DNA from: Methylomicrobium sp.
GTDB taxonomy: Bacteria; Pseudomonadota; Gammaproteobacteria; Methylococcales; Methylomonadaceae
Direction of reading: 5' to 3'
DNA: 64,000 nucleotides
Assembly (NCBI GenBank): GCA_018333785.1
Contig: JAGXSU010000136.1
Span: 1 to 64,000 of the forward strand
Shown here one piece after another: positions 1 through 64,000 of the stretch. The notes under the pieces were generated by a model. The model saw only the letters and a program-made list of their open reading frames with translations, was not told the origin of the DNA and did no database searches. Within the stretch, counting starts at the first letter, position 1. The number at the start of each line of letters is the position of its first letter. A program made the translations under genes and the position numbers.

Positions 1-101
1 CTTCCACTACGACCGTCGGGCAATGTTTCGAAAACTTGCCTGATTCGCTCGATCAAGCGGGATTGTGTGAATTGTTCTTTTGGGTTAAATGGGTAAGCCA
101 T
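1..101 (-). CDS. N-terminal fragment of a probable transposase (cut by window edge)
   Basis: An open frame begins with ATG at 101 on the minus strand and runs off the left edge, giving 33 residues that start MAYPFNPKEQ and end near LPDGRSG. The short N-terminus resembles what I recall of one group of bacterial transposases (a helix followed by LPDGRSGKN), but no catalytic residue lies inside the window, so the family cannot be fixed. The repeat-rich, gene-free DNA just upstream fits the end of an insertion sequence. It could equally be an unrelated hypothetical gene. Confidence 0.35.
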   Translation of the reverse strand, partial: MAYPFNPKEQFTQSRLIERIRQVFETLPDGRSG

Positions 102-366
102 CGTCCGTGCAGGGATATGAAAAAATCACCACAGTTTACCAGCATTGGCTAAATTGAGAATTGCTGGATTTAAGCTGACTCTACCCAACTTTAAACTCAG
201 CCATATACTTAAACCAGTCAACAGAATAGGCACCAGCAAATAAACGAGGTAAGAAATGACGCTTGGTAGGACTTACCATAAGTTGGCACGGAGGTAAGAA
301 CTCACCTAAGGTGTAGACTTTTTGAACCAAAAAGATAGCCTGATTATAAAGATGCTTCAGCAATAA

Positions 367-466
367 CGTCTTTCCGGAAGGGATTGCCGGGGTCCAGGGC
401 ACAAGGAGGTGTTCGGCGCTCGCCACCCATGGTATCTGGATCTCGGCAATCCCTGCCCAGATGACG
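367..466. repeat. Imperfect inverted repeat built from a dispersed-repeat motif
   Basis: The left arm (about 367-398) reads CGTCTTTCCGGAAGGGATTG and onward. The reverse complement of the right arm (about 435-466) reads CGTCATCTGGGCAGGGATTG and onward, so the arms match at roughly three quarters of positions. Between them sits GCTCGCCACCCATGG (418-432), which closely matches GCTCGCCATCCATGG inside the MITE-like element at 47.1 kb. The segment therefore belongs to a family of short non-coding repeats present at least twice in this window. Confidence 0.55.
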
Positions 467-520
467 ATTATTGAGTCAGCTGATTAATAATTATAATCAG
501 GAAAGATAATGACCTATAGC

Positions 521-561
521 AATGTCGCGTTAAAGGTCAGCAGCAGGCGAAATGCGACATT
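521..561. repeat. Inverted repeat downstream of hsdS
   Basis: AATGTCGC at 521-528 pairs with GCGACATT at 554-561, with a 25-nt loop. A second nested pair lies nearby (GACCT 511-515, AGGTC 534-538). It begins three bases past the hsdS stop, so it could act as a 3'-end structure. There is no T-run, so a classical Rho-independent terminator is not supported, and it may instead be a mobile-element end. Confidence 0.4.
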
Positions 562-563
562 CA

Positions 564-1844
564 TTATTTAACTGTCACCTGCCCGTTCATTAGCATGGGG
601 AGAAGCCAGTCGCGTAATTCGATGAGATCACGACTCTCAAATGCTAACGTCATAATTTGGTCGTAAATAGGGTCAACTTTCTTGTAATACTCTTCGAGCA
701 AATAATCAGTTGGCAACACTATTGGGCTTTCATCAATAACACCCTTGTTAATATGCGGCTGTTGAGCCCCAGTTCTTAGTCCCATTAATCTAGGAACTTC
801 GCTGCAAAAATAAGGATAAATAAAAGAACTCTTCAAACGAGAACACTCTTTGATTCCGACTACCGATTGATTGGTTGCCGCATCAAACGCCAATATTGAC
901 GGCCTGATATAACGGACTATCGAAATAACCACTGTTCCCTTTGGCAAAAGGGTTGCAGCTGAATTCTCGAGACCCTTTTGCGTAATTTTCTGTTCGGAGC
1001 CGACCACTGGGAATGAGGCTGTTTCAGCAGAACTGAGCCATGGAATATCAGCATTTTCCCAGTAATCATCAACCTCAGTTGATGGCGTGCCTCCAAGTGC
1101 TGTTTTAGCAATTTTGCCAACAGTTGTTGCTTCCCACTCCTCAGGAATTTCCCGTTTAAGGATTGGGTTGTAGACCATTTTGCCGCCGGAAGATTTGTAG
1201 GGTTTGCCGTTGACGGCGGGCTTGCCTTGGGCGAAGTCTAAGGGAAAGTCGAACTGCACGAACCAGTAGTCGTACAAGGTCTTCGCCATCGCTTCCAGCT
1301 CGGTGTTGATGCGGTTGTTGAGTTCGATTTTTTGGTTCATCAAGAATAGAAAATCACCCGCTTTAACTTGATCATCGTATTCAGGAAGGAGTAGTTCCAA
1401 ATATGAGAATATTGCTTCGTTCAAACTAGCCCTGAGCGTCATCACCGCATTATTGGTCATTGTTTTCCTAAACAATTGGCTTCTCAGGTAAAAAGCCATA
1501 TATTTTGGGTAAGTGACTTTAGATTTAGTTGGTCGCAAGCGTTTCAAAAATCCGCTGAAAGTGGCATTCGGATAGTCTTTTATAGCAACAGAGCTCATCC
1601 CAAGTTCGTCAACGACTTCACTTGTACGTGTCAGAAAAATATCTCCGTTTTGAACAGAAAAAGTTTCCTGATCCTTTTCGCAGGTATTCATCAAGTCACT
1701 TAGCGTTTCTGGAACAAAGTAATTGTTAAAAACGGTGGAGAAAGACAAAAATGGTGAACCATGACCAGCCTGTTCTTTAGTCGATGATATTCCAGAAGCC
1801 ATCTCGTACAAATCAGTAAATCGGTACTCTTTTAGCTTACTCAT
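564..1844 (-). CDS. hsdS: Type I restriction-modification specificity subunit HsdS
   Basis: HsdS is the DNA-recognition subunit of a type I restriction-modification enzyme; it directs the HsdM2S methylase and the HsdR2M2S nuclease to a bipartite target. The 426-residue protein has the two-repeat plan of the family: a first target-recognition domain (about 1-150), a central helical spacer with the typical YDYWFVQFDFP and KREIPEEWE segments (about 190-240), a second recognition domain opening with GGTPST, and a closing helical segment near the C-terminus. I chose the ATG at 1844 because it overlaps the hsdM stop by 8 bases (ATGAGTAA); the frame continues upstream but those codons lie inside hsdM. 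It is the last gene of hsdRMS. The target sequence cannot be read from the protein by eye. Confidence 0.93.
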   Translation of the reverse strand: MSKLKEYRFTDLYEMASGISSTKEQAGHGSPFLSFSTVFNNYFVPETLSDLMNTCEKDQETFSVQNGDIFLTRTSEVVDELGMSSVAIKDYPNATFSGFLKRLRPTKSKVTYPKYMAFYLRSQLFRKTMTNNAVMTLRASLNEAIFSYLELLLPEYDDQVKAGDFLFLMNQKIELNNRINTELEAMAKTLYDYWFVQFDFPLDFAQGKPAVNGKPYKSSGGKMVYNPILKREIPEEWEATTVGKIAKTALGGTPSTEVDDYWENADIPWLSSAETASFPVVGSEQKITQKGLENSAATLLPKGTVVISIVRYIRPSILAFDAATNQSVVGIKECSRLKSSFIYPYFCSEVPRLMGLRTGAQQPHINKGVIDESPIVLPTDYLLEEYYKKVDPIYDQIMTLAFESRDLIELRDWLLPMLMNGQVTVK

Positions 1845-3474
1845 ACTTGAAACCCGCCAACTGCTTCTTAATCTCCATTTCCAACTCCCGAGACTGAGCA
1901 AATAAACTGTCCAAATTTTCAGTAAAACCTTTCATTTTGGCGGCAAACTCTTCAGGCGTAATATCAACATACTCAATCTTCACATCAAAATACTGACCGG
2001 CACTGAGCGAGTAATTCTTGGCGACGATTTCGTCGTAACCAAGCACCACCGAAAAATCCTCTTCCGCCTGCTTGGCATTAAACACGTCGATAATGCGCTG
2101 CTCTTCTTCCGAGCTGAGCACCGTTTTCTGGTTTTTGCCCTCTTTAACTTTCTGCCCCAGATTGGAAGCGTCGATCAACACGACTTTATCTTTATTGCCG
2201 GCGTCAATAAACAGAATGGAAACATTGGTACCGGTAGTCGCGAAGATATTACTGGGCATGGACACCACACCGGCCAGCATCTGGTGTTCGACCAGATGCC
2301 GACGAATACCTTTGTCGATGCCGGCTTGGGCAGTGATAAAGCCGGTCGGCACCACCACGGCCGCTTTGCCACCTGTATTAAGCGAGTAAATGATGTGCTG
2401 CAGGAACAATTGGTAAATTTCCATCTTGTCCGTGGCTTTGGCTTTGACCTTGGGTATGCCGGCAAAGAAGCGCTGCTGGTTGGCCTTGGTATCCAACTCG
2501 TCGCGGTAATCGCTGAAATCCAGCTTGAAGGGCGGGTTGGAAACGATGTAATCGAAACGTTTTAGCTCGCTGCCGTCCTTATGGTAAGGATGCAGCAAGG
2601 TGTTGCCCTGGATCACATGCGGAATGGAGTGCACCAGGTTATTAAGAATCAGGTTCAGGCGTAACAAATTGGAAGATTTTTGCGAGATATCCTGAGTGTA
2701 TATGCTGCAGCGGTTTTCGCCGATGGCGTGGGCCACATTCATCAGCAGCGTGCCGGAACCGGCGGAAGGATCGTAAACGCTGACGTTTTTGATCTGACCT
2801 TGCTGGGCTTTGGGCACCTGAATTTCCGCCATGATCCGCGCCACCGCATGCGGAGTAAAATATTCGGCATACTTGCCGCCGCTGTTGCTGTTGTAGTCCT
2901 TGATCAGGTATTCGAAGATCGTGGCGTAGAAGTCAAACTTCTGGGTGAAGATACGCTCGAAACTAAATTCCACCAGTTTGTTGATAATTGCGCGACAAAA
3001 ATTATCACGTTTGGAATCGTCGGCGATATAGTTACTGAGCCGATCGAACAGCACTACCTTGGCGCCGCCGTCGGTTTTGACCGCGAACACGTCATTGTTG
3101 CTAATGGCAATGTCCAACAGGGTATCGTCAAACAGCTTGGCGAAATCCGGCGCGTTTTGTTGGCTGAACAGGTAATTGATGAAATGGCTGGGTTTCAGGC
3201 GCGCGGTATCTGTGTCACCCAAGCGTCTTAGCAGTTTTTGGTACGCTTCCTCGGTAAGCTCGCTAAGCGCCACTTCCCAGTTTTGTGCTTCAGCGATAGC
3301 TGGCATTACTTTCTTTGCTTCAAAGGCAAATTTATCGTTCAGAAATTTGTACAGAAAGGTCTGGGTAATAATTTTAAATTCGTTACCATCGTTGCCTAAA
3401 CCGTACGCCGCGCAAATATTCTTGAGAGCATCAATCAGTTCTTTGGTTTTTTGTTGAAATTGCTGTTCTACCAT
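1837..3474 (-). CDS. hsdM: Type I restriction-modification DNA methyltransferase HsdM
   Basis: This is the adenine-N6 methyltransferase subunit, which protects host DNA and forms the core of the restriction complex. It has 545 residues, a normal length for the family. An N-terminal helical HsdM domain is followed by YFTP (about 205-208), the S-adenosylmethionine motif DPSAGSGT (about 235-242) and the catalytic NPPF motif (313-316), the last typical of N6-adenine methylases. Its start overlaps the hsdR end by 7 bases and its stop overlaps hsdS by 8, so the three genes are translationally coupled. All key motifs are intact, so the enzyme is probably active. Confidence 0.95.
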   Translation of the reverse strand: MVEQQFQQKTKELIDALKNICAAYGLGNDGNEFKIITQTFLYKFLNDKFAFEAKKVMPAIAEAQNWEVALSELTEEAYQKLLRRLGDTDTARLKPSHFINYLFSQQNAPDFAKLFDDTLLDIAISNNDVFAVKTDGGAKVVLFDRLSNYIADDSKRDNFCRAIINKLVEFSFERIFTQKFDFYATIFEYLIKDYNSNSGGKYAEYFTPHAVARIMAEIQVPKAQQGQIKNVSVYDPSAGSGTLLMNVAHAIGENRCSIYTQDISQKSSNLLRLNLILNNLVHSIPHVIQGNTLLHPYHKDGSELKRFDYIVSNPPFKLDFSDYRDELDTKANQQRFFAGIPKVKAKATDKMEIYQLFLQHIIYSLNTGGKAAVVVPTGFITAQAGIDKGIRRHLVEHQMLAGVVSMPSNIFATTGTNVSILFIDAGNKDKVVLIDASNLGQKVKEGKNQKTVLSSEEEQRIIDVFNAKQAEEDFSVVLGYDEIVAKNYSLSAGQYFDVKIEYVDITPEEFAAKMKGFTENLDSLFAQSRELEMEIKKQLAGFKYE

Positions 3475-6400
3475 GCTCTGTTTCCAGTTGTGAATTCGTT
3501 TACATACTCTGCTATCACGAGGTTAGTTAGGTAGTCACCTGCGTCGATAGATAAATTCATGGCATGATCGTCTTCGAAAATAGCAAAGACTTTTGCTCCA
3601 ACGTTACGAAAAAAATAATCTTGATTTTCTACTACTTGTGTATTTTTAAGCACTAATTCATCAGTTGAGTTTTTGACATCAGTTAAAGCGGCGAATAAAT
3701 TTCTTTCTGAATTGGAAATACAGAGCTCATTCAATCGCTTATGGATCCGAGTGTATTTAGCATCGCCGTGGTATTTCTGCCGCAGTTGGTTGTTCTGACG
3801 GTTCAGTTCTATGATGCGCTCATGGATTTTGTTCAACGCATCAATGTTGGCATTCATATCATCCTGCGTCACTTCGGAGAGGTTCTTTTTCTTGAACAGC
3901 CGCTCCAGTTCTTCCTTCAAGGTGACGAACTTAGGATCTTGCTGGTCGATATTGCTGGCCAGCGCTTCGCGGGTGCGGCGCAAGGTGTTTTTCAGCTTGT
4001 CGGCCAATACCAGCTCTTCTTCGCCGATTTTGATGAACTTGAAGATCACCTCTTCCAGCGCTACGTTCAGCAGATTAGTGGTGTCCGTGCCTTGTTCAAG
4101 AGTTTCCTTGAGATTGAGTAAATCCAAGTGGTTGCTCGTTTCCCGGTAGAGTTGATTGAGTTTTTGAAAATCCAGCGTTTCCAAAAAGCCGTATTCACCC
4201 TGCAAGCGGATCAGGTTGTACAGACTTTTGGCATCGGCCAAGGCTTTTTTCAAAGCCAGTACGGTTTCACGATCATGGATTTCATTGAGCTGCCGGGAAA
4301 ACACTTCGGCGTTTTCGATATCGAAACGGAACAATACATCCTTGATGTATTCGATTTCGGTAGCAATTTCTTCCCGGGATTTGAACAAGTGGGAGTAATG
4401 CTCCATCTCGTCGCCGAGTTCGGCTTGCAATTCGTCGAAATAGGCTTTGTTGGTAGCATCGAACTCCTTACTGATGTCGGCAAAGTCCACAACGTAGCCG
4501 TAGCGAAAGTCTTTGTAGGTGCGATTGACCCGCGTCAAGGCTTGTAAAAGGTTGTGTTTGCGTATTACACGTCCCAGGTAGAGTTTCTTCAGGCGCTTGG
4601 CATCAAAGCCTGTCAGCAGCATGTTATACACGAATAAGAAGTCGATCTTGCCCGCCTTGAAGTCTTCCACCCAGACCTTGCGTTCTTCCTTGCTGCCAAC
4701 ATCGTGCAGAATCAAAGCTGCCGATCTGACTTTGTTGTCTTGTTTGTGTTTGACACGATAAATGCCCGTCTCTTCTGCCGCCAGTTTTAGCCTGGTAAAT
4801 TTCGGGTCATTGGCAGCTGCTTCTGCCGAAATAGGGCCTTTTGCGTATTGGGCATTGAATAGCTCGAACAATTGCCGAGCTTGTTCTGCACTGTCGCAAA
4901 TCACCATACCACCGATACTGGCATCATTTAAAGCGCCCCGGCTTTTTTCGAAGTCGGTAACGATGTAATCGAGCATTGGTTCAACGAAAGCGGGATGGGC
5001 GTAAACCAGTTTCCTGTCAACGTCGCCTTGCAATACTTCCGCTTCCGCCAGCGCCTGTTGCAGGGCAATTTTATAGTGGGTGGCAATCTCTTCCCGAATC
5101 AATCGCAAGGTGTAACCGTCGGCAATCGAGGCGTTGTAGTAATACTTGTGAATGTAGTCGCCGAACAAGGTGCGCGAGTTGTAATCGTCGCCCAGCAGCG
5201 GTGTGCCCGTCAGGCCTATTTTGACCGCATTGCGATCGGACTGATCCAGATTGGCCAGGAAGCTGCCTTTAGGATTGTAGCTGCGGTGTACTTCGTCCAG
5301 AAAGTAAACCCGCTGAATGGTTACGTCGTAATCCTGAGTCGAAACCACATCCGGGTCATCCTTGAATTTTTGAATATTGACGACTGTAATTTCAGGCTTG
5401 CCGGAATGGTTGTGAATGACTTGTGTCGCTTTGATGTCCCGGCTGAAGGCTTCGCGCGAGTTGATGGTATGCACGGTCAAACCGCGACTGGTAAATTCCC
5501 GGTGCGCTTGTGTCAGCAGATCAATCCGATCGACGATGAAATAGAACTTGGGAACGATTTGCTTTTGTTGAAAGTAATCAGTCAAAAAACGCACATTGAA
5601 GTAGGCCAAAGCTGTTTTACCGCTGCCTTGGGTGTGCCAAATGATGCCTTTTTTAATCCCGTCGTTAAGTTTACGCTCGATGGCTTTGGTGGCGAATAAC
5701 TGCGGGTAACGCATGACGTGTTTGTGTACGCCTTCGTTTTCATGCGCATAGACCAAGGCATAGCGCAGCATGAAAGCCAGTCGCTCACGGCTTAGCAACG
5801 AGGTGCAAATGCGATTGGTCGGCCGGTTGGGGTCTTTGTTGGTGATAAATTCGGGATTACTGTGGATGACTTCAAGGTTATTGTCTTTCAAGACGTTGAG
5901 TTCCATCTCGTCTGAGATGGGCTTGAGCAATGCTGTTAAGTTCAACTGTTCTTCTTCGCGGAAGTAGTTGAATTTGGCCTTCTGATAAGAAGGAGTGGCA
6001 TAAAATGCACCCTGAACCGGTAGGACATCGGCGTCGTCATACTCCATGTTGTTGGAGAAGATCATCAACTGGGTGATGTTTGCAAAGCGTTTGAATTTAG
6101 GGTTTTGGAACCGTTTATTGATACGGCCTCGTTCCGCCACTATACCTTCACGGTTATTTGGTTTTTTAACCTCAATGAATACCAAAGGCATGCCGTTGAT
6201 TAGCAAGGTGATGTCAGGTCGAAACTCTTCATCACCGTTTTGGTAGGTCAGTTCGGTCACGACATGAAAGTCATTGTTGTTGAAGTTCTCGAAGTCGATC
6301 AGCCTGATACCGGAACGGTCCGTAAGCTTGTTGTAGAAAGTTTGACCAAGATCATCGTTGTCTAAAGCGAGTTTCACATCTACCCACATACGATCAACAT

Positions 6401-6572
6401 CGGCATCGGCTACGCCAGGATTGATCTTGCTGATTGCGGATTTAAACAAATCGGGAAAGAGGTTGGATTCCAAATCCCATCGCTGTTCCTTCAGCGATAA
6501 GTATTGGTACCCGAGGCGAACCAAATGCATGATGACTGGAATCTTGACGCGCGTATCTTCAGTGAACTTCAT
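3468..6572 (-). CDS. hsdR: Type I restriction endonuclease subunit HsdR
   Basis: This is the motor and nuclease subunit of the type I system; it translocates DNA using ATP and cuts at a distance from unmethylated sites. At 1034 residues it is of usual length. A PD-(D/E)XK-type nuclease core is visible near the N-terminus (D120, then E134-V-K136), followed by superfamily-2 helicase motifs: Walker A TQGSGKT (314-320), DEVH (426-429) and GLTGTP (453-458). The C-terminus is rich in charged helices. An AAGGA ribosome-binding site lies about 5 bases before the ATG. It is first in the hsdRMS operon. The sequence looks intact. Confidence 0.95.
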   Translation of the reverse strand: MKFTEDTRVKIPVIMHLVRLGYQYLSLKEQRWDLESNLFPDLFKSAISKINPGVADADVDRMWVDVKLALDNDDLGQTFYNKLTDRSGIRLIDFENFNNNDFHVVTELTYQNGDEEFRPDITLLINGMPLVFIEVKKPNNREGIVAERGRINKRFQNPKFKRFANITQLMIFSNNMEYDDADVLPVQGAFYATPSYQKAKFNYFREEEQLNLTALLKPISDEMELNVLKDNNLEVIHSNPEFITNKDPNRPTNRICTSLLSRERLAFMLRYALVYAHENEGVHKHVMRYPQLFATKAIERKLNDGIKKGIIWHTQGSGKTALAYFNVRFLTDYFQQKQIVPKFYFIVDRIDLLTQAHREFTSRGLTVHTINSREAFSRDIKATQVIHNHSGKPEITVVNIQKFKDDPDVVSTQDYDVTIQRVYFLDEVHRSYNPKGSFLANLDQSDRNAVKIGLTGTPLLGDDYNSRTLFGDYIHKYYYNASIADGYTLRLIREEIATHYKIALQQALAEAEVLQGDVDRKLVYAHPAFVEPMLDYIVTDFEKSRGALNDASIGGMVICDSAEQARQLFELFNAQYAKGPISAEAAANDPKFTRLKLAAEETGIYRVKHKQDNKVRSAALILHDVGSKEERKVWVEDFKAGKIDFLFVYNMLLTGFDAKRLKKLYLGRVIRKHNLLQALTRVNRTYKDFRYGYVVDFADISKEFDATNKAYFDELQAELGDEMEHYSHLFKSREEIATEIEYIKDVLFRFDIENAEVFSRQLNEIHDRETVLALKKALADAKSLYNLIRLQGEYGFLETLDFQKLNQLYRETSNHLDLLNLKETLEQGTDTTNLLNVALEEVIFKFIKIGEEELVLADKLKNTLRRTREALASNIDQQDPKFVTLKEELERLFKKKNLSEVTQDDMNANIDALNKIHERIIELNRQNNQLRQKYHGDAKYTRIHKRLNELCISNSERNLFAALTDVKNSTDELVLKNTQVVENQDYFFRNVGAKVFAIFEDDHAMNLSIDAGDYLTNLVIAEYVNEFTTGNRAW

Positions 6573-6625
6573 GTAATCCTTTATAAGAAAGTTAAGTCTG
6601 CTAACCAGCGCCGACTACTTCAGAT

Positions 6626-6648
6626 GTGGTCGGCAATTTACCGACCAC
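6626..6648. repeat. Hairpin between hsdR and gyrB
   Basis: GTGGTCGG (6626-6633) and CCGACCAC (6641-6648) form a perfect 8-bp stem with a 7-nt loop. It lies after the gyrB stop and before hsdR on the same strand. No T-run follows on either strand, so it is not a standard terminator. It could be a gyrB 3' structure or an operator for the hsd promoter, which must lie in this 125-bp gap. Confidence 0.45.
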
Positions 6649-6697
6649 TTCAAAACACATTCAATTACATTATGAATCTGACATGACAATTTATTTA

Positions 6698-9115
<2,418 letters not shown>

Positions 9116-9135
9116 TTACACTTTTATTATTGTAA

Positions 9136-9151
9136 TGTTTCACGTGAAACT
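9136..9151. promoter_or_regulatory. parS-like chromosome partition site 1
   Basis: The sequence TGTTTCACGTGAAACT matches the conserved ParB-binding site TGTTTCACGTGAAACA at 15 of 16 positions, and its inner 14 bases are a perfect palindrome. It overlaps the last codons and stop of recF and lies in the recF-gyrB gap. Position near the replication origin is where chromosomal parS sites are normally found. parA and parB are not in this window. Confidence 0.85.
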
Positions 9152-10228
9152 ATTAACTTCATCAATTTCACCCTGTTCCACATGGAACATTTTGAAATTA
9201 TTAAGTCCGCTAATGTCACCAAATTCATTAACTTCAGAGGCAGTTAGAAAAACTTGAAAACTAAGTTGCGAGAGATAGCTAAGTAATTTATTTCTATTCA
9301 CCCAATCTAATTCAGCAGTGAAATCATCGATTAAAATACAGCCATTATTATTATGCTCCATAACCATAAGTTTAATTTGGGCCAGTTTAAGTGCCAAAAC
9401 AATACACTTTAGTTGCCCCCTTGAAACATAGTCCTTCGCCAAGCGTTGACCGATCATCAAAAGCAAATCAGACCGGTGAGGACCGCTATGAGTAAAACCA
9501 TAGCGTATATCTTTATCAAGATCATTATTAAGATTCGATAAGAAACCTTTACTTTTATCCCAACCTAATTGAAACGAAAAGGTTAAATCATCAAGTGGAA
9601 TAAATTGAGTTAAAACATCTTTAAAAACAGGCAATAAACTATGAACATAAAGTTGTCTATGATCGTTTACGATAGTGCCGTAATTAACTAATTCATTATT
9701 CCATATCTCCAATTGCTTGAAGCTTCTCGTTTTTAACAAAGCATTTCGCTGTTGCAAAGCACGCTTGTAGTTTCGCCAAGCGATTAGAAAATGTTCATTC
9801 CTATTGAAAATACCCCAGTCAATAAACTCTCTTCTGATTTGCGCTCCAGCATCCAGCAAACGATAACTTTTAGGATCAATTAACAAAATAGGTAAGGAAT
9901 AAGCCAGAAGATCTCTAGATTGCTGAGATTGATGATTAATTCGTATCTCGCTGGATTTTCCGTCCAGTTGTATGCCTAATTGACAACTAATACCGTTTTT
10001 TAATAAAACGCTTCCGCTTACGGTAAGTTGACTTTCATCGTGTTTGATTACGTGCCTAATTGTTGAAGTCCTATATGACCGGGCACGACCCAGCAGAAAA
10101 ATAGCTTCAAGTAACGCACTTTTACCACCTGCATTTTTGCCAAATATCAGATTAAGGCCAGGTGAAGGTATCAGTGTGGCTTTTTGAATGTTTCTAACGT
10201 TGTAAATAGTGAGTTTCTGTAAACTCAT
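9140..10228 (-). CDS. recF: DNA replication and repair protein RecF
   Basis: RecF is an SMC-like ATPase that loads RecA at gapped DNA with RecO and RecR and helps forks restart. It has 362 residues, typical length. Walker A is GKNAGGKS (30-37), and the Walker B and signature regions near the C-terminus include GPHRSD, SRGQLK and LIDDFTAELD. It lies between dnaN (19-bp gap) and gyrB (27-bp gap). The last 30 or so codons, including KMFHVEQG and NSFT, double as two parS-like palindromes. This constrains the RecF C-terminus in an unusual way. Confidence 0.95.
   Translation of the reverse strand: MSLQKLTIYNVRNIQKATLIPSPGLNLIFGKNAGGKSALLEAIFLLGRARSYRTSTIRHVIKHDESQLTVSGSVLLKNGISCQLGIQLDGKSSEIRINHQSQQSRDLLAYSLPILLIDPKSYRLLDAGAQIRREFIDWGIFNRNEHFLIAWRNYKRALQQRNALLKTRSFKQLEIWNNELVNYGTIVNDHRQLYVHSLLPVFKDVLTQFIPLDDLTFSFQLGWDKSKGFLSNLNNDLDKDIRYGFTHSGPHRSDLLLMIGQRLAKDYVSRGQLKCIVLALKLAQIKLMVMEHNNNGCILIDDFTAELDWVNRNKLLSYLSQLSFQVFLTASEVNEFGDISGLNNFKMFHVEQGEIDEVNSFT
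9174..9189. promoter_or_regulatory. parS-like chromosome partition site 2
   Basis: TGTTCCACATGGAACA differs at one position from the variant TGTTCCACGTGGAACA and at three from TGTTTCACGTGAAACA. It lies 38 bp, centre to centre, from site 1, inside the recF codons for MFHVEQ. A chance match is possible because FHVE is also a common RecF C-terminal motif, but a paired arrangement with site 1 supports a real site. Confidence 0.65.
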
Positions 10229-10247
10229 AAATTACAAACCTATTCAC

Positions 10248-11348
10248 TTAGAGGCGCATAGGCATAACTATGTATCGATAAGGCTGAGCTACCGGTTCTT
10301 CGAAAATGCAACTACTTAAGTTGCTTGCTATAGAAATAACAGCTAATTCAGAATCCATATTACTTACTGCATCGAGTAAATATTGCGCATTAAAAGAAAT
10401 GGTTAGCTCATCTTGATATTCAATAAATAATTCTTCTTCTGCCTCTTCGTGCTCTGGGTTATGCGCTGTAATTTTTAAACTGTTAGGCGAAATATCTAAA
10501 GAAATCCCTTTAAATTTTTCATTCGACAAAATAGCAACACGGGTTAGCGCATCTTTAAGAATTTGCCTTTGAACATAAATGGGATTACGAAAATCCTGAA
10601 GAAATACTTTATTAAAGTCAGGGTAACGTGCATCGACCAATTTTGCAGAAAAGATAATATTTTTTATGGCTACTTTAATATTATTCGAAGAAAATTGTAC
10701 TAATAGATCCGTTTCAGGATCATCCAGTAGACGCAACAATTCCATTACGCCTTTTCTAGGAATGATTATTCTTGCCTCATATCCGGTGGGTGACTGTAAT
10801 TCATTTTCATAAACAGATAAACGATGCCCATCTGAAGCAACCATCCGAATTTTAGAATTAGAAATATTAAGCATCAAACCATTCAAGTAATAACGCACAT
10901 CTTGATTAGCCATACAAAAAACAGTCTTTTCCAAAGCCACTTTTAGCAGGCCGGCATTGATATCAAATTGATTTTCAAGAGGGGTTTCAGAAAACTCAGG
11001 ATAATTTTCTGCGGGCAAAGTACTTAACGAAAACCGGCTTCGCCCAGAAAGAACTTTCATTTTGTCATTTGAAAGCTCAAATTTTATCTCAGCCTGACTA
11101 GGTAATAAGCGACAAATATCCAATAACTTACGGGCGGGAATTGTTGTTTCGCCAGGGTCTGTCGAAATATCAATTTTTATATTTGCCATAATTTGAATTT
11201 CGAGATCCGTTCCTACCAATTCGAGATTATCAGCTGTTAATTTCATAAACACATTTGACAGAATTGGCATGGTCTGTCTTTTTTCAATAACACTGACAAT
11301 TTGCTGCAATGGAATAAGTAGTTGCTCTCTATTAATAATAAATTTCAT
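10248..11348 (-). CDS. dnaN: DNA polymerase III sliding clamp (beta subunit)
   Basis: DnaN forms the ring that tethers DNA polymerase III and many repair enzymes to DNA. The 366-residue protein starts MKFIINREQL and has the three-fold clamp layout, with conserved segments such as LPILSN-like MPILSNV (28-34), the SDGHRL motif, and the C-terminal PMRL that closes the protein-binding pocket. It is the second gene of the dnaA operon, with a 187-bp gap after dnaA. Confidence 0.97.
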   Translation of the reverse strand: MKFIINREQLLIPLQQIVSVIEKRQTMPILSNVFMKLTADNLELVGTDLEIQIMANIKIDISTDPGETTIPARKLLDICRLLPSQAEIKFELSNDKMKVLSGRSRFSLSTLPAENYPEFSETPLENQFDINAGLLKVALEKTVFCMANQDVRYYLNGLMLNISNSKIRMVASDGHRLSVYENELQSPTGYEARIIIPRKGVMELLRLLDDPETDLLVQFSSNNIKVAIKNIIFSAKLVDARYPDFNKVFLQDFRNPIYVQRQILKDALTRVAILSNEKFKGISLDISPNSLKITAHNPEHEEAEEELFIEYQDELTISFNAQYLLDAVSNMDSELAVISIASNLSSCIFEEPVAQPYRYIVMPMRL

Positions 11349-11458
11349 ATTCTTAAAATATTTTATTATTACTATTAAACCATTGAATTTCTGTTAATAA
11401 TCTCATATTATCTTTTATAATCAATAGTTTACGTAACTTTATAAGTTGTATAAAACCC

Positions 11459-11467
11459 TGTGGATAA
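11459..11467 (-). promoter_or_regulatory. DnaA box in the dnaA-dnaN gap
   Basis: TGTGGATAA is the complement of TTATCCACA, a perfect high-affinity DnaA box. It is the only perfect box I see in the 187-bp gap between dnaA and dnaN (11349-11535), which is otherwise AT-rich. A lone box suits control of dnaN/recF/gyrB transcription or DnaA titration better than an origin. Confidence 0.65.
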
Positions 11468-11535
11468 GCACTTAGCAAACAATGGTAAAAAATCAATGCC
11501 TTTTTAAATCACAAATAATCACAGCATGTTCACAG

Positions 11536-12852
11536 TTAATGAGACAAAGTTCTCAACAGGTTCAAATAGTCTTCTTCCATTTTTGAATCCGAATCCCTTA
11601 ACTCGGCAATTCTCTTGCAGGCATTAATGACAGTGGTATGGTCACGCCCGCCAAACGCTTCACCAATTTCAGGGAAACTATGAGAGGTAAGCTCTCTGGC
11701 CAGGGTCATCGCAATTTGTCTTGGCCTGGTTATGGATTGCCTCCTGTTTTTTGAAGATAAATCAGCTACACGGATTTTAAAATATTCAGCCACTGTTTTC
11801 TGTATATTTTCAATGCTTACCAATTTATCCTGAAGCGATATCAGGTCATGTAAGGCCTCTTTGACAAACTCTGTTGTAATCTCCCTGCCGGTGAATTGAG
11901 AATTTGCAATAACCCTTCTTAAAGCCCCTTCTAAGTCTCTTACGTTGGATGGAATTCGCTTACCAATAAAAAAAGCTACTTCCTGTGGTAACTCAACATT
12001 GACTAAAGCTGCTTTTTTCATAAGAATAGCTGCCCTTGTTTCGAGATCAGGCGGCTCGATAGCGACAGGTAATCCCCAACCAAACCTTGATTTTAGGCGA
12101 TCCTCAAGACCTATTATTTCTTTGGGGTACTTGTCACAGGTTAATACGACCTGATGCTTTTTTTCCAATAACGTATTAAACGTGTGGAAAAATTCTTCTT
12201 GCGAACGCTCTTTTCCAGCAAAGAATTGAATATCGTCGATTAGCAGAGTATCTACTCCTCGATAATATTCTTTGAATGTATTGATTGCATTTTGCTGCAA
12301 GGCTTTAACCATGTCCTGCACGAATTTCTCTGAGTGCAGATAGACAACGTTAGCCGATGGATTTTTCTGTAATATGGCATTGCCAATGGCATGCATCATA
12401 TGGGTTTTACCTAATCCCGATGCGCCATAAATGAGAAGCGGATTGTATGCTTTCCCAATATTTTCAGAGACTTGAATAGACGCTGCTTTTGCCAGCTGGT
12501 TTGATTTTCCTTCTACAAAATTATCAAAGGTAAATGCGCGATTTAAAAAATTTGGCCTGGCTTTTTTTGTTTCACTTGATTTATTAGGTTGCAATGGTAA
12601 AGCTGTAACAGTCTTTTTTGATCCTATTTCAAGCGTTAACGTCAAATTACCATTTGAAAATTCATCAATTGCATTTTCAAGTTTATTTAAATGATGTTCT
12701 TTAACCCAATCAAGAACAAAACGGTTAGGCGCTAAAAGTTTGATATGCTCGTCGCTTTCCAGCGCTTGTAAAGGCCTGATCCAGGTGCTGAACTCGGAAG
12801 GTGCTATTTCGTTTTCAAGTTTGACAAGACAGTTATTCCAGATGGAGCTCAT
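11536..12852 (-). CDS. dnaA: Chromosomal replication initiator protein DnaA
   Basis: DnaA binds DnaA boxes at oriC and opens the duplex. The 438-residue protein has domain I (about 1-80), a short linker, the AAA+ domain with Walker A GASGLGKT (143-150) and Walker B LLIDDIQF (203-210), and the DNA-binding domain IV with the signature [15 protein letters not shown] near 400-414. It starts the dnaA-dnaN-recF-gyrB operon and is divergent from rpmH across a 162-bp gap. That gap contains no clear DnaA box, so dnaA here does not appear to be autoregulated through one. Confidence 0.98.
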
Positions 12853-12929
12853 TAGTAATTTTGATTAACAAATTAAGTGTTGTGACGACAAAATATGGGT
12901 TATTGTAACATGAAACAAATTCAGTTTAA

Positions 12930-12959
12930 TTGACAAAATAGGTCAAGCTATTTTATTAT
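12930..12959 (+). promoter_or_regulatory. Sigma-70-type promoter of rpmH operon
   Basis: A perfect -35 TTGACA (12930-12935) and a good -10 TATTAT (12954-12959) are separated by 18 bp. They lie 55 bp upstream of rpmH, leaving a short leader. No competing strong promoter is visible for the plus strand in the dnaA-rpmH gap. Confidence 0.75.
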
Positions 12960-13014
12960 CCCGAATCTTTTTATCCGTTTTTAATTAACAACCACTTCAT
13001 CAGGATTCAGACCA

Positions 13015-13149
13015 ATGAAAAGAACTTATCAACCCAGTAAAATCAAACGTGCAAGAACTCATGGTTTTCGTGCAAGAATGGCAACAAGAGGCGGTCGTAA
13101 AGTGCTCAACGCTCGCAGAGCGAAAGGCCGTGTAAAATTGTCTGTCTAG
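13015..13149 (+). CDS. rpmH: 50S ribosomal protein L34
   Basis: A 44-residue, highly basic protein of the large ribosomal subunit, starting [14 protein letters not shown] and ending GRVKLSV, which matches L34 along its whole length. It was found by reading the sequence directly. The upstream GGATTC may serve as a weak ribosome-binding site. It is the first gene of rpmH-rnpA-yidD-yidC-mnmE and has a strong promoter at 12930-12959. Confidence 0.98.
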
Positions 13150-13152
13150 TCT

Positions 13153-13518
13153 TTGAATAAGATATTAAGTTTCCCTCCCTATTTAAGGTTAAGGAAGCCA
13201 GCGGAATATAAAAAGGTATTTGCCAATCCTGTTAAGTCAAGCGATAGCTATTTTACGCTACTAGCAATAAGCAATCTCACGGATAGCCCAAGGCTTGGTT
13301 TGGCAATTGCTAAAAAAAACATTAAGCGGGCTGTAGATAGAAACAGACTTAAAAGAACAGTTCGCGAGAGCTTTAGAATGCAACAGCATAAGTTATCCAA
13401 TATCGACATAGTTGTTTTAGCACGAAAAAGTGCGGTTGATGTTTCTCCGGATGTATTGAGAAAATCATTGGAAAAACATTGGCTTAGGTTGGTAAACCGA
13501 TGCGAATCTTGCTCATAG
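13153..13518 (+). CDS. rnpA: Ribonuclease P protein component
   Basis: RnpA is the protein cofactor of RNase P, which trims the 5' ends of tRNA precursors. The 121-residue product has the basic RNR signature ([13 protein letters not shown], about 61-73) and the N-terminal [11 protein letters not shown] segment. The best start is TTG at 13153, three bases after the rpmH stop; no ATG lies near the conserved N-terminus. It overlaps yidD by 19 bases, so translation is likely coupled. Confidence 0.94.
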
Positions 13519-13733
13519 CAGTCATAAAGTTTTATAAATACTTTATAAGTCCTTTGCTAGGGAATAGCTGTCGTTTTCATCCAAGCTGTTCAAGTTATGC
13601 TTTAGAAGCGCTTCATATGCATGGCGCGGCCAAAGGCTCCTATCTTACGATCAGAAGATTACTCAGATGTCACCCTTTCCATGAGGGTGGATTTGACCCA
13701 GTTCCAAAAATTTTTGGTAAAAAAAATGGATAA
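13500..13733 (+). CDS. yidD: Membrane protein insertion efficiency factor YidD
   Basis: YidD is a small membrane-associated protein that assists YidC-dependent insertion. The 77 residues show the family core: an amphipathic start (about 1-20), then [15 protein letters not shown] and the [12 protein letters not shown] segment. It overlaps rnpA by 19 bases and yidC by 8, in the standard order. Confidence 0.95.
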
Positions 13734-15429
13734 CATAAGATTTATACTGATTGTCATTTTTGCAATGATAAGTTATATGCTTTGGCAAGCATGGCAAATT
13801 GACTACGGTCCAAAGCCAGCTATAGCTATCTCTGATCAGCCTGAAGTAGCAACTAAGGGTGATTTACCAGCAACAGTAGATTCAACTGATTTGTCACAAA
13901 CTCAAGAGAGAAGCGACGTAAACACACCTGCAGCCTCTGTTTCTACTGCCGGACAAATCATTAAAGTAAAAACGGATGTATTGGCACTTGAGATCAATAC
14001 TCAAGGCGGAACTTTACAAAATCTTGATTTAGTTAATTATCCCTTAGAAAAATACAATACTGTTGTTCAAGGAATTAGAGAAACATTTGGATTGTCACCT
14101 TCTGTAAAAGACACCACCCCTATTCGTCTTTTCAATACAGATAAAGAAAAATTATTTCTGGCGCAAAGTGGGTTGATTGCCGAAAACAGTACTTTAAGTG
14201 CTGCCAATCACCATAGCGTGTTCACGGCCGAAAAGAATAATTATGAACTGACTGATGGGCAAGACACTATTGAAGTTCCTCTGACATGGACTGACAGTAA
14301 AGGCTTGATCGTGACAAAGACTCTGGTATTCAAAAGAGGCAGTTACGAAATAAGCTTACTTCAAAACGTAAAAAATAATGGCACCACTTCCTGGTCTGGT
14401 CGGCAATACAGCCAGTTATTGAGAACCCCTTATTCAGATGCATCTGCTAACACTTTCATAAGGACTTATGCTGGTGGTGTTGTTTATACAGAAGAGGATA
14501 AGTATCAAAAAGTCGACTTCGACGACATTGCTAAAGAAAATTTAGAGATCAAAACTTTAGGCGGTTGGAGCGCTATGATTCAGCACTATTTTGCTGCCGC
14601 TTGGGTACCCCCTAAAGATGAGGAAAATAATTTTTATACCAAAGACCTTAAAGATTTTCGTTATGTCATAGGCTCTTACTCGCCAATTAAAACAGTTGAA
14701 CCTAATCAGCAAGTTGAATTTGCGGCACAATTGTTTGCCGGTCCTAAAATTCAACCTATGTTAGAGAAAGTTGCTACGGGTCTTGAGCTAACGGTTGATT
14801 ATGGCTGGCTGACGGTGGTAGCTAAACCTATTTACTGGTTATTGAACCAAATCTACGGGTTTACCGCTAACTGGGGTTTTGCAATTATCGGCGTAACACT
14901 TACTATTAAATTACTGTTTTTTAAATTGTCACAGGCCAGTTTTATTTCCATGGCCAAAATGCGCAAAATCCAACCTCGATTGAAAGAACTTCAAGAGAGA
15001 TTTGCTGATGACAGGCAGCGGTTTAACAAAGAAATGATGGATTTATACAAGCGCGAAAAAGTGAATCCATTGGGCGGTTGTTTGCCCATTCTTGTTCAAA
15101 TACCGGTATTCATTTCGTTATATTGGGTATTAGTCGAAACGGTTGAACTCCGCCAAGCTCCTTTCGCATTGTGGTTGCAGGACTTATCTGCACAAGATCC
15201 GTTTTATATTTTGCCAATTTTAATGGGTATCACGATGAAGATTCAGCAAAGTTTGAATCCAGCTCCGATTGATCCATTACAGGCAAAAATTATAAAGATG
15301 TTTCCACTTGTATTTACAGTATTTTTCCTCTTCTTCCCCTCTGGATTGGTAATGTACTGGGTCGTTAACAATACGTTATCTATCATTCAACAATGGTACA
15401 TAACCAAAGGAATAGAAGAAGCCAAGTAA
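13726..15429 (+). CDS. yidC: Membrane protein insertase YidC
   Basis: YidC inserts and folds inner-membrane proteins, alone or with SecYEG. The ATG at 13726 ([17 protein letters not shown]) was chosen because it gives a 567-residue protein of normal length with an N-terminal membrane anchor and overlaps the yidD stop (ATGGATAA). A large periplasmic domain (about 65-340) is followed by the conserved insertase core with five membrane segments, including [18 protein letters not shown]. In-frame upstream codons lie inside yidD and encode unrelated sequence. Confidence 0.96.
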
Positions 15430-15435
15430 GAGTGT

Positions 15436-16782
15436 GTGGATATTATAACTGTTGATACCATTGCAGCAATTGCTACACCGCCAGGTAACGGCGGTGTAGG
15501 CATCATTAGAGTATCAGGCTCTGATGTCACAAAAATAGCCCAACAAATTATCAACAGGCCCCTAAAGGCCAGATTTGCGCTTTTCACAACCTTTAGTGAT
15601 CAAGACGGATCCATCATTGATTCGGGTATCACTCTGTATTTCCCCGCCCCGGCCTCGTATACAGGCGAAGACGTTTTAGAACTTCAAGCTCACGGCGGCT
15701 CAATAATTTTAGATATTTTGCTAAAAAGAGTTTTATCGCTTGGTGCCCGTATGGCGAGGCCCGGTGAATTCACTGAACGCGCATTTTTAAACAATAAAAT
15801 TGATCTGGCGCAAGCTGAAGCCGTTGCTGATTTGATTGAAAGCAGCACAGAGCAATCAGCGCGTTCAGCACAGAAATCCTTACAAGGATTATTTTCCAGC
15901 CAGATTAACGAAATGGTTGACCAACTGACTGAGTTGAGAGCCTATGTAGAAGCCGCCATCGATTTTGTTGATGAAGAGATAGATTTTCTATCAGACGGTA
16001 TGGTGGAAAATAAGATTGAGAATATAGCCAGTCAAATTCAAACCATATTGACTACAGCTTATCAAGGAAGGCTATTAAGAGACGGTTATACGATAGTATT
16101 AGCAGGAAAGCCAAATGCGGGTAAATCCAGCTTATTGAATGCCTTAGCAGGCCACGATGCTGCAATAGTGACTGACATTGCCGGTACGACACGTGACGTA
16201 TTGAGAGAGAAAATCCAAATTGATGGTATGCCGTTACATATCATCGATACTGCCGGTTTAAGAGAAAGCGATAATCCCGTCGAAAAAGAAGGCATACGAA
16301 GAGCTCATGAAGAAATCAGAAAAGCCGATGAGATATTACTTTTGATTGACGTAAAAGATCCCGAACATCAATCGATATTAACCAGCTTTTCATCTGATGC
16401 CCACATCACAAAAATTTATAACAAAATTGATCTGATAGGCATTGATCCTGAAATTAATCAATCCACACAAGGCACACAGATTTATCTATCCCTTAGAACA
16501 GGTCAAGGAATGGAGTTATTGAAGCAACACTTAAAGGAAAGCGCCGGTTTTAAAGGCAATAATGAAAATGTATTTATAGCAAGAAGAAGGCATATAGAAG
16601 CCTTGCAAAAAAGTTTAAATTTTGTGCAGTCCGCTTTAATGCAATTAAAAACCAGCAAAGCAGGTGAATTAGTCGCGGAAGACCTAAAGCTGGCTCAACA
16701 GGGGCTTACTGAGATAACCGGGGAATTTAGTTCTGATGACCTATTAGGGAAGATATTTTCAAGCTTCTGTATAGGAAAGTAA
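15436..16782 (+). CDS. mnmE: tRNA uridine-5-carboxymethylaminomethyl(34) synthesis GTPase MnmE
   Basis: MnmE works with MnmG to modify U34 in the wobble position of several tRNAs. The 448-residue protein has the N-terminal folate-binding domain with TPPGNGGVGIIRVSG, helical domain, and an inserted G domain with G1 GKPNAGKS (224-231), G3 DTAG (271-274) and G4 NKID (329-332). It ends with the conserved CIGK (445-448) holding the catalytic cysteine. The start is GTG at 15436, six bases after yidC. A strong terminator follows. mnmG, rsmG and parAB do not follow here. Confidence 0.97.
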   Translation: MDIITVDTIAAIATPPGNGGVGIIRVSGSDVTKIAQQIINRPLKARFALFTTFSDQDGSIIDSGITLYFPAPASYTGEDVLELQAHGGSIILDILLKRVLSLGARMARPGEFTERAFLNNKIDLAQAEAVADLIESSTEQSARSAQKSLQGLFSSQINEMVDQLTELRAYVEAAIDFVDEEIDFLSDGMVENKIENIASQIQTILTTAYQGRLLRDGYTIVLAGKPNAGKSSLLNALAGHDAAIVTDIAGTTRDVLREKIQIDGMPLHIIDTAGLRESDNPVEKEGIRRAHEEIRKADEILLLIDVKDPEHQSILTSFSSDAHITKIYNKIDLIGIDPEINQSTQGTQIYLSLRTGQGMELLKQHLKESAGFKGNNENVFIARRRHIEALQKSLNFVQSALMQLKTSKAGELVAEDLKLAQQGLTEITGEFSSDDLLGKIFSSFCIGK

Positions 16783-16805
16783 ACCGGAAACATAACTTTC
16801 AGAAG

Positions 16806-16837
16806 ATATCGGGACGTCTGAAAAAACGTCCCGATAT
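16806..16837. terminator. Bidirectional Rho-independent terminator after mnmE
   Basis: ATATCGGGACGT (16806-16817) and ACGTCCCGATAT (16826-16837) form a perfect 12-bp stem with an 8-nt loop containing an A-run. A T-rich tail follows on the plus strand. It sits between the convergent ends of mnmE and the gene at 16846, so it likely serves both. Confidence 0.92.
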
Positions 16838-16845
16838 TTTATGAC

Positions 16846-17229
16846 TTAAAGCATGCCTTTTAAGTCTTGAAATCCTTTTAACGCCATTTCAAGATGTTCT
16901 TTAGCGCCTTTTATATCATCAACTTTGCCCGCAGAACGAGCTTTTTTGAGGTGAAGGTTTGCTCGTGAACGAGCAACATCCACTCTGTCGTTAGCGTTGA
17001 TTTCCTTGCTCATATCAATAGCTTCTTTAGTGAGTTCTGTAACAGCAGGAGCATCACTCGCTTCAGCGGCAGTAATAGCCGCTTGGATTTTTTCAAGAGT
17101 CAGATCAATAGCTTTACCAGGTGCATAGGTAATTCTTCCTGCGTCCGCTTCTGCCATGACAGTTGTTGATACTGCGCCCATTGAACAGGCGATTGCTAAA
17201 GAAAGCACTAATTTTTTAAAATTTTTCAT
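16846..17229 (-). CDS. Small exported protein, possibly SmbP-like
   Basis: The product has about 127 residues with a clear signal peptide (MKNFKKLVLSLAIACSMG, cleavage likely near VMA-EAD) and a mature part made almost entirely of amphipathic helix rich in Ala, Lys and Glu. The spacing of NLHLKKA and AKEHLEMALKG recalls small periplasmic metal-binding proteins of the SmbP type, but histidines are few, so this is a weak inference. I prefer the ATG at 17229 over one six codons upstream because the upstream ATG overlaps the GAGGA element. It is monocistronic and shares the terminator at 16806-16837. Confidence 0.7.
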   Translation of the reverse strand: MKNFKKLVLSLAIACSMGAVSTTVMAEADAGRITYAPGKAIDLTLEKIQAAITAAEASDAPAVTELTKEAIDMSKEINANDRVDVARSRANLHLKKARSAGKVDDIKGAKEHLEMALKGFQDLKGML

Positions 17230-17532
17230 TTTTTTATTTATCCTCATAATTTATTAAAAGAGATTATTTTTAGCCGTTATGCAGCCTGACACTTCCACAG
17301 GGCATGCCGCCCACCGCCGAACATTCTTGCATTAGTTGATTAAATTCCATCCACACGAGGTAATGGCCAAACTTAATCTAAAACCCAGGAATAGAATGCG
17401 AGAGTTCGATTATTAGGAAAATGTAAAGAATATGCTGGGTACCGCTTAATAATTATAAGAAGCAAATCCACTTACATTCCGCGCCGATTCTAACACAGAC
17501 GTAATTAATAACAACCGAATAAAATAGGGTTT
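17230..17532. other. About 300-bp spacer without recognised content
   Basis: The gap carries the presumed promoter and leader of the minus-strand exported protein and the 3' flank region upstream of it. I see no convincing ORF, tRNA, long hairpin or repeat. An A/T-rich stretch at 17390-17530 may contain promoter sequence, but no clean -35/-10 pair stands out. Confidence 0.5.
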
Positions 17533-17721
17533 TTATTCATTATCGCTTTTTATAACAACATCGACACTGCCGTCATTACAACTGATCAACAATAAAATAG
17601 GTGAGCAGCAAACAGAGCAATCTTCATAATAATCCTGATAATCAACGGAGGTATCTATCAGAATGGAAATATTTTCTCCGCAATGCGGACAGTCAATTAA
17701 GCATTCATCTAAAAAAGACAT
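17533..17721 (-). CDS. CPXCG-motif cysteine-rich protein
   Basis: This 62-residue protein carries CPHCG and a second cysteine pair (CSVCC), the pattern of the small CPXCG family, probably binding one zinc ion. The role of the family is not known. It begins two bases downstream of the SDR gene stop on the same strand and is probably cotranscribed with it. Confidence 0.85.
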   Translation of the reverse strand: MSFLDECLIDCPHCGENISILIDTSVDYQDYYEDCSVCCSPILLLISCNDGSVDVVIKSDNE

Positions 17722-17723
17722 GC

Positions 17724-18554
17724 TTAGACTTTTCTAAGTAATGCATCAAGCCAGCTAATTGGCAAAACGCGTTTCAGAAATGCAAAAAGATAGGTAGGAA
17801 AGGTCACATAGTACCGGAGTTTAGGTCTTTTAGATTCAAGAGCGTGTATCACTTTTTCAGAAACAGCCTCAGCCGGCAAAGTGAAGGGAACAGCAGGCCC
17901 TTCTTTTTGCAATCTAGCTTCCATTTTTAAGTACGTTTTTTGATGGGGACTTTTTGAAATATCGATATTTTTTTTGTATAGAATGAAAGCGTTCTTTCTA
18001 AAATCGCTCAGTATCGGTCCAGGTTCAATGATCGATAAATGGATTCCCGTTCCGTGAAGCTCTAATCTTAAAGTATCGGCTAGACCTTCCAAGGCAAATT
18101 TGCTGGCATTATAGGCTCCCCTATAAGTCATAGCGACAAGCCCTAATACTGAACTGTTGTAGATAATCCTTCCTGAGTTCTGTTGACGCATGAGCGGGAT
18201 TACACGATTAGTCAATTCATGCGTACCAAACAAATTCGTTTCAAATTGCTCTCGTAATACTTCTCGTGATAAATCTTCTACTGCGCCAGGTTGACCAAAT
18301 GCACCATTATTGAATAACGCATCCAGCTTTCCATCAGTGAGAACAATGATTTGATCAATCGCTTCCTGAATACTTTGACTGTTTGCCAAATCCAGTCTGA
18401 CTGATTCAAAACCCTCCTGAATCAACCGATCCACATCTTCTTGTTTTCTGGCCGAGGTAATAACACGATGGCCGCGTACCTTCAGTTGGGTGGCTGTTGT
18501 GTATCCTATTCCAGTCGAGCAACCAGTAATCAGAATTGTTTTATTGTCATTCAT
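17724..18554 (-). CDS. Short-chain dehydrogenase/reductase
   Basis: A 276-residue classical SDR oxidoreductase. The Rossmann motif TGCSTGIG (about 10-17) binds NAD(P), NNGAFG marks the second conserved block, and the catalytic pair is YNASK with an upstream serine in NSSVLG. The C-terminal 30 residues include a hydrophobic stretch (YYVTFPTYLFAFLKRVLP), which suggests membrane association. The substrate cannot be inferred. It pairs with the CPXCG gene downstream; the DUF4124 gene lies 28 bp upstream. Confidence 0.88.
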   Translation of the reverse strand: MNDNKTILITGCSTGIGYTTATQLKVRGHRVITSARKQEDVDRLIQEGFESVRLDLANSQSIQEAIDQIIVLTDGKLDALFNNGAFGQPGAVEDLSREVLREQFETNLFGTHELTNRVIPLMRQQNSGRIIYNSSVLGLVAMTYRGAYNASKFALEGLADTLRLELHGTGIHLSIIEPGPILSDFRKNAFILYKKNIDISKSPHQKTYLKMEARLQKEGPAVPFTLPAEAVSEKVIHALESKRPKLRYYVTFPTYLFAFLKRVLPISWLDALLRKV

Positions 18555-18582
18555 CTAAAAAGGGTAATCAAAGAAAGACAAT

Positions 18583-19146
18583 TTATTTCAATTCATCTTC
18601 AGTCAGAAAGATGCCTCTTCCGGTGCTGCAGTCCACCAAAATTACCAGTTTTTCTATTGTACTTTTTATGTTTAATTCTGAGGACTCAACGCGGGAACAT
18701 TGTCCTGTGCTTAAGACTTTTTCAGCAGCCAGTCTTCTTAACTTTTCTATATCATTTAAACGGGTTTCAAATTTTTTAACCAAATCAGGCAGATTCTCAG
18801 AATCATAAGGCGGGATAGCGTAAGCTGAATATTTATCGGGATTATCCCTGATCAACTGCTGATTTGCTTCACTCTCAATTTTTGCTTCAATCAATAATTG
18901 CTGTTTTTTTTGCTGACGCTCTATTTCCTCAAGTTCCTGTGATTCCTGAAGTTCAGCCTGTTTAGATTTTTCGGAATTTTTATCAATGCCCGCGCCGGTT
19001 TTAAAATTTATCTCTACTGCATTTTGACTATTAGCGCAGGGCTTGGACTGATAAGCCGTTTTACCGTTCTCATCAACACACTTGTAAGCACCCGCCTCAC
19101 AAAGATTCGAGCATATGATTCCTAGAATCAGAACAGTGAATCGCAT
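18583..19146 (-). CDS. Exported DUF4124-domain protein
   Basis: A 187-residue protein with a signal peptide (MRFTVLILGIICSNLCEAGA) followed directly by the DUF4124 pattern AYKCVDENGKTAYQSKPC, a short cysteine-containing module of unknown role common in gammaproteobacterial envelope proteins. Residues about 60-110 are strongly charged and likely coiled coil (repeated KQ/E-rich heptads). Four cysteines in the mature part could form disulphides. Function unknown. Confidence 0.8.
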   Translation of the reverse strand: MRFTVLILGIICSNLCEAGAYKCVDENGKTAYQSKPCANSQNAVEINFKTGAGIDKNSEKSKQAELQESQELEEIERQQKKQQLLIEAKIESEANQQLIRDNPDKYSAYAIPPYDSENLPDLVKKFETRLNDIEKLRRLAAEKVLSTGQCSRVESSELNIKSTIEKLVILVDCSTGRGIFLTEDELK

Positions 19147-19207
19147 TGATGTAATCTCGTTAGCTAGTAATAGAATGAATTTCTAACATTAATGAGCCAA
19201 TTATAAG

Positions 19208-20554
19208 CTAGTCTCGTAAATTTTGCCCGCCTTGATAAAAAGATGTTTCTTCATACTTGCTATTGAAAAGCATAAATGTCACTGACGTTAACAACATCAG
19301 TGCGGTGAAAAACCAAAAATAGTTTGCACCTTCCAAATAATTGCTCACGCTGTCATTACTGATAAAAAAATTAACGGCGCTAGTAAATAGATTACCTACG
19401 GCGATAGAGAGTGAATAAAAAGCCATAATAAAAGATTTCATGGAATTTGGTGCCTGTGTGTAAGAAAACTCCAAACAGGTAACCGATACCATTACCTCTG
19501 CTGCGGTCAGTAAGCAATAGCCCAATAATTGCCACGCGATTGAGGGCTGCAAACCAGTATCAATCAGCATTTGCAGTATTGCAGGAATTGCGAATGCACC
19601 CGTTGTTAAAAAAAGCCCTATCTTGATTTTGGTCATGGCAGAAAAATGAATGAAACGTCCCATGAAGGGGTAGAGGTAATAGTTGAAAAGCGGTACCAGA
19701 ATCATGATTAATAATGGATTAGCCGCCTGGATTTGGGACGGTAACAACTCTATCCCCAGAAGATGGCGATCCATTTTTTGGGCTTGCAGCACCCAGGAAG
19801 ATCCAATCTGCTCGAATAAAGCCCAAAACACTGCGATAAATAAATAGACCGGAACCAGCTTGAAAAGTGTTTTACGGCCTTGAGTACTAAAAACGTCCTT
19901 TAAAAAAGAAACCCCGGCTGGAGGAACATGGGCGAACCGGAATCGGCCTGACCAAAAGATGACAGTTGCCGCTCCCATCACAATACCGGGTAGACCAAAG
20001 GCCCATGATGGTCCATAGGTTTTCAATAACCACGGGATTATCAGCATCGAAGCAAAAGCGCCCAGGTTAATGGAAAAATAAAACCATCCGAATGCTTTAT
20101 TAATCAAATGGCCATTGCTTGAGCTGAATTGATCTCCTACATGCGCTGAAACACAAGGTTTTATTCCTCCCGCACCTATAGCAATCAATCCCTGACCCAG
20201 TAGCATTCCAAATAGCGTGTGATCAAAAGCCAACGCCAAGTGCCCAAAACAATAAACAACTGACAAAAAAAGAATTGTTCGATATTTCCCCAACAGGCCA
20301 TCCGCCAACACAGCTCCTAAAAGTGGCATGAAATAAACAGCCGATACAAACAAATGAAAATAAGCTTGAGCCTCCTGTTCACTCAATACATCAAGTTGAC
20401 CGGATGCATCTAGCAAATATTGCGTCATGAACACAACCAGAATGGCTCGCATTCCGTAGTAACTGAATCGCTCAGCCGCTTCATTGGCAATGATATAAGG
20501 AATTCCCGATGGCATTGTCCTTATGGATTCGGGTTTTATTAAATAGTTAGCCAT
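19208..20554 (-). CDS. POT/PTR family proton-coupled peptide transporter
   Basis: A 448-residue inner-membrane protein of the proton-dependent oligopeptide transporter family. The family motifs are clear: ERFSYYGMRAILVVFMTQYL in the first helix (E29 region; the ExxER proton motif appears only as NEAAERF), GGIKPCVSAHVGDQF, and FYFSINLGAFAS (the FYxxINxG motif). About 12 hydrophobic segments are present. It is transcribed away from the candidate oriC region and is divergent from the moxR operon. Substrates are likely di- or tripeptides. Confidence 0.9.
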   Translation of the reverse strand: MANYLIKPESIRTMPSGIPYIIANEAAERFSYYGMRAILVVFMTQYLLDASGQLDVLSEQEAQAYFHLFVSAVYFMPLLGAVLADGLLGKYRTILFLSVVYCFGHLALAFDHTLFGMLLGQGLIAIGAGGIKPCVSAHVGDQFSSSNGHLINKAFGWFYFSINLGAFASMLIIPWLLKTYGPSWAFGLPGIVMGAATVIFWSGRFRFAHVPPAGVSFLKDVFSTQGRKTLFKLVPVYLFIAVFWALFEQIGSSWVLQAQKMDRHLLGIELLPSQIQAANPLLIMILVPLFNYYLYPFMGRFIHFSAMTKIKIGLFLTTGAFAIPAILQMLIDTGLQPSIAWQLLGYCLLTAAEVMVSVTCLEFSYTQAPNSMKSFIMAFYSLSIAVGNLFTSAVNFFISNDSVSNYLEGANYFWFFTALMLLTSVTFMLFNSKYEETSFYQGGQNLRD

Positions 20555-20639
20555 GAAAATGTCACCGTTTGGCGTGATTTGTCTTTTCTAATAACAATAA
20601 CACTATGAAATCTTTTAAAGAACTTATTACTATTAGCAA

Positions 20640-20810
20640 CCGCTTTTTCTGTGTATAAGCACTTTTAGCTTATTTCTATCAACGCATTAGATGTTCTCAT
20701 AACCTGTTGGTGAAAACTGTTTTATATGTGACTGGATTGTGGATAACAAAAAATTTAAAACTTATACACAGTTGTCAACAGGAATGAACACCTGTTACCC
20801 ACAAAGTTAC
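20640..20810. other. Candidate oriC: DnaA-box cluster in AT-rich DNA
   Basis: The 382-bp gap 20555-20936 holds three perfect TTATNCACA boxes: TGTGTATAA (20650-20658, minus), TGTGGATAA (20738-20746, minus) and TTATACACA (20762-20770, plus). A one-mismatch TTACCCACA lies at 20795-20803. The inner pair flank a very AT-rich tract, AACAAAAAATTTAAAA. The dnaA-rpmH gap has no such cluster and the dnaA-dnaN gap has one box. Gene orientation flips from minus to plus here. dnaA and a DnaA-box-rich origin separated by mnmE recalls the enteric layout. No experiment or GC-skew curve supports it yet. Confidence 0.72.
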
Positions 20811-20936
20811 TCGCTATCGATGAAACCTGCATACCGTTAAAATAATGAACCTTTAAGCCGTTTTATGGTATATCGTTGGCGGGATAGAAGACCGCAAACT
20901 GACTGTGCCGGATTAAACAATTGGATAACGTGGAAT

Positions 20937-21917
20937 ATGACTGAGGAAAATACAAATCAAGCAGCGTTGCTAAAACTCAAGCACTTTATTAACCAGGAGA
21001 TTATTGGTCAGGAAGTCTTGGTTGAAAGAATGTTGATTGCCTTGCTGGCTGATGGTCACATATTGGTCGAAGGTGCGCCGGGTTTGGCAAAAACCAGAGC
21101 CATAAATGTATTGAGTCGAGGGGTTGAAGGCGATTTTCACCGTGTTCAATTTACACCTGATTTATTACCTGCCGATTTGACAGGTACAGAAATTTACCGG
21201 CCACAGCAAGGTACATTTGAATTTCAAAGAGGTCCGTTATTTCATAACTTAATTTTGGCCGATGAGATCAACCGAGCACCCGCCAAAGTACAGGCTGCAT
21301 TGCTTGAAGCAATGGCTGAACGGCAGATTACGGTGGGTGGTGCAACCTATGCGTTGCCTTCATTATTCATGGTGATGGCAACTCAAAATCCTATTGAACA
21401 GGAAGGCACTTATCCTTTGCCTGAAGCACAGCTGGATAGATTTTTGTTGCATATCAAAATTGATTATCCACAGTCCGAGCATGAAAAAAGTATTCTGCAT
21501 TTAGCTAGAAAAGAGGCGGGTCAAGCGCTGGATGCTAAAAAATCAGCCATCCAACCGGTAACCCAACAGATACTATTTCAGGCGCGCAAGGAAGTGCTTG
21601 ATATTTTCATGGCTGATAATCTTGAAGACTATTTATTACAAATTGTTTTGGCTACCCGTAATCCGGGTGTTTATGGCAGTGATTTGGCGGGATGGCTGCA
21701 GTATGGCGCCAGTCCTAGGGCAAGCATTGCACTGGATCGTTGCGCAAGAGCTAAAGCTTGGCTTGATCAGCGGGATTTTGTGGGCCCTGAGGATATTCAG
21801 GACATTGCTTTCGATGTTTTACGCCACCGGCTTATTCTGTCTTATGAAGCCGAAGCTGAAGGCATTACAGCCGATCATATCATTAAAGAATTGATCGCCA
21901 GAATTGCTGTACCGTAA
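20937..21917 (+). CDS. MoxR-family AAA+ ATPase
   Basis: A 326-residue AAA+ protein with Walker A GAPGLAKT (about 42-49), Walker B LILADEIN and the sensor region MATQNP. MoxR ATPases act as chaperones for the vWA-domain partners encoded just downstream. I chose ATG 20937 (MTEENTNQ) because the family aligns from there; the 24 upstream codons of the frame look non-homologous and run into the candidate oriC spacer. It begins a six-gene operon; its stop overlaps the next start by one base (TAATG). Confidence 0.93.
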   Translation: MTEENTNQAALLKLKHFINQEIIGQEVLVERMLIALLADGHILVEGAPGLAKTRAINVLSRGVEGDFHRVQFTPDLLPADLTGTEIYRPQQGTFEFQRGPLFHNLILADEINRAPAKVQAALLEAMAERQITVGGATYALPSLFMVMATQNPIEQEGTYPLPEAQLDRFLLHIKIDYPQSEHEKSILHLARKEAGQALDAKKSAIQPVTQQILFQARKEVLDIFMADNLEDYLLQIVLATRNPGVYGSDLAGWLQYGASPRASIALDRCARAKAWLDQRDFVGPEDIQDIAFDVLRHRLILSYEAEAEGITADHIIKELIARIAVP

Positions 21918-22831
21918 TGTTTTTTAAAGAAAAAAAATCATCTCACCCGGCACCTGCGGGTGATGATCGAGTGAGTGTACAACTGAAAAACCTGATCAAT
22001 TTGTCTCAGTCGGCCAGTGTTCTAAGGTTGCATCATGCATCTGTTCGTTCACTGCAGAGCGGTGGTTATGTTTCAAGGTTTAAAGGCCGGGGTATGGAAT
22101 TTGATGAAACACGGCTTTATCAACCGGGTGATGATATTCGCAGCATAGATTGGCGAGTGACTGCCCGGACAGGGAAAACGCATACTAAATTGTTCAGGGA
22201 AGAGCGTGAGAAGCCGGTTTTTGTGTCAGTTGATTTCAGGGCAACCATGCGTTTTGCGACACGGGGTGTGTTTAAATCGGTACAAGCCGCGCGTTTGGCA
22301 GCGTTGATTGCCTGGGCAGCGCAACAGCAAGGCGATAAGATTGGCGGGCAATTATTTGAGGATAACCGGTGCGTCGACATCAAACCCCAAAGTGGACGCC
22401 ATGGAGTCTTACGTTTGTTTCATGAGTTAATCAAGCCGGTAAATAACGAACTCAGTGAATTTACTCTTGAAAAAGCACTCACTCGATTAAATCATCATAC
22501 CCGGCCTGGCAGCCTAATCTATATCATCAGTGATTTCAGGGGTCTAAATCAAAATGCAGAAAATCACCTGAGACGATTAACCCGGCATTGCGATGTCGTG
22601 CTTGTGTTTGTTTACGATGCATTGGAACGTGATCTGCCCCGGCAAGGTCGCTACAGACTGACCGATGAAATAAATGAAGTCGTAATTGATACGTCGGACC
22701 AACAGCGCGTTGCTAACTACCATCAAAAATTTATTGATCACAGTCGGCATCTTGAAAACTTAGCCAAGAAATGGGCGATGACTTTAATTCAATGCAGCAC
22801 GACGGACGATCCGGTTCAGAGTTTACGTTAA
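21917..22831 (+). CDS. DUF58-domain protein of the Bat/MoxR operon
   Basis: A 304-residue soluble protein with the DUF58 core: GRGMEFDETRLYQPGDDIR and DWRVTARTG near residues 55-85, followed by a vWA-like fold (PVFVSVDFRATM). DUF58 proteins always accompany MoxR and Bat genes and are thought to form part of an envelope stress or metal-insertion machine. Translation is coupled to the moxR gene by a one-base overlap, and the next gene starts directly after its stop. Confidence 0.88.
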   Translation: MFFKEKKSSHPAPAGDDRVSVQLKNLINLSQSASVLRLHHASVRSLQSGGYVSRFKGRGMEFDETRLYQPGDDIRSIDWRVTARTGKTHTKLFREEREKPVFVSVDFRATMRFATRGVFKSVQAARLAALIAWAAQQQGDKIGGQLFEDNRCVDIKPQSGRHGVLRLFHELIKPVNNELSEFTLEKALTRLNHHTRPGSLIYIISDFRGLNQNAENHLRRLTRHCDVVLVFVYDALERDLPRQGRYRLTDEINEVVIDTSDQQRVANYHQKFIDHSRHLENLAKKWAMTLIQCSTTDDPVQSLR

Positions 22832-23308
22832 ATGGAATCAGCCCAATTACCGCTTAAAGATATTCATTTACCTGATGCTATAGGCTGGTGGCCTCCTGCA
22901 TTGGGTTGGTGGCTGTTGCTAATCTTGATACCGCTTATGATTTTATTGCTTGTTAAGCTGATGAGGTATATCACGCGATCGACTGCTATAAAATCAGCAA
23001 AAAGAATACTAACGGAGATAAAACAGGATCCCACTAAAAATGAATTGGACAAACTAAGAGATATTTCAATTTTATTGCGCAGAGTCGCTGTCAGTGTGGC
23101 GCCGAGGCAAAATATTGCCGGTTTAACCGGGCAAGCCTGGCTAGACTTTCTGGATCGGGGTATGAAGGATAAACCTTTTACTCAAGGTATTGGTCAATGT
23201 TTGATCAACACACCTTATCAAAATAAAACATCCATTAATGTTGATATCAACCAGTTAATACTGTTATGTCAACAGTGGCTGAAAGTGCAGGCAAAACGAA
23301 AAAAATGA
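22832..23308 (+). CDS. DUF4381-domain membrane protein
   Basis: A 158-residue protein with one central hydrophobic helix (about 20-45, GWWLLLILIPLMILLLVKLM) preceded by the family motif DIHLPDAIGWWPPALGWW and followed by a soluble helical tail. DUF4381 proteins are found only between the DUF58 and BatA genes in this operon type. Its stop overlaps the BatA start (ATGA). The role is unknown. Confidence 0.87.
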   Translation: MESAQLPLKDIHLPDAIGWWPPALGWWLLLILIPLMILLLVKLMRYITRSTAIKSAKRILTEIKQDPTKNELDKLRDISILLRRVAVSVAPRQNIAGLTGQAWLDFLDRGMKDKPFTQGIGQCLINTPYQNKTSINVDINQLILLCQQWLKVQAKRKK

Positions 23309-24258
23309 TCGATTTTGAATGGCCCTGGATGCTGTTGAGCATGCCTTTACCTTTTATCATGCGTTGGCTATTGCCGCCTGTTCAGCCTGCAGAGCAAGCC
23401 GCATTAAAGATTCCATTTTTATCTGATTTTGCAGATGAAAGTTTGCAGGGGCCGATGCAACCCGCAAAATGGCATTTGTTATGGGCCGTTATTGCCTGGC
23501 TGCTGCTGGTGATTGCATCAGCACGTCCCCAATGGCTTGGAGAGCCCATTGAGCAAGGCATAAGCGGTCGTGATCTGATGTTGGCGGTCGATGTGTCCGG
23601 CAGTATGCTGGCCGATGATTTTATCGTCAATAAAAACAGATTGGACCGATTAACCGCAACCAAGTGGGTGGTCGGTGAGTTTATCAACCGGCGGGTTGGT
23701 GACCGGGTCGGATTAATTTTGTTTGGTACACGCGCTTTTTTACAAACACCGCTGACTTTTGACAGATATACCGTAAAAACATTGTTGGATGAATCCTTTA
23801 TAGGTATCACTGAGGATGATCCCAACACATCCATAGGCGATGCCATAGGTTTGGCTGTCAAAAAACTGTCCGATGAACAAGCCGATAGCCGGGTGTTGAT
23901 CTTGCTAACTGATGGCGTCGATACTTCTAGCCAAGTTCCACCTCTGAAAGCAGCAGAATTGGCCGCTGCCAGTCAATTAAAGATTTATACGGTCGGAATA
24001 GGGTCTAATCATCCCTATTACCGGTCTCAATTTCCAATGGATGAAAAACTGTTGGCTGATATTGCCGAAATCACCGGCGGCCAGTATTTTCGGGCCAGAA
24101 ATACAGAAGAGCTGGATACCATTTATAAAGTACTCGATCAACTGGAACCGGTGGAAAAGGATAAGCAATATTTTAGGCCTCGAACAGAGTTATTTTTCTG
24201 GCCTTTGGCAATGGCTTTATTTCTTGCAGCAGGTCTGCTGGGTCTGCGATTGAGGTGA
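23305..24258 (+). CDS. batA: BatA-like von Willebrand factor A protein
   Basis: A 317-residue inner-membrane protein: N-terminal membrane segments (about 1-25 and 60-75), a periplasmic or cytoplasmic vWA domain with a complete MIDAS motif DVSGS, and a C-terminal helix (FFWPLAMALFLAAGLLGL). I chose ATG 23305 because MIDFEWPW matches the family start and it overlaps the previous stop as ATGA; 13 in-frame codons upstream lie within DUF4381. The MIDAS is intact, so a divalent metal-dependent interaction is likely. Confidence 0.9.
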   Translation: MIDFEWPWMLLSMPLPFIMRWLLPPVQPAEQAALKIPFLSDFADESLQGPMQPAKWHLLWAVIAWLLLVIASARPQWLGEPIEQGISGRDLMLAVDVSGSMLADDFIVNKNRLDRLTATKWVVGEFINRRVGDRVGLILFGTRAFLQTPLTFDRYTVKTLLDESFIGITEDDPNTSIGDAIGLAVKKLSDEQADSRVLILLTDGVDTSSQVPPLKAAELAAASQLKIYTVGIGSNHPYYRSQFPMDEKLLADIAEITGGQYFRARNTEELDTIYKVLDQLEPVEKDKQYFRPRTELFFWPLAMALFLAAGLLGLRLR

Positions 24259-24260
24259 GT

Positions 24261-26072
24261 ATGTGGCTGTCGGAATTTCACTTTATTAGACCGCTGTGGT
24301 TATTGGCATTGCTGCCGTGGTTCGTGATTTTGATGGGTGTTATCAAACGGAAATTGGCGAAAGGAAATTGGACATCCGTATGCGATGAAGCGCTTTTGCC
24401 TTTTATTTTGAAAGATAAACCACTACAAAGCAGCCGAATTCCTCTCTTGGCAGGTGCTTTAGCCGGTTTTCTTGCTGTAGTTGCATTGGCTGGACCGACT
24501 TGGGAAAGAATGCCGTCACCGGTATTCAGGAATGATTCAGCGCTAGTGATAGCTTTGGATTTATCACGATCGATGGATGCAAATGATATAACGCCCAGCC
24601 GCCTCATCCGGGCTCGTTTTAAAATTGCAGATATTCTGAACCGGCGCAAGGACGGACAAACAGCCTTGCTGGTTTACGCAGGCGATGCGTTTACCGTGAC
24701 GCCTTTAACGAATGATACAAACAATATAGCCAGTCAGCTGTCCGCATTAACGACCGATATTATGCCGGAGCAAGGCAGCCGTGCGGATATCGCAGTAAAA
24801 GATGCCGTAGCTTTACTTAATCAGGCGGGATTGCAGCAAGGTCATGTGTTATTGGTTACCGATGAAGTCGATACCGCTCAATTTTCAGCGGTCAAAGCAG
24901 CACTTGGTCCCTATAAATTGTCCGTATTAGGTGTGGGAACTGCCGACGGAGCTCCGATCAAGGCGCCTGACGGCGGCTTTTTAAAAGATAATCAAGGCAC
25001 GCTCATTGTTCCACAATTAAATCCCGCCGATTTAGCCAGTCTAGCCAAACAAGGCAGCGGTATTTACGAAACCATGACCGCAAATGATAGCGACAGCGAC
25101 CGGCTTCTTGCTTTTTTTGACAGCCGCTTACAGAACGAAACGGCACAGAAATCTGATTTGATGCTCGATCAATGGCGGGAAATCGGGCCTTATCTGCTTT
25201 TGTTGATTTTGCCTTTAGCCGCGCTGAGCTTTAGAAAAGGCTTACTCAGTATCTGCCTGGTATTAATTTTGCCTTGGCCTGGAACAAGCGAAGCATTCGA
25301 GTGGCAGGATTTGTGGAAAACCAAAGATCAGCAAGCCCAACAGGCATTTCAAAATCAACAATACGATACGGCAGCCAGTCAGTTCAATCAATCTGACTGG
25401 AAAGCGGCGGCGCATTACCGTGCCGGACAATACGAACAAGCGCTGGAATCTTTAAAAGATACGAATGAGCTGAACGGTTTATACAACAAGGGTAATGCGC
25501 TTGCCAGATTGGGACGTTTTGATGAGGCTATTAAAGCCTATGATGAAGTCCTTAAGCGCAAACCTGATCATGAAGACGCCAAACACAACAAGGAACTTGT
25601 TGAAAAAGCAAAGGAACAACAGCAGAACCAGCCGCAGGATCAGCAAGACAATAAAGACGACAAGCAACAAAATTCTGATAAAGAATCCAAGCCGGATAAA
25701 AACGAAGATTCTTCTGAAAACGCTGAAGATAAATCTCCGTCCCAAGATTCAAAACAGCCGGAAGAACAACAAAAAAGCGAACAAGAGCAACAGCCTTCGG
25801 ACTCTGAACAAAAAAATAAAGAGCAGCAAAATAATAAAGCCAATGAAGAGCGTCAATCTGAATCGAAACAGAACGAAGATCAGACAAAGCCGGATGAAAA
25901 ACCATCAGCCGCAAAACCAGCAGAGGAAGGCGTTGCGAAAGATGAAGCAGAGTTGGCTAATGAACAGTGGTTAAAAAGAATTCCGGACGATCCATCCGGT
26001 TTACTTAAGCGTAAGTTTAAATATCAATACGGTCAACGTGGCAGACAACCCGTTAATAAAGATGAGTGGTAA
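24261..26072 (+). CDS. BatB/BatC fusion: vWA domain plus TPR and charged tail
   Basis: This 603-residue protein joins a vWA part (two N-terminal membrane segments, MIDAS DLSRS, a third segment near 310-330) to a TPR region (GNALARLGRFDEAIKAYDEV) and then about 120 residues of low-complexity Gln, Asn, Lys, Glu and Ser. The last 30 residues recover a conserved block, LKRIPDDPSGLLKRKF. BatB and BatC are separate genes in some bacteria. The ATG at 24261 follows GAGGTGAG; a GTG two codons upstream (24255) would overlap the batA stop. Confidence 0.88.
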   Translation: MWLSEFHFIRPLWLLALLPWFVILMGVIKRKLAKGNWTSVCDEALLPFILKDKPLQSSRIPLLAGALAGFLAVVALAGPTWERMPSPVFRNDSALVIALDLSRSMDANDITPSRLIRARFKIADILNRRKDGQTALLVYAGDAFTVTPLTNDTNNIASQLSALTTDIMPEQGSRADIAVKDAVALLNQAGLQQGHVLLVTDEVDTAQFSAVKAALGPYKLSVLGVGTADGAPIKAPDGGFLKDNQGTLIVPQLNPADLASLAKQGSGIYETMTANDSDSDRLLAFFDSRLQNETAQKSDLMLDQWREIGPYLLLLILPLAALSFRKGLLSICLVLILPWPGTSEAFEWQDLWKTKDQQAQQAFQNQQYDTAASQFNQSDWKAAAHYRAGQYEQALESLKDTNELNGLYNKGNALARLGRFDEAIKAYDEVLKRKPDHEDAKHNKELVEKAKEQQQNQPQDQQDNKDDKQQNSDKESKPDKNEDSSENAEDKSPSQDSKQPEEQQKSEQEQQPSDSEQKNKEQQNNKANEERQSESKQNEDQTKPDEKPSAAKPAEEGVAKDEAELANEQWLKRIPDDPSGLLKRKFKYQYGQRGRQPVNKDEW

Positions 26073-26075
26073 GTT

Positions 26076-27773
26076 ATGTTTCTAGCAAAGACCTGCAGGA
26101 ATGGATGTTGGGTTCTAACGTTGTTGATGGGTTTAATCAGTATGGCGTTTGCCGTAGAAATTGAGGTTTCTGTCGATCGCAATCCTGTCACTCTCAACGA
26201 ATCCTTCCAGTTATTGTTTACAGCCAATGAATCGCCGGATGGACGGCCGGATTTTTCTCCATTGGAGACCGATTTTGAGATTTTGGGACAAAGCCAAAGC
26301 AGCAGCACATCAATCATCAATGGACAGTTCAGTAAAAAAATTCAATGGAAGGTGGATGTAATAGCGAAAATTGCGGGAGAGTTAGTCATACCGGCCATTT
26401 CTTTTGGGAATGATAAAACCGGGCCGTTTCCTCTGACAGTCAATGACAAAACAATTACCAGAACCGTTCCGGGTGACGATGAGATCTTCCTTGAAGTGGA
26501 AGCCACGCCCGAAAAACCTTACGTTCAATCACAAGTGCTGTATACCTTGCGTTTTTACCGCAGAGTCGATATCGCTCAGGCCCGTTTGAATGAGCCGGAA
26601 ATGGATGATGCTGTTATCGAAAAAATGGGGGAAGACAGCAATTACAGCACTCAGATCAATGGCGTTGACTATACGGTGACTGAACGCAGATACGCTATTT
26701 TTCCGCAAAAAAGCGGAGTCATCACCATCAAGCCATTGACGCTGGATGCTGAAGTACTGGTTACGGGCAGACCCCGGTTTAATGGCTTTTTTTCCAGGCA
26801 AATGACAAAAACAAAACGGGTCTCGTCTAAAGCCGTCACGTTGGACGTGCAGCCCCTCCCCCAGAACTTTAAAGCTCAGCATTGGTTGCCTGCAGAAGCG
26901 GTCAGTTTGAGTCAATCATGGTCGGGTGACATCAGCCAAATGAAAGTCGGTGAGCCGGTTACGCGCACATTAACGCTGCTGGTCAAAGGTGCCGCTGTTG
27001 GCCAATTACCTGAACTTAATAATGCAATCGATCAAGAAAGTGTCAAAACCTATCCGGATCAACCCGTTTTACGGGAAGAAAAAAAACCGGAAGGCATGGT
27101 TGCCTTTAGAGAAGAGAAAATAGCATTTATTCCGTCTAAACAAGGTACATTTGAACTGCCGGCAATAGAGATTCCCTGGTTCAATGTTAATACCGGAAAG
27201 TTGGAAGTTGCGAAGATTCCAGCAGCGGTTATAAAGGTTCTTTCAGCATCAGGTGCGCAGACTCAGGATGCCCCCTCAACGCAGGAAACAACAGCGAATT
27301 CCATAGAGTCGCCTAACCCGGCTCAGATGCCGTCCGACGTGCAGCCCTCCTATTGGATGTGGCTGGCGCTGTTTTTTGGTTTGGCATGGCTTTCAACTTT
27401 GGCTTATTTATTAATCAAGCGTAAGCCTGAGCCTGTCGATAGCTTATCGGAAGTTGATGTTAAATCGGCTTCCGAGCGAGAATCGTTAAAAGCATTGAAG
27501 AAAGCCTGTGCTGAAAATGATCCTCAAGCAGCAAAAGAGGCTCTTTTGGTTTGGGGGCGAATTAAGTTTCAAGCGTCCAGTTTGGGTCAGCTGGCTTCTT
27601 TTTGCGATGCCAGACTCAGGGACGAAATTGACACTTTAAACCGTTGCCTGTACGGCAAAGAGGATGTGATATGGGTTGGCAAGCGCTTATTTCAGGCCTT
27701 TTCAGAAAACCAGGCGCGAAAACAACTAAAGGTTGAGAAAGATTCCGGATTGGAGCCCCTTTATCGATTATGA
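26076..27773 (+). CDS. batD: BatD-family protein
   Basis: A 565-residue exported protein: signal peptide ending near AFA-VEI, then immunoglobulin-like repeats (family block NESFQLLFTANES, and FEILGQSQSSS), and a membrane helix about 425-445 (YWMWLALFFGLAWLSTLAYL) with a short cytoplasmic tail. BatD proteins link the vWA pair to the envelope. It closes the MoxR-Bat operon and ends 20 bp before the convergent nudE. Confidence 0.88.
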   Translation: MFLAKTCRNGCWVLTLLMGLISMAFAVEIEVSVDRNPVTLNESFQLLFTANESPDGRPDFSPLETDFEILGQSQSSSTSIINGQFSKKIQWKVDVIAKIAGELVIPAISFGNDKTGPFPLTVNDKTITRTVPGDDEIFLEVEATPEKPYVQSQVLYTLRFYRRVDIAQARLNEPEMDDAVIEKMGEDSNYSTQINGVDYTVTERRYAIFPQKSGVITIKPLTLDAEVLVTGRPRFNGFFSRQMTKTKRVSSKAVTLDVQPLPQNFKAQHWLPAEAVSLSQSWSGDISQMKVGEPVTRTLTLLVKGAAVGQLPELNNAIDQESVKTYPDQPVLREEKKPEGMVAFREEKIAFIPSKQGTFELPAIEIPWFNVNTGKLEVAKIPAAVIKVLSASGAQTQDAPSTQETTANSIESPNPAQMPSDVQPSYWMWLALFFGLAWLSTLAYLLIKRKPEPVDSLSEVDVKSASERESLKALKKACAENDPQAAKEALLVWGRIKFQASSLGQLASFCDARLRDEIDTLNRCLYGKEDVIWVGKRLFQAFSENQARKQLKVEKDSGLEPLYRL

Positions 27774-27793
27774 GACTGATGCTTTGGTCAAAA

Positions 27794-28339
27794 CTAATTG
27801 TTAAGGTAATTTAAAGCCAGATAAAGTGCCGCAATTGACCGTGCTTCGGTGCATTCGCCGGTGGCAACCAAGCCGCTTATATCATTGATATTCCAGGGGA
27901 CGACTTCAAGCTCTTCGGGTTCATCGCCCACGAGTTTTTCATGGTAAAGATCCTGCGCGACCAGAATTTCTGTCATATGCTCCAGATAAGAGGGGGCTAG
28001 CGAGAAAGAGGTTAAGTGGTGTAAATGTCGTGCACCAAAGCCGATTTCTTCTTTAAGCTCGCGGTTTGCGGCTTCCATAAACGTTTCGCCCGGATCAGCT
28101 TTGCCTTTAGGTAAACCTAATTCATACCGGTGAACGCCGGCAGCATACTCTCTGATCAATAAAACAGTTTCCTTATCAATCATGGGCACAATTAAAACGG
28201 CTGCATCGGTGCCACCGCGAGCCAGTCGCTCATAGTTGCGCTGCTCTCCGTTGCTAAAAATAAGGTCCAGCGATTCAATCCGGAACAAGCGTGTTTGCGC
28301 TACAATGCAGCTGTTAAGAAGTGTCGGCTTTTTTGGCAT
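27794..28339 (-). CDS. nudE: ADP compounds hydrolase NudE
   Basis: NudE is a Nudix hydrolase that cleaves ADP-ribose, Ap3A and NADH-type molecules. The 181-residue protein has the full Nudix box, GKADPGETFMEAANRELKEE followed by IGFGA (G-x5-E-x7-REUxEExGU). The YELGLPKGKADPGE lead-in is typical of NudE. It is divergent from yrfG, 44 bp away, and these two genes are neighbours in Escherichia coli as well. Confidence 0.93.
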   Translation of the reverse strand: MPKKPTLLNSCIVAQTRLFRIESLDLIFSNGEQRNYERLARGGTDAAVLIVPMIDKETVLLIREYAAGVHRYELGLPKGKADPGETFMEAANRELKEEIGFGARHLHHLTSFSLAPSYLEHMTEILVAQDLYHEKLVGDEPEELEVVPWNINDISGLVATGECTEARSIAALYLALNYLNN

Positions 28340-28383
28340 GATTGTTCAACAGAATTTCATTATTTAAAATATATCTTACTCTT

Positions 28384-29043
28384 ATGATCGAATGGAACAA
28401 AATTGATACCATTTTATTGGATATGGACGGTACTTTGCTGGATCTGAATTTTGATAACCATTTTTGGCAAGAATTCGTCCCTCAAAAGTTTTCTGAAAAG
28501 GCTGGTATTTCTGTTGAAGCAGCAAAGCATCAACTTGAGCCCCGCTTTAAAAGCATGGAAGGAAAAATAGAATGGTACTGCCTGGATTATTGGAGTGAAG
28601 TCCTGGAATTGGATATTACCGGTTTAAAAGCCGAGATTGCAGGATTAATAGCGGTGTTGCCGCATGTGATCGAGTTTTTGGAAAAGGTAAGCACCTCGTC
28701 AAAAAAAGTAATATTGGTAACTAATGCTCATAGGGGGAGCTTGGGCCTAAAAATGGAAAAAACCTGTCTGCAGCCTTTTTTCGATGAGATTATCAGTTCG
28801 CATGATTTCGGAATTCCCAAAGAGCATCCCGGTTTCTGGCCATCACTGCAGGGCAGGCAACCTTTTGATAAAGAACGAACCTTGTTGGTGGATGACAGCC
28901 TGGCCGTTTTAAATTCAGCCAGGCAATACGGTATAAGGCATTTAATTTCTGTCAGTAAACCGGACAGCACCCGGCCCAGCAAACAAATCGATGGATTTCA
29001 GTCTATTGAGGATTTTCGGGTTTTAATGCAGGGCCTTTGTTAG
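28384..29043 (+). CDS. yrfG: GMP/IMP 5'-nucleotidase YrfG-like
   Basis: A 219-residue HAD-family phosphatase. HAD motif I is DMDGTLLD (catalytic aspartates at about 11 and 13), followed by VTNAHRG and VDDSLAVL for the later motifs. I took ATG 28384 (MIEWNKID) since it aligns with YrfG; 14 in-frame upstream codons look like promoter DNA. The last 41 bases overlap the 3' end of rhlB on the other strand. Confidence 0.9.
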   Translation: MIEWNKIDTILLDMDGTLLDLNFDNHFWQEFVPQKFSEKAGISVEAAKHQLEPRFKSMEGKIEWYCLDYWSEVLELDITGLKAEIAGLIAVLPHVIEFLEKVSTSSKKVILVTNAHRGSLGLKMEKTCLQPFFDEIISSHDFGIPKEHPGFWPSLQGRQPFDKERTLLVDDSLAVLNSARQYGIRHLISVSKPDSTRPSKQIDGFQSIEDFRVLMQGLC

Positions 29044-30310
29044 GCGGCTTGGGACTGAATCTTCGCTTGGCGGGTTCCCGCTTATCATTTTTAAAATCAC
29101 GTTTATCCGGATTATGTGGACGGGGCTTTCGTTCCGGCTTGATGATCTCGGCTAATAATTCAGCGGTGATTGGACTGACGGGGACTTTTTGGTTGATAAA
29201 CGTTTCAATGTCGGGCATGGAGTATGCATACTCTTCGCATATAAAGCTGATGGCTTCGCCGCTTGCGCCAAAGCGTGCGGTACGGCCTATGCGATGCACA
29301 TAATCTTCAGCATCCTGAGGCAGATCGTAGTTGATGACATGAGAGACATCGGTGATATGCAAGCCGCGTGCAGCGACATCGGTCGCGATCAGTAGTTGAA
29401 GTTTATTTTCCTGAAAATCACCCAGTAAGCGCTGCCGCTTTTCCTGGGGCACATCCCCGCTGAGAACCGCTGTTTTATACCCGTTAACATTCAAATAATC
29501 ATCGAGTCGTTCAGCACATCGTTTGGTGTTGACGAAAATAATGCTGCGTTGCGGTTTGTATTTATTCAAAATCCCTATCAACAAAGGAATTTTTTGTTCG
29601 TTAGACGGACAATAAGCGCTTTGCTTGATTGCCGAGGACGTTACCTCTTCCGATTCAATTTTGATTAATACGGGCTGGTTCATATGTTCGTAAGCCAGTT
29701 CCGTCACTTTGTAAGAAAGCGTTGCGGAAAACAATAAATTAAGCCGCTTGTCGGCTTCCGGCATGCGTCTTAACAGGTAACGAATATCTTTTATAAAACC
29801 CAGATCAAGCATGCGATCGGCTTCGTCCAGAACCATAACTTGAACATGATCCAGAGTGAATACATTTTGCCGGTAGAAATCAATGATTCTGCCCGGTGTA
29901 CCAATGATGATGTCGACATTGGATTTCAACGTATTCTGTTGCTTCTGGTAATCCGTACCCCCGTAAACCAGTGCAAATTTAAAATCCAGGTACTTGCCCA
30001 GCAACAAAGCATCCTTATGAATCTGGATCGCTAATTCCCTTGTTGGAGCAAGAATAACGGCGCGTGGGTTCTTGATTGTCTCGCTTTCATCGTTAATCAG
30101 CTGCTGGAAAGTAGCGAGCAGAAAGGTCGCGGTTTTACCGGTACCGGTCTGTGCCTGGCCTGCGATGTCTTTGCCGCGAAGCGACAAGGGCAACGATTTA
30201 TCCTGAATGGGTGTGCAATAGTCGAAACCGGCTTCATTTAATCCTTTGAGGATAGAGTCGGATAATTCAAGATTACTGAATCGAGTTTTGGTTAGATGCG
30301 TCTTTTTCAT
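29003..30310 (-). CDS. rhlB: DEAD-box RNA helicase RhlB
   Basis: An ATP-dependent RNA helicase, in enterobacteria part of the RNA degradosome. It has 435 residues with Q motif, Walker A AQTGTGKT (about 53-60), PTRELA, DEAD, SAT and the HRIGRTAR motif. The N-terminus MKKTHLTKTRFSNLEL is RhlB-like, and the tail from about 395 is basic, Pro/Lys/Arg-rich, of the kind that binds RNA. The neighbours trxA and rho follow the E. coli order. Its 3' end overlaps yrfG convergently by 41 bases. Confidence 0.93.
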   Translation of the reverse strand: MKKTHLTKTRFSNLELSDSILKGLNEAGFDYCTPIQDKSLPLSLRGKDIAGQAQTGTGKTATFLLATFQQLINDESETIKNPRAVILAPTRELAIQIHKDALLLGKYLDFKFALVYGGTDYQKQQNTLKSNVDIIIGTPGRIIDFYRQNVFTLDHVQVMVLDEADRMLDLGFIKDIRYLLRRMPEADKRLNLLFSATLSYKVTELAYEHMNQPVLIKIESEEVTSSAIKQSAYCPSNEQKIPLLIGILNKYKPQRSIIFVNTKRCAERLDDYLNVNGYKTAVLSGDVPQEKRQRLLGDFQENKLQLLIATDVAARGLHITDVSHVINYDLPQDAEDYVHRIGRTARFGASGEAISFICEEYAYSMPDIETFINQKVPVSPITAELLAEIIKPERKPRPHNPDKRDFKNDKREPAKRRFSPKPPNKGPALKPENPQ

Positions 30311-30352
30311 AGGCGCATAGCATAACCTAAAATTGGCTGTGGCTAAAATTCA

Positions 30353-30382
30353 TTGACAAAGTGATTGACTCCCTCCTATAGT
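30353..30382 (+). promoter_or_regulatory. Sigma-70-type promoter of trxA
   Basis: TTGACA (30353-30358) and TATAGT (30377-30382) are separated by 18 bp and lie 28 bp before the chosen trxA start. They sit in the 100-bp divergent gap between rhlB and trxA. Confidence 0.7.
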
Positions 30383-30410
30383 TTAGTCTTTACAAATTTT
30401 GGAGATGAGT

Positions 30411-30737
30411 GTGAGTGAGTCAGTCCTGCATGTAACCGATGCTGAATTTGATGAAACTGTTATTAAAGCCGACGGCCCGGTACTGGTTGATTATTGGGCA
30501 GAATGGTGTGGACCTTGCAGAATGATTGCTCCGGTACTGGATGAAATCTCCAAAGAATATGCCGGAAAATTGACAGTGGCCAAAATTAACATTGATGAAA
30601 ATCCTGAAACACCACAACGCTATGGCGTGCGTGGCATTCCAACTTTAATGTTATTTAAAGGCGGCGAAGTGGAAGCTACCAAAGTTGGTGCACTTAGCAA
30701 ATCTCAACTCGCTGATTTCATCGACAAAAACATATAA
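30411..30737 (+). CDS. trxA: Thioredoxin 1
   Basis: Thioredoxin is a 108-residue dithiol reductase acting on ribonucleotide reductase and many others. The active site WCGPC is at 32-36 and the cis-proline motif GIPT is present. I chose GTG 30411 (reads [10 protein letters not shown]), because GGAG sits 6 bases upstream with proper spacing and the length then matches family members. ATG 30405 would leave no room for a ribosome-binding site. It precedes rho by 189 bp. Confidence 0.96.
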
Positions 30738-30751
30738 TCGCCAAATACTTG

Positions 30752-30783
30752 CTGGCCCGCCATAATTTATTTGGACGGGCCGG
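30752..30783 (+). other. Hairpin in the trxA-rho gap
   Basis: GGCCCG (30754-30759) and CGGGCC (30776-30781) make a GC-rich stem that extends to about 8 bp with a G-U pair; the loop is 16 nt. No T-run follows. The 189-bp leader before rho (30738-30926) could hold a Rho-autoregulation site, which in enteric bacteria is a leader with Rho-dependent termination. Only the hairpin is visible here. Confidence 0.4.
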
Positions 30784-30926
30784 TTATCTGGAGTGTATAA
30801 TTCCGCCGTGCATTCCAAGCATATCCCAACAGTTCCTCAAGAATTATTTTTTCCAAACATTGAACACCTTTCTCTTGATCTTGCGGCTTTCTGCTGTAAT
30901 TTACTTTCTTTCGAGTCCCCTTAAAT

Positions 30927-32183
30927 ATGAATCTAACCGAGTTAAAACTTAAACAAGTTGCTGAACTTATCAATATCGCTGAGTCCCTGGGACTTGAAAA
31001 CGTCGCAAGAACCCGCAAACAAGATCTGATTTTTGCTATCCTGAAAAAACAGGCGAAAAGTGGCGAGGATATCTATGGCGATGGTGTATTGGAAATTCTT
31101 CAGGACGGCTTTGGTTTTCTTAGAACTCCTGGTTGTTCGTATTTGGCAGGACCCGATGACATTTATGTTTCGCCCAGCCAGATTAAGCGATTTGGCCTTA
31201 GAACAGGCGATACCGTCAGCGGAAAAATAAGACCGCCAAAAGATACTGAGCGCTATTTTGCGATGCTCAAAGTTCAACAAATTAACTTTGAAGCGCCTGA
31301 AAATACCAAAAACAAAATTCTATTTACCAACCTGACGCCGTTATTTCCCAATAAAAGATTCAGGCTTGAACGAGGCAATGGAACCAGCGAGGATCTCACT
31401 GGACGGATTATCGATCTGATTGCTCCTATCGGTAAAGGCCAGCGTGGCTTGATCGTATCACCGCCAAAAGCCGGTAAAACCATGATCATGCAAAATCTTG
31501 CCCATTCTATTGTCGAGCAAAATCCTGAATGTTATCTGATTGTCTTGCTGATCGACGAGCGTCCTGAAGAAGTCACGGAAATGGAGCGTTGCGTACGTGG
31601 AGAAGTTATTTCCAGTACCTTCGATGAACCGGCAACACGGCATGTTCAAGTGGCTGATATGGTCATCGAAAAAGCACGCCGGTTGGTAGAGCACAAACAC
31701 GATGTAGTTATATTGTTAGACTCGATCACCCGTCTGGCCAGAGCGTTTAACACCGTGGCACCCTCTTCCGGCAAAGTATTGACCGGTGGTGTTGATGCTA
31801 ATGCCCTGGAGAAGCCAAAACGCTTCTTTGGTGCGGCCCGTAATATTGAAGAAGGCGGCAGTTTGACCATTATTGCTACCGCATTGGTTGAAACCGGTTC
31901 AAGAATGGATGATGTCATTTACGAAGAATTCAAGGGAACCGGTAATATGGAATTACATCTGGATAGGAAATTAGCCGAAAAGCGCAGTTATCCTGCAATC
32001 AATATCAATCGTTCCGGTACCCGCCGCGAGGAATATCTGGTTGATCCGGAAGAATTACAAAAAACCTGGATATTACGAAAGATTCTCCAGCCTATGGATG
32101 AAATGGCGGCGTCTGAATTTTTGTTGGGTAAGTTAAAAGACTTTAAGACTAACGCTGAGTTTTTTGAATCGATGAAACGGTAA
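30927..32183 (+). CDS. rho: Transcription termination factor Rho
   Basis: Rho is a hexameric RNA-dependent ATPase that ends transcription of untranslated RNA. The 418-residue protein has the N-terminal helical domain (MNLTELKLK), the RNA-binding OB fold with DGFGFLR (60-66), Walker A PPKAGKT (179-185), and LLIDERPEE. Length and motifs are standard. It has no extended N-terminal insertion. Confidence 0.97.
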
Positions 32184-32268
32184 AAAAGAGGATCTTAAGT
32201 TATCCGGTCAAATAGACTGATTAAAAGAATCCTTTCTTCGTTTAATACTATCAACCGTTTATCATCTT

Positions 32269-32295
32269 CCCGGATTTCGCCATGCTTGATCCGGG
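32269..32295. repeat. Hairpin between rho and yggX
   Basis: CCCGGAT (32269-32275) and ATCCGGG (32289-32295) form a 7-bp GC-rich stem with a 13-nt loop. It lies between the convergent rho and yggX genes and could act as a weak 3'-end structure for either. No T-run follows. Confidence 0.35.
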
Positions 32296-32311
32296 TAAGT
32301 CAGTGTTAAAT

Positions 32312-32584
32312 TTATTGTGGCGGTGGAACGTAACCTTCCGGCATTACCGTTTCGCTGCTGGAAAGAAATTTTGCTCGTTCTTCTTCTAGAAACTTCTTGG
32401 CTTTGGGGTCGAAACTGGTCAAGCGGTGTTCATTAAGCAACATGGTCTGCACGCTTAGCCATTCCTGCCACACCTGTTTGGAAATATTCTCATAAATATA
32501 TTGGCCTTTAGGTCCAGGGAATGGCGGCGTATCAAGACCTTCCGCTTCTATACCCAATTTTGCACATTTAACCATACGGGTCAT
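32312..32584 (-). CDS. yggX: Oxidative damage protection / Fe(II)-trafficking protein YggX
   Basis: A 90-residue protein linked to protection of iron-sulfur clusters. The start MTRMVKCAKLG has the conserved cysteine at 7, and GLDTPPFPGPKGQ is the family block. Its ATG overlaps the mutY stop by four bases, the classical mutY-yggX pairing. Confidence 0.95.
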   Translation of the reverse strand: MTRMVKCAKLGIEAEGLDTPPFPGPKGQYIYENISKQVWQEWLSVQTMLLNEHRLTSFDPKAKKFLEEERAKFLSSSETVMPEGYVPPPQ

Positions 32585-33639
32585 GCTGTATCCTCGTGAG
32601 TTGATTCCAATAGCCGCTGTATGGGTGCGGCCAGTCCAAGTAATTTGATTTGCGGGTTTTTATACCAGACTAACCGATTAGCTTCCATCACAAAATGTTT
32701 GTGGTTATCGGTGGTAATTCTCAGTGGAATATAATTCAAATGGAAGTGGGAAAAAGTATGCCTTTGTTCGGGCAGGCACATGCTTTTTATTATCGGAATT
32801 TGTTGGCTCAAGCACCACTCATGTGCTGCAGTTACAGACACAAATTCCGGAAAACTCCATAATCCCCCCCAGATTCCCGATAAAGGGCGTTGCTCCAGCA
32901 ATGTGTGTCCGGCACCATCCGTCAAATACAGAAAATAGAGGTATTTAACCGGCAGTTTTTTTGCAGGTTTCGGAGCAGGAAGCAAAGCTATGGTTCCATT
33001 AATCCGGGCAGAACAATCGGTTTTCAAGGGGCATCGCACGCAGTCAGGTTTACTGCGGGTACAAACGGTAGCTCCCAAATCCATAATGGCTTGCGTGTAA
33101 TCGGCAACCCGTTCCTTAGGTGTATAGTAAGCGCTCACCGTCCATAAGTGTTTGGCGGTTACTGACGCACCCGGCCATCCTGAAACGCCCTCAAACCTAG
33201 CCAGAACCCGTTTGACATTGCCATCCAGAATGGGGTGGCTGTTTTGAAAGGCAATGCTTAAGATCGCTCCTGCTGTGGATTGCCCTATCCCGGGAAGTTG
33301 GATGAGTGAATCAAAATCATCCGGGAAACGACCTGAAGCCTGAATGATCCGGGCACTTTGATGGAGGTTTCTGGCTCTGGCGTAATACCCCAATCCGGAC
33401 CACATTTGCAAGACACTGTCGAGTGAAGCGGAAGCGAGATCATCTACTTCGGGAAAACGTTCAACAAACTTTAAAAAGTAGGGAATAACCGTGCTGACTT
33501 GCGTTTGTTGCAGCATGGTTTCCGACAGCCAGACCCGATACGCTGTGACAGGCTGTTGCCAGGGGAGATCCTTACGACCGTTCAGATCAAACCAGTCCAA
33601 TAGTTGTGTTTGAAAAACACTCGCTTCTACACGCATCAT
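32581..33639 (-). CDS. mutY: A/G-specific adenine DNA glycosylase MutY
   Basis: MutY removes adenine paired with 8-oxoguanine. It has 352 residues with the catalytic Glu (E40 in SETMLQQTQV), the helix-hairpin-helix LPGIGQST (115-122), the catalytic Asp (D139 in ILDGNVKR), and a four-cysteine iron-sulfur motif, C193-x6-C-x2-C-x5-C209. The C-terminal third is a Nudix-like domain that reads 8-oxoG. The start is MMRVEAS, with no clear Shine-Dalgarno. It sits between asmA-like (15-bp gap) and yggX (4-base overlap). Confidence 0.96.
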   Translation of the reverse strand: MMRVEASVFQTQLLDWFDLNGRKDLPWQQPVTAYRVWLSETMLQQTQVSTVIPYFLKFVERFPEVDDLASASLDSVLQMWSGLGYYARARNLHQSARIIQASGRFPDDFDSLIQLPGIGQSTAGAILSIAFQNSHPILDGNVKRVLARFEGVSGWPGASVTAKHLWTVSAYYTPKERVADYTQAIMDLGATVCTRSKPDCVRCPLKTDCSARINGTIALLPAPKPAKKLPVKYLYFLYLTDGAGHTLLEQRPLSGIWGGLWSFPEFVSVTAAHEWCLSQQIPIIKSMCLPEQRHTFSHFHLNYIPLRITTDNHKHFVMEANRLVWYKNPQIKLLGLAAPIQRLLESTHEDTA

Positions 33640-33654
33640 TATTTTTAAATGGAA

Positions 33655-35790
33655 TCAAAAAAACCGTTTGAGCAAATCACTGGCACCAGGACCGAACTTT
33701 TTATCTAATTTTTTTAGTAACTTATCTTTTTTCTTTTCAATTTTGTCTTTATTTTGTTCAATGAGAAATTGCGCAACATCAACAGTGATGACGGGTTGAT
33801 TCACTGTCCCGGTAATGAAAACAGTAATGAGTGGATTTTCGCCCGATTGAGAGGGTTTATCCTGAGACACATTCTTTAGCAACATGGCATTGATTTTATA
33901 ATCCACTTGTTCAGAGTTTAAATCGATAGTGCCTGCACCTTGTGCTTTGAGTTTTGAAGATTTGGCGCTCAGATCGTGATTGCTGATCACACCGTTTGCA
34001 ATCTGCCCTGAGCCGCTGATTTCAGAAAAAAGGGTTTGATCCTTGGGGTGATCGGTTCTAACCGGTGAACCTTTGATCGCTGTTTTAGCATTATCGATGA
34101 CTTCTTGCAGATTAAAGCCTTTGACCACGCTGTCTTTCACCAAAAAATCAAACTGGCCTGTTAACGTCGAAAGCAGCAACGATTTTTCCAAGCTCTGGCT
34201 TTGGAGTTGGGTCGAAAGATTTAACTTGCCGCTAAGTTTCGCTTGGCCTTTTAGATCGGTCAGCAAGGGTTCAAGCTGAAGATTGACAATGCTCTCTTGA
34301 ATAGACATTTTCGGGGTACTGGCAGACTTTCCGTTAAAGTCCATAGAGCCCTGATAAGCGCCTTGATAGAGACCGGAAATCATTTGCTTGGTTTTAACAT
34401 GCCCTTGACTGGCTGACAGATTCAAACTTAATCCGGTTAACGTGAGTTTTTGAATGGTCAGTGAGTCAACAGTCAAACTGCCTTCCGCATTGATTTTTTT
34501 CAATGTTTCAGCGGGCAAGGCTGACATTGCCACTGCTAAAGCGGCCGCGGGACTGACCAGTGTTGTTTTTGACTGTTCTTTGGAGTCTTTAGCGGGTAGA
34601 TAGTTGTCAGCATTTAATCGGTCAATGTTGAGATTAAAATGAGTAACCGGGGTTGAAGAAATACTATCGATATGAGCACTGCCTTGAAGCATGCTATCAT
34701 CCAGCTGGACTTTGAAGGGTTCTATTAACAAACTATCCGGCGTAGTTTTAAGTGAGAATTCGGCAGAGGCCTTCGTCAATGCGTTGTTATTTTGCATAAC
34801 GGGTAAGACGATGCCCCAGCGGGTCAATAATTTCGCGAGGTTGAAGGGATGTATTTGAAAGCGCCCTATGGTTTGAGGTGCCGCTATCAGGTCACTGATG
34901 ACCAGATCGCCAGATAAGCTTAATTCGTCCGCTTGAAGATTAGAGTCGTTAATCGCCAACCGGTTTTCATTCAGGTCCAATGCAATGTTTGCTGACAGAT
35001 CCATTGATAATTCGCCATCCGGTATTGAAGGACTTTTAATCTGGGTCTGTAGTGAAGCCTTCTCTAAAATGAAGACTTGAAAGTCAGGTTTTATGAGCAG
35101 ATTGGCCGATAAGTTTGTTGAGTCGGTCAATTGAGCGGCGGGGTTAGAAAATTTGAATGAGAGCTTTACCGGAACCGGTTCATCGATGTTTAATGCCTCG
35201 GTATCCAGTGTCAAATCAGTCATAGTCCAATGAGCATCTTTTGTCTGATCCACCCAGGTAACCTGGCTGTGCGAAAGGGTAAGACCGGCGATAGCCAATG
35301 CGCCGATTGTCGGCACTGTATCTGCTGAAGAGTTTTCCCTCGGTGTTACAGGTTTCGATTCGGGCAAAGACGGGTCCGTTTTGATAGCCGTGTTGGTACG
35401 CTGCCAGTTACCCAGGCCTTCAGTATTTTTCTCAAGATTCAGATGTAGACCCTCAACGGTAATACGATCGATTTCAACCGATCTTGACAGTAATGGGAGC
35501 AGTTTAACTCTGATATTGAGCCGGTTAAGTTGTGCCAGGGCTTCGTTGCTAAAACCCGGTGCATTGCTCACACTGATTTTTTCAGCGGTAATACCCAGCC
35601 AGGGAAAAAAAGAGAGTGCAACCGGTCCCTTGATGCTAACGTCTCTACCCAGTTGTTCCTGCGCCACTTTTTCAATGTGCGGCTTCATTTGCTCCGTGTC
35701 GAAGGTTAGAGCAAACAGTGCGATTCCTAACGTTAGCAGCAAAACTAATCCAGCGAAGAAGATCCCTGCAATTTTTAAATAGTTTCCCAT
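33655..35790 (-). CDS. AsmA-family envelope protein
   Basis: A 711-residue inner-membrane-anchored protein: one N-terminal helix (about 7-30, GIFFAGLVLLLTLGIALFAL), then the conserved AsmA N-terminal domain (FDTEQMKPHIEKVAQEQLGR, FFPWLGITAEKISVSNAPGF) and a long beta-rich periplasmic part. AsmA-like proteins have been tied to lipid transport and outer-membrane homeostasis. It is upstream of mutY on the same strand, and its ATG starts 145 bp from the next plus-strand gene, divergently. Confidence 0.9.
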   Translation of the reverse strand: MGNYLKIAGIFFAGLVLLLTLGIALFALTFDTEQMKPHIEKVAQEQLGRDVSIKGPVALSFFPWLGITAEKISVSNAPGFSNEALAQLNRLNIRVKLLPLLSRSVEIDRITVEGLHLNLEKNTEGLGNWQRTNTAIKTDPSLPESKPVTPRENSSADTVPTIGALAIAGLTLSHSQVTWVDQTKDAHWTMTDLTLDTEALNIDEPVPVKLSFKFSNPAAQLTDSTNLSANLLIKPDFQVFILEKASLQTQIKSPSIPDGELSMDLSANIALDLNENRLAINDSNLQADELSLSGDLVISDLIAAPQTIGRFQIHPFNLAKLLTRWGIVLPVMQNNNALTKASAEFSLKTTPDSLLIEPFKVQLDDSMLQGSAHIDSISSTPVTHFNLNIDRLNADNYLPAKDSKEQSKTTLVSPAAALAVAMSALPAETLKKINAEGSLTVDSLTIQKLTLTGLSLNLSASQGHVKTKQMISGLYQGAYQGSMDFNGKSASTPKMSIQESIVNLQLEPLLTDLKGQAKLSGKLNLSTQLQSQSLEKSLLLSTLTGQFDFLVKDSVVKGFNLQEVIDNAKTAIKGSPVRTDHPKDQTLFSEISGSGQIANGVISNHDLSAKSSKLKAQGAGTIDLNSEQVDYKINAMLLKNVSQDKPSQSGENPLITVFITGTVNQPVITVDVAQFLIEQNKDKIEKKKDKLLKKLDKKFGPGASDLLKRFF

Positions 35791-35935
35791 GACTTCCTCA
35801 TGAATAAAGATGTGACAACCGGGTCATATCGATTATTATTGAAAAGGCATTTTAATGCTTAACAGTTGCAAGAGGATAAGACAAATTGCATGCCTATTAA
35901 AATGCTCATAAATAATAATTAATACGGGGGAGCTT

Positions 35936-36226
35936 ATGTTATTTGCAAAAATTGCCGGAATATTGATCATGGTGTGGTTTTATCAAACGGCCAAAAAACA
36001 ACAGGAAAATGGATTGAAATGGGCAATAACCGGTTTGGTGGGTTATTGGCTGGTATGGTGGATCGTCACCTTATCGATAGCCAATCCTTTGCTGGAAACG
36101 TTTGAAAGAAGCTCGGCGCTGATTCAGATGTCGATCGGAATAATTCCGGCAATAGCGGCTATTGTCGTTGCGCTATTTATCAGAAAGAAATTTCTGGTAG
36201 ATGCTTTTGAATCAAAAAATCAGTAA
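35936..36226 (+). CDS. Small integral membrane protein of unknown function
   Basis: A 96-residue protein with three hydrophobic segments (about 1-16, 30-48 and 66-86) and a positively charged loop and tail. The start is supported by a GGGGGAG sequence six bases before the ATG. I do not recognise the family. It is monocistronic, divergent from the asmA-like gene. Confidence 0.75.
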   Translation: MLFAKIAGILIMVWFYQTAKKQQENGLKWAITGLVGYWLVWWIVTLSIANPLLETFERSSALIQMSIGIIPAIAAIVVALFIRKKFLVDAFESKNQ

Positions 36227-36555
36227 AAGATATTTTTTAGGTGCGTAGCAGATTAACAATCAGCGGTTTAGCCTGGTATAAAGACCAACACGGCTTGGAA
36301 TTCGTGTGCCGCTTCGAATTCACAGCCTTGAGGTTAGTTTGAGTGGGCCAATGGCAATAACCACGGGCCCACACTTGAAACTACTTATAAATCGTTTTTA
36401 TCTGCTCACCCCACCCCATCTATGAGGTGTGTAGGTGCTTTATTTCAAAGGGCGCTTAAATTCGTCCCTGTAGCTCTCTACAACATACCTGTTTCAGAAA
36501 TATTAATCGATCGCTAACACCCTCTGCACCAAGCGGGCGAATAGCTATCAATTTT
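36227..36555. other. 329-bp spacer with two small hairpins
   Basis: No gene is visible. One perfect 7-bp inverted repeat (GAATTCG 36298-36304, CGAATTC 36315-36321; 10-nt loop) and one 7-bp GC-rich stem (GTGGGCC 36343-36349, GGCCCAC 36366-36372; 16-nt loop) are present, neither with a T-run. The spacer is convergent between a plus-strand and a minus-strand gene, so both could be 3'-end structures, or it may hold a small RNA. Confidence 0.5.
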
Positions 36556-37158
36556 TTACAGTTTATCTGCGTTTTTATCTAAATAATCAGCAACACCGTC
36601 CGGACTTGCTGTCATGCCGGCATCGCCTTTATTCCAGCCTGCTGGGCACACTTCCCCATGTTCTTCAACAAATTGCAGCGCATCAACCATGCGAATCATT
36701 TCATCCATGTTTCTGCCCAGCGGCAGGTCATTGACAACCTGGTGACGAACGAGGCCGGCGCGATCAATCAGGAAACTGCCGCGGTAGGCCACACCCATAG
36801 GTGATTCTACATCGTAGTCTTTACAGATTGAGTGAGAAATATCGGCTGCCAAGGTATAGCGTACCGAACCGATACCACCTTTATTGACAGGTGTATTACG
36901 CCATGCATTGTGAGTAAAGTGAGAATCGATAGAAACCCCGATTACTTCAACACCGCGGCTTTTAAAGTCATCAATGCGGTGATCCATTGCGATTAATTCG
37001 CTTGGACAGACGAAAGTAAAATCCAGTGGGTAGAAAAATAGTACTGCATATTTGCCTTTCGTGGCTTCAGAAAAATTGAAAGCATCCACAATTTGACCAT
37101 CACCCAGTACCGCTGGGACTGTGAAATCAGGTGCTTGCTTACCAACTAATACGCTCAT
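36556..37158 (-). CDS. 2-Cys peroxiredoxin
   Basis: A thiol peroxidase of the AhpC/Prx1 group that reduces H2O2 and organic peroxides. It has 200 residues, with the peroxidatic cysteine in FVCPSE (C51) and the resolving cysteine in EVCPAGW (C171). GGIG is present, but I cannot tell whether the enzyme is of the hyperoxidation-sensitive kind. A GGAGAC Shine-Dalgarno precedes the ATG. It stands alone between two long spacers. Confidence 0.95.
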   Translation of the reverse strand: MSVLVGKQAPDFTVPAVLGDGQIVDAFNFSEATKGKYAVLFFYPLDFTFVCPSELIAMDHRIDDFKSRGVEVIGVSIDSHFTHNAWRNTPVNKGGIGSVRYTLAADISHSICKDYDVESPMGVAYRGSFLIDRAGLVRHQVVNDLPLGRNMDEMIRMVDALQFVEEHGEVCPAGWNKGDAGMTASPDGVADYLDKNADKL

Positions 37159-37512
37159 CGTTTGTCTCCATTACTTAGTTAAAACAAAGGGTTGTAAATC
37201 AGTCAGGACCACATCAGTTTGTGGAATGGCGGTATTCTACACTAAATCACTAGGAAATTGTTAATCAATCTAAATTTTTGGCTTGATTTTATCTCAGGTT
37301 TCAGGATAATTTGTAAGTAAGGGCTTACACGTATATGGTAAATTCTGGATAGATTCAAGCAAAAAGCTTACGCCTAAGCGGCCTAAGGTAGCTGTTATTG
37401 ACTGGGTAATATGAACTTGTCAGCTAATTGCGGCCCATGAGCTTTACTGCATTGTGTACGAAAGCCTTTTTCAATGTTGCTTTGGTTAAAATAGTCAATA
37501 GGTTCTTCAGCT
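37159..37512. other. 354-bp spacer upstream of the peroxiredoxin and AP2-like genes
   Basis: The divergent spacer must hold the promoters of the minus-strand peroxiredoxin and the plus-strand AP2-like gene. On the minus strand a TAGAAT -10-like hexamer lies about 80 bp upstream of the peroxiredoxin start. I see no OxyR site that I can defend and no RNA gene. Confidence 0.45.
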
Positions 37513-38028
37513 ATGGAAAAACACAAACAGATTACCGAGCCCGATGTATTCGGCTTTCAAGTGCGAATCGTAAGGCGAGGCAAAGAAACCAGCCGTTATT
37601 TCTCTCATAAACTGTGGGGTAACAAAAATAAATCGCTAAAAGCAGCAATCACATGGCGAGATCAGATGCTGGTGGTTCTGAAAGGAAGTAAAACGCGCTT
37701 TCTCAAGCCCCCCAAAAATAAAACGACAACAGGATTGACTGGGGTATCAAGAACCATCAAATACGATCATCGCAAAGATAAAAGTTATCTGTGCTATACG
37801 GTTTTTTGGGTTAAAAACGGCAAATCCAGAAATAAAACATTCCAAGTGGGTAACGTAGATAAAATCACTTCCGATGAAGAGTTGCACGCATTCAGAACCG
37901 CGCGCCTGTTTCGCAGTTGTTATGAATTTGCCATCGACAATGATTTGGAATTCGATGACAGCAAATTTAATGGTTGGAAGAAGAAACGGATCTATGACGA
38001 TGCCCATTTAAGAGTCATCGGCGCGTAG
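37513..38028 (+). CDS. Bacterial AP2-like DNA-binding protein
   Basis: A 171-residue, strongly basic protein. A central stretch, GVSRTIKYDHR then YLCYTVFWVKNGKSRNKTF at about 77-118, follows the three-strand pattern of AP2/ERF-like domains (G-V-x-R, W, and a basic-rich F-strand). The N-terminal half, GFQVRIVRRGKETSRYFS, resembles a second such module. AP2 domains occur in plants and also in bacterial homing endonucleases and integrases, but no nuclease or recombinase residues are visible here. The assignment is my inference; a basic hypothetical protein is the alternative. Start ATG 37513 lacks a clear Shine-Dalgarno. Confidence 0.65.
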   Translation: MEKHKQITEPDVFGFQVRIVRRGKETSRYFSHKLWGNKNKSLKAAITWRDQMLVVLKGSKTRFLKPPKNKTTTGLTGVSRTIKYDHRKDKSYLCYTVFWVKNGKSRNKTFQVGNVDKITSDEELHAFRTARLFRSCYEFAIDNDLEFDDSKFNGWKKKRIYDDAHLRVIGA

Positions 38029-38252
38029 AACTTTTTAATCATGAAACCGCAGTTCAGCCCATAAAATAAGAAAAGTCACTAAATAACAGAATGCTGTTGC
38101 AAGCATTCCCTCTTGGGTTGATGCTATGCAATGAGTTTTTTGTTAAATAATTTAGTGTTTTTTGTGAATAAATTGATGATGTCAAGTTAATGGGTTGTCC
38201 GGAATTCAGCATAAAGTTTTATCCGATCCGGTCCAGTCCAGATAACTGCAGA

Positions 38253-39467
38253 TTAAGAGGATTGATTACTTTTCAGGTAATTTAACCATTTGTTTGCCGC
38301 ATCGGAACTGTTCGCGTTTTGTCTGGCCTGTTCAAAAGCTTGTCGCGCCTTGCTGTGTTGTTTGCTCTCGTAATAACTGGTTCCCAGCAAAAGATAAGCT
38401 TGGCCCGGTTGATTTAAGCCTCCTTTTGCCAAGGCTTTTTGAAACGCATTAATCGCAGCATCCCATTTTCGCTGTTCAAAATAGATGCGTCCGACTTTAA
38501 GATAAAGGTCGCCCTTGCCATTTAAATTAGAGGCTAATTCGAAAGCCTCTAACGCTTTCTCATACTCGCGCGCCTGCATCCAGGTGTTAGCCAATAATTC
38601 CAAGTGTTTTGAATCATTTGTGACACGATTATTTTTGATTTCTCTGGCAAGAATTTGCCCTGCTTTATACGGTGAACCTACAAAAATATAAAGGTTGACC
38701 AGATCAAGAATATCCTTTTCAGAATTCAATAGCCCTTTTTTGTAAGCGAGATGTTTAACTGTAACAGCTTTGGTTGGGTCTTTACCGAGATGGTAAACCG
38801 ATGCCAGTTGTTGCCAGTATTCTTTGTTGTCGGGGTAGATGGACAGCAATTTCCTCAACACCTCAGCCGCCGCTTCATAATCCTTTAGCTCGTAACTTAA
38901 AGCGAGCTGTAATTGATACCAGTTCTGATCCGGTTTATTACTGGTCTGAATGGCAAGTTTAATGTGTCTGAGTGCTTCGTTATATTGTTTTAACTGGGAA
39001 TAGGCGTTGGCCAGCATCACATGGGTTTCACTGTCCAGTTTGGGATTTTTCGCAAGCCAGGGTTTGAGGGTGTCGATGGCTTTGGCGTATTGACCGGCTC
39101 CAATAAAAAGCTGACCTAGATTAAACAAGGCCGCTTGCCGCTGATTTTCCGGTAGTACGTTTAAGTTAACTGCTTTCGATAGTATCTCGGCACCTTGAGC
39201 ATATTGGCCCTGCAAGGCGTAAACAGACGCCAGACTTTTTAAGACTACAGCCTCTTCATAGCTTCCTTTTTTAACTTCGGTAAGCAATGACTGAAGAGTC
39301 TGCTGAGCATTATTGTAAGTCTTGCTTTTAATCGATTGTTCAACAAGCTGAAGTTTCTTGAAAACTTCCGGAGAAACTTCGGTGGATTTATCCGGGTTGC
39401 TCAGCGCGGGGACGGAGGCCAGAAAAAGGCCGCTAAATAACAAACGGAGAAGACATTTTTTGATCAT
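38253..39467 (-). CDS. Exported TPR protein of the TonB2-type cluster
   Basis: A 404-residue protein with a signal peptide (MIKKCLLRLLFSGLFLASVPALS) and about nine tetratricopeptide repeats, for example YAKAIDTLKPWL, YNEALRHIKLAI and YEKALEAFELASN. Such a TPR protein closes TonB2-type clusters in other gammaproteobacteria. Its ATG overlaps the tonB stop by four bases. The role is probably to scaffold periplasmic parts of the transducer. Confidence 0.87.
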   Translation of the reverse strand: MIKKCLLRLLFSGLFLASVPALSNPDKSTEVSPEVFKKLQLVEQSIKSKTYNNAQQTLQSLLTEVKKGSYEEAVVLKSLASVYALQGQYAQGAEILSKAVNLNVLPENQRQAALFNLGQLFIGAGQYAKAIDTLKPWLAKNPKLDSETHVMLANAYSQLKQYNEALRHIKLAIQTSNKPDQNWYQLQLALSYELKDYEAAAEVLRKLLSIYPDNKEYWQQLASVYHLGKDPTKAVTVKHLAYKKGLLNSEKDILDLVNLYIFVGSPYKAGQILAREIKNNRVTNDSKHLELLANTWMQAREYEKALEAFELASNLNGKGDLYLKVGRIYFEQRKWDAAINAFQKALAKGGLNQPGQAYLLLGTSYYESKQHSKARQAFEQARQNANSSDAANKWLNYLKSNQSS

Positions 39468-40180
39468 TTGGATAACTTGAATTGGAGTATTTGTAACGCG
39501 CGTTGTTCCACCGCTTTGCCTTCAACGATTTTGGCTTTGAACTTCCATTTTTTAATAGCATCCAGTGCCGCACGATCAAACATAGCAGCAGGTTTGGATT
39601 CGACGACCACCGCATCTGTCACCGTACCGGTGGTAGTGATGGTAAACTCGATTTTAACCCAGCCTTCGACTCGTCTGCTTGCAGCGCGTTGCGGGTAAGT
39701 AGGAGGAATTCTAACCAAAGGAATGACATCCGTGCTGACGGTTCCGGTGCCTTCAGGAACACCTTCTGCTGTTTTTGGGCCAGCCGCAGCAGCAGTAGCA
39801 GAAACAGCGGAGGGCGATGCGGTTTCTGCCGCTACCGTCAATCCAGCAACAACGGATTGGTTGAACTGGGCGGTATCAATCGGGATATCCAGTTTAGGTA
39901 CTGCCAGATTCGGTTGTGTTACTGGCTGCACTTGTGTCTGTTGCATCTGCATTTTAGGTGGAGGCGGCCGTTTTTCGGGAGGTGGCGGCGGTTTTCTGAT
40001 GGGTTTTCGTTCATGAACATCCGGCTGACGCTCATTTTTTAAGCGAATAAATTCAACCATCTGAAGATTATCAGTTGGTTTTAAACTGCGCGAGTTATCC
40101 ATAACCATGACTTGCATCAACCAGAACAGGCCAAAGGTGACCAGCAATCCGATCAGTGAGGAGACAATCAGACGCTTCAC
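39464..40180 (-). CDS. tonB: TonB energy transducer (TonB2 type)
   Basis: TonB passes proton-motive energy from ExbBD to outer-membrane receptors. The 238-residue protein has an N-terminal membrane helix (about 3-22), a proline-rich periplasmic stretch (RKPPPPPEKRPPPPK), and the C-terminal TonB domain (YPQRAASRRVEGWVKIEFTI). I chose GTG 40180 because it overlaps the exbD stop as GTGA and gives the proper membrane anchor; the frame open for 65 codons upstream lies inside exbD. Confidence 0.92.
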   Translation of the reverse strand: MKRLIVSSLIGLLVTFGLFWLMQVMVMDNSRSLKPTDNLQMVEFIRLKNERQPDVHERKPIRKPPPPPEKRPPPPKMQMQQTQVQPVTQPNLAVPKLDIPIDTAQFNQSVVAGLTVAAETASPSAVSATAAAAGPKTAEGVPEGTGTVSTDVIPLVRIPPTYPQRAASRRVEGWVKIEFTITTTGTVTDAVVVESKPAAMFDRAALDAIKKWKFKAKIVEGKAVEQRALQILQFKLSK

Positions 40181-40590
40181 TTGGATTCCGTTTCCGTTGC
40201 AATGGCTGCATTTGTGATACCGGCTAAGCGGATCTGATCCATCACTTGAACCAAATCGCGCGTTTTGGCGTCTTTGTCGGCCGCGATAATTACGGTACCC
40301 AAGGGGTTTTCCGCATGCAGTCTGGCAATATTCGCCCTGACTGCGCGAACATCGACGGCGCGTTTGTCGATCCAAATTTCACCATCCGGTTTAATCGAAA
40401 CGATGATATGGCCCTGTTCCTTTTTTTCAGCGGTTTGTGCGCTTGGCCGGTTGACATCGATACCGGATTCTTTGACAAACGAAGTCGTGACAATAAAAAA
40501 AATGAGCATGATAAAAACGATATCGAGCATCGGGGTCATGTCGATATCGGATATTTGATCAGACGTGGATCGACTGGCAGTTCGGCGCAT
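40177..40590 (-). CDS. exbD: Biopolymer transport protein ExbD
   Basis: A 137-residue single-pass protein, part of the ExbBD proton channel. The conserved membrane Asp is in PMLDIVFIMLIFFIVTT, and the periplasmic domain follows. It overlaps tonB by four bases and is 10 bp after exbB. Confidence 0.94.
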   Translation of the reverse strand: MRRTASRSTSDQISDIDMTPMLDIVFIMLIFFIVTTSFVKESGIDVNRPSAQTAEKKEQGHIIVSIKPDGEIWIDKRAVDVRAVRANIARLHAENPLGTVIIAADKDAKTRDLVQVMDQIRLAGITNAAIATETESK

Positions 40591-40600
40591 GAAAATCTCG

Positions 40601-41125
40601 TTATTGATAGTTTAATAAATCGGCCAGGTGATGGGTTTCATCACTGACACGTTCTTCAATGACTTTGTGGAAATAAAGTCCTGCGATGGCAATCAACATA
40701 CCCGCCATGGTTGGCATGGTTGCCATCGAGATGCCAGAGGCCATTGCTCTTGCATTTCCGGTTCCGGTAACGGCCATGATATCGAACACATGAATCATAC
40801 CTATAACAGTCCCTAATAAGCCCAGTAACGGACACAAGCCCACCAGCATTTTTATCAGAGGCACACGTTTGCTCATCGACAATTTTGCTTCTGAAATAAT
40901 CAGGTTACGGATGGCCAAAGAATGGGGCGAATGCTTGTGGGTGCGTTCCTGCCATTGCCTGAACCATTCTTCACGTAATGCCGGATAATCAAATTTAAAA
41001 TAGTACAGCCGTTCGGCGATGGCACACCATAAAACAATCGAAACAAACAGAATGACTTTTAATACAGTGCCGCCGCTCTCCAGGAACGTTTCTATCGATT
41101 CGAAAGCCGTGAACAAGGCATCCAT
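40601..41125 (-). CDS. exbB: MotA/TolQ/ExbB-type proton channel protein (ExbB)
   Basis: A 174-residue membrane protein of the ExbB family with three membrane helices and the conserved core LLGLLGTVIGMI and GISMATMPTMAGMLIAI. It is the shorter of two ExbB-type proteins in this cluster and is likely the true ExbB2. Two bp separate it from the upstream longer gene. Confidence 0.92.
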   Translation of the reverse strand: MDALFTAFESIETFLESGGTVLKVILFVSIVLWCAIAERLYYFKFDYPALREEWFRQWQERTHKHSPHSLAIRNLIISEAKLSMSKRVPLIKMLVGLCPLLGLLGTVIGMIHVFDIMAVTGTGNARAMASGISMATMPTMAGMLIAIAGLYFHKVIEERVSDETHHLADLLNYQ

Positions 41126-41127
41126 TT

Positions 41128-42459
41128 CTACTTGCCTGCTCTGCGGCTGATGATTCCGGCACTTTGTTCATCCAGAATCTGGATCAACGAACGGCTGCGG
41201 TAAGCCATCAAACTGTGCAGGAATAACAAAGGCACAGCCACACACAAGCCGATCATGGTTGTAACCAAAGCTTCCGATATGCCGCTGGCCATCAGTTTCG
41301 GGTCGCCTGTGCCGAACAGACTGATGGACTGGAAGGTGGAAATCATGCCGGTTACGGTGCCCAATAAGCCCAGTAACGGAGCCACCGCCGCGAGAAGTTT
41401 GATCGTTGATAAACCTTTTTCCAAAATCGGAACTTCACGGGTAATGGCTTCATCAATGATTAATTGAAGCGTATCAACGTCAACCGCATGATTCAGTTCG
41501 GCTGCAGCAATAATCCGGCCCAGCGGATTTTCTTCCGAAATGGTTTTATCGTTAACTTGCGCGTTGACGGCAATATCAGTTTTGGAAAGAAAAAACAGCC
41601 TAAATAGCGCATAAATCAAACCGAAAAGACCCAAAATAATGGTCACATAGCCGATAACTCCTCCTTGATCAATACGCTCAAACATATTCGGTGTTTGGAT
41701 GAGCAAACTCAAGATGACGCCGCGTGTCGGATCAATGCCAATATCGGCGATTTCGCCGTTTTTGGCATCAGCAAAATCCTCTGCCAGATTCGTATATTCG
41801 CCATCGGGTTGGCGAGCCAGTTCAGCCAGTTTGCCGGTTTCCGGAAGATAGCGTAAATACTGGCCATCAGTGACGGCATTAAAACTGCCGATACGCACCA
41901 CTTGCGCTTCTCGCGGTTCTCCGGAACCGGTCAGAACGGTTTTGTTGAATCTGGCGATTTTTCCGGACTCGGTCATTTCCTGTTGCAGAAAAAACCATAA
42001 TGATTCCAGCTGCTCCAAGCTTGGCAGTGCCTTGCTGCTGGCCATCTCCGCCAATTTTTCTGTTCGCCCTGGAAATTGCGCTGAGATCAACGAGTTTTCA
42101 AAATCGGCTTTAAGATCGCCGGCGGCCTGTTTGGCAACGCCCGATAATTCCTTCAATATACCGCTGCGATTGTCCAGTTCGGTTTGCAACTGATTCAAAG
42201 CTTGTTCATTGGCTTCCAGCTGTTGTTTAAGCTGGGCGCTTAAGCGTTCTTGAGTGCTCAGGTCAGCGCGAGCGCCAGCCAACAATGATTGTTGTTTGGC
42301 TTTCTCAGCTAAAAAGCGGGCTTCGCGCTCCTGGTTGATTTTTCCTTCGATACCTTGATTGCGTTTGACTTCGTTCAGAAGTTGATCCAATGCAACAGGA
42401 TCTGCTGAAACAGTAGAAACGGAAAAAACAGTCAGCAAACTAATCAGTAATTTATTCAT
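41128..42459 (-). CDS. TtpC-like MotA/TolQ/ExbB protein with long N-terminus
   Basis: A 443-residue protein. After a signal-peptide-like start (MNKLLISLLTVFSVSTVSAD) comes a periplasmic coiled coil (about 20-110, rich in Gln, Glu and Leu), then a helix near 270, and a C-terminal ExbB-type domain with LLGLLGTVTGMIST and GISEALVTTMIGLCVAVPLL. This architecture matches TtpC of Vibrio TonB2 systems. It overlaps the DUF3450 gene by four bases and is two bp before exbB. Confidence 0.9.
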   Translation of the reverse strand: MNKLLISLLTVFSVSTVSADPVALDQLLNEVKRNQGIEGKINQEREARFLAEKAKQQSLLAGARADLSTQERLSAQLKQQLEANEQALNQLQTELDNRSGILKELSGVAKQAAGDLKADFENSLISAQFPGRTEKLAEMASSKALPSLEQLESLWFFLQQEMTESGKIARFNKTVLTGSGEPREAQVVRIGSFNAVTDGQYLRYLPETGKLAELARQPDGEYTNLAEDFADAKNGEIADIGIDPTRGVILSLLIQTPNMFERIDQGGVIGYVTIILGLFGLIYALFRLFFLSKTDIAVNAQVNDKTISEENPLGRIIAAAELNHAVDVDTLQLIIDEAITREVPILEKGLSTIKLLAAVAPLLGLLGTVTGMISTFQSISLFGTGDPKLMASGISEALVTTMIGLCVAVPLLFLHSLMAYRSRSLIQILDEQSAGIISRRAGK

Positions 42460-43226
42460 TGTGCTGACTCCGGGGCTGCGACGGGAAGCGTTAACATATC
42501 CGGAGCCATCTCTTTACGGGCAATGCGTAATCCGTTGCGAAGCGCCGTTCGATAACTGGAGGGCAGCGTTTCCCACTGCTTTTTTTCTTTATTCCAAAAA
42601 CCGCCTTCACTGCCGTCTAAACGTTGATAATAAAGAGCAATCCGACCCAGGCGCAAAAAATCCACGGAACTGGTCGTGCCGTTTAAGTCAATATCCGCCC
42701 GGTAGGCTTCAATCGTATTGCCGTAATCGTTTTCTACCTGAAAGGCTTCAAGGATACGGCGAAATTTCTCTGCTTCGGTCACATCGGCCCGGTTAACAAG
42801 CTGTTTTAACTGGGCCAGCCGTTCTTGACGTTCTTCCGGTAAAAAAGGCAGGTCCAATTGGATAAATTGTTCCAGACTGCCCATCATTTTCAGAATCAAT
42901 GGCACAATTTCCCTTTCGGTCACCTCGATTTGAGTTAACTGAGTCTCCATCGAGGCTTTTTCGGCCAGCTGAGAATTAAGCAGTTCCTTCAAATGAGCAT
43001 TATAGGTTTGCAAGGTTTCCGCATGCCGGGTCGCTGAGCGGTATTCCTCCAGCATTCTTTGAGTTTGGTCGCTGGCATCATCGATTGATTTTTGCGAGCT
43101 TACAGCCGCTTTGTTGGTTGTCAGATCTATATCAAGCGCTTGGTTTAACGGATCACCAAAAGCCGTTGACGCGGACAAGCTGAAAAGTCCAGCCAGGCCA
43201 ATTAAGGATCGGCGCAAAAAAAACAT
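42456..43226 (-). CDS. DUF3450 periplasmic coiled-coil protein
   Basis: A 256-residue protein with a signal peptide (MFFLRRSLIGLAGLFSLSAS) and a long coiled coil (about 40-110) followed by a compact domain ending in YRTALRNGLRIARKEMAPDML. DUF3450 proteins are encoded upstream of TtpC in TonB2-type clusters. I prefer ATG 43226, the first Met directly before the signal peptide; in-frame codons further upstream encode non-homologous sequence. Confidence 0.87.
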   Translation of the reverse strand: MFFLRRSLIGLAGLFSLSASTAFGDPLNQALDIDLTTNKAAVSSQKSIDDASDQTQRMLEEYRSATRHAETLQTYNAHLKELLNSQLAEKASMETQLTQIEVTEREIVPLILKMMGSLEQFIQLDLPFLPEERQERLAQLKQLVNRADVTEAEKFRRILEAFQVENDYGNTIEAYRADIDLNGTTSSVDFLRLGRIALYYQRLDGSEGGFWNKEKKQWETLPSSYRTALRNGLRIARKEMAPDMLTLPVAAPESAQ

Positions 43227-43314
43227 AAAATTTCCGGATAAATAATAATGAAAAGGCTGTGCTACTTTATCACAGCGGTAAATGCAAACAAGTGTCATTT
43301 GTAAAAGAACAGAG

Positions 43315-44628
43315 TTAAGGTTTTTTATAACATTTGCGAATAAATCCGTCTGAGTCATTAATGTCTGCAGGGTAACCGCATTCTAAACCTGGGGCATTCA
43401 TTTTTCCTGGGGCGGTGAGAGTCTCTTCACTATCGTTAGGTTGGGCATGCCTTCGTATCGGTCTGGATGACTTGGCTTTGCGTTTTTGCAACCAACGGAT
43501 GACACCTGTTATATACAATATCAAAGGAATAATGCCGCTTGCAAAAATGATAATACGACCGGGAAGTCCGGCAATTTCGCCGTTGTGTAATGGGTGTAGC
43601 CATTTGATAAAGGTCTCACCGGCACTGTCATTTATAGCATTTCTAATCGCTATGATTTTACCGGTGTATTGATCTATCCAAACAATGGTTTTAGGAAATC
43701 GTTTGCTGGGTTCGCCGTCCTGGTAGAGGAATATTTTATAAGTATCTTTGGGCGAATTGGGGGTTTCAATCCAGCGAAGCACTGCTTCCGGGAATTGGGT
43801 CCGGGCGATTGTTACGGCCTTGTCCAATGAAATACGCGGTAATTGCGGATTGATTAAAGATTGGGTAGCTGGTGTCTTGTAAAGAGGAGAAAGGGTGTTG
43901 ACCAGGGGTTTAAATACGTCGGGCAGTTCTAAAATGGCGCCACTTATCAATACGACGAGTAAAAACAAAAGACTATAAATACCATTTGTTTTATGCAGAT
44001 CAAAAATCAACCTTGCTTGACTGGACCTGGATTTGACACGTAATGCCGATTTTAATTTACCGGGGGCGGGCCACCACAAATAGAGGCCTGAAAGGAGAGG
44101 AATCAATAGAACCAGCCCTATGATGCCCATTATCGTCTTTCCTGTTTCGTCCAATAGAAGCGCGTAGTGAAGATCAAAAATCCAGGTCATTACGGTTTCG
44201 CCCCAAAAGCGGTTGCTGACGATTTCTGCCGTATACGGATTAATCCATGCGATCAACGGTGCAAAATGGAGATGCTCAGTTTCCTTGGGTTTGTAATAGC
44301 GCGCCATGACCAGGGCTTGATCGTGACGCGGCATTTCCAATCGCCAAAATCCATTCCTGTCCGGATGAGAGGTACGTAATGACTGATAAAGCGCCTCATA
44401 AGGTTGCGGCGCTTCATTGGTATGCGGTTCGGCTATCTGCAGCTGAGGATTAATTACCTCATCGAGTTCTACATAAAACACCAGTAAACTGCCGGTAATG
44501 CCGGCAAGAACAAATATAAAGCCAATGCTTAATCCCAAATACAAATGAAAAGCCAACCAGACAGCTCGCCACTTAATGACTGAGGGTTTGGTTTTGCTCT
44601 TTACACAAATTCTTGCCGGCATAAGCAA
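43315..44628 (-). CDS. PepSY-domain membrane protein (iron-uptake associated)
   Basis: A 437-residue protein with four membrane helices (about 22-45, 160-182, 207-228 and 355-380) separated by two periplasmic PepSY-type regions. The N-terminal FHLYLGLSIGFIFVLAGITGSLLVF and HPLHNGEIAGLPGR blocks are family hallmarks. PepSY membrane proteins next to TonB receptors are thought to reduce ferric siderophores. It lies six bp after the receptor gene. Confidence 0.88.
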   Translation of the reverse strand: MLMPARICVKSKTKPSVIKWRAVWLAFHLYLGLSIGFIFVLAGITGSLLVFYVELDEVINPQLQIAEPHTNEAPQPYEALYQSLRTSHPDRNGFWRLEMPRHDQALVMARYYKPKETEHLHFAPLIAWINPYTAEIVSNRFWGETVMTWIFDLHYALLLDETGKTIMGIIGLVLLIPLLSGLYLWWPAPGKLKSALRVKSRSSQARLIFDLHKTNGIYSLLFLLVVLISGAILELPDVFKPLVNTLSPLYKTPATQSLINPQLPRISLDKAVTIARTQFPEAVLRWIETPNSPKDTYKIFLYQDGEPSKRFPKTIVWIDQYTGKIIAIRNAINDSAGETFIKWLHPLHNGEIAGLPGRIIIFASGIIPLILYITGVIRWLQKRKAKSSRPIRRHAQPNDSEETLTAPGKMNAPGLECGYPADINDSDGFIRKCYKKP

Positions 44629-44634
44629 TCTCTA

Positions 44635-46926
44635 TCAAAGATCGTAGTTAACACTGACGGCACCATAAAAGGCCCGGCCGTCACCCGGAGAATGGAGTGT
44701 TTCAGAGCCATTATGCCAAACGTATTCCCAGTAGGTATCAGTCAGATTTTTTATCTGAAATTGCAATTCAATTTCTTTGCTTACCTGATAGCCCAAGTCT
44801 AAATTCAGTAAAGCATATTCACCGAATTGTGAGGCATTATTCGCTTCATCAGGAAAATAATTACCCTGCCCTGTAGTCCATAACGATGACTTTAGGGCGG
44901 GTGTTATTTGATAATCAATGCCACCGGAAAATAGATAATTTGGGGTGTGGTCGATCTTATTATCTTTAAACTGCGGGGTCGCCGGTGGTGGGGTAACAAC
45001 GATAGCTTCTTGCAATGAGAAAGTGGCCCAGACACTGACGGGTTCAACAGGGCTAATTTTTACCTGAACATCAACCCCCTGTCTGTCGGTTGCGCCAATG
45101 TTGGTTGCATCATTATTAGGGCTGTTTAAGTCGCGTCGCCACTCATTCGTGGCAGATTGTTGCCAATAAGCGATGCGTCCTTCTGCCCAATCAGCCGGTT
45201 GAAGTTTTATGCCCACTTCCCATCCCTCGTTGATGGAGGGTTCGAGGTCGACGGCGGTCGGTGTGGTTTTATAACTTGCAGAACCTACAGCGACTTGAAA
45301 CGTGCGCCCCCAATTACCGTAGAGACTGTAACCATCAAAAGGGGTCAAAACGACTCCGGCTTTGGGTTGCCAAATGGTGCCGTAGTTATTGATGTCAGCA
45401 GTGCTGCCGTTGCGTAAGTTCTCAAAGCTGCCGTCAACCTGGTCAACGCGGAAACCCGGTGTAAATTTAAGCCATTCAAACGGTTTAATAACGGTTTGAA
45501 CGTAACCCCCGTAAACCAGAAAATCAAACTCTTGATCTCGGGTTTGCGCAGTTCTGGATCTGTTTTGAGTCAAGTAGCGCGCCGTCTTATTTTCCTGTTG
45601 TTGGAAATCAAAGCCGGTTTCAACCGAAAAGTCGTTTAACCAGGCTACTTCGGGGGCATAAGTCAATGAAGTGATGGCACCGTATTGAACTTCATCGAAT
45701 AAGCGTTCCTGCTGGCTGACATTGGCACTGAAACGGACAAAACGTTTATCTTCAATGGTATTGGCATAGCTTTTTAAAGCCCAGAATAAGTCATCGGTTA
45801 AATTGACATCCAGGTGGCCACTGACTTGCCCCATTTGCCTATCGCCACCATCGGTTGAATTGTGGGGTCTTGATTGGGTTGGATCATTTCTGGATTCTTG
45901 AAAGGTCAAGTAGCCGGGTTCTTCAGCTTCGGCATTACTCCACCGTGTGATAAGCCCGACTTTAAATTTCTCACTTTCAGGGGTGTAAAACCACTTGCCG
46001 GAAAAGCCTGTTTTTTCCGAAGAGGCATGGTCTCTGTAGCCGTTAGTGGCTCGATAGTTAATCGAATAATTTTGCGACAACCCCCCGCTTTCATAACCGG
46101 CACTGGTTTGTATGTCATGGGTATCAAAACTGCCGTAACTGACCCGGCCTTTCACATAGTCGCCGCCTTGATAAGTAAAGATATTGGCATTTCCGGCAAT
46201 GGCGTGAAGTCCATAGCGTGGATCGTTGGTTCCTCGGACGACTTCCAGCGATTCGATGTCTAATGGAAAAATAGCATCTATGAACGGCATATTTCCGTCA
46301 TTGGTATTGCTGGGAATGCCATCAATCAAAAGTTTAACGCCATTGATATTGCCTTCGCCGTTGAAGCCCCGGAAAGAAAATTTTCCGGTAGTCGTGCCTT
46401 GGTTAAATTGAGTGATCTGAATGCCCGGCATGCGATGGAACAAATCAAATGCGGTCAACACATTTTGGTTTTCAATTTTGTCAGCATTCATGATGTCGAC
46501 GGAGCTTAAAATATCGCGGCTCTGAAGGTTTTTGGATTGAGCCTCAGAGGAAATGACCATATTTCCCAATTCAAAAACTGAATTGTCTGCGGGTTTAGTC
46601 TGACTGATTTCGGTATTTTTAACCGTGGCGGGTTTAAGCGTGACAGTTCCATCAGTGCCCACTTTATACTCGATAGCATTTTCTGCCAGTAAGCGTTTAA
46701 GAGCCTCGTCCAGTGAATAAAGTCCTATGACGTTGGCGCTTTGTTTGCCCTCGGTTGTGGGCTCGGCGAACAGCATGGATGATCCGGATTGGAGAGCCAG
46801 TTGTTGCAGGGCAGCAGAAAGCGGCTGTGCCGGTATCTCAAAGTGGTATTGCCGATTTTCCGCATGAACTGTGCTAACCAGCGTTGTCAATAAGGCGGCA
46901 GAAAGTTGTTTATACGTCAGTGTCAT
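44635..46926 (-). CDS. TonB-dependent outer-membrane receptor with STN domain
   Basis: A 763-residue FecA/FpvA-type receptor. The signal peptide ends near VHA-ENR; an STN domain (about 25-105, FEIPAQPLSAALQQLA, LYSLDEALKRLL) can signal to FecR; the plug has GVKLLIDGIPSN and the C-terminus ends in an aromatic-rich beta barrel (VSVNYDL). A Shine-Dalgarno AAGGAG lies eight bases upstream. It is downstream of fecR, and the whole set forms a sigma-regulated uptake unit. The ligand is unknown. Confidence 0.95.
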   Translation of the reverse strand: MTLTYKQLSAALLTTLVSTVHAENRQYHFEIPAQPLSAALQQLALQSGSSMLFAEPTTEGKQSANVIGLYSLDEALKRLLAENAIEYKVGTDGTVTLKPATVKNTEISQTKPADNSVFELGNMVISSEAQSKNLQSRDILSSVDIMNADKIENQNVLTAFDLFHRMPGIQITQFNQGTTTGKFSFRGFNGEGNINGVKLLIDGIPSNTNDGNMPFIDAIFPLDIESLEVVRGTNDPRYGLHAIAGNANIFTYQGGDYVKGRVSYGSFDTHDIQTSAGYESGGLSQNYSINYRATNGYRDHASSEKTGFSGKWFYTPESEKFKVGLITRWSNAEAEEPGYLTFQESRNDPTQSRPHNSTDGGDRQMGQVSGHLDVNLTDDLFWALKSYANTIEDKRFVRFSANVSQQERLFDEVQYGAITSLTYAPEVAWLNDFSVETGFDFQQQENKTARYLTQNRSRTAQTRDQEFDFLVYGGYVQTVIKPFEWLKFTPGFRVDQVDGSFENLRNGSTADINNYGTIWQPKAGVVLTPFDGYSLYGNWGRTFQVAVGSASYKTTPTAVDLEPSINEGWEVGIKLQPADWAEGRIAYWQQSATNEWRRDLNSPNNDATNIGATDRQGVDVQVKISPVEPVSVWATFSLQEAIVVTPPPATPQFKDNKIDHTPNYLFSGGIDYQITPALKSSLWTTGQGNYFPDEANNASQFGEYALLNLDLGYQVSKEIELQFQIKNLTDTYWEYVWHNGSETLHSPGDGRAFYGAVSVNYDL

Positions 46927-47040
46927 GCGACATTTCTCCTTGAGTTGATGAATAACTAAAGGAATAGACGGATGAGTCTAAAAAAGCCGCCAGCAAATTG
47001 TATTCTTTATCTAAAAGTAAGATCCAAGTCTGATTTTCAA

Positions 47041-47165
47041 GGTTAATTCTACTTTGTAAGATTTCAGGTTACACATGACCGAAGCTCGCCATCCATGGCA
47101 CTGGATACCCGCTTTCCGGCGGGTATGACGGTCTTTCTTCTAATCTGACAAAGTAGAATCAATCC
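47041..47165. mobile_element. MITE-like element with terminal inverted repeats
   Basis: Its left end has ATTCTACTTTGTAAGATT (47046-47063). The right end, read in reverse complement (47159-47142), is ATTCTACTTTGTCAGATT, 17 of 18 identical, and weaker similarity continues outwards. The 125-bp interior contains no gene but has GCTCGCCATCCATGG and a perfect 8-bp hairpin (ATACCCGC/GCGGGTAT, 47105-47112 and 47119-47126). It lies between the fecR stop and the receptor gene and may influence read-through. Confidence 0.7.
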
Positions 47166-47196
47166 TCAAACGTCGATGCTAGTGTTTTTATCAGAG

Positions 47197-48165
47197 TCAA
47201 TGAGATCCTCTTGATGCCTCTTTTAAAACAATCTCTTTGTTACCGGCGAAATCTATTTTGACCGGCAGAATTTCAGTGATGGCGTTGAGGGCATCATAAA
47301 GTTTGGATGTTTTAAACGTTCCGCTGACATGTAAATCGGCTAATGCATTATTTTCCAAGCGAATCGTGGTGTCATGATAACGTCCTATCTCGATCAGCAC
47401 TTCTTCCAACCTGCGGTTATGAAACACCCATTGGCCTCTTCGCCAGGCGGCAAGATCCTTGGTATCGGTAGCCGATATCGTTAAAATTTCGCCTTTACGG
47501 TTGTAAGCCAATTGCTTGCCCGCGCTGAGCAAACGTTTTTCGGCGCCTAAGACTTCTACTTGGCCTTCTTCGACCGCAACGAGCACTTCTTTGGATGTGA
47601 TGTAAACATTAAAAGCGGTTCCAATATCTCGAATCCGTCCACCTGCGGCTTGAACATCGAATGGCCGTTCAGGATTATGTTCGACCGTAAAAAAAGCCTC
47701 ACCTTTTATCAGCTCAACGCTACGCTGCCAATAATTGAAACGAATTCGGGCTTCACTGTCAGTATTCAACTCCATCATGGAGCCATCTGGTAAATCAATC
47801 GATTGCCGGCTGCCTTTTTCTACCCGATAGGTTCTGGATGTACCCAGCCAGCCATTCGGCATCATCGCGGTAAGCCCCGTGACTAATAAGATTGTCGCTG
47901 CAGCGCCAATAAGCCAAAGTGACGGTTTGGTTTTTGGCCGGTAAAGTAAAGCGGCATTTCTTTCCGGAAAAGCTGTAAATTTGAGTGCCTCTAAAGCATT
48001 CCAATGAGACTGAAGCTCTTCAAATAGCTGTTGATTTTCTGGGCTCTCGTTCAGCCAGGCATCCAGCTGTTCCTTTTCGCGGCTGCTGAAGTCAGGCGAA
48101 AGGCTGCGTAACAACCATTGAGTGGCTGTAGCGCGAGGGGACTGCTGCTCTCGGTTGGGTTTCAC
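47197..48165 (-). CDS. FecR-type anti-sigma/regulator protein
   Basis: A 322-residue single-pass inner-membrane protein: DUF4880-like N-terminal region (ATQWLLRSLSPDFSSREK), one helix (about 82-102), then a periplasmic FecR domain with SIDLPDGSMMELNTDSEARI and AFFTVEHNPERPFDV. FecR proteins relay the ligand-bound state of the receptor STN domain to the ECF sigma factor. It follows the sigma gene by 86 bp. Confidence 0.93.
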   Translation of the reverse strand: MKPNREQQSPRATATQWLLRSLSPDFSSREKEQLDAWLNESPENQQLFEELQSHWNALEALKFTAFPERNAALLYRPKTKPSLWLIGAAATILLVTGLTAMMPNGWLGTSRTYRVEKGSRQSIDLPDGSMMELNTDSEARIRFNYWQRSVELIKGEAFFTVEHNPERPFDVQAAGGRIRDIGTAFNVYITSKEVLVAVEEGQVEVLGAEKRLLSAGKQLAYNRKGEILTISATDTKDLAAWRRGQWVFHNRRLEEVLIEIGRYHDTTIRLENNALADLHVSGTFKTSKLYDALNAITEILPVKIDFAGNKEIVLKEASRGSH

Positions 48166-48251
48166 AATATCGGTTCAGCTTAGGATTGTTACGAAACATA
48201 ATCGACTGATTGGGCCATTATCCATAAGGCTCCTAAATTCCTCAAACTTCT

Positions 48252-48770
48252 TTATATCAATTCGTTACTCATCCTCGCGCTGATATGCTGAAGTGCCAAA
48301 TTAACATAGCGTTCTGACGTTCTGATTGAAATGCCGAGTCTTTTGGCTATTTCAGGATGCGGATAACCCTCCACTCGATAAAGAATAAAAGCATGCCGTT
48401 GCAATTCAGGTAATTCGCCCAGCCATTTTTTAAATAATGAAAGTGACTGTTGTGCCGCATAAAGACGATCAGGTCCGGCATTGCTTGATTCAACTGTAGT
48501 CTCCGACAATTGATCCGATTCGTCATAGTGTTTCCTGGAGACCTGTTTTCTATGCTTATCAATGACGATGTTGGTTGCCGTTTGGAACAAAAAGGCACGA
48601 GGATTATTAATGCTTTGCGGTTGGGGCAATAGCGATAAACGTAAAAAAGATTCCTGGACTATATCGCAAACATCGTCCTCTCGAGGCCAGCGTAAACTGA
48701 TAAAGGTGCCCATTTCTTTGGCATAATTAAGAAAAAGAGTATGTAAAAAGCCAGTTTCTGTTGCTTTCAT
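48252..48770 (-). CDS. ECF sigma factor, FecI type
   Basis: A 172-residue sigma factor. Region 2 contains DVCDIVQESFLRLS and the -10 recognition helix with PRAFLFQTATNIVIDKHRK; region 4 has the helix-turn-helix GYPHPEIAKRLGISIRTSERYVN. It heads the fecIR-receptor unit. Its gene is divergent from copA. Confidence 0.94.
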   Translation of the reverse strand: MKATETGFLHTLFLNYAKEMGTFISLRWPREDDVCDIVQESFLRLSLLPQPQSINNPRAFLFQTATNIVIDKHRKQVSRKHYDESDQLSETTVESSNAGPDRLYAAQQSLSLFKKWLGELPELQRHAFILYRVEGYPHPEIAKRLGISIRTSERYVNLALQHISARMSNELI

Positions 48771-49120
48771 TGGTGCTTGATGTCTTTGGATAAGACGAGT
48801 ACCTTAGCAAGACTTATTCCAGTAATTTATTTAGGGTTATAACGCGCACGGTTAAATCTGATTCATAACGTTACGTTTTCTTATAGATCGATATAAGCAG
48901 TTGATTTAATAATGATTAATTCAAGTAAGGTGAAGGGATATGGCTGTAGCGTGTTGAAAGGGATAGTCGGAATTTTTAGCGGCCTTTTTGAAAAATGAAC
49001 AAATTAATTAAACTATGTTATGAACCGATTTTATTTCGTGTTAAATCACCGAATAGTTTGAGAAATCGGATTCCCAATGTGATGATAAAAATGGCTCAGC
49101 GCAAGCTTTTCAGGAATTCT
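48771..49120. other. Divergent spacer between the ECF sigma gene and copA
   Basis: About 350 bp in which both promoters should lie. An AT-rich palindrome-like stretch, GATTTAATAATGATTAATTC (48903-48922), weakly resembles a Fur site but does not match the consensus well. Reading from 48995 the copA frame is open, but these codons lack a ribosome-binding site and probably are leader DNA. Confidence 0.4.
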
Positions 49121-50824
49121 ATGCTTGACGCCATCCTGCGCCATTATTTGTTCAAAACACTTTGCTTGTTGTTCATTGCGGGATTGGGGCCTAAGCCTGG
49201 AGTGCTTATCGCCGGTGAATACAACCTTACCATTGATGAAAAAGCCATCAATGTAATAGGCCAAACGCAAAAGGCCTATTTGGCGGATGATTCACTTCCG
49301 GCTCCGACTTTGCATTGGCGAGAAGGTGAGTTAGTCACATTCAATGTGACCAACCGGTTAAAGGAAACGACCTCTCTGCATTGGCACGGCATCATTCTTC
49401 CTTATGAAATGGACGGAGTGCCTGGCATCAGTTTTTCCGGTATTAAACCCGGCGAAACGTTTACCTACCGGATTCCGGTCAAGCAAAGCGGCACCTACTG
49501 GTATCACGGTCACTCGGGCATGCAGGAACAGATGGGCTTGTACGGTGCGTTAATCGTCGATCCTGCAGAAGAGCCGCATCCGGTTGACCGAGATATCGTG
49601 ATAATTTTGTCAGATTGGCCGCAAGCCGATCCCCACCGGACAATGGCGAGACTGAAAAAGCAGAGTGATTATTACAACTTTCAAAAAAGAACGGTGCCTA
49701 CTTTCTTTCAGGATATCCAAAATAAAGGGTTGAGCGCAACACTTTCGGATCGCTGGGACTGGGGATGGATGCGCATGGATCCAACCGATCTGGCCGATGT
49801 GAACGGCTCAACTTACCGGTTTTTGATTAACGGTCAAACACCTGAAACTAACTGGACCGCTTTATTTAAGCCGGGTGAGAAAATTCGGCTGCGCTTTATC
49901 AATGCGTCTGCGATGACCTATTTCGATGTGCGTATTCCGCATCTAAAAATGCGTGTGATCGAAGCCGATGGACAGGCTGTGGTTCCGGTCGATGTTGATG
50001 AATTTCGTATTGCTGTGGCCGAAACCTATAATGTTCTGGTTGAACCTCAGTCGGATCAAGCCTATACCGTATTTGCTGAAGCCATGGATAGAAGCGGCTA
50101 TGCGCGGGCGACACTGACGCCGAATAGGGCTTTGCAAGCGCAAGTCCCCGCGTTACGGCCCATGACGTTGCTCACGCTGGCTGATATGGGCGGCGAGCAT
50201 GGTGAACACAAAGGGCATAAGGATCATCAACTGCCTGCTGATGCGGATGAGCTTTCAGAAGGACATGGCTCACACCCAGCCGAAACCCCGGCCGCTGAAA
50301 AAACCGATGAGCATGCCGGTCATCAAATGGATGCTCATCTTCAGCCTATGAACCACAGCCAGCATCAACAGCCAGAGCCGATTTTATCGACAGATGTCCT
50401 GAAGTACGAGCATCTTAAAGCCGTAGCGCCCAACCCTGAAGGGGGAGAGCCTGACCGGGAAATCACGCTGCGTCTGACGGGTAATATGTACCGGTACATC
50501 TGGTCATTCGATGACATTGCGTACAAGGATGCGGAACCGATCAAAGTGCGCTTCGGTGAGCGGATCCGGTTTAAATACGTCAACGAAACGATGATGAACC
50601 ACCCCATTCATATTCATGGACTGTGGCAGTATCTGGTCAACGGACAGGGCAATTTCAAGCCTAAGAAACATGTGATCAACGTCAAGCCCGGCGAAACGGT
50701 TGAAGTTGACGTCATTGCCGACGCGGTCGGAGATTGGGCGTTTCACTGTCATTTGCTCTATCACATGGACACGGGCATGTTTCGTAAGTTGACGGTGGAA
50801 CGGGCGGAGCCCCAGATACCATGA
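49121..50824 (+). CDS. copA: CopA-type multicopper oxidase
   Basis: A periplasmic copper oxidase of 567 residues linked to copper tolerance. Copper ligand motifs are complete: HWHG, WYHGHSGMQ, HPIHIHG and the C-terminal HCHLLYHMDTGM. A His/Met-rich linker (about 397-450; HGEHKGHKDH, HAGHQMDAH) likely binds extra copper. I chose ATG 49121 because AGGA lies five bases upstream; earlier Met codons at 48995 and 49082 lack one. A twin-arginine motif, usual in CopA, is not evident. copB overlaps by four bases. Confidence 0.9.
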   Translation: MLDAILRHYLFKTLCLLFIAGLGPKPGVLIAGEYNLTIDEKAINVIGQTQKAYLADDSLPAPTLHWREGELVTFNVTNRLKETTSLHWHGIILPYEMDGVPGISFSGIKPGETFTYRIPVKQSGTYWYHGHSGMQEQMGLYGALIVDPAEEPHPVDRDIVIILSDWPQADPHRTMARLKKQSDYYNFQKRTVPTFFQDIQNKGLSATLSDRWDWGWMRMDPTDLADVNGSTYRFLINGQTPETNWTALFKPGEKIRLRFINASAMTYFDVRIPHLKMRVIEADGQAVVPVDVDEFRIAVAETYNVLVEPQSDQAYTVFAEAMDRSGYARATLTPNRALQAQVPALRPMTLLTLADMGGEHGEHKGHKDHQLPADADELSEGHGSHPAETPAAEKTDEHAGHQMDAHLQPMNHSQHQQPEPILSTDVLKYEHLKAVAPNPEGGEPDREITLRLTGNMYRYIWSFDDIAYKDAEPIKVRFGERIRFKYVNETMMNHPIHIHGLWQYLVNGQGNFKPKKHVINVKPGETVEVDVIADAVGDWAFHCHLLYHMDTGMFRKLTVERAEPQIP

Positions 50825-51534
50825 CGGTTATGCAGCCAATCACAGTACATGACACCGCCGGAATCTTTATCATTGCGCTGCTGGCCTGGATTCTGGGCAT
50901 CAGCGCTGCCATGGCCGAGGAAGAAACCGTGTTGATTAACCACTTTAAAGCCGAACGGCTGGAATATGAGAGCAACGGCAAACTGCAATTGTTCAAGTGG
51001 GATATTCAGCACAGAGTTGGCAACGATGTGCATAAGTTATGGATAAAATCAGAAGGTGATTATTCGGGAGACCAGGGGATTTTTGGCCGTGCCGATTTAC
51101 AAGTGCTCTACAGCCGCAATATTTCCACTTTCTGGGACTTTCAAATCGGGGCAAGGCGTGCATTTGAACCCGAGCGAACATTTGATGCAGTAATCGGATT
51201 TCAGGGGCTTGCACCTTTTTTTATCGAAGTCGACAGCGCCATGTTCATCAATGAAAAAGGAAATGTGCTGGGTCGATTAAGTCTTTCAAAAGACTTTCTG
51301 TTAACTCAGCGTCTGATTCTGCAACCCAGGATGGGTGTCAATATGGCTGCCGATGACGTTAAAAACCGGGGTGTTCAATCCGGTATCACCGAATTTGAAA
51401 CCGGCGTCCGGTTGCGCTACGAAATTGAGCGGGAGTTTGCGCCCTACCTGGGTTTTGATTACGTTGAAGAGGAGTCGCTGTTAGAACACCAGCATTCACT
51501 GCGGTTTGTCTTGGGTTTGAGGGTTTGGTATTGA
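50821..51534 (+). CDS. copB: CopB-family outer-membrane copper protein
   Basis: A 237-residue protein: a signal peptide (IFIIALLAWILGISAAMA-EEE) then a beta-strand-rich body ending in an aromatic terminal residue (LGLRVWY), as expected for an outer-membrane barrel. FKAERLEYESNGKL and QIGARRAFEPER match the CopB family; the N-terminal Met/His-rich tail typical of some CopB proteins is absent. It is coupled to copA by ATGA and to the next gene by TGATG. Confidence 0.88.
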   Translation: MTVMQPITVHDTAGIFIIALLAWILGISAAMAEEETVLINHFKAERLEYESNGKLQLFKWDIQHRVGNDVHKLWIKSEGDYSGDQGIFGRADLQVLYSRNISTFWDFQIGARRAFEPERTFDAVIGFQGLAPFFIEVDSAMFINEKGNVLGRLSLSKDFLLTQRLILQPRMGVNMAADDVKNRGVQSGITEFETGVRLRYEIEREFAPYLGFDYVEEESLLEHQHSLRFVLGLRVWY

Positions 51535-53246
51535 TGAATGCTTGCCTCAGGCGGGGACGACAGTTACCGGCTAACGTTGTTCTGATTTTTCTGCTGTTCT
51601 GGCCTGCGTTTGTCATTGCTGTACCGGTTTCGCTGCTTCAAAGTAATCCCGAACAAGCGCTGGGCGAGTCCGCATCGTTCATGAAAGAAACAGGCTGGCC
51701 GCTCAGCGTGAGCGAAGCCGTTATTGCCAGGAGGGACGGACAATTTAGGATCAGTGATAGTCCGGTTATCAGTTTTGGTATAGGTACCCAACCGGTATGG
51801 ATTCATTTCCCGGTGAATAATTCAGGCAACTCGTTAATAACGAGACGGCTTTTGATTGAAAATCCCTGGCTGGATAAGCTCGATGTCTATTTTCTAAGCA
51901 GAGAACGTGAGCTTATCAGTTATCACGTTGGCGATAGCCAGCCTTTTTCCGCACGCCCTGTACCAGGACGGTTTTTCATGTTTGATCATGATTTCCAGGC
52001 AGGTATAACGGATATTTATTTACGAGTGGAGACTGCCGATCCTATCGTGATTCCTGTTTTTCTCGTCAGTCCCACCGAGGCCGCACAAAGAAATCTGATT
52101 CAGGGCTATAGCTATGGACTGGTCTATGGCTATCTGCTGGCTTTATTGGCCTACAACACTTTTCTTTACGCCGGTCTGCGCAATGTCCGTTATCTGAATT
52201 ACGCCGCCTTCCTGACAATGTTTCTATTGATGAATCTCGCCTATACGGGGCATGGTTTTGCCGAGTTATGGCCGGAACAAGTGGTCTTGCAGCGATGGAT
52301 CATTCCGGTATTTATGGTGCTTTTTGGCTCAAGCGGCCTGGCATTTGCAGTGAATTTCCTGGAGACACGGTCCGTTTTCCCAAGGGCCTATCACGTTATC
52401 AACTGGGTATGTGCAGTCGTCATGGGCCTATTGGCCGTCTTTATTTGGAGCGGCAGCCAGCATTTTGTTGTTTTGTTAGCCTTCTTTTTTATCAATATTT
52501 TTTCGGTTGCGATGCTGGCGCTGGGCGTCATGTCGCTCTATTCGGGTTATCAATTGGCCCGCTATTTTTTGCTGGCATCTATCGCGTCTATGATGGGTAC
52601 TGCCCTGACGTCATTATCTGTTTGGGGTTATATACCGTTCAATGAGTGGACCTTTCGGGCGGTTGAGATCGGAATGATTGCCGATGCGACATTACTTGCC
52701 TTGGCGCTGGCGCATCAATTCCGTGCGAATCAAATGAAACGGTTACTGGCGGAACAACTTGCAGACAGTGATCCTTTAACGGGACTGAATAATCGCCGTG
52801 CCTTACTGGAAAAATACCAACTCATTTGGAGTACGGCGCTGCGTAACAACAGAAATATATCGTTGATTATTTTTGACCTTGATCATTTCAAATCGATTAA
52901 CGACCAGTATGGTCATAGCAAAGGTGATGATGTTCTGGTTGAAACAGGAAAGATTCTTGCCAAGTCAGCAAGGCAAGGGGATGTTCTGGCCCGATGGGGC
53001 GGAGAAGAGTTTTTACTGTTGCTTCCCGAAACTCATCTTGAGGCTGCAACGGCATTGGCAGAACGCCTGCGCAAAATCATTGCCGGTATTCGCCTGCCAA
53101 CGGAAGGCGGCGAGTTAAGCTTTACCGCCAGTTTCGGCGTTGTCCAGAGAAGCCAGCACGAAACGCTGGATAGTCTGATTTCGGAAGCCGATGGTTATAT
53201 GTATAAGGCAAAAAAGCAAGGCCGAAACCGGGTTTGTTCGGGATGA
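51534..53246 (+). CDS. Membrane diguanylate cyclase with 7TMR-DISM sensor
   Basis: A 570-residue protein with a signal peptide, a periplasmic 7TMR-DISM extracellular domain (about 30-175), seven membrane helices (about 190-400) and a cytoplasmic GGDEF domain. The catalytic motif is GGEEF (489-493), and an inhibitory I-site RQGD (480-483) is five residues upstream, so it should be an active cyclase with feedback control. The start was chosen at ATG 51534, overlapping the copB stop. It is the last gene of the copper operon. Confidence 0.93.
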   Translation: MNACLRRGRQLPANVVLIFLLFWPAFVIAVPVSLLQSNPEQALGESASFMKETGWPLSVSEAVIARRDGQFRISDSPVISFGIGTQPVWIHFPVNNSGNSLITRRLLIENPWLDKLDVYFLSRERELISYHVGDSQPFSARPVPGRFFMFDHDFQAGITDIYLRVETADPIVIPVFLVSPTEAAQRNLIQGYSYGLVYGYLLALLAYNTFLYAGLRNVRYLNYAAFLTMFLLMNLAYTGHGFAELWPEQVVLQRWIIPVFMVLFGSSGLAFAVNFLETRSVFPRAYHVINWVCAVVMGLLAVFIWSGSQHFVVLLAFFFINIFSVAMLALGVMSLYSGYQLARYFLLASIASMMGTALTSLSVWGYIPFNEWTFRAVEIGMIADATLLALALAHQFRANQMKRLLAEQLADSDPLTGLNNRRALLEKYQLIWSTALRNNRNISLIIFDLDHFKSINDQYGHSKGDDVLVETGKILAKSARQGDVLARWGGEEFLLLLPETHLEAATALAERLRKIIAGIRLPTEGGELSFTASFGVVQRSQHETLDSLISEADGYMYKAKKQGRNRVCSG

Positions 53247-53392
53247 GGAAACTGCGTCATGCGTGTTTTTAAGCCACACTTGAACTCAAATAGGTTGTCT
53301 GAAGTCGCGTATTTTTTAAAATAGCGTTATTGTCATGCGGCACACGCTGACTATTTTACTCTTCCTTAATATCCATCTCCGTGGAGGCTTTT

Positions 53393-54370
53393 ATGCAAAC
53401 GGTCTATTTTGCAACCAATCGAAACCCGAATCATGCTCAAACGCCGACTGATTTTGGCAAGGGTTTTTCTGATACCGGATTAGGGGATCTTCGCTTTGGT
53501 CAGGCTGACGTTAAAAAAGGCAAGCTCGATCCGAAATCGATTCAAATACTGCCTGATAATGTCAGTCAGGGATCGGAGGCTTTATTTGACGAATTGCGTC
53601 AAACTATGAAGGCCGATTCAGTCGATTCTCTGGTTTTTATTCATGGCTTCAATGTGTCATTTAAAGCGGCAGTCGAATCCGCCGCCAAAATGGGCGAACG
53701 ATACTTAAAAATTTCCGGCAATACCTATCAACCCAATATCTTTGTATTTTCCTGGCCTTCGGATGGCAAAATAACCCGATATTTTAACGATCGTCATGAT
53801 GCCGAGGCCTCCGGATATGCCTTTGCCCGTGGATTGATGAAACTCTCCGGCTTTTTACACGGCGCGCCAAAAAAAGAAGCATGCCGGCAAAAAATCAATC
53901 TGATCGCGCACAGCATGGGCAATTATGTGCTGCGGCATGCGTTACAACAGGCACAGAAAATCGCCAACGGTGAATCCTTGTCGCGTATCTTCGATAACAT
54001 CGTACTGACTGCGGCTGATGAAGATAATGACACGTTTGAGTTTGATCACAAATTAGCCCGCTTGCCTGATCTGGCGCAGCGGATAACCGTTTATTTCAAC
54101 AGCGGTGATTTGGCGCTTAAAACCAGCGATCACACCAAAGGCAATCCCGATCGCTTGGGACACGACGGGCCAAGCAAACCGCATCAGGTACCTGCCAAAG
54201 TCGTTCTAGTGGATGTTAGCAGCGTGGTTAAAGGGGTCAGCGAGCATTCTTATCATGTGGATGACGATAAAGTCGCAAAAGATATTGTGGCGGTCCTTCA
54301 GGGTGAAAGCTCCGAGAACATTCCATCGAGAATCTACGTGCAGCATGCGAACAAATTCAAGCTTGTCTGA
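53393..54370 (+). CDS. DUF900-type alpha/beta hydrolase
   Basis: A 325-residue protein with the alpha/beta hydrolase fold: FIHGFN near residue 80, the nucleophile motif AHSMGN, and a GHDG...H region for the later acid and histidine. The ATG at 53393 is preceded by GGAGG with good spacing. The substrate is unknown. It stands alone between the copper operon and tgt. Confidence 0.82.
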   Translation: MQTVYFATNRNPNHAQTPTDFGKGFSDTGLGDLRFGQADVKKGKLDPKSIQILPDNVSQGSEALFDELRQTMKADSVDSLVFIHGFNVSFKAAVESAAKMGERYLKISGNTYQPNIFVFSWPSDGKITRYFNDRHDAEASGYAFARGLMKLSGFLHGAPKKEACRQKINLIAHSMGNYVLRHALQQAQKIANGESLSRIFDNIVLTAADEDNDTFEFDHKLARLPDLAQRITVYFNSGDLALKTSDHTKGNPDRLGHDGPSKPHQVPAKVVLVDVSSVVKGVSEHSYHVDDDKVAKDIVAVLQGESSENIPSRIYVQHANKFKLV

Positions 54371-54450
54371 AACAGGTGACCAATACGCTGAATAATTAGT
54401 TAATTCGACTGGGCTTGCTCAGACAAAAAAGCCTTTGATTAGTAAAGTAA

Positions 54451-55623
<1,173 letters not shown>

Positions 55624-55667
55624 TGGCGAAATTTTTTAAATAACAATAACTACGACAGAGGTTAACC

Positions 55668-56015
55668 ATGAGTTTTTTTATTTCTGACGCATTAGCTCAG
55701 GCTGCACCGGCATCTCAGCAGCCCGGTTTGGAAGGATTGATATTTCCGTTAGGCGTTCTGGTATTTTTTTACTTTTTGTTTCTGCGTCCGCAGTCCAAGC
55801 GCACTAAAGAACATAAAGAGATGATCGCGTCGCTGAGCAAAGGTATTGAAGTGGTCACCAATGGCGGAATTTTAGGCAAAGTCGTCGATATGGATGACAA
55901 TTTTGTCAAACTGGAAGTCGGTGACGATACGTTTATCCAAGTTCAGCGCCATGCTATTGCTAATTTGATGCCCAAAGGCACTTACAAAGCTGTCGCAAAA
56001 AAACCTAAAATCTGA
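55668..56015 (+). CDS. yajC: Preprotein translocase subunit YajC
   Basis: A 115-residue single-pass protein in the SecDF-YajC complex. It has one helix (about 24-42, IFPLGVLVFFYFLFLRPQ) and the conserved GGILGKVV block. It is 44 bp after tgt in the usual order. Confidence 0.96.
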   Translation: MSFFISDALAQAAPASQQPGLEGLIFPLGVLVFFYFLFLRPQSKRTKEHKEMIASLSKGIEVVTNGGILGKVVDMDDNFVKLEVGDDTFIQVQRHAIANLMPKGTYKAVAKKPKI

Positions 56016-56091
56016 GCTCAAACCTGTTTTAGCGCGTGATTGAAGGCGGGTTTATGCCTCATTAGTTCGCGGTTTACGTTGGAATAATAAA

Positions 56092-57936
56092 ATGCAAAAT
56101 CATTTCCCATTATGGAAAAACGGGCTGATCCTGATCATACTCGTCGTTGCTTCAATCTACGCCTTGCCCAATTTATACGGTGACGATCCTTCGGTTCAAG
56201 TCTCGTCCAGTTCGACGCCATTGGCGGAGGCTCAAGTCAAGCAGATTGAAGACCATGTGAAGCAAGCGGGTTTAAGCAGTAAATCCGTCGAATATACAAA
56301 TGGTCAGGCTCTGTTGCGGTTTGAAAATACCAATGACCAGTTAAAAGCAGCTGATATCTTGCGCGATAAAATGGGCAACGATGCAACGGTTGCACTCAAT
56401 TTAGCGCCGGCTACGCCTGCCTGGCTAAATGCATTCGGTGCCAAACCCATGTATCTGGGGTTGGATTTACGAGGCGGCGTTCATTTTTTGCTTGAAGTGG
56501 ATATGGAAGCTGCCATCAAACAGGCGCAGGAGCGCTATACCGATGATGTGCGTACGGCATTAAGAACCGCTAAAGTGCATTATGTGTCTGTCGGCAGAGA
56601 TAAAGACAGGATCAAGGTTCAGCTTAAGTCGGCCGAAGAAGTGGAGGCCGCTACTCAGGCCATTAACAAAGACCTTTCCAGCTTGAAGTTTGAATCGGTA
56701 GAAAACTTAAATGAACTGATTTTAAGCATCCCTGAAGTTGAACAAAGGGAAATTAAAAAGTTTGCGTTGACTCAAAACATCACCACTTTACGTAATAGGG
56801 TTAATGAGCTGGGTGTTGCCGAACCGGTTATTCAACAACAGGGTGATAACCGTATTGTTGTGCAATTGCCGGGTGTTCAAGATACCGCGCGTGCCAAAGA
56901 TATCTTAGGCACTACGGCAACGCTGGAATACCGGCTGGTTGATGTCGAGCACGATGTTCAAAAGGCGGTTCAGGGGCGCATACCTATCGGCAGTCGTTTA
57001 TATTATGAGAAAAATGGCAATCCCATCTTGCTGGATAGCCGGGTCATCGTGACCGGAGACCAGATTGTCGACGCTTCGTCAGGTCTTGATCAAAACAATT
57101 CTCCGGCTGTTTTCATTACACTCAATGGTGTGGGCGCCAAGAAAATGGGCAAAGTGACTCAAGAGAGTATCGGCAAGCCCATGGCCGTTGTATTTATTGA
57201 ATACAAAATCAAAACCAAGGAAGTTAACGGCGAAAAAATGCGTACCAAAGAAAAAGTCGAAAAGGTGATCAGTGTAGCCACCATTCGGGATGCGTTCAGT
57301 AAACGGTTCCAGACCACCGGACTCGATAATCCGCAGGAAGCCAGAAACCTGGCCTTGTTGTTACGCGCTGGCGCTCTTGCAGCACCGGTCGATATCATTG
57401 AAGAGCGGACCATAGGCCCAAGCCTGGGTCAGGATAATATCGATCAAGGTATGAATTCCGTTATCGTCGGCTTTGTGGTCGTGATGATCTTTATGGTGTT
57501 TTACTACAAGATATTCGGTTTGGTTGCCAACTTTGCACTGACGTTCAATCTGGTATTGATTATTTCCCTGCTCTCGCTGTTACAGGCTACGCTGACCTTG
57601 CCGGGTATTGCCGGTATCGTGTTGACGATAGGTATGGCGGTGGATGCCAACGTACTGATCAATGAGCGGATTCGAGAGGAAATCAATAATGGCAACACGC
57701 CTCAAGCCAGTATTTTCGCAGGATACGAAAAAGCGTTCGGCACCATTTTTGATTCAAACATTACCACGTTACTGGTCGCGTTAATTTTATTCGGATTTGG
57801 TACCGGGCCGGTTAAGGGGTTTGCCGTCACGCTGTCTATCGGCATTTTATCGTCCATGTTTACCGCCATCATGGGATCGCGCATGCTCATCAACTGGATA
57901 TACGGTAATCGTCGCGTTGAAAAATTGTCCATTTAG
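56092..57936 (+). CDS. secD: Protein-export membrane protein SecD
   Basis: SecD with SecF uses the proton gradient to pull proteins through SecYEG. The 614-residue protein has a first helix near 9-25, a large periplasmic domain with LGLDLRGGVHFLLEVD, and five C-terminal helices with GIVLTIGMAVDANVLINERIREE. The length and motifs are normal. Confidence 0.97.
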   Translation: MQNHFPLWKNGLILIILVVASIYALPNLYGDDPSVQVSSSSTPLAEAQVKQIEDHVKQAGLSSKSVEYTNGQALLRFENTNDQLKAADILRDKMGNDATVALNLAPATPAWLNAFGAKPMYLGLDLRGGVHFLLEVDMEAAIKQAQERYTDDVRTALRTAKVHYVSVGRDKDRIKVQLKSAEEVEAATQAINKDLSSLKFESVENLNELILSIPEVEQREIKKFALTQNITTLRNRVNELGVAEPVIQQQGDNRIVVQLPGVQDTARAKDILGTTATLEYRLVDVEHDVQKAVQGRIPIGSRLYYEKNGNPILLDSRVIVTGDQIVDASSGLDQNNSPAVFITLNGVGAKKMGKVTQESIGKPMAVVFIEYKIKTKEVNGEKMRTKEKVEKVISVATIRDAFSKRFQTTGLDNPQEARNLALLLRAGALAAPVDIIEERTIGPSLGQDNIDQGMNSVIVGFVVVMIFMVFYYKIFGLVANFALTFNLVLIISLLSLLQATLTLPGIAGIVLTIGMAVDANVLINERIREEINNGNTPQASIFAGYEKAFGTIFDSNITTLLVALILFGFGTGPVKGFAVTLSIGILSSMFTAIMGSRMLINWIYGNRRVEKLSI

Positions 57937-57957
57937 GCTGGGAACGAGGAAAAATTC

Positions 57958-58884
57958 ATGATAATAAAAGATATCGATTTTTTAGGAAAGCGTACGCTGG
58001 CTTTTGCTGTCTCAGGTCTGTTAGTGCTTATTTCAATCATTTCGCTGGCAACTCAAGGGTTGCAAATGGGTATTGATTTTACAGGTGGTACGCTCATTGA
58101 GGTCGGCTACAAAGAATCTGCCGATCTGTCCGTCATTAGAAATGCGTTAGCAGAAGGTGGTTTCAGTGATGCTTTGGTGCAACATTTCGGTAGTGCTAAA
58201 GATGTATTGATCCGTTTAAAACCGCAGGAAGGCATCAGCAGTTCGGAGCTTAGCAATAAGGTTTTAGAGGTTATGAATAAAAAAACCTCAGAGCGGGCAG
58301 AATTGCGCCGGGTTGAATTTGTCGGTCCGCAAGTCGGCGACGAATTAGCTGAAGATGGCGGCCTTGCGCTGCTTTACGCCATGTTCGGTATTCTGATTTA
58401 TGTGGCCTGGCGATTTGAGTATAAGTTTTCTGTGGGCGCGGTTGTGGCATTGATTCATGATGTCATCATCACCATGGGTTTCTTTTCATTACTGGGCCTG
58501 GAATTTGATTTGACGGTGCTTGCAGCAGTTTTGGCCGTGGTCGGTTATTCGATCAACGATACAATTGTGGTATTTGATCGGGTTCGAGACAATTTCAAAA
58601 TGCTTAGAAAGGAAGAATCGTTAACCATAATGAACGTTTCGATCAATGAGACATTAAGCAGAACCTTGATGACTTCCTTCACGACCATTATTGTCGTCGT
58701 CGCATTGGCCGTTTTGGGCGGTCAAACCATACATAATTTTGCGCTTGCCCTGTTGGTGGGGATTTCGGTCGGAACTTATTCGTCCATATTCATAGCCAGT
58801 GCGATTGTTTTATCGATGGGTGTGACCCAGGAAGATTTGATGGAGCCGGTTAAAGAGGGCGTTGATATCGATAACATGCCTTAA
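57958..58884 (+). CDS. secF: Protein-export membrane protein SecF
   Basis: A 308-residue SecF with six helices: the first near 13-33, the periplasmic P1 segment (GIDFTGGTLIEV), and the conserved VVGYSINDTIVVFDRVRDN in the core. It follows secD by 21 bp. Confidence 0.97.
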   Translation: MIIKDIDFLGKRTLAFAVSGLLVLISIISLATQGLQMGIDFTGGTLIEVGYKESADLSVIRNALAEGGFSDALVQHFGSAKDVLIRLKPQEGISSSELSNKVLEVMNKKTSERAELRRVEFVGPQVGDELAEDGGLALLYAMFGILIYVAWRFEYKFSVGAVVALIHDVIITMGFFSLLGLEFDLTVLAAVLAVVGYSINDTIVVFDRVRDNFKMLRKEESLTIMNVSINETLSRTLMTSFTTIIVVVALAVLGGQTIHNFALALLVGISVGTYSSIFIASAIVLSMGVTQEDLMEPVKEGVDIDNMP

Positions 58885-58920
58885 TAATTAACCGATCGAG
58901 GCATCTATCATAAATCGTGC

Positions 58921-58963
58921 ATGAGCAGATTAATTCTTGCGGAACCTTCTGCTCATATATAAT
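58921..58963 (+). promoter_or_regulatory. Hairpin and -10-like box before ndk
   Basis: ATGAGCAGA (58921-58929) and TCTGCTCAT (58948-58956) form a 9-bp stem with an 18-nt loop after secF. TATAAT follows at 58958-58963, 55 bp before the ndk ATG. A matching -35 is poor (TTGCGG with a 15-bp spacer). The hairpin may end secF transcription, but there is no T-run. Confidence 0.45.
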
Positions 58964-59018
58964 CGAAAACTTAACTACAAACATTTAACACTATAATTTA
59001 AACGGGAGTTTATACAGA

Positions 59019-59450
59019 ATGGCAGTCGAGCGTACTTTTTCAATCATTAAGCCTGATGCAGTAGCAAAAAATGTAATTGGTGAAATAGTCAGCCGTTTTG
59101 AAAAAAACGGCTTGAGAATCGTCGGTTCAAAGATGTTGCATTTAACGCGTGAGCAGGCCGAAGGCTTTTATGCCGTTCACAAAGAGCGTCCATTTTTTAA
59201 CGATCTGGTTTCATTTATGATTTCAGGTCCGGTTGTGGTTCAAGTATTGGAAGGCGAAAACGCGGTTCTTAAAAACCGTGATCTGATGGGCGCAACCAAC
59301 CCTAAAGATGCCGCTCCTGGCACTATTCGCGCTGATTTTGCGGGCAGTATCGATGAAAATGCGGTTCACGGTTCGGATGCGCCTGAAACTGCCAAAGAAG
59401 AAATTGCTTTCTTTTTCTCTGCTGATGAACTCTGTAATCGCACCCGATAA
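59019..59450 (+). CDS. ndk: Nucleoside diphosphate kinase
   Basis: Ndk balances NTP pools by phosphate transfer through a histidine. The 143-residue protein has the active-site segment [16 protein letters not shown] (catalytic His about 118). GGGAG lies upstream of the ATG. Its last 26 bases overlap rlmN. Confidence 0.97.
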
Positions 59451-60537
59451 GCCTAAAAGCGTCAATCTGCTCGATTTTGACAGGAAGAGCCTTGAGGCTT
59501 TTTTTGTCGAAATCGGCGAAAAAGCCTTCCGGGCCACACAGTTGATGAAATGGATTTATCAGGAAGGCGTTGATGATTTTGATGAAATGACCAATTTCAG
59601 CAAGTCATTACGCACATATCTGAAAGAAAATTGCACGCTGTCTCCCCCTGAGGTTGTTGTCGAACAAGTTGCGACTGACGGTACCTGTAAATGGGTGCTG
59701 CAGACCGCTTGCGGCAACCGCATTGAAACGGTGTTTATTCCCGAGGAAAGCCGCGGTACTTTATGTGTATCCTCGCAAATTGGCTGCGCATTGGCCTGCA
59801 CGTTTTGCTCAACGGCACAACAGGGTTTTAACCGAAATCTGAGCACCTCGGAAATTGTCGGGCAATTGTATTTTGCGCAAAAACGCTTGGGACTTGAGAA
59901 CAGAATTACCAATGTGGTGATGATGGGCATGGGCGAACCCTTGCTCAACTTCGACAATGTCGTTCGCGCCATGCGTTTGATGATGGATGATTTTGCCTAT
60001 GGCTTGTCCAAGCGGCGGGTAACGATCAGTACTTCGGGAATCGTGCCTGCGATGTATCGTCTGACGCAGGAATGCGATGTCAGTGTGGCTGTTTCTCTTC
60101 ACGCGGTGAACGATCAATTAAGGGATGAGTTGGTACCGATCAATAAAAAGTACCCACTCAAAGAACTGTTGGAAGCATGCCGCGATAATGTCAAATTGGC
60201 GCCGCGGCGGCGGATTACATTCGAATATGTGATGCTGGCAGGGATTAACGATTCGGTTGAAGATGCACGGGCGATGATCAAGTTACTCAAGACCGTGCCA
60301 TCCAAGATTAATCTGATTCCGTTTAACCCGTTTCCAAACTCGCGTTATGAGTGTTCCAGTGTCGAAGTAATAGACCGGTTTCGTGCCGTTTTGCATAACG
60401 CCGGCATGGTGACCACGATAAGAAAAACACGCGGTGAAGATATTGATGCGGCTTGCGGCCAGTTGGTTGGCCGAGTAGCGGATAAAACCCGAAGACATTT
60501 GAAGCTGGCCATGAAAGGATCAGAACGTGCAGCATAG
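59425..60537 (+). CDS. rlmN: 23S rRNA/tRNA adenine-C2 methyltransferase RlmN
   Basis: A radical SAM enzyme methylating A2503 in 23S rRNA and A37 in tRNAs. The 370-residue protein has the iron-sulfur motif C121-x3-C125-x2-C128 (CALACTFC) and the family block [13 protein letters not shown] chose ATG 59425 ([11 protein letters not shown]), within the ndk 3' end, because residues upstream in frame are antisense-like and not conserved. It overlaps pilW by 11 bases. Confidence 0.95.
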
Positions 60538-61294
60538 GTTGAACGGGCGCGCTTTAAATGCGGTTGGCTGGCTTTTGATGTTCACTTTAAGCGCCTGCAG
60601 TTCGTCAGGCCCTGAGCGCAGCGACGAAGAGTCATCAGCCATTCATCTGCAATTGGGCCTGCGATATCTCAACCTGGGACGCTTGAGCGAGGCAAAATCG
60701 AATCTGAAAAAAGCCCTGTCACTCGATTCCCATAACGCCGAGGCTCATAATGCGCTGGCTGTCTTGTCAGAACGTCTTAAACAATACGACGAAGCGGCAG
60801 AGCATTACGAATACGCATTGAATATCGATTCCGGTGATTTGAGCGCGCTTAACAACTACGGTCGTTTTCTCTGTGAGCGGGGCGAGTATGACAAAGGTAT
60901 GTCGCATCTTAAAGACGCGCTCGCCAATCCACTCAACGACAGGCTTTGGCTGGCATTAACCAATGCCGGACGCTGCGAGAGTGAGAAAGGTAATTTATTA
61001 GAGGCAGAAGCCTATTTCAGGCAAGCCTTGCAGTATCAGCCCAATTACGCACCGGTTTTACTGGAAATGCAGAAGCTGAGTTACAAGAAAGGTGATTACT
61101 GGGCCGCTAAAGGTTTCATGGAACGCTATCTTGCGACCAGCCAGCATTCATCGGAATCATTATGGTATGCCTACCAAACCGAAAGAGCGTTGGGTAATGC
61201 GACTGCGGCAAATGATTTAAAAAAACAATTGTTCGATAAATTTCCCTTGTCAGATGAAGCCAAAAAACTCATCACTGACCAAACAGCACACTAA
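60527..61294 (+). CDS. pilW: Type IV pilus biogenesis lipoprotein PilW/PilF
   Basis: An outer-membrane lipoprotein that supports PilQ secretin assembly. The 255-residue product has a signal with lipobox LSAC (Cys about 24) and about five TPR motifs, for instance [19 protein letters not shown] and [19 protein letters not shown] at 60527 overlaps the rlmN end. hisS follows after seven bp; rodZ and ispG are not between them. Confidence 0.92.
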
Positions 61295-61301
61295 TTAAGA
61301 C

Positions 61302-62615
61302 ATGGTAAATAAAATTCAAGCCATCCGCGGGATGCATGACATTCTGCCGGATCAATCGCCCCTATGGCATTATGCGGAAAACCTCATCAGAGAGGTGATG
61401 GCGGCTTATGGTTATGATGAAATCAGATTGCCGATAGTTGAAAAGACCGAATTATTCAAGCGATCCATCGGTGAAGTGACCGATATTGTCGAAAAGGAAA
61501 TGTATACCTTTGATGATCGCAATGGCGACTCATTAACTTTAAGGCCTGAAGGCACCGCAGGCTGTTTGCGTGCGGCACTGGAACACGGTTTATTGCATAA
61601 TCAGATTCACCGCTTATGGTATTACGGTCCGATGTTCAGGCATGAACGTCCCCAAAAAGGCCGCTACCGCCAGTTTTATCAGCTCGGTATAGAAGCCTAC
61701 GGGATGGCGGGTCCGGACATCGATGCCGAATTGATCATGTTGACCTATCGTTTATGGCAAAAATTGGGTATTACCGGTAAAGTTCAACTCGAAATTAATT
61801 CGTTGGGCACTGTTGATGAGCGCACAGTTTACCGGGCCGCATTGGTGGACTATTTCAGTCAGCATCTGGATAAGCTGGACGAGGACAGTCTCCGCCGGCT
61901 TAATACCAATCCGCTCAGAATTCTGGATACCAAAAATCCTGAGATGCGCAGTGTGGTAGCCCAAGCGCCTGAATTGATGGATTATTTGGGTGATGACAGC
62001 AAGGCACATTTCAAAGGGTTTACCTCGTTTTTGGATAGCCTGGATATTCCGTATGTTTTGAATACGCGATTGGTACGCGGGCTGGATTATTACAGCAAAA
62101 CTGTTTTTGAGTGGGTTACGGATGAACTCGGTGCCCAGGGAACCATTTGCGCCGGTGGCCGCTATGACAGTCTGATTGAACAATTAGGCGGTAAAGCCAA
62201 TTATGCCGTGGGCTTTGCGATGGGCATGGAACGCTTGTTAGCACTGCTTGAAACATTGCCTCAGCCGCCTGCTTTGCCGTCATTGGATGCTTACATGATT
62301 CGGGTCGGAGATAAAGCAGAAGCTGTGGGCATGCGTTTTGCCGAACAGCTCAGAAATGAACTGCCTCATATCAGGATGCAAGTTAATTGCGGTGGCGGCA
62401 GCTTTAAAAGCCAGTTTAAAAAAGCGGATAAATCCGGAGCTGCATTTGCGTTGATTTTTGGTGATGAAGAAGCCGAACGAGGCATGGTGGCTATTAAGTC
62501 ATTGAGGTCTGACGACGAGCAGAAAAGTCTGTCTTTAATTGAGGCGGTGAATTATCTCCAGACTGCATTCATAGCTGCAAACGACTTAAAGCGCGTTTTG
62601 CATAAACTGAATTAA
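61302..62615 (+). CDS. hisS: Histidyl-tRNA synthetase
   Basis: A class II synthetase that charges tRNA-His. It has 437 residues with motif 1 ([18 protein letters not shown]), motif 2 ([17 protein letters not shown]), the histidine motif [15 protein letters not shown], motif 3 ([10 protein letters not shown]) and a C-terminal anticodon-binding domain. It is intact. Confidence 0.97.
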
Positions 62616-62692
62616 TTACTCGATTATAGCCACATAGCTAAAAAATCATCTTACCCATTAGTATCTTTAAACCTAACCTGTAAAGACTCATC

Positions 62693-63343
62693 ATGGAAAT
62701 TTACGAAACAGAAGAAGAACGCCTCGCAGCTGCCAAGCGTTGGTGGACAGAAAACGGCCAATCAACCATAACAGGTGTTGTGATTGGCATTGCCTTGATA
62801 CTCGGTTGGAATTTCTGGCAAAACTACAAGCAGGATCAGGCCTTGCAGGCTTCAGTCCAATATGAATCACTGCTGGTTGCCATCAAGGAAGAAAAAACCG
62901 AATCAGCTGAAAAAATTGCTCAATTAATCAGAGATCAGTTCAAGGGAACACCCTACGCAACTTTCTCAGGCTTGACACTTGCCAAAATCAAGGTCGAGCA
63001 AGGCCAATTGGATGAAGCAAAGTCTGTTCTGCAATCGGTGGTCAGTTCAGCCGATGATGAGAATTTGGCGCATGTAGCCAGACTGAATCTGGTCCGCGTG
63101 ATGCTGGCTAAAGGCGAGAATGAACCAGGATTGCAAGTGATTGCGGATGTGACAGCCAAGTCAATGGGTAGCTTTTCCGGAAGTTATGACGAATTGAAAG
63201 GTGATTTATATGTGGCTCTGGATCGTTTGGATGAAGCCAGAGCGGCTTACCAATCGGCGCTAAGAAGCGGGCATAAGTCGCCCCTCTTGGGATTTAAACT
63301 GGATGATTTAACTGAAGCAGCCATCGTAACCAGCCAGCCTTAA
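62693..63343 (+). CDS. yfgM: YfgM, ancillary SecYEG subunit
   Basis: A 216-residue inner-membrane protein with one helix (about 26-43, STITGVVIGIALILGWNFW) and a periplasmic TPR-like domain. It begins MEIYETEEERLAAAKRWW, typical of the family. YfgM with PpiD assists substrates leaving SecYEG. It is one base from bamB (TAATG). Confidence 0.94.
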   Translation: MEIYETEEERLAAAKRWWTENGQSTITGVVIGIALILGWNFWQNYKQDQALQASVQYESLLVAIKEEKTESAEKIAQLIRDQFKGTPYATFSGLTLAKIKVEQGQLDEAKSVLQSVVSSADDENLAHVARLNLVRVMLAKGENEPGLQVIADVTAKSMGSFSGSYDELKGDLYVALDRLDEARAAYQSALRSGHKSPLLGFKLDDLTEAAIVTSQP

Positions 63344-64000
63344 TGAAGTATTTTCTAATTGTTCTGATCGCGCTGACTTTGACGGCCTGTACTGCGCTGG
63401 AATCGTTGAGCGGAATCACTGATTATTTTACGGGCGGTGAAGATAACACGGATCCGCCTAATGAATTGCAGGAGTACAACGCTGAGATCGAGATTGAAGT
63501 GCTCTGGAAAGAGAGCGTTGGCGTTGGCTCAGAAGATTATTTTCTCAAGCTGGTACCTGCCTTCAAAGATGGCAGAATATTTGCCGGTGATAAGGAAGGC
63601 GAAGTGGAAGCATTTGAATTGCTTAGCGGCGATTCAGTTTGGGATGCCGATTTTGAAATGCCTTTTTCAAGCGGTCCGGGTGTAAGCACTGGGACTCTGG
63701 TGTTTGGTACAAGTGATGCGAGGGTGTTGGCTTTGAATGCCGGGAATGGTGAAGAGCTATGGAACTTTCCCGTATCCAGTGAAGTGGCAGCCGTACCCGT
63801 TATTGCACAAGGCGTTGTGATCATCAGAACCACGGATGGTAAAGTCACTGCGCTGGATGAATCTACCGGACGTATTTTGTGGGATTATGAACTGATTATG
63901 CCGGCGCTCAGTATTCGGGGTACAGGGAATCCGGTGGTAGTGAATAACAATGTGATTTGCGGTTTTGCGAACGGCAAGCTCGTTTCCTTGCGTCTGAACG
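63343..64000 (+). CDS. bamB: BamB outer-membrane assembly lipoprotein (N-terminal part)
   Basis: BamB is a lipoprotein of the BAM complex. The frame starts ATGAAGTATTTT at 63343 and continues past the right edge; 219 codons are in the window. A signal peptide with lipobox LTAC (Cys16) is followed by beta-propeller repeats such as GRIFAGDKEGEVEAFEL, VLALNAGNGEELWNF and VTALDESTGRILWDY. The position after yfgM is the conserved one. Confidence 0.94.
   Translation, partial: MKYFLIVLIALTLTACTALESLSGITDYFTGGEDNTDPPNELQEYNAEIEIEVLWKESVGVGSEDYFLKLVPAFKDGRIFAGDKEGEVEAFELLSGDSVWDADFEMPFSSGPGVSTGTLVFGTSDARVLALNAGNGEELWNFPVSSEVAAVPVIAQGVVIIRTTDGKVTALDESTGRILWDYELIMPALSIRGTGNPVVVNNNVICGFANGKLVSLRLN

Follow-up and report, generated by a model that had tools for sequence, protein, structure and literature searches.

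The intergenic region between a gene for a POT-family peptide transporter and moxR (the POT-moxR gap) very probably represents, as judged by its sequence elements, a real chromosomal replication origin (oriC) at a new address, paired with a weak module of the same kind. It was examined in a window of 64,000 nucleotides, the whole stretch of DNA that was analysed. The preferred reading, to which a probability of roughly 0.72 is given, is that the POT-moxR gap is the main oriC, and that the gap between dnaA and dnaN holds a second, weaker copy, which would be a former or auxiliary origin site. The elements upstream of moxR, their spacing and their conservation are described below, and fit the position at which the GC skew switches. 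An earlier note on this DNA had put forward the POT-moxR gap as a candidate oriC displaced from dnaA. The candidate was borne out in silico by the anatomy of the gap, its conservation, a profile search and GC skew. Displacement was upheld insofar as the strong module lies at moxR; however, a second module lies by dnaA and the two coexist, and hence the origin is not simply displaced.

Anatomy of the POT-moxR gap

The left neighbour of the gap is presumably a member of the POT family, as judged by its translated sequence and general knowledge, and the names moxR, DUF58 and VWA for the genes on the right are likewise assignments that we take from sequence and general knowledge. The open reading frame list starts moxR at an earlier ATG (20865), and orthologues of moxR were found in relatives. 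As the earlier note had stated, three perfect DnaA boxes and one near match lie in AT-rich DNA between these divergent genes (Table 1). Boxes 1 to 4 span 154 bp with 67% AT, and three perfect boxes within 155 bp were obtained in none of 1000 block-wise, composition-preserving Markov simulations of the window. The cluster, one of the features by which an oriC was judged, stands clearly above chance. Single near-match boxes occur in the window at chance level (69 found and 64 expected), so that only the cluster counts as evidence. A scan for box clusters, also suggested earlier, showed it to be the sole one of its kind genome-wide if a repeated IS-like sequence is set aside. In the window's genome, perfect boxes form an inverted pair here and in three copies of that repeat only; in a congener, G001, the pair occurs once.

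Table 1. Features of the two origin-like regions of the window and of their neighbours.
Feature	Position	Strand	Remarks
dnaA-dnaN gap, second, weaker oriC-like module	11349..11535	.	profile match 11361-11449
DnaA-trios of second module, TAATAGTAATAATAA	11363..11377	-	14 bp from its R1-like site
R1-like site of second module, TTATTAACA, 1 mismatch to TTATNCACA	11392..11400	-	
IHF consensus of second module, AATCAATAGTTTA, exact	11419..11431	+	27 bp from its R1-like site
Perfect DnaA box of second module, TTATCCACA	11459..11467	-	
dnaA	11536..12852	-	dnaA of relatives found with TIGR00362
rpmH-rnpA-yidC-mnmE	13016..16782	+	run towards proposed origin; yidC and mnmE with lagging-like synonymous skew
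POT-family peptide transporter gene, left neighbour	19208..20554	-	leading-strand-like synonymous skew
POT-moxR intergenic region, proposed oriC	20555..20936	.	65% AT; profile match 20608-20781
AT-rich part of putative DUE, contains TCTTTTAAAG; consensus of relatives ATTTAAAA	20604..20623	-	from alignment of relatives; predicted function
DnaA-trios TAA-TAG-TAA-TAA, TAATAGTAATAA (plus strand TTATTACTATTA)	20624..20635	-	14 bp from box 1
DnaA box 1 (R1-like), TTATACACA	20650..20658	-	perfect, also in two congeners
IHF consensus WATCAANNNNTTR, exact, as TATCAACGCATTA	20677..20689	+	27 bp from start of box 1
DnaA box 2, TTATCCACA	20738..20746	-	88 bp from box 1; 88-89 bp in most relatives
DnaA box 3, TTATACACA	20762..20770	+	inverted relative to box 2
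DnaA box 4, near match TTACCCACA, 1 mismatch	20795..20803	+	not conserved in G002
moxR AAA+ ATPase gene, right neighbour	20937..21917	+	first gene of moxR-DUF58-VWA operon

From left to right, the gap comprises an AT-rich stretch, DnaA-trios, a 14-bp spacer, box 1, an IHF site, box 2 and the inverted box 3. The AT-rich unwinding element (DUE), predicted to melt, and the trios at the right distance from a box are conserved. Between the R1-like box and the next boxes, as in origins of the E. coli type, lies a candidate IHF-binding site, which has a counterpart, exact or nearly so, at the corresponding position in relatives and at which binding is predicted. The many GATC sites for Dam and SeqA that an E. 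coli-type origin would have are absent from the gap.

The basal unwinding system consists of a DnaA box, a spacer and DnaA-trios, with spacer lengths that peak at 10-13 bp and were searched up to a limit of 16 bp (PMC8287927); the spacer of the moxR module is inside this limit. As in this system, which is that of B. subtilis and many bacteria, a perfect box is found 14 bp from four trios with a central A. Unlike it, the moxR module has a single clear box by the trios rather than a tandem pair, and this strong copy is not adjacent to dnaA.

If the POT-moxR gap is the main oriC, DnaA would bind to boxes 1 to 3 and IHF would bend the DNA at 20677-20689. A DnaA filament would then extend leftward from box 1, over the spacer and onto the TAA/TAG trios, the AT-rich stretch at approximately 20604-20635 would melt, and DnaB would be loaded at the melted stretch, from which two forks would depart. 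The dnaA-dnaN copy, with its degenerate R1, would probably be subordinate.

The oriC of E. coli lies apart from dnaA, and rpmH-mnmE are located between dnaA and oriC and run towards the latter. The POT-moxR gap resembles this origin, which is of the mnmG-mioC type, in the order of DUE, minus-strand R1, IHF site and further boxes and in its separation from dnaA. In the window too, rpmH-mnmE lie between dnaA and the moxR gap and run towards the gap. The differences are in the neighbours, which are POT and moxR and not mnmG and mioC (mnmG of the window's genome is on another contig, and is 112 kb away in G001), in the absence of GATC and in the presence of a second module beside dnaN. Moreover, the DnaA-trios are clear here, whereas the trio score of E. 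coli is weak (PMC8287927).

The IS-like sequence is a 48-bp repeat that includes an inverted pair of perfect DnaA boxes, and its copies in the window's genome (G000) are at C68:17206-17253, C135:61-108 and C136:99174-99221 (L328). The L328 copy is downstream of a gene resembling an IS110-type transposase, and two copies were also found in G002. As judged by sequence, this may be an insertion element carrying DnaA boxes.

A second module in the dnaA-dnaN gap

The earlier claim that there are no boxes at dnaA is correct for the dnaA-rpmH gap, which was rejected as an origin because it has no boxes in the window, but not for the dnaA-dnaN gap, where a perfect box (at 11459) and a weak module are present. 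The two modules of the window lie 9.2 kb apart, share one orientation and agree in their trio-R1-IHF spacing (14 and 27 bp). In many relatives, the dnaA-dnaN gap is 182-190 bp long, with trios near position 158. The R1-like site of the second module is degenerate in the window's genus and in most relatives. Conservation between genera averages 0.90 for the R1-like site and 0.79 for the IHF site versus a background of 0.65, which is not what a dead relic would predict. When the conservation of R1, IHF and box 2 in the dnaA-dnaN gap was tested jointly, significance was not reached, with 2514 of 20000 random draws scoring as high, because box 2 shifts between genera; hence values are given per motif.

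Distribution of the module in related genomes

The trio/box/IHF layout upstream of moxR is common to about 15 related genomes, which include two congeners and members of other genera such as Methylobacter luteus and Candidatus Methylobacter oryzae. A module profile was trained on 11 modules, none of them from the window's genus. In a search of the whole genome, the best match was the moxR gap (20608-20781, 58.6 bits, E = 2.2e-15), and the only other match below 0.01 among those listed was the dnaA-dnaN gap (26.8 bits, E = 1.6e-5), both E-values being rough as calibration was shortened. In G015, G016 and G030, which are outside the training set, the strongest profile matches end 115-210 bp before the moxR match.

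In G028, G029, G009 and G085, the dnaA-dnaN gap is short and contains neither boxes nor trios, yet G028 and G029 have a second copy of the module at another locus. Copies at further loci were also found in Methylomonas koyamae, M. lenta and G008, and several genomes, e.g. G009 and G075, have one good match only. In a DnaA tree, in which some branches are long and the label 'dnaN' is unsure where the moxR locus is short or cut (e.g. G066), the moxR-gap state is clustered and at least 4 changes are needed. This is evidence, drawn from the placement of predicted origins, that the origin moved several times within the family.

A split or dual origin, in which the dnaA-dnaN and POT-moxR modules form one looped bipartite origin or both fire, is rather unlikely as an account of the window. 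The equal spacing and orientation of the two modules argue for it, as does the second copy in G028 and G029, which have lost the dnaA-dnaN module, and the conserved R1-like site suggests that the weak copy is maintained. The skew between the modules is also flat or shallow, both in the window and in G028. Where two matches occur on one contig, they are 0.26-40 kb apart and have the same orientation in 19 of 21 genomes; these are not independent events, however, since shared orientation is expected from tandem pairs and from synteny inherited by shared descent. Further points against such an origin are the degenerate R1-like site of the weak copy and the genomes with a single good match. Bipartite origins described so far extend up to about 2 kb and have one DUE (PMC4285127). 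Two DnaA-box regions near dnaA are present here as in the bipartite origins of B. subtilis and Helicobacter pylori (oriC1-dnaA-oriC2), but a separate trio and AT-rich stretch are present in each copy, and the distance between copies, 9.2 kb in the window and up to 40 kb in relatives, reaches tens of kb. Putative double origins, i.e. two origin-like regions per chromosome predicted from sequence, have been drawn from DoriC (Gao 2015; PMC4403523); unlike those, which are in other bacteria, the pair described here recurs over many genera of one family with equal internal spacing.

GC skew and direction of replication

The reading of the POT-moxR gap as main oriC was further assessed by GC skew. 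In the window, the cumulative minimum is at 20860 and a near-equal low is at about 12 kb. Choosing an origin by skew inside the window alone was abandoned, as its two minima, at about 12 kb and at 20.9 kb, lie too near each other for a choice. Given that the window's genome is a 201-contig draft, whole-chromosome skew was sampled, in 20-kb pieces, in the congener G001 (5.24-Mb contig). Skew in G001 is for the most part negative as far as about 1.03 Mb, is positive beyond about 1.06 Mb and reverts near 3.5 Mb, roughly opposite. On this contig, mnmG/parAB map to 0.918 Mb, the homologous gap to 1.0327 Mb and dnaA to 1.047 Mb. The region of the sign change (1.02-1.06 Mb) thus includes the gap, in agreement with the earlier expectation of a skew minimum there, together with dnaA, and does not include mnmG, which excludes mnmG and leaves dnaA and moxR unseparated; the cumulative minimum at 1.0478 Mb is nearer dnaA.

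In G029, which belongs to another genus, skew is positive from about 3.40 Mb on, and the moxR gap is at 3.4236 Mb and dnaA at 3.659 Mb, 235 kb off. In G028, where dnaA is 115 kb from the moxR gap, a local minimum at 1.554 Mb is 20 kb away from moxR (1.574 Mb) and 96 kb away from dnaA (1.458 Mb). Comparison with relatives, which the earlier note had offered as a check, places the switch in or close to the moxR gap rather than at dnaA. In both genomes, the local skew minimum is about 20 kb from the module, a point against the preferred reading. In G025, boxes are found in the dnaA-dnaN gap and skew flips at dnaA (1.28 Mb), while moxR is mid-arm at 0.27 Mb with no cluster in its gap, which indicates that boxes and skew move together. 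The skew of G009 is noisy and was left out of the evidence. The site therefore lies at the skew switch in G001, G029 and, roughly, G028 at a resolution of about 20 kb; modules 9-16 kb apart are not cleanly separated by skew, which counts against the preferred reading. The switch in gene strand bias described in the earlier note is present at the gap, but it is local: rpmH-rnpA-yidC-mnmE, to the left of the gap, are on the plus strand.

Genes lying between the modules were scored at their fourfold-degenerate sites, with the leading and lagging genes of G001 as reference. As judged by these sites, yidC and mnmE are lagging-like, and SDR and POT are leading-like. The lnLR for the moxR gap as the start is +2.57 in the window and +2.65 in G001 (including inserted genes), two values that are not independent and come from a weak test with a single-gene accuracy of 60-72%. 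Skew at synonymous sites lends mild support to the moxR copy as the start.

It is very unlikely that the dnaA-dnaN gap serves as the actual origin, with the POT-moxR gap as an accessory DnaA cluster. The former does have a perfect box, an IHF site and a trio at the common bacterial address by dnaA, the cumulative minimum of G001 is near dnaA, and the origin of G025 is there by skew. However, its profile score is 26.8 versus 58.6 bits and its R1 is degenerate, genes located between the two sites have a synonymous skew that speaks for the moxR gap, and the module is missing from G028 and G029, in which skew points to the vicinity of the moxR gap.

The sites datA and DARS, at which DnaA is titrated or reactivated, are intergenic and combine DnaA boxes with IHF, as does the POT-moxR gap. 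That the gap is a site of this kind, or a DnaA-regulated promoter, is nevertheless highly improbable, as trios and an AT-rich unwinding region beside R1 are features of an origin and the skew switch tracks the module in G029 and, loosely, in G028. An E. coli-type origin at the mnmG-parAB locus can practically be dismissed: these usual origin neighbours are together on contig C31, and the outgroups G039 and G055 have a profile match within about 2 kb of mnmG, but C31 has no module-profile or perfect-box match among the matches listed for the window's genome, and the skew of G001, still negative at and past mnmG (0.918 Mb), changes sign at a distance of more than 100 kb.

Two local deviations in gene content were recorded. 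A gene resembling a type I restriction subunit (HsdR) lies directly left of gyrB in the window (3468-6572); its skew is positive where that of the arm should be negative, and it was probably acquired recently. In G001 (C1, about 1037-1043 kb), smbp and mnmE are separated by several kb of genes that the window lacks, and one gene of this insertion between the modules has a strongly deviant skew.

Implications for origins in the family

A bacterial chromosome is generally assumed to have one origin that keeps its place. In this one family, the same module is found at dnaA-dnaN, at moxR and elsewhere, frequently as two copies on a chromosome, and the skew switch is near the stronger module where this could be checked. 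A tentative generalisation, itself doubtful, is that chromosomes of the methanotroph family carry two complete, equally oriented modules at distances of up to about 40 kb, which would cooperate or both fire, and that the spare module would let the main origin move repeatedly between dnaA-dnaN, moxR and other loci. The distribution of the module provides natural before-and-after cases of origin relocation, in which a role of the second module as spare, partner or relic becomes testable, and the POT-moxR gap is a practical oriC address for these methane oxidisers. Judged against the library that was searched, three points are new: the address at moxR, the repeated occurrence of module pairs within a single family, and the evidence for several moves of the origin. 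Papers on an oriC of Methylobacter, Methylomonas, Methylomicrobium or Methylococcales were sought with most subscription journals out of reach, and nothing relevant was found.

Other local arrangements of modules were seen in individual genomes. A single POT-moxR gap of G029 contains tandem origin modules (G029:C1:3422850-3423026 and 3423181-3423356). Tandem modules with equal spacing, one degenerate and one intact, were also found upstream of dnaN in Methylomonas koyamae (L336, 1014-1146 and 1412-1544), where dnaA is elsewhere. In G017, modules are present on both sides of dnaA (G017:C2:1305422-1305596 and 1307226-1307395), an arrangement like that of a classical bipartite origin.
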